Assembly: GCA_937899835.1 (NCBI GenBank)
Contig: CALCCE010000104.1
Span: 1-32,911 of the forward strand
DNA length: 32,911 nt
From: an uncultured Flavobacteriales bacterium
GTDB lineage: Bacteria; Bacteroidota; Bacteroidia; Flavobacteriales_G; Salibacteraceae
Direction: 5' to 3'
Numbering within the stretch: the first letter of the stretch is position 1; every line of letters starts with the position of its first letter. A model generated the notes under the pieces. That model saw nothing but the letters and a program-made list of their open reading frames with translations. It ran no database searches and was not told the origin of the DNA. Positions 1 through 32,911 of this stretch are shown here, in pieces. A program made the translations under genes and the position numbers.

Positions 1-110
1 GCGAGAACGAGAGGCGAGAACGAGGAAAAACAGAGACGAGAACGAAAAAGAAAAAGAACAGTCCTGAATATTTTCTTTTAGCAGCTCAGCCGCTTTCGCT
101 CTCCGCACTC
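1..110. repeat. Dispersed purine/pyrimidine-rich element, copy 1 (truncated by window edge)
   Basis: The left part has repeated GCGAGAACGAG units (1-11, 14-24) and GACGAGAACGA (35-45), all purine-rich. A conserved core TTTCTTTTAGCAGC follows at 72-85, then a pyrimidine-rich right arm with CTTTCGCTCTC. The same order of parts recurs at 24531-24675 in the same orientation. The left and right arms are roughly complementary, so the unit could fold as a long imperfect hairpin. No ORF is associated. It is probably a non-coding dispersed repeat; whether it is mobile is unknown. Confidence 0.6.
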
Positions 111-112
111 GA

Positions 113-140
113 TCTGTTATATTCTGTTATATTCTGTTAT
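113..140. repeat. Tandem decamer TCTGTTATAT (2.8 copies)
   Basis: Two full copies of TCTGTTATAT (113-122, 123-132) and a partial third (133-140) lie over the 3' end of the ABC permease gene. The permease stop codon (127-129) lies inside the second unit. Copy-number change could therefore alter the last residues or the 3' UTR. Confidence 0.6.
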
Positions 141-870
141 TCACCCTTTTTAATGCCCAATTGGTGACGAATGGGGAAAGCAGGAGCAACAGTAGACTTA
201 CCAGCACCAGGGGTTCTACTTTTCCATTGGGATCTCTAAGAACAATTCCAAAACTGTAGGGAATCACCGCTAAATGCGTAAGGTTGGCAAGGGGTATCCC
301 GATGATGGTCAACATGATTCCAATCAGGTAGGCAAACCCATTTTTTTGAATGGTGAAACAGACCATTAAGTGAAAAAAGATAGTCGGAATCAATGTGGGT
401 ATTAGCTTCAAGAAAACCATAGAGCCTTGTGCTATCACCTCCGAAGGATCGCTATTGGAATCCATGTAATTTTTACCCATCTCGGCTAAGCCGACATGAA
501 AAAGGAGGTTGAACCCTGTGATTAAAATGAGCGTCAGAGTGACCACCATCGCCTTCCACAAAAACAGTTTGAACCAGCCCTTTTGGTAGGATTTTGAAAA
601 TACGAGCAGGTTGCTTTTCGTTTCAACTTCCACTAAATTTTGAATCAGTACAATTAAAACCAAAGGATAAAGCAAGGATGACCATGCCCCCAAGTTGTTG
701 GAGATCATCACTTCCAGAGGTAGGCTGGCCATGCGTTCGGCATTTAGTAATAAGAATGCTGTCGTTACGAGAAATACCCCGAAGGGAATTCCAATGGCCA
801 CCAACAAGTAAAGGCCCCAACTTAACTTTTTGATTTCGAGCGTCAACCGAAAGAGTAGCCTATTGATCAT
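127..870 (-). CDS. ABC-2 type transporter, membrane permease subunit
   Basis: A 247-residue, strongly hydrophobic protein with about six predicted membrane segments (near residues 20-45, 60-80, 105-130, 155-175, 180-205 and 220-240). That is the layout of ABC-2 exporter permeases. The gene starts inside the end of the upstream ATPase gene (860-870 shared), so the two are translationally coupled and should form one exporter. The substrate cannot be read from the sequence; small two-gene ABC-2 systems of this kind in Bacteroidota are often annotated as drug, lipid or bacteriocin-type exporters. The assignment rests on topology and partner, not on a diagnostic motif. Confidence 0.75.
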   Translation of the reverse strand: MINRLLFRLTLEIKKLSWGLYLLVAIGIPFGVFLVTTAFLLLNAERMASLPLEVMISNNLGAWSSLLYPLVLIVLIQNLVEVETKSNLLVFSKSYQKGWFKLFLWKAMVVTLTLILITGFNLLFHVGLAEMGKNYMDSNSDPSEVIAQGSMVFLKLIPTLIPTIFFHLMVCFTIQKNGFAYLIGIMLTIIGIPLANLTHLAVIPYSFGIVLRDPNGKVEPLVLVSLLLLLLSPFVTNWALKRVNNRI

Positions 871-1732
871 CGTTATCGGTGGAATAAAATAAAAACTCTA
901 AAGGAGGTTGTTTTTCGATTTTTGACCAGGCCAACCCCACCTCTTCTACTTTGCTAATAAAATCACTTGCGCTACAATTTTGACCTAAAGAAATTTCATA
1001 GGTTTGGTCAATTTTTAGAAGGATCCAGAACCGGGAATCCATTTCAAGCAATTGGGTAATAGCAGTATGGTCTTTGCAATCGAAATAAAGTACTATTTGA
1101 TGGACAGAAGGGTGCGGAGCAGCTTCAACAGCAACTACTTTTCGCTCTTTGATCAACAACACTTCATCCAACAAATCCCTCACTTCTTTCAGCTGATGGG
1201 AAGATATCAAGACGGTTTTTCCGGTTTGGGCAACAAATTCTCGAAGTGCTTTTTTAAGTACCCTAATGGTGGGTATATCAACGGTACTGAAAGGCTCGTC
1301 GAGCAACACCAGATTACCCTTGGTCAAAAAACTTAGTGCGATCGCAAGTCGCTTTTTATAGCCCTGTGAAAGGTGTTTGTATTTTTTGGGATGATGGCTG
1401 GATGGAAATTTGGTGAAGGCCAGCACCTGCTCCACCTCGTTAAAAGCAAGTCCTTTTTCCAATGCAAAATACTGTAGGTTCTCCATCACCGATAAGTTCT
1501 GGTAAAGGTCAACTCCTTGTAAGAGCAAGCCCGGGTTGGACACATTAATCATTTCCCCGGTTGGCGATTGCTGGATACCGGCCAAAATAGAAATCAAAGT
1601 AGTTTTACCAGCCCCATTCTCGCCAATCAATCCGTAGATTTTTTGGGGATGGAGGGTAAAAGCAGCCGCATCGAAGACAACATTGCCAGAGTAGGCGTAG
1701 CTAATATTGTTAACGCGGACTTCCAACTTCAA
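860..1732 (-). CDS. ABC transporter ATP-binding protein
   Basis: A 290-residue ABC ATPase that should power the permease encoded just downstream. Visible motifs are Walker A GENGAGKTT (37-45), a Q-loop glutamine near 72, the signature LSQGYKKR (121-128; Q replaces the usual second S/G position, as in many ABC-2 exporters), Walker B LVLLDEP (141-147) and the H-loop histidine at 179 (SSHQ). The chosen start is TTG at 1732. The frame is open further upstream but has no ATG before a stop, and the family N-terminus fits the TTG. About 75 residues after the H-loop form a C-terminal extension typical of exporter ATPases. The gene overlaps the permease by 11 bases. Confidence 0.92.
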   Translation of the reverse strand: MKLEVRVNNISYAYSGNVVFDAAAFTLHPQKIYGLIGENGAGKTTLISILAGIQQSPTGEMINVSNPGLLLQGVDLYQNLSVMENLQYFALEKGLAFNEVEQVLAFTKFPSSHHPKKYKHLSQGYKKRLAIALSFLTKGNLVLLDEPFSTVDIPTIRVLKKALREFVAQTGKTVLISSHQLKEVRDLLDEVLLIKERKVVAVEAAPHPSVHQIVLYFDCKDHTAITQLLEMDSRFWILLKIDQTYEISLGQNCSASDFISKVEEVGLAWSKIEKQPPLEFLFYSTDNDDQ

Positions 1733-2251
1733 CTGCTTTTTGAATTGCTTGGTCGCTGATTTAGAGCGTGGTCTATACCTGTTCTGAGAGGCATTTTTAA
1801 GGTCCGTTTAAGGCTGATTTAGAGGACGATTTCTTGGGATTTCAATTTAGGTATTAAACCTCAAAATGAGATGCTATTGAGCGTTAACCTGAACAGGTTT
1901 CGTAAGAAATTTGTTGATACTCGGTCTGGCGGTTGAGGTATCTACTTTCGGTGGGGACTTTTTTGTGGTTAGTCTTTTATGCCGCACCCCAGCGGGACAA
2001 ACTTGTTCTATAATCCTCATGAATACAATGCTCGCAAGGATGATCTTGCGAAGTACAATCCCAGTCTTGAAGGAGTGGTTGACCGGTGTTTGGTATTTAA
2101 GGCGATACAGCTTTAAATACTAAGAACGCGTTGGGGAAAACAACTCATAGCTATGCAGCAATTGGATAATAAAGGTTTAATGTACTACCTGAAATTGTAA
2201 TATCAGGCATCCAAAGGCAATGCATTTCATGCTTAACCCGCCACACCTACC
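1733..2251. other. Intergenic stretch with a possible gene remnant
   Basis: No convincing gene lies in these roughly 520 bases. A 45-codon frame on the plus strand (1979-2116) reads like ordinary protein (for example FYNPHEYNARKDDLAKYN) but lacks a good ribosome site and is preceded by a stop at 1970-1972. A second frame just upstream (about 1911-1980) also reads plausibly (STFGGDFFVVSL) and would join it by a frameshift, so this may be a decayed gene. A palindrome AACCTG-AA-CAGGTT lies near 1886-1899. I recognise no family. Confidence 0.3.
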
Positions 2252-3001
2252 CTACCAATAGCTCAGATTCACCAACAAGGCTTCCTCGTTTTTGAAGCGG
2301 ATCCACCCTTTTTCCAACATGGGCGGCTCATAAGTTCCGCAGAACTCCTCATTCAAATTTGAAATTTGCATCCAATCTCCGGCTACCTGTAGGATGACGA
2401 AACAGTCTTGCCCCTTGTAGGGTATTGGGGCACTTGATTCATCTGGAGATGGATAAATCTGGTTTCCGGGAAATCGGTTCATGAAAACCGTCATTCCCGC
2501 TCCTAACCGAGGCAGGTGCTGCCATTGAATCAGTTTGACGAACCTTCCTGTCTTTACCCACACCGTTTCATGGGCGGCTTCGTTGAGGATCACTTTCAAC
2601 CAATTCCCCTTCTTTTGTTTGCATACCAATAGGATATCGTAGTAGCCGCTTATGGTATCATCGTCAAAACACATGGGCTGAAACCATCGTTGATAGCCTG
2701 ATTCGACTATTTTTACTAGCCTTGGAATACGACTCCAACCAAAGAAGAAACTTAGCGTGTAGGCGGGCGAATCTTGCTTGTTTGGTGCTTTGTAAAACTC
2801 GAACCGTACGGTATCACTTTTGAAAGTAGATAAATCAGGACCTCCGTCACCTATCGTTATCCCAATACCGAGTTTCCCCTTTGGTTAAATGATTCTGAAG
2901 ATTCCGGTCTCCAATTCTACCAAACCTGGATAAGGCTGCTTTCGCGCAAAGAGATTCCCAATAAGTAGATTTAGAATCAATACAACCAATAACTTCTTCA
3001 A
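2252..3001 (-). pseudogene. Secreted SH3-like protein, interrupted by an in-frame TAA
   Basis: Reading on the minus strand from TTG at 3001, a signal peptide (KKLLVVLILNLLIGNLFA) leads into a frame that meets TAA at 2887-2885 after codon 38. It then continues in the same frame to the real stop at 2252. Without that stop the product would be about 249 residues. The C-terminal 140 residues can also be read from an internal ATG at 2674. They hold two similar blocks with GNWLKV / VWVKTGRFV and GDWMQI / EKGWIRFKN, resembling bacterial SH3-like domains. The upstream half still has normal codon and residue composition, so the break looks recent or is a sequence error. CAA to TAA would be one transition. 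Function unknown. Confidence 0.6.
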
Positions 3002-3247
3002 AATAGCTTTTGTCTTTATGAGTTCAACTCGTACCAGTTATCGGATGAAACAAGCTCCGATCAAACTGGAGGTTTACTAAGTTTTCAACTGGGAAACTTT
3101 AATCAGTGTGCTAACTTCAATCCATTAAATTGCTGCGTTTGCTTGCGAACTAAACCGTTAATTTGCAGCAATCCTCTAATAGGTCTACCACCTATTACTT
3201 TTCCATAAAAATGTCCCTCTTTAGGGGGCAATGGCAACTTTAGCGCA

Positions 3248-4411
3248 ATGAAGACAGCAATGAAATTGGTAATCGTTCTCCTTTCCAGCCTTCTGTTGTT
3301 CGTTAACTGCCAACCCAAGCCCACTCCCCCGGCGGCCAAGGATACCCTTGCCACCCGCATCGAATCTTTCTTTGCAGACATTGAACACTAGGAGACTCCA
3401 GGCTATGCGATTGGCATCTCGAAGGACGGCACTACTCTGTACAAAACCGGCTATGGAGCGGCCAACCTCGATTATCAGCTGCCCATTCATCCACAATCGG
3501 CTTTTTCCATTGCTTCGGTTTCCAAACAGTTTACGGCAGCCTGCATCGCCTTGTTGATTTTGGAAGATGCGCTTTCGCTTGAAACCGATGTGGCAGAGTT
3601 TGTACCCGAATTGCGGAAATACAACGACACGATTCGGGTGAAACACCTCGTTTACAATACCAGTGGGATCACTGATTATATGCGTTTAAAAAGAAAAAGC
3701 GGTCAATCGTGGGTCACCTTCAACTACTTTGAAATCGACGAATGCATTGCTACTTCACTTGCCCAAGACTCCTTGCGATTTAAACCGGGTGAGAAATGGG
3801 ATTATTGCAATGTGAATTTCATGCTGCTCACTAAAATTGTGAAACAGGTAAGTGGACAGTCTTTTGCTGACTTCGCCCAAACCCGATTGTTTCAACCCTT
3901 AGGCATGGAGCACACCTTTATCCACGATGACATCACCCGGATTGTTCCCAACCGGGTAACGCCTTACAATCCCCGAACGGAAGAATATGTGCAAGGCTAC
4001 AAAGAATATGGCATTCAACTCAGGAGCGAAGGAACTTACATTCAACACCATAGAAATGCTCCGCACTATGGTGGCAGTGGCGTGGTCACCACCATTGACG
4101 ATTTGCTCAAGTGGAGTGCCAACATGACAACCAAGGCTTTTGGTGGTCAGGCGTTTTATGACCTCATGCACCATACTCCTAAATTCAACCACGACCGCGA
4201 CAATCAAGCCTTTGGTCTTTACATGAGCGATTTCAAGGGCCGTAAAACAACGGCATGGGAAGGAGGCGATTGGGGCATCAGCTCTCAATTGCTGCGTTTT
4301 CCCGATCAGGGCATTACCATTGTGGTGCTTTCCAATCTGGGTTCGGGAGCGGCTTCCCGCAAGGCCAACGAAATGGCAGCGGTATTGATAGCGGAAGGAA
4401 TCATTCAATAA
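3248..4411 (+). pseudogene. Serine beta-lactamase-like hydrolase (class C / PBP4* family), interrupted by an in-frame TAG
   Basis: From ATG 3248 the frame gives an N-terminal export signal ending near LLLFVNCQ, then TAG at 3389-3391 (codon 48), then continues unbroken to 4411 (387 codons). The active-site SVSK (Ser90, Lys93) lies after the TAG, and the second motif YCN (186-188) and a late GGSGVVTT stretch are present. This is the serine beta-lactamase / D-alanyl-D-alanine carboxypeptidase-like fold. Any restart at 3551 (TTG) would lose the SxxK serine and be inactive. CAG to TAG is the simplest origin. The 246 bases before the gene include an 8-base inverted repeat, ATTGCTGC (3129-3136) and GCAGCAAT (3165-3172), around a promoter-like TTTG/TTAATTTG pair. 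Probably a recent pseudogene or a sequencing error. Confidence 0.75.
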
Positions 4412-4430
4412 CTACTGAGTTGAAAATAAC

Positions 4431-5174
4431 ATGAGGAGTTTACGAATGCTACTGCTCTTTTTGGGCTTCCTGGGCTGTACGGAAAAAAGTAGTGTGACGG
4501 TAACCCCGGGTCCAGAAGGCTGGCAAACCATTGACAATAAACTATTCTCCATTCAAACCCCCATCGGTTGGAAACACCAATGGGAACAAGGCATCGATAG
4601 TTACGTGGGGCGACTCTTTGCCCCAAAAGTGGATTTATCTTTCGATTGGAGCAGCATGGGGTATGCCAATCCGGTGATGTTTACCCTAAAGGAATATATA
4701 TACAACAAGCCAGCGATGTGGGAACCACTCTGGACACCCTATCCTAATAAAGTGGTGTTCTACACCGATTCGTCAGAAAACCTCGAAAGGGTGAAAGCTA
4801 AAATTATGAAGGAAAAAGGCATCACAGATGTATCATTAATACAAATAGAATATACGCAGAACCCGGAAAAAGAAATTCGCTTTGAAAATGGAGCCTATAT
4901 CGCACAATTGATATACAATGACACGGTTGTAGAGTATCCTATTCCCATACCGGAGAAAATAAAGAACCATATTATAGAAATAGACACCCTTGGTGGATTC
5001 CGACGAAAGCTCATACGCCCCAAACCGGGATTAAACGGCACTACCGGAGTTTACTTCGAAGATTTGAATTCTGATTTCAACTTCAACATTTATGGAGAGG
5101 TGACCGGGGCAGCCAATCAAGCAGATGCGATAAAGGCCTTCCGATCCATTCAAGTCCATTGGGGAAAAGGCTGA
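4431..5174 (+). CDS. Predicted lipoprotein of unknown function
   Basis: A 247-residue protein with a lipoprotein signal: MRSLRMLLLFLGFLG followed by Cys16 (lipobox FLGC). It should be anchored to a membrane, probably facing the periplasm or the cell surface. The mature part starts with VTPGPEGWQTIDNKLFSIQTPIGWKH, which resembles the opening of small lipoproteins in which a polar beta-sheet domain begins with the phrase F-S-x-x-x-P-x-G-W. The end, ANQADAIKAFRSIQVH, also fits that pattern. It lies 19 bases after the broken beta-lactamase-like gene and may have been co-transcribed with it. No catalytic motif was recognised. Confidence 0.75.
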   Translation: MRSLRMLLLFLGFLGCTEKSSVTVTPGPEGWQTIDNKLFSIQTPIGWKHQWEQGIDSYVGRLFAPKVDLSFDWSSMGYANPVMFTLKEYIYNKPAMWEPLWTPYPNKVVFYTDSSENLERVKAKIMKEKGITDVSLIQIEYTQNPEKEIRFENGAYIAQLIYNDTVVEYPIPIPEKIKNHIIEIDTLGGFRRKLIRPKPGLNGTTGVYFEDLNSDFNFNIYGEVTGAANQADAIKAFRSIQVHWGKG

Positions 5175-5279
5175 AAAACGATACTGAGGTACTTCTCTTT
5201 TCCATCCTCTAATTCTTCTTATAACACTGATTTCACGATCAAATCAGGAAAACGGATCAGTCCTTCAGGAATCTGGATC

Positions 5280-5309
5280 ATTGCCCCCTTTAGCTTACTG
5301 ATATTTTTG
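5280..5309 (+). promoter_or_regulatory. Candidate Bacteroidetes-type promoter for the hydrolase operon
   Basis: TATTTTTG (5302-5309) matches the -7 consensus TAnnTTTG, and ATTG (5280-5283) is a weak -33 box 18 bases upstream. Transcription would start just before ATG 5335, giving a very short leader. This also argues against a start at TTG 5311, which sits directly behind the -7 box. Confidence 0.5.
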
Positions 5310-5334
5310 TTTGTACAATCCTAAACACAAAAAA

Positions 5335-6213
5335 ATGTTTGGCAAACAGATTTCAGACTTGATGATCAAACCCGGTAAGTCGCCGGTGTTTGAAACACCA
5401 GACCAATATGGTTTGGACTATGAAGACGTTACTTTTCAAACTTCTGACGGAGTAACCCTCTCTGGCTGGTTGTTGAAGGGCGGCACCGACAAGGTGATCG
5501 TTCAGTCGCACTTTGGAGTGCAATGTTCACGGTGCGGCTTTACGCAAGAAGGAAAGGGAATGATGAAAAATGCCCTGTGGACCAGCGACATTCATTTCCT
5601 GGAACACGCCCAATACCTCGTAGCAGCGGGCTACTCGGTGTTGATGTACGACATGCGCAACCATGGAAACAGCCAACAAACCGGTTGGGTATCGTGGGGC
5701 AAAGTAGAACGCAAAGACGTGGTAGCGGCTGTGCGCTATGTTTCGGAACACCCCAACTTTCAGCAGGCCAATATAGGGCTGCTATCTATTTGTATGGGCC
5801 AGGGAGCCAGCGTTTTCGCCTTCGGAATAGAAAAAGAAATGCAATCGTTTGCCCGTCTGAAAACCATGATTTCGGTGCAACCCTTGACCTACGACTACTT
5901 TGTGAAGGCCATGGGCTTGCCCAGTTTCCTCATCAACTCGGGCAACAAATACAACAAAAAACACCGGGATACCGATCTTACTGGCGACTCTTTCTTACCT
6001 TACGTGAAGTCGGTCAGTGTGCCAACCCTGGTCATTCAGAATGAAAATGATCCCATGACCAACATTGACATGGTGAAGCGTTTCTACAGAGCATTAACGG
6101 TAGAGAAAGAAATGCTCTGGTTGGATTTGGAAAAGAAAAGAGGGGCTGCCTATGCCTGGCTTGGCAATAATCCAAAGCCGATCCTCAATTGGTTTGACAA
6201 ATACATAAAATGA
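5335..6213 (+). CDS. Alpha/beta hydrolase family protein with an apparent Cys nucleophile
   Basis: A 292-residue protein with the order of an alpha/beta hydrolase: GVTLSGWLLKGG strand pair, VIVQSHFGVQ, YDMRNHGNS (106-113), the nucleophile elbow LLSICMGQG (149-157) and VIQNENDPM (233-241) for the acid. The elbow has Ser-Ile-Cys153-Met-Gly where most members have Gly-x-Ser-x-Gly, so the nucleophile would be Cys, as in dienelactone hydrolases. No histidine occurs after the acid region, so the usual triad His is not visible. It may be a non-classical or inactive member. ATG 5335 was chosen over TTG 5311 because a promoter -7 box ends at 5309. It overlaps the next gene by ATGA and heads a run with an SRPBCC protein and an AraC regulator. 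Substrate unknown. Confidence 0.8.
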   Translation: MFGKQISDLMIKPGKSPVFETPDQYGLDYEDVTFQTSDGVTLSGWLLKGGTDKVIVQSHFGVQCSRCGFTQEGKGMMKNALWTSDIHFLEHAQYLVAAGYSVLMYDMRNHGNSQQTGWVSWGKVERKDVVAAVRYVSEHPNFQQANIGLLSICMGQGASVFAFGIEKEMQSFARLKTMISVQPLTYDYFVKAMGLPSFLINSGNKYNKKHRDTDLTGDSFLPYVKSVSVPTLVIQNENDPMTNIDMVKRFYRALTVEKEMLWLDLEKKRGAAYAWLGNNPKPILNWFDKYIK

Positions 6214-6698
6214 AAAAGTTGCTGTATATAGTTTTAGGTCTTTTGGCCATCGCAGTGGTGTTGGTTTTCACGGGCAACAAATCGGTTCACCACGAGCATA
6301 CCATCAAGGCACCGGTGGGAGTGGTGTGGAAAACACTGACGGAAATGGAGAAATACCCAGATTGGAACCCCGTAATGGAACTGGTGGAAGGTGAAGTGCA
6401 GGAAGGGGCACAGGTGAAATATCGCTACACCCAAGAAGCCAATAAAAGCTACGTAATTGAGGCAACAGTAGTGAAAATCGTTCCTGAGCAACTGCTGAAT
6501 CAAAAAGGTGGTATACCGCTCGTGCTAACCTTCAATCACCGGTATGTTTTGGAACCTAACGACGAGGGAACCCAGGTGACGATTCACGAAGATTACCGGG
6601 GAATTGGCGTGAACTTTTGGAATCCACAACCGGTGGAAGCTGCCTACCAACGCCTTAACGAAGCCCTGAAAACCAGGGCGGAACAAGCTTCAATATAG
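6210..6698 (+). CDS. Membrane-anchored SRPBCC (START/polyketide cyclase-like) protein
   Basis: A 162-residue protein. Residues 1-22 (KKLLYIVLGLLAIAVVLVFTG) are a membrane anchor or uncleaved signal. The rest begins with the family phrase IKAPVGVVWKTLTEMEKYPDWNP, typical of SRPBCC domains, which fold round a deep hydrophobic ligand pocket. Its start codon overlaps the stop of the hydrolase gene (ATGA, 6210-6213), so the two are translationally coupled. It is one of four SRPBCC proteins encoded in about 6.7 kb. The ligand cannot be inferred. Confidence 0.85.
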   Translation: MKKLLYIVLGLLAIAVVLVFTGNKSVHHEHTIKAPVGVVWKTLTEMEKYPDWNPVMELVEGEVQEGAQVKYRYTQEANKSYVIEATVVKIVPEQLLNQKGGIPLVLTFNHRYVLEPNDEGTQVTIHEDYRGIGVNFWNPQPVEAAYQRLNEALKTRAEQASI

Positions 6699-6706
6699 TC
6701 CGTCGG

Positions 6707-7615
6707 ATGAGTGAAATTGTAAGCATAAAATCCATTAGCGAAGTTCATCGAATTTTTGGGTTGGAAAAGCCGCATCACCCCTTGGTTTCGGTCCTTCCGA
6801 TCGACGACCGGATGACTAATTTCGACTACAGAAATGTGCGATATGTGTTCGATTTTTATCAAATAAGCCTGAAACAAGGATTCTCGGGGTCGATGCGGTA
6901 CGGAAGAAATACCTATGACTTTGAAGAGGGCACACTTACTTTCATTAAACCTCACCAGAGCATTCAGGTAGAAAACCAGGAAGAAATCAAAGGCAGCTCC
7001 GGCTGGACCTTACTTTTCCATCCGGATTTGATTCGAACATCTAACCTGGGAAAAACCATGGAGGCATTCTCTTTTTTTGACTACGATCAACATGAAGCTC
7101 TACACTTATCGGACAAAGAGCGAATGATTGTAACCGAATTGGTGCAAAAAGTGAAGGAGGAGTACCAGCAGAATATCGATAAGCACAGTCAGGAGCTCAT
7201 CGTGGCCAACATCGAATTGCTACTTAAGTACAGTGAGCGATTCTACGACCAACAGTTTTATACCAGAACCAACTTAAACAAGGATTTTTTGTCGAAGTTC
7301 AACCGGTTTTTGAAAGATTATTACCGGTCGGAGGCACCAATGTCGGAAGGAGTGCTAACAGTAAGGCATTGTGCCGACCATTTGCACCTTTCGGTGAATT
7401 ACCTGGGCGACCTCCTCAAAGCAGAAACCGGACGCAGCGCCAAGGAGCATATTCAGGATTATGTAGTGGAACATGCCAAAACGCAGCTCTTGGGTACGCG
7501 TGAAGACGTCAGCCAGATTGCCTACCAATTAGGATATGAATACCCACAAGGATTCAACAAGCTGTTCAAAGCCAGAGTAGGCTTGAGCCCGAGCCAATAC
7601 CGCAAATTAAATTAA
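6707..7615 (+). CDS. AraC family transcriptional regulator
   Basis: A 302-residue protein. The N-terminal 190 residues have a cupin-like sensing domain character (GTLTFIKPHQSI, GWTLLFHPDLI). The C-terminal ~100 residues form two helix-turn-helix motifs: LTVRHCADHLHLSVNYLGDLLK and VSQIAYQLGYEYPQGFNKLFKARVGLSPSQYRKL, ending in the characteristic AraC signature. It follows the SRPBCC gene by 8 bases in the same direction, so it probably belongs to the 5335-7615 operon and may regulate it. The inducing molecule is unknown. Confidence 0.93.
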   Translation: MSEIVSIKSISEVHRIFGLEKPHHPLVSVLPIDDRMTNFDYRNVRYVFDFYQISLKQGFSGSMRYGRNTYDFEEGTLTFIKPHQSIQVENQEEIKGSSGWTLLFHPDLIRTSNLGKTMEAFSFFDYDQHEALHLSDKERMIVTELVQKVKEEYQQNIDKHSQELIVANIELLLKYSERFYDQQFYTRTNLNKDFLSKFNRFLKDYYRSEAPMSEGVLTVRHCADHLHLSVNYLGDLLKAETGRSAKEHIQDYVVEHAKTQLLGTREDVSQIAYQLGYEYPQGFNKLFKARVGLSPSQYRKLN

Positions 7616-7720
7616 GTACCCTCCACCTTGCGGAAGGGTTTTAGAGATCTTCCCGCCTTGTAAGTATCAAGAACACGGGCACCTTTTCACCCCTCCCCGC
7701 TTCCATTGTTTCGCATTTAA

Positions 7721-7767
7721 TTTGCGTAACCGAATAGTTACATTTATATTTGTAACCGATCAGTTAC
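7721..7767 (+). promoter_or_regulatory. Promoter with two palindromic operators upstream of the ArsR gene
   Basis: A Bacteroidetes promoter is plain: -33 TTTG at 7721-7724 and -7 TATATTTG at 7745-7752, 20 bases apart. Two 16-base sites with identical arms lie on it: GTAACCGAATAGTTAC (7726-7741, filling the spacer) and GTAACCGATCAGTTAC (7752-7767, starting at the end of the -7 box). Their centres are 26 bases apart. The arms GTAAC/GTTAC are perfect inverted repeats. The arrangement fits direct repression by the ArsR protein encoded 7 bases downstream. Confidence 0.75.
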
Positions 7768-7773
7768 ACAACT

Positions 7774-8106
7774 ATGCGCAGAGACGTTTACCAAGCCATT
7801 GCCGATCCGGTTCGCCGAGATATTATTGATTTGCTGTCGAAGAAGCCCTTAACGGTGAATGCAGTGGCGGTGAAATTTGCCATTAGTCGACCGGCCATTT
7901 CCAAGCATTTGAAAATTCTCCACGAAAGTGGGCTGATTGAATTTGATCAACGGGGCCGGGAACGGTATTGCCAAATACAAACGCAGCACCTTATCCCCGC
8001 TTTCCTCTGGCTCGAACAACACAAAAAACAATGGGAAGAGCGTATCGACTCTTTCGAATCCTATCTGAATCAACTCAAATCTCAACAAAATGAACAGCAA
8101 CGATAA
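7774..8106 (+). CDS. ArsR/SmtB-type winged-helix repressor
   Basis: A 110-residue DNA-binding protein: MRRDVYQAIADPVRRDIIDLLSKK opening, then the helix-turn-helix VNAVAVKFAISRPAISKHLKILHESGLI and wing DQRGRERYCQIQ. Metal-binding cysteines of the classical ArsR/SmtB sensors are missing, and it matches the subgroup encoded next to AHSA1/SRPBCC proteins. It overlaps the next gene by 17 bases. It very probably autorepresses through the two palindromes at 7726-7767. The signal that releases it is not visible; by association it may be linked to the SRPBCC partner. Confidence 0.93.
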   Translation: MRRDVYQAIADPVRRDIIDLLSKKPLTVNAVAVKFAISRPAISKHLKILHESGLIEFDQRGRERYCQIQTQHLIPAFLWLEQHKKQWEERIDSFESYLNQLKSQQNEQQR

Positions 8107-8545
8107 AACGGTAACCATCCAACGCACTTTTGACGCCCCTATCGCCCTGGTTTGGTCCGCTTGGACCCAACCCGAACACATTGCCAACTGGTGGTCGCCC
8201 AAGGGCATTACCACCCAAATTGTAGCCCATGACTTCAAAGTGGGCGGCCATTGGAAATTCGTGATGCCGATGCCCAACGGACAAGAATTTACTGCTGAAG
8301 GAGTGTATACAGAGATTGTAGAGCACGAAAAGATTGTTTCCAAGGCTGATTTTAAACCCATGACGGAAGGTGTTGAAATTCACGCCTTGTTTCAAGCAGA
8401 AGGTGCGCAAACCCACTTCACCTTTCAGGTGATGCACCCTACGGTGGAATACCGCATTCAACAAGAAAAAATGGGCATTCTAAACGGTTGGGGCTCGGTG
8501 TTCGATCGGTTGGACAACTTGTTACAGGAGGGGGTTTCTTCTTAA
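8090..8545 (+). CDS. AHSA1-type SRPBCC domain protein
   Basis: A 151-residue protein with the AHSA1 family phrase VTIQRTFDAPIALVWSAWTQPEHIANWWSPKGIT near the N-terminus and the closing GWGSVFDRLDNLL helix. These proteins form a hydrophobic ligand cavity; roles are mostly unproven. The start lies within the ArsR gene (17-base overlap), making an ArsR-SRPBCC pair that recurs in many bacteria. The pair should be transcribed from the promoter at 7721-7752. Confidence 0.92.
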   Translation: MNSNDKTVTIQRTFDAPIALVWSAWTQPEHIANWWSPKGITTQIVAHDFKVGGHWKFVMPMPNGQEFTAEGVYTEIVEHEKIVSKADFKPMTEGVEIHALFQAEGAQTHFTFQVMHPTVEYRIQQEKMGILNGWGSVFDRLDNLLQEGVSS

Positions 8546-8668
8546 TTACCCTGTCAATTTATGCGCATGGATCATTTCTTTATCCGCATATTTTTTTTCA
8601 AACAACAGCAGGCGACCACGCCTTCTTCTAACCCTTTACCGAAAACACCTGGACTTCAGGAGGGTTAT

Positions 8669-10165
8669 ATGGGTATGCCCTCCTTTTGCCATTTCAAACT
8701 ACTGGTTTTTCTTTTTGCATTCTCTTTGAGCACTATTGGCGTTGCCCAGGATTATGGTGATTATCCAGTCATCCCCAAAGAATTACTACTTAGAGACCTA
8801 CAACTCTTGCACCAGGGCCTCGACAAATTTCATTCGGGCATGTATTGGTACACATCCAAAGACAGTGTAGATCGAGCATTCGAGCGGGCCAGAGCCGCCA
8901 TCACTAAGGACATGAGCGTGCTTCAATTTCACAAAATTGTAGCTCCGCTGGTGGCGCTGTCGCGGGAAGATCACACTGATATTGCGCTGCCTAAGATCAC
9001 TCGAACAGCCATGAAAGCGCAGGCGAGTTTTCTCCCGTTGACGGTGGTATTTTTGGGGAAAGACGCCTACGTTACTCGAAACGGTTCTAACGATAACAAC
9101 GTTGAAATCGGTTCTAAAATATTGAGAATCAATGGCGAGCCGATGGACGCAATTGTAGAGAAACTGGGGACTTTATTTGCTTCCGACGGCTATGTGGAAT
9201 CTGTGAAAAGAAGTGATTTATCTGGTTTTTCCTTTGCCCGGAACTACTATTACCACTACGGCAATCTGGCCAACTATTGGGTAGAGTTTGAAGATACCAG
9301 TATCGTCTTGCTCAGCCTGCGCCTGAACCAAATCCAGGAAAACCTCAAAAGAAGGCGCAAAGGCTCGTCCATGACCAGCGATGACGAAGAAATGCTGGAG
9401 TTCAAAGTCCTCAACGACTCCACGGCTTATCTGGCAGTGCACAGTTTTGGCACTGCTGACATTCGCAGTGGTAAAACCCACAAACGGTTGGCCCCTTTTC
9501 TCAAGAAATCCTTTGCCACCATTGAGGCCAATGGCATTCAACATCTAATTTTAGACCTCAGCGAGAATGGTGGTGGAAAAGAGGGCAACGAAAACCTGGT
9601 ATTTTCTTACCTGGCGGACAACTACCAGAAGTACCTCAAAGTGAGGGCTAAAACTCAAAAGGCGGTGTTGGACAATGGCACCGACAAGCCCATCAAGTTG
9701 AAGACCTTCGGTTGGCTGGAACGTACGCTAGTCAACAAAAAGATGCCCGATGGCAGCTACGAACGAAAAGAAAGTCCTGGGCATGGCTTAAAAGCTTACA
9801 GAAAAGAGCCGAAATATAAATTTAAAGGCAAGCTGTATGTCTTGGTTAGCCCGATCACCTACTCAGGCGGCAGCGAACTGGCCAACATGTTGTATACCAG
9901 AGGGCGAGCTACTTTTATCGGACAAGAAACTGGTGGTGGCTATTATGGCAATACCAGTGGGTATAGTGCATCACTTACACTCCCCCATTCTAAAATAAAA
10001 ATCTATATTCCTGCGCTCCAATTTATGATGAATGTTAAAAAAGATATTCCTTTTGGACGAGGGGTTCTTCCACATCATCTGGTCATCCCCACTTTTGAAG
10101 CATACCAAAAAGGTGAACCAGCTGCATTGAACTTTGCGCTACGTCTGATTCAGGGAAAAGAATAA
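8669..10165 (+). CDS. Exported S41 (C-terminal processing) family peptidase
   Basis: About 498 residues. ATG 8669 is preceded by a clear ribosome site AGGAGGG (8658-8664), and the protein then starts with a signal peptide (FKLLVFLFAFSLSTIGVAQ). The frame is open back to 8561, but that extension is not signal-like. A PDZ-like segment (VEIGSKILRINGEPM) precedes the peptidase core. The core contains HLILDLSENGGG and VLVSPITYSGGSELANML, where the Ser of TYSGGSE sits at the usual S41 nucleophile position, followed by GQETGGG. Typical S41 enzymes cut exported proteins near the C-terminus or short peptides. It stands alone, 123 bases after the SRPBCC gene. Confidence 0.88.
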   Translation: MGMPSFCHFKLLVFLFAFSLSTIGVAQDYGDYPVIPKELLLRDLQLLHQGLDKFHSGMYWYTSKDSVDRAFERARAAITKDMSVLQFHKIVAPLVALSREDHTDIALPKITRTAMKAQASFLPLTVVFLGKDAYVTRNGSNDNNVEIGSKILRINGEPMDAIVEKLGTLFASDGYVESVKRSDLSGFSFARNYYYHYGNLANYWVEFEDTSIVLLSLRLNQIQENLKRRRKGSSMTSDDEEMLEFKVLNDSTAYLAVHSFGTADIRSGKTHKRLAPFLKKSFATIEANGIQHLILDLSENGGGKEGNENLVFSYLADNYQKYLKVRAKTQKAVLDNGTDKPIKLKTFGWLERTLVNKKMPDGSYERKESPGHGLKAYRKEPKYKFKGKLYVLVSPITYSGGSELANMLYTRGRATFIGQETGGGYYGNTSGYSASLTLPHSKIKIYIPALQFMMNVKKDIPFGRGVLPHHLVIPTFEAYQKGEPAALNFALRLIQGKE

Positions 10166-10279
10166 AAGCAGGATTTTTTCTTATTATCCGTTAGGAGAAA
10201 CCCTAATGTCGGTTTCCCTTGAACCCAACTACCCATAAATTATGGTACAAGGAATACTTTAAAGCCACTCAATTGGCCT

Positions 10280-10351
10280 TATGTGACTATGTGACTATGT
10301 GTCTTTGCGACTATGCGACTATGTGTCGATGTGCCTATGGGCCGATGTGGC
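10280..10351. repeat. Degenerate tandem octamer array, nine units
   Basis: Within the 331-base gap 10166-10496, nine consecutive octamers run in register: TATGTGAC, TATGTGAC, TATGTGTC, TTTGCGAC, TATGCGAC, TATGTGTC, GATGTGCC, TATGGGCC, GATGTGGC. The exact repeats lie at the left end and drift to the right. No spacer-repeat alternation is present, so it is not CRISPR. The rest of the gap shows no gene and no clear promoter for 10497. Confidence 0.75.
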
Positions 10352-10496
10352 TCGTATGTTCGAATTGGGATTAACTTCTCCCCTTTTGACCTAAATCAAC
10401 CAATCTTTGAACCAATCGGCCCAAGGAATGGGTGAACGGTAAATGACCTTTGTGGTATTGATCATCCATTCATAACAATCAAAATCATCAAAGACC

Positions 10497-10931
10497 ATGA
10501 AAAAAGGCATTCAAACCCGTCACCAAATCAACGCTCCAATAGAATCGGTATGGAGCCACATCGCCACCGGAGCCCAATGGGAAAACTGGTTGCCCATTCT
10601 ATCAGGATCCAAGGTTTCCGGCAATACCCGTACTTGTAACCTGTTTGGCCCCGACGGCCATGAAGATGTGTTGCAAGAATCTTTTCTGGCCTCCAACCTG
10701 GAGAAAACCTTTATCTACCAAATCAATCAACAGCAATCTTTCCCGGCGACCGATATTGTTGGCTATATGAAATTAGAGGGAGACGAAAAGGCCACTACGC
10801 TGCACTGGTCAGTAGAAATGTCGGTGAAGTCGGAGGAAGATTTTGCCAACATTCAAACGCAGATTTCATTCATCTACACGGAAGCTGCAAAGCAACTGGA
10901 AGCCTTGGCCGCCGATAAGTTGTTGGCCTAA
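10497..10931 (+). CDS. SRPBCC family protein
   Basis: A 144-residue cytoplasmic protein with the SRPBCC opening QTRHQINAPIESVWSHIATGAQWENWLP, and a terminal helix (FIYTEAAKQLEALAADKLLA) as the family expects. It is encoded 58 bases before the start of the ECF sigma gene. It may be co-transcribed with the sigma gene, although the latter also has its own promoter at 10938-10969. The ligand is unknown. No signal peptide. Confidence 0.87.
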   Translation: MKKGIQTRHQINAPIESVWSHIATGAQWENWLPILSGSKVSGNTRTCNLFGPDGHEDVLQESFLASNLEKTFIYQINQQQSFPATDIVGYMKLEGDEKATTLHWSVEMSVKSEEDFANIQTQISFIYTEAAKQLEALAADKLLA

Positions 10932-10937
10932 AAATTC

Positions 10938-10969
10938 TTTTGTAACACCTACCCAATCAGTGCATCCAA
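10938..10969 (+). promoter_or_regulatory. Predicted ECF sigma-dependent promoter before the sigma gene
   Basis: TTTTGTAACACC (10938-10949), then 10 bases, then GTGCATCCAA (10960-10969), followed by GCAAAACC. The identical two boxes with identical spacing recur at 11915-11946. Few other bases are shared, so the match looks functional. It starts 6 bases after the SRPBCC stop codon and 21 bases before ATG 10990, implying autoregulation of the sigma factor. Confidence 0.72.
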
Positions 10970-10989
10970 TAGGGCAAAACCTTCCTGAA

Positions 10990-11859
10990 ATGAACCCGCT
11001 GATTGATACGTATTCTGAAGCCGAAAACCGGGCCTTGGTGCAACGCAGCCTCAATGGCGATCGCAAAGCCCTGGATGCACTGATTCACCTCCACCAACCC
11101 TTTATTTACAATGTGGCCTGGAAAATGACCCACGACCCGAACGATGCCTTGGACCTCACCCAGGAAACCCTAATCAAGGTGATCACCAAGTTGGCGCAAT
11201 TTCAATTTAAGAGTTCGTTTCGCACCTGGCTCTACCGCATTGTGTTCAACGAATTTTTACAAACCAAGCGCAGAAAGGGGGAACAGCGCTTTCAATCTTT
11301 TGAAGACTACGGCCACCAATTGGATCAAATTCCCAACAGTGCAGTGACTCAGGAAGAGGCCATGATACAGCGCGAATTTTCTCGCGAAATGCAGATCAGT
11401 TGTATGTCGGGTATGCTCATGTGCCTGGACCGGGAACAGCGCCTCCTCTACATTTTGGGCGATACATTTGGGGTAGACCACAACCTGGGGGCCGAGATTT
11501 TTGGCATCTCCAAACAGAATTTTAGGGTAAAGCTGCACCGGGCACGCAAAGAGCTCTACAACTTTATGAACAAGAAATGTGGCTTGGTAAACCGCAACAA
11601 TCCGTGCCGATGCCCTAAAAAGACGAAAACCTTGTTTGAAAATGGTTTTTTAACCGCAGACAAAAAGAGTTTTAATGTTGGCTTTCGAAGCAAAATACAG
11701 GATTACGTGGTGCAACACTACCAAAAGGCTGCCACTACTGTTGAAGAGAAATACACCGAACTCTATCGGGAACACCCGGCCAAAGACAATTTTTCCAAAG
11801 ATACCTTGGTGAAGGAATTGCTCAACGATGAAGCGCTGATACAGCTTTTTACCCCTTAA
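10990..11859 (+). CDS. ECF-type RNA polymerase sigma factor with C-terminal Cys-rich extension
   Basis: 289 residues from ATG 10990. Region 2 is clear (LIHLHQPFIYNVAWKMTHD, LDLTQETLIKV, FRTWLYRIVFNEF) and region 4 follows (MCLDREQRLLYILGD, GISKQNFRVKLHRARKELY). Beyond region 4 is an unusual ~95-residue tail starting with CGLV...NPCRCPKK, a Cys-rich patch that could bind metal, as in some ECF groups common in Bacteroidota. The frame is open upstream to 10843, but that part overlaps the SRPBCC gene in another frame. No anti-sigma gene is adjacent. The matching promoters at 10938 and 11915 predict that it controls itself and the 11975-12872 operon. Confidence 0.92.
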   Translation: MNPLIDTYSEAENRALVQRSLNGDRKALDALIHLHQPFIYNVAWKMTHDPNDALDLTQETLIKVITKLAQFQFKSSFRTWLYRIVFNEFLQTKRRKGEQRFQSFEDYGHQLDQIPNSAVTQEEAMIQREFSREMQISCMSGMLMCLDREQRLLYILGDTFGVDHNLGAEIFGISKQNFRVKLHRARKELYNFMNKKCGLVNRNNPCRCPKKTKTLFENGFLTADKKSFNVGFRSKIQDYVVQHYQKAATTVEEKYTELYREHPAKDNFSKDTLVKELLNDEALIQLFTP

Positions 11860-11884
11860 ACTTTTTCACTTCCCGGCACTGTTG

Positions 11885-11918
11885 AAAGCCGCAGCCCAAA
11901 AAGGTTGCGGCTTTTTTT
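11885..11918 (+). terminator. Rho-independent terminator after the sigma gene
   Basis: Arms AAAGCCGCA (11885-11893) and TGCGGCTTT (11906-11914) form a perfect 9-base stem with a 12-base loop, followed by a T-run to 11918. The end of the T-run is also the start of the -35 box of the next promoter. Confidence 0.85.
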
Positions 11919-11946
11919 GTAACACCGCTAAAAGTGGTGCATCCAA
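11915..11946 (+). promoter_or_regulatory. Predicted ECF sigma-dependent promoter before the SnoaL-like gene
   Basis: TTTTGTAACACC (11915-11926), 10 bases, GTGCATCCAA (11937-11946), then GCAAAACC: the same boxes and spacing as at 10938-10969. It lies 28 bases before ATG 11975 and, being behind a terminator, should start an independent operon. Confidence 0.75.
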
Positions 11947-11974
11947 CCTGCAAAACCAATAACAATTCAATCGC

Positions 11975-12331
11975 ATGACAACGCAACAAATTGCAGAAAA
12001 CGTAAGCGAGCTGCTTCGTCAGGGAAACTTCGAAGCGGTATACGACAATTATTTCGAGGCACAACAAGTGCAGCACATCGAACCACAGTCGCCCTTTTTT
12101 CCTAACCTAACCGGGGTGGACAGCATCAAAGCGAAAGACGCTCAAATGCAGGCCAATATCGCATCAGTAGAAAGCCTGGAGGTGGGTACTCCCATCATAG
12201 CCAAATCTCATTTTGCGCTGCCCTACAAAGTCAAGATTCAAATGAAAGATGGACAGGTCATGGCACTGGACGAAATCATTGTGTACGAAATAAAAGATGG
12301 AAAAATCATCCTCGAACAATTTTTTTATTGA
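11975..12331 (+). CDS. SnoaL-like (NTF2 fold) protein
   Basis: A 118-residue protein with the NTF2-like pattern: an N-terminal helix (IAENVSELLRQGNFEAVYDNYFEA), QHIEP, and a last strand pair ending VYEIKDGKIILEQFFY. Such proteins are small cone-shaped folds that bind or turn over small molecules; no catalytic residue can be assigned here. It is the first gene after the second ECF promoter and is followed after 22 bases by an exported SRPBCC protein gene, so both probably form the sigma factor's target operon. Confidence 0.82.
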   Translation: MTTQQIAENVSELLRQGNFEAVYDNYFEAQQVQHIEPQSPFFPNLTGVDSIKAKDAQMQANIASVESLEVGTPIIAKSHFALPYKVKIQMKDGQVMALDEIIVYEIKDGKIILEQFFY

Positions 12332-12353
12332 ACCGCTCAGAAAAAGAATAACC

Positions 12354-12872
12354 ATGAATATCAGAAGCATCATAATCGCAACTACACTGTTGGTATGGGG
12401 CTACAGTTGTAGCACCGAAAAAGCCATGGCACAAACCACGGCCGATGCCGTGATCACCACCTCGGCCATTGCCGATATTTCGGCCGATGAGGTATGGGCA
12501 CAAATCCGCAAATTGGACAACATTCCTGAACTGTCTTCGGCAGTAGGCTCGCTCACCTGGACGGGCCCCAAAGGTGTTGGAGGACAACGAAAATGTGTGA
12601 CGCCGGACAAATCGGGGTTCTTTATTGAAAAGATCAGAGAATTCAATGACCAGGAGCGCACTTACGAATGGCAAGTGGTAGAAGGAGTGCCCGCCAGCAA
12701 TGTGATCAACCGTTTTCGGGTGGTCGATCTGGGATACAACCGCTGTATGGTGGTGTTTACCTCCCGGTTTCAATTCATTGAAAACCCAAATATGACAGAA
12801 GAGCAATTCAAAGCCTTTTTGCAATCGGCTTCGTATGAAATGGCCACCAACGCCATTGCCTTAGCGCAATAG
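12354..12872 (+). CDS. Exported SRPBCC family protein
   Basis: 172 residues from ATG 12354 (the open frame begins at 12297, inside the SnoaL gene). MNIRSIIIATTLLVWGYSC is a signal, probably of lipoprotein type with Cys19 (YSC), with AMAQ as an alternative cleavage point. The mature part has SRPBCC features: ITTSAIADISADEVWAQIRKLDNIPE, then TWTGPKGVGGQRKC, as seen in polyketide-cyclase/dehydrase-like members. It follows the SnoaL-like gene by 22 bases and ends at a strong terminator, so the two-gene unit is closed. Being exported, it would bind its ligand outside the cytoplasm, unlike the 10497 paralogue. Confidence 0.85.
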   Translation: MNIRSIIIATTLLVWGYSCSTEKAMAQTTADAVITTSAIADISADEVWAQIRKLDNIPELSSAVGSLTWTGPKGVGGQRKCVTPDKSGFFIEKIREFNDQERTYEWQVVEGVPASNVINRFRVVDLGYNRCMVVFTSRFQFIENPNMTEEQFKAFLQSASYEMATNAIALAQ

Positions 12873-12893
12873 AAATTACGTTTTTAGGGCATT

Positions 12894-12936
12894 CACCAAA
12901 GCAGCGTCCTGTTTCGGAAAGCTGCTTTGGTGTTTT
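12894..12936 (+). terminator. Rho-independent terminator after the exported SRPBCC gene
   Basis: Perfect 12-base stem CACCAAAGCAGC (12894-12905) / GCTGCTTTGGTG (12921-12932), 15-base loop, then TTTT on the plus strand. The minus strand lacks a T-run, so it does not obviously serve the convergent peptidase gene. Confidence 0.87.
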
Positions 12937-12983
12937 AAATCTATTGATAAAATATAAGGTTCACCCTACCCATTCCAACCCAC

Positions 12984-14990
12984 TTAGCGCACTTCGTTTT
13001 CTTTCAAAAGCGGTTTGTTGAGCAAGGCTTCTTTTTGCACCAAAGCCTGTCCCAAATAAGTTTCAATCTTGTCGATGCAGTGCTCACGGGATTTTAGTTT
13101 TTGCTCTTTGGTATAGTAAATCACCACACTTCGACCCACCGAACACTCGCGGTAGCCGTAAACGTAAGTCTCCAACATACGGGTATTGGGTGCCGGGCCA
13201 AACACTTCACCGTAGGAAAGCGATTGCGCTTCTTCTACAGCAGACGCCGAATTCTCCTTCTTGCGGTATTCGGCATAAATGCATTGCACCACCTCAATTT
13301 CACTTACTCCATAGCGTTTCATCATTTCCCAATAAACCGGGTCTACCTCGCTCAGTTGCACCCGCTTACCATCAAACGACAGGTAGGCCGATAGAATGCG
13401 GTACATCTCCAAAAACTTCTGATAATCCGCCAATAAGGTGTCTTTGGCCAAGGGTAGAAACAACACCGTTCTGTTGGAATAGCGATCGCTGAGGCGGTTC
13501 AACAAGGTATCCATCGATTCGGCATCTTTCGAATTATCGATGGCCAGGTGAATGTCGTCTTGCCCCTGGTTGATCACCACTTCAAAATCATCAATCAGCA
13601 AGAGTTTGTTCACTGGTAAAGCTTTGTACATCGTGCCTTTGAGCAAGGCCTGAGCATACTCCCGGTGCAATGCTTTGGGCTGCCCCAGGTATTGCTTCAA
13701 GTATTTTTTGCGCAATGCCGGGTCTTTGTCAATACTTATGGCATTGGAAAGCATACATTCGGTGCAATTCATTTTTTCGGCTACCCGGGAAAAGAAAATA
13801 AATGCCTCTTCGTTGGTTTTAAAAAAGGGATCACCTTCCCAATAAAAGCGTCCTGGCATCTGGCGCATCTCCGAAACCGACAAAGCCAGCAATTCAGGGT
13901 CGAAGCGTGCAAAAAACGAATCCTCTAAAGGTTGATTTTCGAACCCTCCGGCGGTTTTCCCACGGTTGTAACCCGAGGTGAAAAAATTCACTTTCCACCA
14001 CTTCGGCTTGAAATAAGCCAACCGCCGAATACTTTCCATGAGGTAATACACGTAAGCCTCATTGTCGGGGTCCAGCAAATGAAATCGAAAAGCTGCTTCG
14101 GTACATTCGTGGTAACTAATGTTGGTCATCTGCGCTTCGAGCGCAGCAACCCGCGCCTGCTTCTGCAACTCCAAAAAGGTAGTTTCACTTTGGATAAAAG
14201 CTTGCCCCTGATGTTCAGGATACCGTTCCATGAAGCGGGAAATTGCCTTTAGCCGGTCGTTGCCCAAGGGGTGGGTGCGGTGGGCTTTGTTTCGGTAATA
14301 AATCATCAACGGGGAACGGTACCGCCGATTTCTTCGTTTTTGCTCCCGCATGAGCAGGCGCTGAAGGCTGATGGCTCCTTTAATATCGTACCCGGCATCT
14401 TTCATCCAAACCAAGGCCAAAGAATCCGCTTCCACCTCTTTGTTGATGCTAAAAGCCGAACGGTCTTTGGCACGCCCTTCCATAAAATCAAACAAGCCGT
14501 AGGAGTTTTCATGGTAGAAATTTTCCTCACGCGCAATCCAGTGACTCAGGACATGCTGTTTGTAATAATGCGCAATTTCGTGGGCAATTACCGAGGCGAG
14601 TGCCGCTTCGTTTTCCACCCGGGCAATCAAACCAATATTGATGAAAAAGTCGCCCGAAGCCATCATGGAGGCATTGATGTTGGCATCTCGGCGAATGTGC
14701 GCAGTATCCGGGCGTTCCAGTTTGATGACTTCTGGGGAAACTTTGGCTACGATGGCATTCACATATTCTTCCATCGCCTTCCAGCCGGGATAGGTAGAAC
14801 CATTGCCCAGGTTTTGCGATACGAAATAAGCATTGTAGTGGGAATAATAGGTGACCACCCGAGGGTACTTCTTCTTCAAATCGGCCGGCGATTCGGTTTG
14901 CAGCCGCTGGTAGAGTTGGGAATAATCCTGCTGGTAGGATTCGGGCAATTCTTGTGGAAAATCAAATGGGCAATAGGCCTGTGCAAACAA
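12984..14990 (-). CDS. M48-type zinc metallopeptidase; signal peptide interrupted by a TAA
   Basis: 668 residues from TTG 14990. The zinc site HEIAH (His137, Glu138, His141, within VIAHEIAHYYKQH) and the third ligand Glu185 (EVEAD) identify family M48. THPLGNDRL follows, as in M48 proteins. Residues beyond about 300 form a long C-terminal domain not recognised. The natural start is probably ATG 15050: a signal peptide (MRVFMYGLLMALFTC) runs in the same frame but hits TAA at 15005-15003, then continues IANTLFAQ into the called protein. A single T-to-A change (TTA to TAA) would explain it. Without the signal the enzyme would stay in the cytoplasm, so the gene may be non-functional as it stands. 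Confidence 0.85.
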   Translation of the reverse strand: MFAQAYCPFDFPQELPESYQQDYSQLYQRLQTESPADLKKKYPRVVTYYSHYNAYFVSQNLGNGSTYPGWKAMEEYVNAIVAKVSPEVIKLERPDTAHIRRDANINASMMASGDFFINIGLIARVENEAALASVIAHEIAHYYKQHVLSHWIAREENFYHENSYGLFDFMEGRAKDRSAFSINKEVEADSLALVWMKDAGYDIKGAISLQRLLMREQKRRNRRYRSPLMIYYRNKAHRTHPLGNDRLKAISRFMERYPEHQGQAFIQSETTFLELQKQARVAALEAQMTNISYHECTEAAFRFHLLDPDNEAYVYYLMESIRRLAYFKPKWWKVNFFTSGYNRGKTAGGFENQPLEDSFFARFDPELLALSVSEMRQMPGRFYWEGDPFFKTNEEAFIFFSRVAEKMNCTECMLSNAISIDKDPALRKKYLKQYLGQPKALHREYAQALLKGTMYKALPVNKLLLIDDFEVVINQGQDDIHLAIDNSKDAESMDTLLNRLSDRYSNRTVLFLPLAKDTLLADYQKFLEMYRILSAYLSFDGKRVQLSEVDPVYWEMMKRYGVSEIEVVQCIYAEYRKKENSASAVEEAQSLSYGEVFGPAPNTRMLETYVYGYRECSVGRSVVIYYTKEQKLKSREHCIDKIETYLGQALVQKEALLNKPLLKENEVR

Positions 14991-15050
14991 GGTGTTGGCT
15001 ATTTAGCAGGTGAACAAGGCCATTAAAAGACCATACATGAACACTCTCAT

Positions 15051-15591
15051 GGAATGATGGGGAGATTTGGGGTTAGCAATAAGTCACTTAATACTATGGG
15101 GTTAGTATTACTTCAAATATAAATACTATTTGGAGAAAGCCTATTAAGCCTGCCACTTCAGGGTCGAAAACAGGTAACACCCACAATACAGTTCTGTGTT
15201 AGAAAATCCTGAAGAATCCAAGCTTGGAGCGATTCTGTTGAAAAGCTGTTGAAAATTGCCCGGGCAGTTGTACTTGGTTTGATGCCCGATGCGTTAATTT
15301 AGTGGTAAGTCAAAATGGCTTAACACCAGGTGATGAACTGCATAATTTAGTTGTAGAGAAACTTTGGTGCAGTGATAACCAATACGAAAGGAGGGTGGTG
15401 TAATGTCATATCCCCTAAGATCTTTATCAAGTAATGCCGCAGTTGAACCCCAAATCGTTTTGGATATCTGACTGCTCACCAACCTTTGGTGAAACGGGCC
15501 CGGGCAACCGGACTTGATAAAAATTCCAAAGGATATAAATATCTATTCAAGATCCGGCCGAGGCCGGATCTTGTTTTTTAAAGGTATTTGA
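15051..15591 (+). other. Gene-free stretch; possible structured transcript
   Basis: No protein gene is convincing in these 541 bases. The plus strand from about 15250 to 15579 has several local hairpins (CGGGCA...TGCCCG near 15262-15290; a bulged stem around 15305-15327; CACCAA...TTGGTG at 15477-15491) and the sequence GCCCGGGC twice (15259-15266, 15497-15504). It ends in the strong terminator at 15548-15579. A ribosome site AAGGAGG (15388-15394) precedes a 22-codon frame at ATG 15403. This could be a small RNA or leader, or a relic of a larger element; no RNA family was recognised. Confidence 0.35.
15548..15579 (+). terminator. Strong terminator-like hairpin, plus strand
   Basis: CAAGATCCGGCC (15548-15559) and GGCCGGATCTTG (15562-15573) pair over 12 bases, followed by TTTTTT. 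The T-run is only on the plus strand although no gene is recognised upstream in that direction; the convergent gene on the minus strand ends at 15592. Confidence 0.8.
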
Positions 15592-16713
15592 TCACCCCTT
15601 CTCCCCTGACACTTCCATGGGTCTTCCCAACCACTCTACGGTTCCCAACTTCCAAAAGTCTGAGGTGCCCACACACAATCCCAACTTCAAGCGGAATGAC
15701 GTTTTCCCATCTGTATAGGTAAGGTAAAAGTTTATATTTCTGTAGGACTTAATCGATAGATTTCGGTCCTCAATATTGACATACATCAATTTAATCTCCC
15801 CTGTCACAATACCTTCCTGTTCTAAAATTTTCAGAATTTCATTGAAATTTCGCGCACCTCCTTGCTTTATCATTTTACTAAGCTCAATGGGGTTGGGCAG
15901 ATTGTCTCTATTGGAGTGTTTTCGCTCAAAATCCATTAGTACTTTGGCTTCTTCCTCACCGACCAAACATTTTTGATAATCGGAGAAACGCTTTGATCGT
16001 AAAGCGGCTGTAAAATCATTAAGTAAACTATCTGCCTGTCCTTCATACTTTTCGGTAAACCTTCTTTGATATGCTTGTTGCTCATCACCTGGAATGGAAT
16101 CTTTGTAAATGACCTTTGGCTTAAACTCTACCTGTTCCCCTGTTCTCTCTGCATATCTCCTTGTCGTTCGGTTATCCATATCAGTAATGAATTCTTTGTA
16201 ATCCATTTGAGTCAACAACAGGGAACGCAAAAAACCACCTCTGGTAGCGACAGTAGTCGGTATGGCAATGCGATCATTCACATAAGTCCAGACATTGCGT
16301 TTTCTATATTCCAAAAAAGTGTAAAGCGTGTACACGCTGCGTATAACATCATCGGTGAGCTTATACCTGCTCCGAAAATCTTTAGCAATTTCTCGGTCGA
16401 TTTCGTTCACTTCTTCTTTCCGGTAGAACTTTTCAACCGTCACCCTCCTTTGATCCTCATAAGGGATTTCAAAAGCATCCATCATAGGTACCTCGTATTC
16501 TTTCGGAAAAAACTTAAATAGAATGCTTATGGCTAAAGTTCTTTCCAATTCGTCATCGCTATTCAATGATCGAGCAATCTGCTCCTTTTGTGACACATTG
16601 GGTGGAACATCTATAAAATCAACTAGGAAGGCAATGTTATGAGACACCGATTTTTCCCCGTGAGACACCAAGGAAAACGAGCAGCAGGCGATCAAAAGCA
16701 AAAGGTACTTCAT
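15592..16713 (-). CDS. Exported protein of unknown function
   Basis: A 373-residue protein with an N-terminal signal (KYLLLLIACCSFSLVSHG). The mature part is highly charged and probably mostly helical (DDELERTLAISILFKFFPKEYEV, RKEEVNEIDREIAKDFRSRYKL). The C-terminal third looks like a beta-rich domain (GEIKLMYVNIEDRNLSIKSYRNINFYLTYTDG, FWKLGTVEWLG). No family was recognised and no catalytic motif is visible. It is transcribed alone, divergent from the T9SS esterase gene, and ends just before the hairpin at 15548-15579. Confidence 0.72.
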   Translation of the reverse strand: MKYLLLLIACCSFSLVSHGEKSVSHNIAFLVDFIDVPPNVSQKEQIARSLNSDDELERTLAISILFKFFPKEYEVPMMDAFEIPYEDQRRVTVEKFYRKEEVNEIDREIAKDFRSRYKLTDDVIRSVYTLYTFLEYRKRNVWTYVNDRIAIPTTVATRGGFLRSLLLTQMDYKEFITDMDNRTTRRYAERTGEQVEFKPKVIYKDSIPGDEQQAYQRRFTEKYEGQADSLLNDFTAALRSKRFSDYQKCLVGEEEAKVLMDFERKHSNRDNLPNPIELSKMIKQGGARNFNEILKILEQEGIVTGEIKLMYVNIEDRNLSIKSYRNINFYLTYTDGKTSFRLKLGLCVGTSDFWKLGTVEWLGRPMEVSGEKG

Positions 16714-16869
16714 GAATGAAAAGTTGGGTGAGTCAATTTAAAAATACTCCTCCTAACTGAATTGAAAAGAGAGACTTAACTTAAAACCTAACTTATTTGA
16801 ACTAACTTTCGTAAAGAATATTTGTTATAACAGTATCAACCTGCCAGCGATCGCATAACCAAGCCTAAC

Positions 16870-17859
16870 ATGAAGCTCCCCAGAACACTCATTCTTCTAT
16901 TGATCAGCCTTTTCTTCTCATCGGTATCGGTGGCACAAGATTTTACTGGTGTGCCCTATGGACCCGGGACGTTTCAATTTATGGACATTTACCTGGCTCC
17001 CAATACCGGCAACTGTCCTAATCCAGTGTATTTTGATGCCCATGGCAACAATGCCACTACCGCCATGCCCAGTTCAATAATTGATTCTTTGAAGGCACTC
17101 GGCGTTTCAGTAGTGGCGTGGGAATCGCTCCCTGCGGTCAATACCCCAATGCAGGTAGAAACGGGCTGGGACGATGCCGAACTGATGTTTCAATGGGTTC
17201 ACGATCATGCCGACTCTTTCAACTTTGACACCACGAGGCTCATCATCGGTGGTTCTTCACGTGGCAGCATTCTAAGCTGGAAATACAGCCACCGGCCACA
17301 CAGCGACATCAAAGGCTTGTACATGTACAACGCCCTGCCCGATGGAGTTTGGATGGACACCACATGGTGGTACCCCCCAAACGAAGTCACAACCGCTTCG
17401 CCCGAAGTTTTCTTTGTATACCGTTTCGAGCCCGGGATTGCTACCGATATTCACGACCCATTAAATGGAATGGCCATTATGGACCGTTATACCCAATTGG
17501 GCATTGGCGACCGCGATACGCTCATCCATAGCATTGAATATTCTGGCAACACCAACAAGTATCAGTTCCTGCCGAATTTCATTCGTTCGGTGCTGCCGCC
17601 CTGTATTCCAGTCAATGTACCGTCTACGCAGACTCCCACTAGCGACTTTCAGGTATTTCCCAACCCATTTCGAGACGAAGTGACCATTCGTGGGCTTCAG
17701 GGCAACAAGCAATTTGCATTGCGCACACTGAGTGGCACCTTGGTAGCCATGACCTCTGATTTTGATGCTATACCATTTAAGGAACTTTCCTCAGGAGTCT
17801 ATTTGCTATCCATTCAATCCGGCGAGAACAATAGGGTACTCAAACTTTTAAAGCAATAA
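16870..17859 (+). CDS. T9SS-secreted esterase-like alpha/beta hydrolase
   Basis: 329 residues: a signal peptide (MKLPRTLILLLISLFFSSVSVAQ), then a BD-FAE-like alpha/beta hydrolase domain with DIYLAPNTG, an FDAHGNN strand-loop, WDDAELMFQWVHDHA and the nucleophile elbow IIGGSSRGS (Ser130 in GSSRG). A C-terminal type IX sorting domain follows (about 253-329): FQVFPNPFRDEVTIRG and SSGVYLLSIQSGENNRVLKLLKQ. It should be secreted or attached at the cell surface and hydrolyse an ester, probably polymer-linked. The acid and His of the triad were not assigned with certainty. A near-promoter (TTTG 16796-16799, AATATTTG 16817-16824) precedes it. Confidence 0.85.
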   Translation: MKLPRTLILLLISLFFSSVSVAQDFTGVPYGPGTFQFMDIYLAPNTGNCPNPVYFDAHGNNATTAMPSSIIDSLKALGVSVVAWESLPAVNTPMQVETGWDDAELMFQWVHDHADSFNFDTTRLIIGGSSRGSILSWKYSHRPHSDIKGLYMYNALPDGVWMDTTWWYPPNEVTTASPEVFFVYRFEPGIATDIHDPLNGMAIMDRYTQLGIGDRDTLIHSIEYSGNTNKYQFLPNFIRSVLPPCIPVNVPSTQTPTSDFQVFPNPFRDEVTIRGLQGNKQFALRTLSGTLVAMTSDFDAIPFKELSSGVYLLSIQSGENNRVLKLLKQ

Positions 17860-17880
17860 CGTTAAGGAGGTCTTTTTTCC

Positions 17881-18675
17881 TTAAAACTTTCCTCCGTTCA
17901 CATCGTTCTCAGGCACTGGTTCTACATTGTCCCAGTGTTCTACAATTTTTCCTGCTTCGATTCTAAAAATATCGACCTGAGCATAATCCTGATTCAGTTT
18001 TCCATCGTTCCAATTGGCGCGGCACAGCGTGGCTACAAAGTTTCCCTGCCCTACCAGCAATACAATTTCCTGGTAATTCAAAGGTCGGTTGGGCATATTG
18101 GCCAACTTATAAAAAGCCGCAAAGCCATCGGCCACCTCTTTGTTGTGTTGAATGTACTGGTCTTCAGAGATGTAATCAGATAGCTTTGAAGGATCGCCTC
18201 CTGGCATCAAAGCGTCTTGAATTAGGTTCCGCACCAAGGTTTTGTTTTCTTCTGTTTTGTCGAGGTCAGTCACCTCTGTGGGACCGTCGATGGAAGTGTG
18301 TCCTGAAGGAGTAGCATCAGCATAAGGGGCAATGACATCCCAATGTTCGATAATCTTATCGTTTTCGTCAGTATCAAAAAAGTCGGTGGTGACCCACCGC
18401 GCCTCTCCTTCGTTGATGTTTTGATAAGCTTGCAAAAACACATACTGGCCATCTACCAGCTTGCGAATGATTTGAATATCGCGTTTGGGATTGCGCTCGA
18501 TAAAGGGTTCGAAAAACTCTACAAAGCCTTCTATCCCATCGCGCACCCCGGTGCTGTGCTGAGTATAGCGGTCTCCGGTATAACGGGTAACGGATTCGCG
18601 TACTTTTCCATCCCGAATACCTTCCATGTAGAGGCGCTGGGCGTTGTCGAGCTTAGGATTGATGGTTGAGGACAT
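17881..18675 (-). CDS. Tandem NTF2/SnoaL-like protein
   Basis: 264 residues made of two copies of the SnoaL-like fold. Both halves share a pattern: YTQHSTGVRDGIEGFVEFF and YIQHNKEVADGFAAFYKLA, then FLQAYQNINEGEARWVTTDFF and VATLCRANWNDGKLNQDY, and each ends with IIEHWDVI and IVEHWDNV. The Q-H-x and E-H-W-D motifs are those of the predicted SnoaL-like aldol-condensation enzymes of this superfamily, though no reaction is proven for them. It is convergent with the esterase gene, with only 21 bases between the stops. It belongs to the local set of NTF2/SRPBCC proteins but has no visible shared promoter with it. Confidence 0.88.
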   Translation of the reverse strand: MSSTINPKLDNAQRLYMEGIRDGKVRESVTRYTGDRYTQHSTGVRDGIEGFVEFFEPFIERNPKRDIQIIRKLVDGQYVFLQAYQNINEGEARWVTTDFFDTDENDKIIEHWDVIAPYADATPSGHTSIDGPTEVTDLDKTEENKTLVRNLIQDALMPGGDPSKLSDYISEDQYIQHNKEVADGFAAFYKLANMPNRPLNYQEIVLLVGQGNFVATLCRANWNDGKLNQDYAQVDIFRIEAGKIVEHWDNVEPVPENDVNGGKF

Positions 18676-18916
18676 GATGCTATAAATTGGTTGAGAGCGT
18701 TAAATTGACGAATGCTTGTTTTTACTAAAGTAATTGATATCTACTAAGGAATTGGTCATTCTAAAGTCATTTTTTGTTTCCTTGAAAGCACAACGTATTA
18801 CCATAATTCAAAAGCCATTTCCTTTCGTAATTTAGAGGCCGAACCAGTACAAAAAGGCCACGTGCCAAACCTTCTTAGCAATACCAACCTAATGAAAAGT
18901 GTGGCATTGATTTCTC

Positions 18917-19426
18917 ATGAGTAGCCAACGTAAAATAAGTGGCTTTGTCCAACTGGGCATTCTTGCCTTGTTACTGAGTGCAGGTGCTTGGTTTTTTGCG
19001 CTCACCAGCCGCCTCCAAAACGATCAAAGTTTGATTCACTTAGAAGGCGAATACCTCAGCCATCGTCGAATGGAAAACGTTTTGGTTGGCCGGAAGAACG
19101 GTAAACCTTACACCCTACTCACGCTCAAAGAATTTCCTGAAAAAGAATTTAGCCTTACGGCATCCATTCCCTATGACCGTGTACTGCACACCATTGAAGA
19201 AGCAACACCCCCTATTCGTGTAAAGCTTAGTTTGCCCATAGGCCGGCTCCAAACAGAAGAAAAAGTAATTCCAGCGAAACATGGTGTTTGGATCAACGGC
19301 ACTGCCCTGCGCACCAACGAAGAAAGTGCAACAAGTCAAAAGGAAAAACAAGATACCGCCATGATTGCAGGCTTTCTACTGGGCGTTGCTGGTATTGCCC
19401 TCTTGGTGTTGGGCAGGCGAAAATAA
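18917..19426 (+). CDS. Membrane protein of unknown function
   Basis: 169 residues with one membrane helix near the N-terminus (FVQLGILALLLSAGAWFFAL, about 10-29) and one at the C-terminus (MIAGFLLGVAGIALLVLGRRK). The ~115 residues between them form a polar, probably beta-rich loop (IHLEGEYLSHRRMENVLVGRKNGKPYTLL, VIPAKHGVWING). The topology, with both ends on one side and a soluble domain on the other, is typical of small signalling or envelope proteins, but no family was recognised. The ATG follows a stretch without a clear ribosome site. Confidence 0.65.
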   Translation: MSSQRKISGFVQLGILALLLSAGAWFFALTSRLQNDQSLIHLEGEYLSHRRMENVLVGRKNGKPYTLLTLKEFPEKEFSLTASIPYDRVLHTIEEATPPIRVKLSLPIGRLQTEEKVIPAKHGVWINGTALRTNEESATSQKEKQDTAMIAGFLLGVAGIALLVLGRRK

Positions 19427-19710
19427 ATCAGGCGCTTCTCCTAATTTACCCGCCTTTATTACTTCTACTAATGTTGCCATAAAAAAAGGAACGCGAGAGA
19501 TAGTCTTGAAAAGCTGTACTTTGTAGCCTTTTTTAATGACTTCAACCTGGTTAAAGCAAATTTTAGAAATCATCTATAAACGGAGCACTCCCTCCCTCTC
19601 CGAAAGAAAATTATTTACTGTTTTATTGGTTTGTATATTTCTAAAGTTGGGCAGAGTGCATCATGCAATGGTAAAACTATCGCCTCAAATAGTAAATCCC
19701 AAAGCGATTT

Positions 19711-20469
19711 TCATTTTATGACCAAGGAATCTACTTGTGTATTTAAACGGAGCAGGGCTTGTTTTTTATAGTGGCGGGAAAGACTAACAATTTCACCGTT
19801 TTTCATTTTCAAGGCTCCTCCATGCGCTTTTTGAATTTCTTCGATGTGACGGCCGTTAACTAACCGTGAGTGATTGGGCCGCACAAAACCATGAGGTTCT
19901 AATACCGACTGCAATTCTTTGAGTTTGCGCGACACCACCATAGGCCGGTCTTCGTCACACAGGTGAATCTCACAGTAGGAGCCATCGGCCACCACCTGTT
20001 GAATGGAGGCATAGGAAACATAGCGCACTCCGGTTCCGGTGGGTACAGCCAACCGGCTAATGGGTTTCGGTTTTGCCTGAATGGCAGCGGTACGCTCCCA
20101 ACGCTTGGCAATGGCTCCCTTGGCCCGAAACAAAGCCTGCGACAGCTCTTGTGGGCGAATGGGTTTGCACAGGTAATCCAAAGCATTTTGGCGAATGGCC
20201 TGAATGGCAAACCTTCCACAAGAGCTCAGGAAGATGACGATGGGAGCCGGACCAGGAATTTGGTTCAACAACTCGAACCCGGAACCGTCTTTGAATTTCA
20301 CGTTCAGCAGTACGATTTCCGGAGCTTTCTGGTAGATTAAATCCAAACCGGTAGACACCGTATCGGCTTCTCCGATGATGCTGATCCAGGAAAAATGTTC
20401 TTCAATGAGGGTGCGAATCCAGGAGCGAATGGGTAGCTCATGGTCGATAATGGCTAATGAAGTAGTCAT
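19711..20469 (-). CDS. LytTR response-regulator-like protein with Asn in place of phosphoacceptor Asp
   Basis: 252 residues from ATG 20469 (a start nine codons upstream at 20496 is less natural). The N-terminal receiver domain has IIDHE (acidic pocket), APEIVLLNVKFKDGSGFELL, FLSSCG and the conserved Lys of YLCKPIRP. Asn56 stands where the phosphorylated Asp belongs. A LytTR DNA-binding domain follows (VRYVSYASIQQVVADGSYCEIHL, KLKELQSVLEPHGFVRPNHSRLVN). It is probably a regulator not activated by ordinary phosphotransfer, acting instead by dimer state or a partner. It is divergent from the big sensor kinase, which lies 384 bases away. Confidence 0.85.
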   Translation of the reverse strand: MTTSLAIIDHELPIRSWIRTLIEEHFSWISIIGEADTVSTGLDLIYQKAPEIVLLNVKFKDGSGFELLNQIPGPAPIVIFLSSCGRFAIQAIRQNALDYLCKPIRPQELSQALFRAKGAIAKRWERTAAIQAKPKPISRLAVPTGTGVRYVSYASIQQVVADGSYCEIHLCDEDRPMVVSRKLKELQSVLEPHGFVRPNHSRLVNGRHIEEIQKAHGGALKMKNGEIVSLSRHYKKQALLRLNTQVDSLVIK

Positions 20470-20853
20470 AAAGTAGAGCTTAGTTCGAGCAAACAAAGCA
20501 CCAAGGAATACCTGCTGAAGGATAGTATAGTGGTTTTGCTCGGTAGTAAAGTCAGTTTCTCAATTAGATATAAAAAATGGCTCAATCGGTTTTAACGTAA
20601 TGGGTGGGGTAAGGATAAGCCCATTACAGCAAACCGCGTAGTGAAGGGCAATCTGATCCATTTCATAGAAGGGGCAGCTTCCATTGATGATTGCTCAAAA
20701 TTAAGTGGTAGTGCGACCAAAAAATGGAATGGATGTACCCATGCAACAGTATTGTTTGCAGTTGTGCACATTCAGGTCACCGTTGAGCAATTTGAGGGCT
20801 CAATTGAAGCATTCTGATCCAGCCATTCACTCAGCAGTGCTTACATTCGTTCA
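20470..20853. other. Divergent intergenic region between regulator and sensor kinase genes
   Basis: No gene is convincing. A 6-base inverted repeat TTGAGC (20783-20788) / GCTCAA (20798-20803) lies 51 bases before the kinase start and could be an operator. No TAnnTTTG promoter was found in either direction. Confidence 0.35.
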
Positions 20854-23814
20854 ATGGCCCCTTTTCGTTTCTTATTTTTCATTCTCTGCTTGCTTGCCCT
20901 TCAGGCGGCAGCTCAATCAGACCCTTATACAGTCAACTACCTTCACGAATATGCCTTCAATTCACCCAACATCATTTCCGATGTTAAAATTGCCTCCAAT
21001 GGAGATGTATACATTGTGACTTTTGGCGAGGTCACTCGCTATAATAGTGATGAGTTCAAAATACTGGGAAGCTCCAAGGTAAATCGGGGGGCGTTTGTAA
21101 GGATTTATGAAAACGACCGCCACGAAAAATACCTGGTAGACCATATTGGAAAGGTACATTTCATTAACGGAGACAAGATTGTTTCCTTTCCCTTCAATGA
21201 CAGCCTGGTAGCAGCTTCCAAAGGTCAACTCTTTGTCGATGTACATTTTGATGACCGAAAGCAATTGCACATTTCCTACACGAACAATAAATACATTGTG
21301 GTGGACAGCAATGGCAAGGTTCACCGCCCTTTGGCCCAATTAAAGGAGAACTTCCGCGGCTTTGCCTGCCGCATCCTTTCCGACGGGCATCCTTTCATGG
21401 TCAAAAACATTGATCGAAGCAAAACAGCCCCCACCTATTTCTACTTACTCAACGCTAAGGAAGAGTTGGTAGAAAAAATAGAAATTCCAGATCACCCTAA
21501 AGTGAGCCACAATGAAATAACCACTCTACAGGATGGCAGCTTTCTTTACTATTCTGGCTATGGGCACATCATTCGGTTCAACAGCACGAATATCCTTGAA
21601 CAAACCACCTCAGACGCGCCCATCATCGATTTGTTTGCTGATTTGTATGGTGGACTTTGGGTCAGCCATACACTCGGACAAGGCATTCACTATTATCCTT
21701 CCGGAAAATATGGCGTGGGTGAACACCAAACAATGTTTGAAGACAATGAAGCCGTTCAAGTTCGCGCACAAGATTTTCAAGGCGGTCTTTGGGTATTCGG
21801 TCGTCCATTTGGATTGCGCAGGATTCACAATCCTGGGGTCATATACCATGATCTTGAGTCGGAGCTGCTCCAAGGGTTTGCTCCTAATTCAACTGCCATC
21901 AAAGGAGATTCCCTTTTTTTAGGCGCATCGGATGGGATGGTTCGAATAGCTGACCTAGCGAATGGTGAGCAGACCGACTATAAATTAGAAAACACCGATG
22001 GAACCATTTACCGAATGTACCATCCCGAAGGCGAAAATCGGGTTTGGATGGGCTTGCGCAGCCAACTCTACCTCTTCGAAAATGATACTGCCCGGCCCAT
22101 GTTTAAACCACTGCTCGATAGTATTGTACGTGGACGCAGGTTGTCTTTCTCTCCCCAACCACAAACTTCCTCGGTATCTGTGGCAGCACTGTTTGGCAAC
22201 CGTTACCTGCTGATCAAAGACACCTCTATCCTTCATCTGTCGCGCCCTCACCAAACCAATATTAGACACGTAATTTGTGTTGGCGATTCTACATGGGTAG
22301 GTACTGAGGATGGTTTAATATTAGAAACCCCCGATACCCTAATCGACTACAGTAAAATTAATACCCATCTCCAATCATTGATTTATGATTTGGTCTACTT
22401 CAACAACAAACTATTTGTCTCCATTGGAAATAAAGGGATATTCTATTTTTCAAATGGCGCATTTTTCCCTGTAAAAGCCTTGGGACACCAACTCGTTAAT
22501 GCCAAATTTCTGCGTTTGAGCCCTTCGGTGATGTGGGTTCTTTCCGACCAGGCCAGCTTTAAGCTGACTGGTAATAGTTTGAAAACTCCCTTTGGTTTTG
22601 ATATTGAAAAATATGCTTCTCTACCCAATAACTTCTTGATGCTTGATCCCTCCACCGATGGCACAACTTTCTACAGCACTTTGAACGGTGGGGAAGTCAC
22701 CGAATTTTCGTTGAGTGCATTGAAAAAAAAGCCCTATACTCCTACTGTTTTTCGTTTGCAGGAGCTGTTAGTCAATGGTGAAGTCCAATCGTTGAAAGAC
22801 TCTGTATTCTATCTTTCTCCAAAAGAAAATAACATCAGTTTACGGTTCTTGGGTATTTCGTACGAGGACAAACCGATATACTACCAATACCGGTTGGTAG
22901 GAAAAGGTGAGGCCTGGCAACCCACCGACCGGAATTTACAATTTGTAAGCCTACCACCGGGAACCTACGCCCTCGAACTGCAAACCAGATCTGAGTCGAA
23001 ACCTTGGTCTTCTACCAAGGCCCTTACCTTCCACATTGCCCTACCCTTTTGGCAACGGTGGTGGTTCATCGCCCTTGTCGTGTTGGCCATCAGCGGCTTG
23101 GGGTTTTTCGTTGCATCGCTGCGCAACCGGATTTTGAATCGGGAGAAAGTATTGACCATCAAACGGCTTTCGGCGGAGCAAAAAGCACTTCGTGCCAAAA
23201 TGGACCCTCATTTTGTGTTCAATATTGTGGCTTCACTGCAATACCTCATTGGGAGTAACGAAAACGAAAAAGCTTCACAGTTTTTGCACAAATTTGCCTC
23301 CATCATGCGCAATACGCTGGACCAAACCAACCAGGAAACCAACAGTATTGGAGGGGAGGTTCGCTTTTTAAAAGAATACATGGAATTGGAGCAACTGCGC
23401 CTGGAAGGCAAGTTCGAATTTGCCTTGGAGGTTGATCCCCAAATGGAAAGCCAACAGGAAATTCCGAATTTTCTGATTCAACCCCTGGTCGAAAATGCCA
23501 TTCAGCACGGTATAAAAAACAAGGAAGGTAAAGGGCACCTGGAAATTGACTTTCTACGATCGGACAACTACTTAAAAGTGGTGGTGAAAGACGATGGCGT
23601 GGGCTACGCTACCGCACAACAATACAAAACTAAGGGCCGCCAATCGCACGGCTTAAACACCATTCGCGACCGCTTGCTGTTGCACAATGGCAAATCCGGA
23701 CCACCCCCATTGCAGATCGAGAGCCTGGCCGATGACTCCCCTTCCTTACCCGGAACCCGGGTAACGCTATTCATTCTATTAAAACCCAAATACCATGAAG
23801 GCACTAATCGTTGA
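20854..23814 (+). CDS. Two-component sensor histidine kinase with beta-propeller sensor (LytS type)
   Basis: 986 residues. A signal peptide (APFRFLFFILCLLALQAAAQS) is followed by a long periplasmic sensor of propeller-like repeats (for example LYGGLWVSHTLGQGIHYY, FQGGLWVFGRPFGLRRIHN). Then comes a Y_Y_Y-like Ig domain (about 640-728), a single membrane helix (about 735-758) and a LytS-type kinase core. The core has the His-box KMDPHFVFNIVASL with His786 as the likely phospho-site, the ATP-binding N-box LVENAIQHG (Asn881) and the G1 box DDGVG (913-917), then SHGLNTIRDRLLLH. Its stop overlaps the next gene by 20 bases, fixing the cognate regulator. The sensed ligand is unknown; related propeller sensors in Bacteroidota often sense polysaccharide breakdown products. 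Confidence 0.93.
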   Translation: MAPFRFLFFILCLLALQAAAQSDPYTVNYLHEYAFNSPNIISDVKIASNGDVYIVTFGEVTRYNSDEFKILGSSKVNRGAFVRIYENDRHEKYLVDHIGKVHFINGDKIVSFPFNDSLVAASKGQLFVDVHFDDRKQLHISYTNNKYIVVDSNGKVHRPLAQLKENFRGFACRILSDGHPFMVKNIDRSKTAPTYFYLLNAKEELVEKIEIPDHPKVSHNEITTLQDGSFLYYSGYGHIIRFNSTNILEQTTSDAPIIDLFADLYGGLWVSHTLGQGIHYYPSGKYGVGEHQTMFEDNEAVQVRAQDFQGGLWVFGRPFGLRRIHNPGVIYHDLESELLQGFAPNSTAIKGDSLFLGASDGMVRIADLANGEQTDYKLENTDGTIYRMYHPEGENRVWMGLRSQLYLFENDTARPMFKPLLDSIVRGRRLSFSPQPQTSSVSVAALFGNRYLLIKDTSILHLSRPHQTNIRHVICVGDSTWVGTEDGLILETPDTLIDYSKINTHLQSLIYDLVYFNNKLFVSIGNKGIFYFSNGAFFPVKALGHQLVNAKFLRLSPSVMWVLSDQASFKLTGNSLKTPFGFDIEKYASLPNNFLMLDPSTDGTTFYSTLNGGEVTEFSLSALKKKPYTPTVFRLQELLVNGEVQSLKDSVFYLSPKENNISLRFLGISYEDKPIYYQYRLVGKGEAWQPTDRNLQFVSLPPGTYALELQTRSESKPWSSTKALTFHIALPFWQRWWFIALVVLAISGLGFFVASLRNRILNREKVLTIKRLSAEQKALRAKMDPHFVFNIVASLQYLIGSNENEKASQFLHKFASIMRNTLDQTNQETNSIGGEVRFLKEYMELEQLRLEGKFEFALEVDPQMESQQEIPNFLIQPLVENAIQHGIKNKEGKGHLEIDFLRSDNYLKVVVKDDGVGYATAQQYKTKGRQSHGLNTIRDRLLLHNGKSGPPPLQIESLADDSPSLPGTRVTLFILLKPKYHEGTNR

Positions 23815-24514
23815 CGATGAGCCCATGCCGGCCAAGCACCTCAAGATTCTGGTCGAAAAACACTGTTTCGAAATCGCATCACTCGAAATGCTGCATTCGC
23901 CTGTTGTAGCGCTCCAACACCTGAAGGACCACACTTACGATGTGTTGTTTTTGGATGTGGAAATGCCGGGAATGACAGGTTTTGAGTTGTTGGAAAAAGC
24001 CAACTTGCCCGCTACTACACAGGTAATTTTCACCACAGCTTATTCGCAATATGCCCTGGATGCTTTCAAAGTAAATGCCGCGCATTACATCCTAAAACCG
24101 GTGGTGACCGAGGAGCTCATTCAAGCACTACGTAAAGCGCTGAAAATGAGCAACTATCAACCAACACCTCCAAATACTAACCCCTCTGCTGACCATGAGA
24201 GAATAACGATTTTTCACAACGACGAGCACCATATTTTAGCTACGAAAGACATTCTACGACTGGAGGCCGATGGTAGCTACACCAAAGTGGTGCTCCAAAA
24301 GCAGCAAATAATTTCAAGCAAAAGCTTGGGGCATTTTGAAAAGAAGTTGCCTACCGATCATTTTTTTCGCTGCCATCATTCACACCTCATTAACCTCAAC
24401 GCATTGGTAAAAATTGGAAAAGGTCGTCCGGGTTATGTGGTGCTTTCGAATGAGGATGTAGTGCCGGTGGCGCAATCGAAAAAAGAGGAACTGGAGAAGC
24501 GCGTAGGGATATAA
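23795..24514 (+). CDS. LytTR family response regulator
   Basis: 239 residues. The receiver domain has the normal acidic pair Asp7/Asp8 (IVDDE), phosphoacceptor Asp54 (LFLDVEMPG), Thr80/Thr81 and Lys101 (ILKPVV). The C-terminal LytTR DNA-binding domain (about 140-239) contains ILRLEADGSYTKVVL, HFFRCHHSHLIN and GYVVLSNEDVVPVAQSKK. It overlaps the sensor kinase gene by 20 bases and is its obvious partner. Unlike the regulator at 19711-20469, all phosphorylation residues are present. Targets are unknown; the T9SS cargo gene downstream at 24812 is a candidate by position only. Confidence 0.95.
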   Translation: MKALIVDDEPMPAKHLKILVEKHCFEIASLEMLHSPVVALQHLKDHTYDVLFLDVEMPGMTGFELLEKANLPATTQVIFTTAYSQYALDAFKVNAAHYILKPVVTEELIQALRKALKMSNYQPTPPNTNPSADHERITIFHNDEHHILATKDILRLEADGSYTKVVLQKQQIISSKSLGHFEKKLPTDHFFRCHHSHLINLNALVKIGKGRPGYVVLSNEDVVPVAQSKKEELEKRVGI

Positions 24515-24530
24515 GCTCCTTTGGAGCAGT

Positions 24531-24675
24531 GCGAGAACGAGAAAGGAGAACGAGGAGTAACAGCGCGAGGGACGAGAACGAGGGAGGAAGACCAGTTAAT
24601 AATAATTTCTTTTAGCAGCGAAGCCCCTCATTTCTCGCTCTCGTCTCTCGTCTCTCGTCCTTGCTCTCCGCTCTA
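24531..24675. repeat. Dispersed purine/pyrimidine-rich element, copy 2 (complete)
   Basis: GCGAGAACGAG (24531-24541), GGAGAACGAGGAGTAACAG, GACGAGAACGAG (24571-24582), the core TTTCTTTTAGCAGC (24606-24619), then a pyrimidine-rich right arm with repeated TCTCGTC/CTCGCTC to about 24675. It has the same order and orientation as positions 1-110. The two arms could fold on each other into a long imperfect hairpin. It begins 16 bases after the response regulator stop. The 297-base gap 24515-24811 otherwise shows nothing but ATG 24812's leader. Confidence 0.68.
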
Positions 24676-24811
24676 TCGGTTGGTGTGCTGCATTCTGAAC
24701 TATCTGATGAATGTGCTCAACGGTGAAGAATAATGACCTATCTGTCAAACGGGTTTCAAGTTTGGCCTGATCGCAGTCGACCTTTGGTTTTCATAACCAA
24801 CCTAAAAGTAT

Positions 24812-26743
24812 ATGAAAACCAAGATTTATTTATTCACCATTTTTTGCTGTGCGCTCTTACAGCAGGGATATGCTCAGGTTTGGAGCAATGCGATTTACGT
24901 TGACCAATTAGGCTCCTCGACTGATATCAATAATAATTTGATACGGTGGGGGGATCTCGAAACATCTCAGCATAGCACTGTCGTCTTGAAGCATGAAGGA
25001 GATATCTCTTATCCTGGTTATCTGCTCCAAGTTTCGCACGACCAATTTACCTTTGAAAACTGGGTCACTGTAACCGATTTAGATGGAAAGGTTGTTTTCA
25101 GCCAAACCATTTCGGGCGCTGGGTTCACCAACCCCTGGCAGCCGGGTGGCGGGAGTTCACAACTCGGATTTGATGATCTCAAAATTATCGCGATCACAGA
25201 GGTTGCTCCTGATAAGCTCGTCTATACCGGATCCTATAAATCCGGGAATTCAGACCCACAAATGACAATCGGTATCCTGGAACTACGCCCAGGTGCATTG
25301 GTACTTAGTAATACAAGAACGATTACCCCATTAAATGTTAGAGGATATGGCTCTGGAACTTGTATTATGCAAAGTCCTTCCGATCCATCTACTGTTTTTG
25401 TTGCAGGGCATAAAGGAGAGGGTAGCTCGTACCACTGTTGGGTGGGTTCATACGATTGGACTGCTGATGTTTTCAAAGATCTAAGGGAATTTGATGACTT
25501 GCGCATTATTCCTTACGATATGACCTTCGATTTGCAAGACCCCGACAAAGCGGTCGTCGTAATTGGACGTAAATGGCAAACTCCTAACATTCAGATTCCC
25601 ATTTGTGAGGACGAAGGCTATTTTTTGTCGAGAGAAACCGTTGTATTTTTTCGATACGTCGAAAATTTAGGGATTCACACCTTGAATGAAATGGACGCTC
25701 GCCCCCTCCATGGAACAGGTGTCCCCAATTTCCCTTACGCACCAAACCTCAACACTTCATTTCAATGGTGCATTGCCACCGATCCCAACAATGAGCAATA
25801 CATTTTTTCGGGCATGGGGCTTTGGCAACGCGAATTCATTGAACCCAATTATGCGATAATGCCTACAGTTGGAATTCTCGAAAGCAACTTGAATCCGTCG
25901 GCCCTTTTCCACCTGGAGTCCGAAGTCTATCAGGAATACGATCATGCACAATTGGATTCGCGTGGAGCAGGCACCTCAGAATTTCGGTTGACTTTTTCTT
26001 CTACAGAAAATTGGACACCCCGCCAGTTTACCAACGGAAAGTATGCAATCACTACGGCCGTTTTTAGCAACCATCCTGCAACTTACGGCACTCCTGTGAG
26101 TGCCAAACGGATGGGAGATGCCAAAACTTCTGCATCCGACCCAAGATACCATTACAGTCAAATATCTATTGCCACGGACTACGATAATGCCACTTATACC
26201 GTAATGGGTACACTTAATAAAATCGTGGCCACGAATCAAACTGCCACCGGTGGTTGGCTACACGTCTTTAAACAAAACATGAATAACGAAATATATGGTA
26301 CCTGTGAAGACCGGGATGTCCTCCATTTCTTTAGTCACTGCTTCACAAAAATACCCGGTCAGGGCAGATATGGGAAACGATTTGATTGTGCTTCCCACTA
26401 TGAACATGGAAGAGCATATGTTTCCGGAGACGTACACAGCTGCCAGGAGGGCTTGTTGCAATCCTACAGAAAAGCGGTGGCTGAAACGGAACAAGAGGCA
26501 GATCAAATTACCGCCCTGCAACTCTACCCCAACCCCAGCCATGGTATTTTCACCATCGAGCTGGAGTCTTCTGAACCAATCACCTATCAGGTTACTACCC
26601 TTACCGGAAAGGTATTGATCGCCACAACACAAGTAAGTAGTCCTCAATTTTCCATCGACTTGACCGATTATTCAGAAGGTATTTACTTGCTGCACCTGCA
26701 ACGCTCCCAGGCTGTAGAAACCATTAAACTGGCCAAACATTAA
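24812..26743 (+). CDS. T9SS cargo protein of unknown function
   Basis: 643 residues: a signal peptide (MKTKIYLFTIFCCALLQQGYAQ), a ~540-residue body of unrecognised fold, and a type IX secretion sorting domain (about 565-643) with LQLYPNPSHGIFTIEL and YSEGIYLLHLQRSQAVETIKLAKH. The body is rich in short beta-strand-like and aromatic segments. It has many Cys in its last part (TCEDRDVLHFFSHC, DCASHY, CQEG), which may form disulfides after export. It should be secreted or attached to the cell surface. It ends at a terminator and is the first gene after the sensor/regulator pair. Confidence 0.8.
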   Translation: MKTKIYLFTIFCCALLQQGYAQVWSNAIYVDQLGSSTDINNNLIRWGDLETSQHSTVVLKHEGDISYPGYLLQVSHDQFTFENWVTVTDLDGKVVFSQTISGAGFTNPWQPGGGSSQLGFDDLKIIAITEVAPDKLVYTGSYKSGNSDPQMTIGILELRPGALVLSNTRTITPLNVRGYGSGTCIMQSPSDPSTVFVAGHKGEGSSYHCWVGSYDWTADVFKDLREFDDLRIIPYDMTFDLQDPDKAVVVIGRKWQTPNIQIPICEDEGYFLSRETVVFFRYVENLGIHTLNEMDARPLHGTGVPNFPYAPNLNTSFQWCIATDPNNEQYIFSGMGLWQREFIEPNYAIMPTVGILESNLNPSALFHLESEVYQEYDHAQLDSRGAGTSEFRLTFSSTENWTPRQFTNGKYAITTAVFSNHPATYGTPVSAKRMGDAKTSASDPRYHYSQISIATDYDNATYTVMGTLNKIVATNQTATGGWLHVFKQNMNNEIYGTCEDRDVLHFFSHCFTKIPGQGRYGKRFDCASHYEHGRAYVSGDVHSCQEGLLQSYRKAVAETEQEADQITALQLYPNPSHGIFTIELESSEPITYQVTTLTGKVLIATTQVSSPQFSIDLTDYSEGIYLLHLQRSQAVETIKLAKH

Positions 26744-26817
26744 GGTTTTACCAGGCTTCCCACTTTGCCGGATACACTTAGGGCAGTATCATCCGATTAC
26801 CCGGGCTAAGTTGTAGC

Positions 26818-26862
26818 AAAAGCGAACTCTCTTTCTCAAGGGAAGGTGAGTTCGCTTTTTTA
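26818..26862 (+). terminator. Rho-independent terminator after the T9SS cargo gene
   Basis: AAAAGCGAACTC (26818-26829) pairs with GAGTTCGCTTTT (26848-26859); the 3' T-run reaches into TTTTTT. Stem of 12 with an 18-base loop. Confidence 0.85.
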
Positions 26863-26941
26863 TTACTTCCACAGACCGAATTTACTATTCAATCCAAAAA
26901 GAAATTCGGTAAACAAAGGCTATTGGAAAACCAGCGCTTTT

Positions 26942-28480
26942 CTACCGTTTCACCAGGCGTTCTACCTGAAAAGTATTTCCACTTTGGAGCTGCAGGAAAT
27001 ATACACCTGAAGCCACTCCGTTAAGGTCAATGGTTTCTTGCACTGCAGCACCATCGGTACCCGCCAATTGCCACGCCATTACACTGCGGCCATTCATATC
27101 TTTCAGCTCAACATTGGCCATTTCACCTTGGAAGTTGTCAATTCTAATTACGGTTTCACCGTTGGCCGGATTGGGATAAACCGAGAAAGCCATGGCCTCT
27201 CCCCCGTTCAACACCGCTTGAACCTGCGCAATTTTCTCCTCCGACAGATCGGCCACCGCAAGGCGAGGAGAAATAGAATTGCAATCACGTTCTAACCGCC
27301 AAAACCCAAAAAGAAAAGTACTGGTATTGGCCCTGCGCATAATCCACCCACTGGCATTGACTACTGCTCCTACAGGGTAAGCTTGTCCAGGATTGAAAGC
27401 AGGGATATTGTTTTGATTTAGCCTATTGGGCCTAAAAAAATTCCACATTTCATCAGTTGCACTGATGTCCAGATTCATATTTCCGAAATTCGGAAAAAAG
27501 TTATTGATGAGCTCCAGGACATCGTCCCGGAACCAAACGGGATAGGCACTGTAACCACCGGGCCAAAGATGCCCACCGTTGTTGACACGAATCCTGCGCA
27601 CCCGCGTAGGGGCAAACCAGCTATTGAAATAATGATCAATATCTACTGAACTGCCATCGGTTGTATTGGTGTTTACATTGGTGGTTACAGTAGCAGGATT
27701 TATAACTGCGTTTATACTCGTCCATTCATCAATGCCGCTTTCAACATCGAAATAATTCGCGTTGTTAAACACCGGATTGAAAGCTACATTGTCGTAATCC
27801 ACCTGAGTATCGCCTGTGCCGTGAATGTGGAGGATGGGCATGAGGCGGCAAGGTACACTTGCAATGACATCACGAGGAGTCAAAGCCGCAAAAATGGCCA
27901 CCGCAGCGAGCCGGTTAGCGAGCGATTCGGTAGCGTGAAAGGTGCGAAAGCCGCCACCCGACTCGCCACACATGTACACCCGTTGCGGGTCAATATTATG
28001 ATCCGCGATCATTTTATCGATCAAATCATTGAAAAAGTCCATATCATCATTGATGATGGCCGCATCTTCTACCGCCCATTGGAAAGATTGCTGGGCAATA
28101 CCAGGAATATTGAAAGTGGGAGCGGTGACCGTTTTACCGTTGGGATACACCACAATAAAGCTCTCATCTTCTGCCTTTTGATCAAAACTGGTTTGTACCG
28201 CCATCAAATTGCCATCGGCGGTGTTTCCGTGCAGGGCAATTACCAAGGCTGGCCTTTGCCCACCCGTAATTTTTGTGGATTTGTAGAAGCCATAGGTTCG
28301 GGTTTCCCCGCCTACGTTGATGCTCTCATAAGGTTTTTCAATTCGGTCTTTTACATCGAAAGGAACAACCAAGGTGCCACCACTGGGCAGCGGGACTCCG
28401 GTGTCGAATCCGGTTTGCGCAGAGGCGCCAAAGGCCCCCAAAAGAAAGAGAAAAAACAGCGACTTGGGTAAGCATTTCAT
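26942..28480 (-). CDS. T9SS-secreted PHB-depolymerase/LpqC-like esterase
   Basis: 512 residues with signal peptide (SLFFLFLLGAFGASAQ). The catalytic domain has RTYGFYKS, PALVIALHGNTADG, a nucleophile elbow CGESGGG (Ser174), the acid region HGTGDTQVDYD (Asp224 or Asp228) and NNGGHLWPGGY (His304), a complete triad of the poly(3-hydroxybutyrate) depolymerase / LpqC esterase family. A C-terminal type IX sorting domain follows: FSVYPNPANGETVIRI and GVASGVYFLQLQSGNTFQVERLVKR. It is likely an extracellular or surface esterase acting on a polyester or feruloyl-type substrate; the exact substrate cannot be stated. Confidence 0.88.
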   Translation of the reverse strand: MKCLPKSLFFLFLLGAFGASAQTGFDTGVPLPSGGTLVVPFDVKDRIEKPYESINVGGETRTYGFYKSTKITGGQRPALVIALHGNTADGNLMAVQTSFDQKAEDESFIVVYPNGKTVTAPTFNIPGIAQQSFQWAVEDAAIINDDMDFFNDLIDKMIADHNIDPQRVYMCGESGGGFRTFHATESLANRLAAVAIFAALTPRDVIASVPCRLMPILHIHGTGDTQVDYDNVAFNPVFNNANYFDVESGIDEWTSINAVINPATVTTNVNTNTTDGSSVDIDHYFNSWFAPTRVRRIRVNNGGHLWPGGYSAYPVWFRDDVLELINNFFPNFGNMNLDISATDEMWNFFRPNRLNQNNIPAFNPGQAYPVGAVVNASGWIMRRANTSTFLFGFWRLERDCNSISPRLAVADLSEEKIAQVQAVLNGGEAMAFSVYPNPANGETVIRIDNFQGEMANVELKDMNGRSVMAWQLAGTDGAAVQETIDLNGVASGVYFLQLQSGNTFQVERLVKR

Positions 28481-28823
28481 AATTGCATGAATTGTTGGTT
28501 TGAGCCGGCAAGAAGTGAAATCCTAAGCCCACCATCATCACTCAATCGCGGTGAAACTACCTTACCCCCGACCGGGGGAACGGCCACAAAAAACTTATTT
28601 ACAGCCACTTAAATAGAAAATTATTTTCAACCCCGTTCTATCATAAAAACTGAAAGTACAGGACAAATCCACCTAAGTACCATCTATATGAGAATCCGAA
28701 AATCGATTGGAATGTGGCAGAATCACCCTGTCTCAGGACCGGTGACTTCTTTCAATAGAGATGGGTAGGACTCCACAATTTCAAGGAGCCCTATGGCGAA
28801 AAAACCTCTAAGGAAAAGTGCTT
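28481..28823. other. Intergenic region with a C/G palindrome
   Basis: These 343 bases between two minus-strand genes hold no gene. The only strong structure is the palindrome CCCCCG-AC-CGGGGG (28565-28578), about 85 bases upstream of the esterase start; it may be an operator or a 5' UTR hairpin. No TAnnTTTG promoter was found for the esterase. No terminator was seen for the TPR regulator, whose stop is at 28824. Confidence 0.4.
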
Positions 28824-30512
28824 TTAGCCGACTTGAGAAGTAAGCGGTTGCGTAAGGCCCGAAGAAAGTTCTAAGGCTTTGAGCACCAACGAAGCCTTCT
28901 GGTTGCCCGAAGAAGAATCGATGTCGAACTGGCGGTACATTTTTTTTAGGCTCGACCGTACACCTTCGAACCCTACAAACACTTTATCGGCCAACTCGCG
29001 GTTGGTGAGTCCGGGGGATTGATACAACTTGTCTAAGATGGCCCAATCGGTTTCGTTCAGGCGGTATTCCAAACTTGCTTCAATGCGTTCCCGGTTCAAC
29101 TCTCCTTTGAACTCTACCTGAGGTCCTGCCTCAAACACCGATTTGAGTTGACTCACTTGTTGCAAAAGCAGTCTTTTTTCAGCCTTACTGCGTTGGTATT
29201 TCCACATCCAATACACGCAACCGCCTGATCCGAGCAAAATTAAAATGGCGATGCCCAATAAGTAGTTGAAGCGGGTTTGACTGGCCGTCAAACTTTGCTC
29301 CATCCGCTCTGTTTCACGCAGTTGTTCAAAGCTCAGGCTGTCCAACTGACGTTGTCGTAGCAACTCATACCGCAATTCACTGGCTACAATGTTTTCCTTG
29401 TTTTTCAACTCTTTGATGCTGTCTTTCAAGGCTGTATAGCGTTCGAAATACAAAAGGGTTTTTTCGGGTTGCGACCGGGTTTTGTAAAAATCATAAAGGG
29501 CAAGGTTGGCCTCTTGAAGTCCCACTAGATAATCCGCTTCCTGATGCAACTTTAAGGCACGTTCCAATTGAACCAGAGCCGCATCAGCATCGCCTAAAGC
29601 CGCCTGGATGGTTCCCATCAAAATATAGGTTTCGGCCGTGCCGATCCGATGGCTACAGGCCTGAAACAGCTCGCTGCTTCGCCGGGCAAAAGGCAAGGCC
29701 AACACCCATTCTTCTTGTTCAGCATACGCAGTACCAATCCCCAGCAACGTATTGGCCATAGGCACCCGCTCCCCTGTTTCTTCAAAATAGAGCAGCGCTT
29801 TAGACAGAATTTGAATGGATTTATCGTATTGCTGGGTGTGGATGTACAGAAAACCGAGGTTGGTGTGAGCGGTAGAAAAATAACTGCGATCCGGCCAATT
29901 CTTGCAAAACCCCAGCAACTCCTGATACAGATCTTCAGCATGTTGGTAGCGCTCCAACTTGGTATACAAGTTGGCCAGGTTGTTGAGCGAACTCACCCGC
30001 GCAATAGAATCGCCCATTTCCACCGCATGTTCCTGGGCTTTTCGGAAGTAGTTGAGCGAAACTTCAAAGTCAGAGATGGTAGCATAGGCAATGCCCAACA
30101 TGTTGTAGCAAGTACCTTCTTTTACCCGAAAACCTTCCTTCTTGCAAATTTTCAGTGCCTTGTCAATGAATCCTACCGCTTCCAAGGGCTCTTGACGCAA
30201 CGAATGGACTTCCGCCATGTCCAGGTAAGCCGCCACTAATAAACGTTGATTTTGATTCCCTTCAGCAAAAGCAAGCTCTTGTTTACTGTAAAGCAAAGCA
30301 CTGTCTTGCTGGTGGTAGCGGTAGTGTCTATAAAGTGCCCGTACCCCGGCCTGTCGCTTCTCAATGGGTTGAGAAGTATCCTCGAATTGCTTTCGCAAGC
30401 TATCAGCATTGAACTCTGCTTGGGCAGAAAACACAGAAGACATCAACAAGAAAAGTGGCAATAAGGCCCGGATAACAATGATCCTATGATTAGCAAACGT
30501 AGCGGTGAGCAC
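28824..30512 (-). CDS. Membrane TPR regulator with C-terminal helix-turn-helix
   Basis: 562 residues from GTG 30512. A signal/anchor (IRALLPLFLLMSSVFSAQA) precedes at least seven tetratricopeptide repeats (for example SLNYFRKAQEHAVEMGD, AHTNLGFLYIHTQQYDKSI), a membrane helix (YLLGIAILILLGSGGCVYWMW, about 415-435), and a LuxR-like HTH at about 488-550 (LNETDWAILDKLYQSPGLTNRELADKVFVGFEGVRSSLKK). This TPR-TM-HTH architecture is common in Bacteroidota as a one-component regulator tethered in the membrane. A promoter is at 30547-30576. Targets are unknown; the neighbouring T9SS esterase is the next gene downstream in the same direction. Confidence 0.9.
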   Translation of the reverse strand: MLTATFANHRIIVIRALLPLFLLMSSVFSAQAEFNADSLRKQFEDTSQPIEKRQAGVRALYRHYRYHQQDSALLYSKQELAFAEGNQNQRLLVAAYLDMAEVHSLRQEPLEAVGFIDKALKICKKEGFRVKEGTCYNMLGIAYATISDFEVSLNYFRKAQEHAVEMGDSIARVSSLNNLANLYTKLERYQHAEDLYQELLGFCKNWPDRSYFSTAHTNLGFLYIHTQQYDKSIQILSKALLYFEETGERVPMANTLLGIGTAYAEQEEWVLALPFARRSSELFQACSHRIGTAETYILMGTIQAALGDADAALVQLERALKLHQEADYLVGLQEANLALYDFYKTRSQPEKTLLYFERYTALKDSIKELKNKENIVASELRYELLRQRQLDSLSFEQLRETERMEQSLTASQTRFNYLLGIAILILLGSGGCVYWMWKYQRSKAEKRLLLQQVSQLKSVFEAGPQVEFKGELNRERIEASLEYRLNETDWAILDKLYQSPGLTNRELADKVFVGFEGVRSSLKKMYRQFDIDSSSGNQKASLVLKALELSSGLTQPLTSQVG

Positions 30513-30546
30513 GACAATCCAGATTTTGGTGGTGTAGCAGTGGTTC

Positions 30547-30576
30547 CAAATTTATACCAAGGCAGAGCATTCGAAA
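30547..30576 (-). promoter_or_regulatory. Bacteroidetes-type promoter for the TPR/HTH regulator
   Basis: On the minus strand, TAAATTTG (30554-30547) matches TAnnTTTG, and TTTC (30576-30573) is a near -33 box, 18 bases upstream. It lies 35 bases before GTG 30512. Confidence 0.55.
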
Positions 30577-30776
30577 AAGTGATTCAATTTTGAAGTAGAA
30601 GTTACAAAAAGCATCCGTTTTAGGGATTGTTGCCCATTGGTGTAGCGCTATGTGGGTTTGAAAGGATTGCCAACTGCAATCTAATAGCTATTGGTTTGAA
30701 TACGTTAGTTAACTTGGTATCAACTTTTCTAAAAGTGTGCCCCTAACTATCAATTCGCAAACCTCTACTTATAAAA

Positions 30777-31313
30777 ATGCGTATTTCACTCTTATTATTG
30801 CTGCTGTTTGGAACATACATGCCCACAGCATTGATGGGGCAAAATGATTTAAAGAAGTGCATGAGAAAGCTGAAGCTCGATTCGAGTCAGGTCGCTTTTT
30901 CAAAAGAAAAGGTAATCATGTATCCAAGAGGCTTTATTTACGCCACCGCCAACCTGAAGGTAGTGCAATATTTAGGCTGTTTTAGCACTGATATCCATGA
31001 TTTCAACCAATATGTTGAAAACAGCCAAACTTCCATTACCCTGGAATCAAACGATACGATCATTCGACAATTAGCAGGATATCATGATACAATTGCTGTC
31101 CTATCCCTCAACAACCAACTGGCGAACTTGAAGACCTTCAGCGGAGAACCACTGCTCATGGAGCAGGCCAACTATGATTTCATAGTGGTATATTTCTTCG
31201 ACGAGACAGTTATCGATCGCTACCTAAAAAGAAACTTCAGGCATTTTGTAAGGTATGCCAAAAGAAACCCTCAAAAGAAGATCAAAATCATTGGGGTTAC
31301 TCAAAGCTGTTAG
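30777..31313 (+). CDS. Exported protein of unknown function
   Basis: 178 residues with a signal peptide (MRISLLLLLLFGTYMPTALMGQ). The mature part starts NDLKKCMRKLKLDSSQVAFSKEK and ends KRNPQKKIKIIGVTQSC. YDFIVVYFFDETVIDRYLKRNFRHF resembles a thioredoxin-like or other alpha/beta core strand-helix, but no CxxC or other active motif is present. It has a Cys near each end. No close family was recognised. It is followed after 9 bases by the AT-rich operon and may lead it. Confidence 0.72.
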   Translation: MRISLLLLLLFGTYMPTALMGQNDLKKCMRKLKLDSSQVAFSKEKVIMYPRGFIYATANLKVVQYLGCFSTDIHDFNQYVENSQTSITLESNDTIIRQLAGYHDTIAVLSLNNQLANLKTFSGEPLLMEQANYDFIVVYFFDETVIDRYLKRNFRHFVRYAKRNPQKKIKIIGVTQSC

Positions 31314-31322
31314 TACATTAAG

Positions 31323-31691
31323 ATGAAACTGATAATAGAATTCCCAATGAATATTGTTTGCTCCTACAACGGAGCAAGTAATCTCGATGAGACATTAGAA
31401 AACAATCTTTCATACTTGATTGGGAAACATTGTTACGATAATAATATTGACTTCAAAATCTTGAAGTTAGATTTCGTTAAACCTGAACCAAATGTTAATG
31501 ACGAACTGATTCGATACCAAATTGAAATTGGAATGAGTCCAATTGATTTCAATACAGATTGGATTTTAAATGAATTAGAAATTGAAAATTGGGAAAAGGG
31601 ATTGACAATCAAGTCTGAAAATGATGAGATTCTGCACGCTGATGAATATACAGCTGATATTCAGTATCGGAGAAAACTAAAAAAGAAATAA
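31323..31691 (+). CDS. Small hypothetical protein, first gene of the AT-rich operon
   Basis: 122 residues, soluble, acidic, with an alternation of short strands and helices (KLIIEFPMNIVCSYNGASNL, ENNLSYLIGKHCYDNNIDFKILKLDF, DELIRYQIEIG, WILNELEIENW) and a basic tail (YRRKLKKK). No family was recognised. Codon and base usage is visibly more AT-rich than genes to the left, fitting acquisition from elsewhere. The next start follows the stop as TAA-C-ATG, the same junction as at 32811-32813, which suggests one transcript. Confidence 0.7.
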   Translation: MKLIIEFPMNIVCSYNGASNLDETLENNLSYLIGKHCYDNNIDFKILKLDFVKPEPNVNDELIRYQIEIGMSPIDFNTDWILNELEIENWEKGLTIKSENDEILHADEYTADIQYRRKLKKK

Positions 31692-31692
31692 C

Positions 31693-31823
31693 ATGCTTCA
31701 ACAAGAGCTAAAATATATGTCAAACCAACCTAACCCTTTCACGACATTTTAGACAAAACGTTTACAACAAACGAAGATTTAAAGTGCAAGATTACTTTTT
31801 CCTTGAAAAATGCATACCATTAG
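31693..31823 (+). pseudogene. Small gene with disrupted frame at a C-CCT-TTC heptamer
   Basis: ATG 31693 starts one base after the previous stop and gives 19 codons ending with TAG at 31750-31752. The other reading frame, entered by slipping back one base, continues PFHDILDKTFTTNEDLKCKITF to a stop at 31821-31823, overlapping the start of the next gene by 14 bases. The change falls exactly at CCCTTTC (31734-31740), which has the form of a -1 slippery heptamer in the starting frame. Reading through it would give a coherent 43-residue protein. It could equally be a plain one-base mutation or sequencing error. Family unknown. Confidence 0.35.
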
Positions 31824-32811
31824 ACCTTTAGAAGATGTAGTAAAAGAAAGACCATTCTTTTTCTTAGGAAATCCGATTCACCAAAGAGTAATCAAATTGA
31901 TTCATGAAATGATGATCAATTGTATTGCAATAAATGGTAGACAAAGCTGTGGGATAGAAATAGAATTGACAGGTAACCAGAGTTTCCTATTCAGGTTTAA
32001 AGCATCTCAGACTTTAGAACACATAGCAGAAGAAATATTAGAACATAAAGCGACTGAAAAAAATCAATATCTGATAATTGGAAAAATACTTTGTAAATAT
32101 TTTAATTTAAGCATTGAGAATAAGTTTCATTTGTTGATGAGCCTACAACTCGACCCAAAAGTATTTTCCAATTCTCTAAATTACTTCAAATTACTATCAG
32201 CAGTTGAGCTTTTTACTGCTCTAAACAGAAATTCAGAAGTAACCTTGATGGATAACAGGGGCAAATACCGACAAAGAAACCACCTCTGTTTTCCCGAAGG
32301 AATACTGCACCTTCACAACAGGAACATGCATGATGTGCTTAGTATTTCTCAATTTGAAATTGATTTTGACAGCAAAATAAAAGGCAAAGATTATCAATTT
32401 TACCTTACTTATCGTGGTGATTGGTATCCTGAGCCTGTGATTCATGCCTATGCGAATAACATCTCCAATACCTCAGGAGGATCCTTAATTGATGGAATTA
32501 TTTCCGGATTTATACATGGTTTGGAAGCATACGTAGCGCACCAAAAGTTAAAGTACTATAAAATAAAGAAGACCAAAATATTCAATGGGTTAATCTTAAC
32601 CGCCCACGTTAGAGGAGATAAATTTTCCTTTGGAGGTAGCTTTAAAGAAAGTTTGGAGGATGATGTGGTAAAAGAAGATGTTGCAACGGTGATGAAAAAA
32701 GAAACCAACAAATTTCTTTCCCAAAACCAACAAGCAGCCATCGATTTTCTCAGCCGGTTCGATGAATCTCAATTGGGTAGTGCAATGTTTGACCTTTCTC
32801 AAGAGCGATAA
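31810..32811 (+). CDS. Degenerate GyrB/ParE-like protein (GHKL plus transducer domains, no TOPRIM)
   Basis: 333 residues aligning by eye with type IIA topoisomerase B subunits: VVKERPFFFLGN (cf. VRKRPGMYIG), IHEMMINCI (cf. the VDN-containing N box; Glu33 and Asn37 keep the E-x3-N spacing), NRGKYRQR (149-156; cf. GKxYRQRF), NNISNTSGGSLIDG (216-229; cf. NNINTxEGGTHxxG), GLILTAHV, FSFGGSFKESL (cf. FEGQTKxKLG, with Lys279 kept but Gln lost) and SQNQQAAIDFL. The G1 box DNGRGIP, the glycine-rich ATP lid and the Asp of the N box are missing, and the protein ends before any TOPRIM. It is probably unable to hydrolyse ATP normally. It may bind DNA or gyrase, or act in a defence or toxin-related role (inference). 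Confidence 0.75.
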   Translation: MHTIRPLEDVVKERPFFFLGNPIHQRVIKLIHEMMINCIAINGRQSCGIEIELTGNQSFLFRFKASQTLEHIAEEILEHKATEKNQYLIIGKILCKYFNLSIENKFHLLMSLQLDPKVFSNSLNYFKLLSAVELFTALNRNSEVTLMDNRGKYRQRNHLCFPEGILHLHNRNMHDVLSISQFEIDFDSKIKGKDYQFYLTYRGDWYPEPVIHAYANNISNTSGGSLIDGIISGFIHGLEAYVAHQKLKYYKIKKTKIFNGLILTAHVRGDKFSFGGSFKESLEDDVVKEDVATVMKKETNKFLSQNQQAAIDFLSRFDESQLGSAMFDLSQER

Positions 32812-32812
32812 C

Positions 32813-32911
32813 ATGAATCTGGAGTTCTCCGCTACAAAAAACGCTTATCGTCCAACCCAAAAACACCCAGATAGCTTTAAAACAATCCACCTAAATCCAT
32901 TCCAGTATAAA
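32813..32911 (+). CDS. Partial gene running off the window
   Basis: A 33-codon open frame from ATG 32813 to the window end without a stop (MNLEFSATKNAYRPTQKHPD...). It begins one base after the GyrB-like stop (TAA-C-ATG), the same junction as at 31691-31693. It is probably the next gene of the operon. Too little is present to name it. Confidence 0.5.
   Translation, partial: MNLEFSATKNAYRPTQKHPDSFKTIHLNPFQYK

Follow-up and report, generated by a model that had tools for sequence, protein, structure and literature searches.

Putative promoters of an ECF sigma factor with a C-terminal extension, shared with a neighbouring SnoaL/SRPBCC gene pair in an uncultured Flavobacteriales bacterium

Organization of the locus

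We studied a 32,911-nucleotide stretch of DNA (hereafter the window) from an uncultured Flavobacteriales bacterium, in which the same two-box element precedes an ECF sigma factor gene and the gene pair next to it, and asked whether these boxes are promoters recognized by that sigma factor itself. The sigma factor gene (10990-11859, + strand) encodes 289 amino acids, which comprise sigma2 and sigma4 domains and a C-terminal extension. It is followed on the same strand by two predicted target genes, the first for a SnoaL_5 protein of 118 aa (11975-12331) and the second for an SRPBCC (Polyketide_cyc2) protein of 172 aa (12354-12872), both assigned with Pfam; by eye, the SRPBCC protein presented an N-terminal stretch similar to an export signal. 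RNA folding gave two terminator-like hairpins on the + strand: one in the gap between the sigma gene and the second element (11884-11915; 13 pairs and then a T-run, -21.8 kcal/mol, z -6.24), whose final base doubles as the opening base of the second -35 box, and another behind the SnoaL-SRPBCC pair (12894-12932; -25.1 kcal/mol, z -6.56). A simple terminator scan listed neither of them. If the first hairpin terminates the sigma transcript, the SnoaL/SRPBCC pair needs a promoter of its own.

A further SRPBCC gene (10497-10931, + strand, 144 aa) lies just upstream, with 6 bases between its end and the first -35 box; it is not itself preceded by the motif, and we are unsure whether it belongs to the circuit. 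The gap between this gene and an S41-peptidase gene carries a tandem array (10280-10349) of the 8-base unit TATGTGAC, with about 7.5 copies and 80% matches. Another SnoaL-domain gene, of the SnoaL_2 type (17884-18675, - strand, 264 aa), is located 5 kb downstream of the cluster and is not accompanied by the motif. Pfam searches of six more ORFs in the window gave matches for five (Peptidase_S41, ArsR-type HTH, Peptidase_M48, Por_Secre_tail and SnoaL_2) and nothing for the sixth; no anti-sigma family appeared among the genes of the locus and these six ORFs.

The two-box element in the window

The element, TTTTGTAACACC-N10-GTGCATCCAA, was found on the + strand at 10938-10969 and 11915-11946, the positions given in a preliminary description of this DNA, with a 10-base spacer in both copies. 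In the sigma gene's own putative promoter, the -35 box (TTTTGTAACACC), assigned by family conservation (see below), spans 10938-10949, and the -10 box (GTGCATCCAA, with the conserved core TGYATCHAA) spans 10960-10969, 20 bases 5' of the ATG. The second putative promoter, a copy of the motif, has its -35 box at 11915-11926 and its -10 box at 11937-11946, 28 bases 5' of the ATG of the SnoaL gene. The placement of one copy before the sigma gene and the other before the SnoaL/SRPBCC pair was thus as described, and so was the unrelated sequence between the boxes, where only 2 of the 10 spacer bases are alike. The same description had also pointed to a shared GCAAAACC behind the boxes. This sequence is indeed present in both copies, but it begins one base closer to the -10 box in the second copy than in the first; being out of register, it was rejected as a third box, and the conserved feature of this region is an A-tract instead.

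The search of the complete genome proposed in the preliminary description recovered TTTTGTAACACC-N10-GTGCATCCAA at the two sites of the window and nowhere else in 6,902,630 bases (6.9 Mb). A promoter scan of the window found no E. coli-type sigma70 site overlapping the boxes.

Conservation of the element in related loci

Scanning a genome collection gave 471 related loci, of which the best 80 were compared. Judged by record title, most of these come from Bacteroidota; their sigma factors are 46-70% identical to that of the window in the best segment. The locus is also present in cultivable relatives such as Flagellimonas allohymeniacidonis and Aquimarina spongiae. A strict motif, TGTMACA-N15-YATCHAA, was modelled on the upstream regions of sigma genes already inspected. 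It matched 125 times in the 772,796 bases of these best 80 loci, 52 times no more than 120 bases upstream of the sigma gene and 73 times elsewhere, and 117 of the 125 sites were intergenic by a simple ORF rule. Over the same bases, twelve other spacings (9-14 and 16-21) gave 3 matches altogether, and the reversed motif at spacing 15 gave 1. At least one strict site was present in 65 of the 80 loci (24 with one, 22 with two and 19 with three), and a third promoter is present in the loci of several relatives. With up to 2 mismatches, a site was recognized upstream of the sigma gene in 56 of the 80 loci, all 56 having a spacing of 15 although 14-16 was permitted, and no own site was recognized for the other 24 sigma genes. 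Among 3622 background stretches from elsewhere in the same loci, 51 passed, 40 of them at spacing 15, and some of these will represent other real sites. Five loci whose own site went unrecognized (L030, L076, L089, L093 and L096) have a strict site at a greater distance upstream, in the same orientation as the sigma gene, which could there be expressed from a shared transcript.

The conserved element reads tttTGTmACACct-(11 bases)-tGYATChAA. Positions left free by the pattern were also conserved over 124 distinct sites, two of them from the window: the base after TGTMACA is C in 96%, that before YATC is G in 94%, and the three bases before TGT are T in 69-77%. The ten middle spacer positions carry only 0.07-0.54 bit each, and the G with which GTGCATCCAA opens is likewise unconserved, being present in 9% of the same 124 sites. 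The A-tract lies 5-7 bases past the -10 box, with 74-80% A in 122 distinct sites.

These comparisons bear on whether the two copies might be alike by chance or through a recent local duplication, a reading that the presence of only two copies in the genome of the window could suggest. It is already refuted by the conservation across genomes, since the identical arrangement recurs in relatives whose sigma proteins are 45-70% identical; in addition, the spacers and flanks of the two copies are unrelated, and 100 dinucleotide shuffles of the window gave 0 matches to TTTTGTAACACC-N10-GTGCATCCAA. We give this reading practically no credence. The recurrence at a single spacing, upstream of the sigma gene as well as of neighbouring genes and even in distant relatives, supports the earlier proposal that the two boxes are the sigma factor's own recognition motif and define an autoregulon.

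Genes downstream of the element

Apart from the sites at sigma gene starts, 72 of the 73 strict sites are followed, no more than 250 bases away, by an ORF of 80 aa or longer. Sequence clustering placed 55 of these 72 ORFs in one group holding SRPBCC proteins and 7 in a group with alpha/beta hydrolases; the remaining ORFs formed groups of 4, 2, 2 (SnoaL_5), 1 and 1. Ten of the downstream proteins were scanned with Pfam, with the result of six Polyketide_cyc2, one abhydrolase, one SnoaL_5 and two without a match. The target of a third promoter in L019 (6546-7133), with a counterpart in L045, is a protein of 196 aa that by eye resembles AhpD/carboxymuconolactone decarboxylases and had no Pfam match; the carboxymuconolactone-decarboxylase type is a class of ECF41 targets.

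Some further homologues of the sigma factor were noted. Those of L057, L065, L067 and L078 come from contigs that binning assigned to Moraxellaceae, Calditrichia, Chloroflexi and Leptospiraceae, which reflects either gene transfer or misbinned contigs. Plasmid-borne relatives occur in Leptospira (L171, plasmid lcp1, 46% identical; 14 records of Leptospira plasmid relatives by organism name) and in Runella (L170, plasmid pRUNSL01, 42%), and these plasmid relatives have no annotated SRPBCC neighbour.

The sigma factor and its C-terminal extension

The sigma protein matched Sigma70_r2 with 59.2 bits (cut-off 24, E 3.5e-16) and TIGR02937 with 77.2 bits (cut-off 42.9), while Sigma70_r4_2, with 24.0 bits, remained slightly below its cut-off of 25.7. 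It has sigma2 and sigma4 and lacks sigma3, as is characteristic of ECF (group IV) factors. It contains exactly five cysteines, at residues 138, 145, 197, 206 and 208, with none before residue 138. None of the five varied in the alignment of family members (80 of 80 sequences; drawn from the best 80 of 471 loci, L070 left out), an invariance that for Cys 145, 206 and 208 is partly built in because the loci were found by peptide patterns containing these three; Cys 138 and 197 were absent from the search patterns, and their invariance is free of this selection effect. The same five cysteines were invariant in a separate alignment of 11 sequences, ten of which had been found without cysteine-containing patterns, and by eye the same pattern is present in L013, a 35% identical homologue outside that alignment.

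The predicted structure of the sigma factor had a mean pLDDT of 84.8 and a pTM of 0.73. In a fold search it resembled sigma factors solved with a bound anti-sigma factor: SigW with RsiW (Z 16.9 over 153 residues) and CnrH-CnrY (Z 15.0). It also matched the extension-bearing SigG1 (Z 13.2), whereas RpoE in its transcription complex aligned with an rmsd of 26.7 (Z 10.4). Such matches fit, and do not show, a model in which the extension holds the sigma domains shut. The extension itself (residues ~200-289) had pLDDT values of 58-87 by blocks; as the fold search barely tested it, we do not assign it to any fold, known or new.

The variable -35 base and the recognition helix

TGTMACA varies between A and C at its fourth base. 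Among 57 sigma factors with an own upstream site, residue 180 was V or I in all 41 with A, and K, Q, A or T in all 16 with C; it was the only alignment column carrying full information on this base, residue 183 being only partly associated with it. Thirteen loci scored by other sites agreed as well, which gave a total of 70 of 70. Sites within one locus were concordant for A or C in 59 of 60 comparisons, the exception being L053, which mixes both. L070, whose reading frame stops after 10 residues, was left out of the tree and the residue tests; A2 comprises 63 of the 79 prepared references. On the tree there were three switches in either trait, amounting to 2-3 independent pairs (sign test, median p 0.5), and with so few independent switches the agreement between base and residue 180 is suggestive but no proof.

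Alignment with E. coli RpoE, taken from a genome record, equated residue 180 with S172, 183 with F175 and 184 with R176. In the published RpoE account (PMC6713349), S172 bonds to the base at -34, while F175 contacts T' at -33 and R176 contacts G-35. In our own alignment, which set the AC of the box at -32/-31, the variable base falls at -33 and the S172 contact at -34, so that residue 180 is located beside, and not at, the textbook contact. Two of the 57 sequences have T for G at -35, and they are the only two with R184K. Three diverged relatives (L067, L074 and L092) have GTC instead of ATC at -10 upstream of the sigma gene, hinting at a gradual drift of promoter specificity; two of them also have TTTCACA at -35.

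These observations also bear on the idea that the boxes form a two-part operator bound by some other regulator. A pair of conserved boxes could represent half-sites, and the transcription start is so far a predicted one. Nevertheless, the -35 base tracks a residue of the sigma recognition helix, the relatives just mentioned have canonical GTC -10 boxes, and the spacing is strictly 15 in 125 sites (best 80 of 471 loci), as a promoter would require. Furthermore, the motif accompanies the sigma gene and not any other regulator gene identified, and the two boxes are not inverted repeats of each other, for which reason an inverted-repeat operator was discarded. We consider an operator very unlikely.

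Distribution in whole genomes and size of the regulon

The strict motif was then counted in whole genomes. In 18 genomes reached via named loci and mostly chosen for loci having sites (L037 left out), 43 of 49 strict sites were at the sigma locus and 6 elsewhere, with 1 match of the reversed control. The sigma factor was present at E <= 1e-30 in 8 of 149 genomes, that of the window included; among the 148 other relatives, strict sites were found in 4 of the 7 with the sigma factor and, one each, in 9 of the 141 without it, the reversed control giving 3. A sample of 392 genomes of the phylum, including that of the window and taken without screening for the sigma gene, had one strict site each in 15 of the 391 other genomes, and the reversed pattern had 17 matches.

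These counts are relevant to a reading in which the promoters belong to another sigma factor, housekeeping or ECF, and the sigma gene and its neighbours are merely co-regulated. The genome of the window has 28 matches to the ECF-type sigma profile, and TGTAAC is a -35 core of the kind general among ECF factors, both of which leave room for another factor. Yet 43 of the 49 strict sites in the 18 genomes are at loci of the same sigma family, and the 15 single sites in the 391 unscreened phylum genomes are not above the 17 of the reversed pattern. The -35 base, moreover, agrees with a residue of the window's sigma family, and no E. coli-type sigma70 site lies over the boxes, all of which makes this reading highly improbable. 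Concentration at the sigma locus across genomes and covariation with recognition-helix residues further back the autoregulon first proposed.

In the genome of the window, strict and one-mismatch searches gave 8 matches in all versus 4 for the reversed control. A third strict site, on contig C305, is antisense inside an ORF, and the five one-mismatch sites are all inside ORFs; these six were set aside as chance matches. The recognizable regulon of this genome would consist of only the two promoters of the locus (2 of 2 credible sites). In a related genome (G124), a strict site precedes an SRPBCC protein 70% identical over 171 residues to that of the window, on a different contig from the close sigma homologue of the same genome, and a second family-motif site precedes a neighbouring ORF in this unlinked region. 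Regulation in trans is the natural reading of these unlinked sites before an SRPBCC counterpart.

Proposed circuit

From these sequence comparisons, we regard it as very probable that the ECF sigma factor of 10990-11859 recognizes both elements as -35/-10 promoters, which drive the sigma gene and the SnoaL_5-SRPBCC pair. The comparisons lend good support to autoregulation of this ECF sigma factor and to a regulon that is very small and local. The first promoter would drive the sigma gene in positive autoregulation; the second would drive the SnoaL_5-SRPBCC pair, cut off from the sigma transcript by the terminator-like hairpin. Transcription would start just past the -10 box and depend on this sigma factor. 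The C-terminal extension and its cysteines may replace an anti-sigma factor, releasing the sigma domains upon a signal, and the SRPBCC and SnoaL proteins may bind or process the small molecule concerned.

A wider proposal, which we advance tentatively and hold to be rather doubtful as a whole, is that these proteins constitute a Bacteroidota family of one-protein sensor sigma factors. Their extension with five cysteines would be a built-in, metal- or redox-gated anti-sigma domain, their regulon would be the own gene and a neighbouring SRPBCC/SnoaL/hydrolase set, most units with a private promoter copy, and residue 180 would switch the -35 specificity. If true, the built-in extension and a regulon of two or three promoters would make a compact, portable switch. 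For this Bacteroidota sigma group, the locus provides a promoter motif that lends itself to testing, a regulon that is probably almost complete and a residue that may set specificity, and the A/C rule of residue 180 could extend the sigma4 recognition code.

Comparison with known sigma systems

The TIGR02957 (SigX4) model, which we take to stand for ECF41, matched the sigma factor of the window with 36.5 bits versus a cut-off of 323.25, and in the sigma core only (positions 6-155 of 281). As described by Wecke et al. 2012 (PMC3426412), ECF41 factors have no adjacent anti-sigma gene, a regulatory, SnoaL-like C-terminal extension, the motif TGTCACA-n16-CGTC upstream of the sigma gene, its neighbour or both, and no target other than that neighbouring gene or operon, which is of the carboxymuconolactone decarboxylase, oxidoreductase or epimerase type. 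Measured by that description, ECF41 is the closest working analogue of the present circuit, which shares with it the C-terminal extension, the lack of an anti-sigma gene among the window genes scanned and the exclusively local targets (both credible sites). In contrast, the sigma factor of the window has no SnoaL domain (E <= 0.01) and its extension has conserved cysteines; the motif is TGTMACA-N15-YATCHAA in the family and TGTAACA-N15-CATC in the window, one base shorter and with ATC for GTC; and the targets are mainly SRPBCC proteins. Membership in ECF41 was thus ruled out, as neither the SnoaL-like extension nor TGTCACA-n16-CGTC was found.

The CorE-like ECF sigma factors (ECF44/ECF238), according to PMC8999054, also lack an anti-sigma factor and have a cysteine-containing C-terminal extension, but their sigma2-sigma4 linker bears a CXC motif. 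The sigma factor of the window, with its first cysteine at residue 138, has no linker CXC, which excludes it from this group. The canonical autoregulated factors RpoE and SigW, as described in PMC8103513, resemble it in sigma2/sigma4 architecture, AAC-type -35 and, as predicted here, positive autoregulation; it differs from them in the C-terminal extension, in ATC for GTC at -10 and in that no adjacent anti-sigma gene was found. ECF248 and ECF240 were considered as candidate groups, since the models listed for them in PMC8999054 are from Bacteroidota; ECF248 is said to adjoin glycosyltransferases. The same review names numerous extension-bearing ECF groups, a large share of which await study. 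The family may already be numbered, with a listed motif, in the 2021 ECF classification. A literature search over titles and the beginnings of abstracts found no description of the motif or of the sigma/SRPBCC/SnoaL combinations. The logic of the circuit is known from these systems, and the extension, promoter and target set together appear to be new, within the checks made here.
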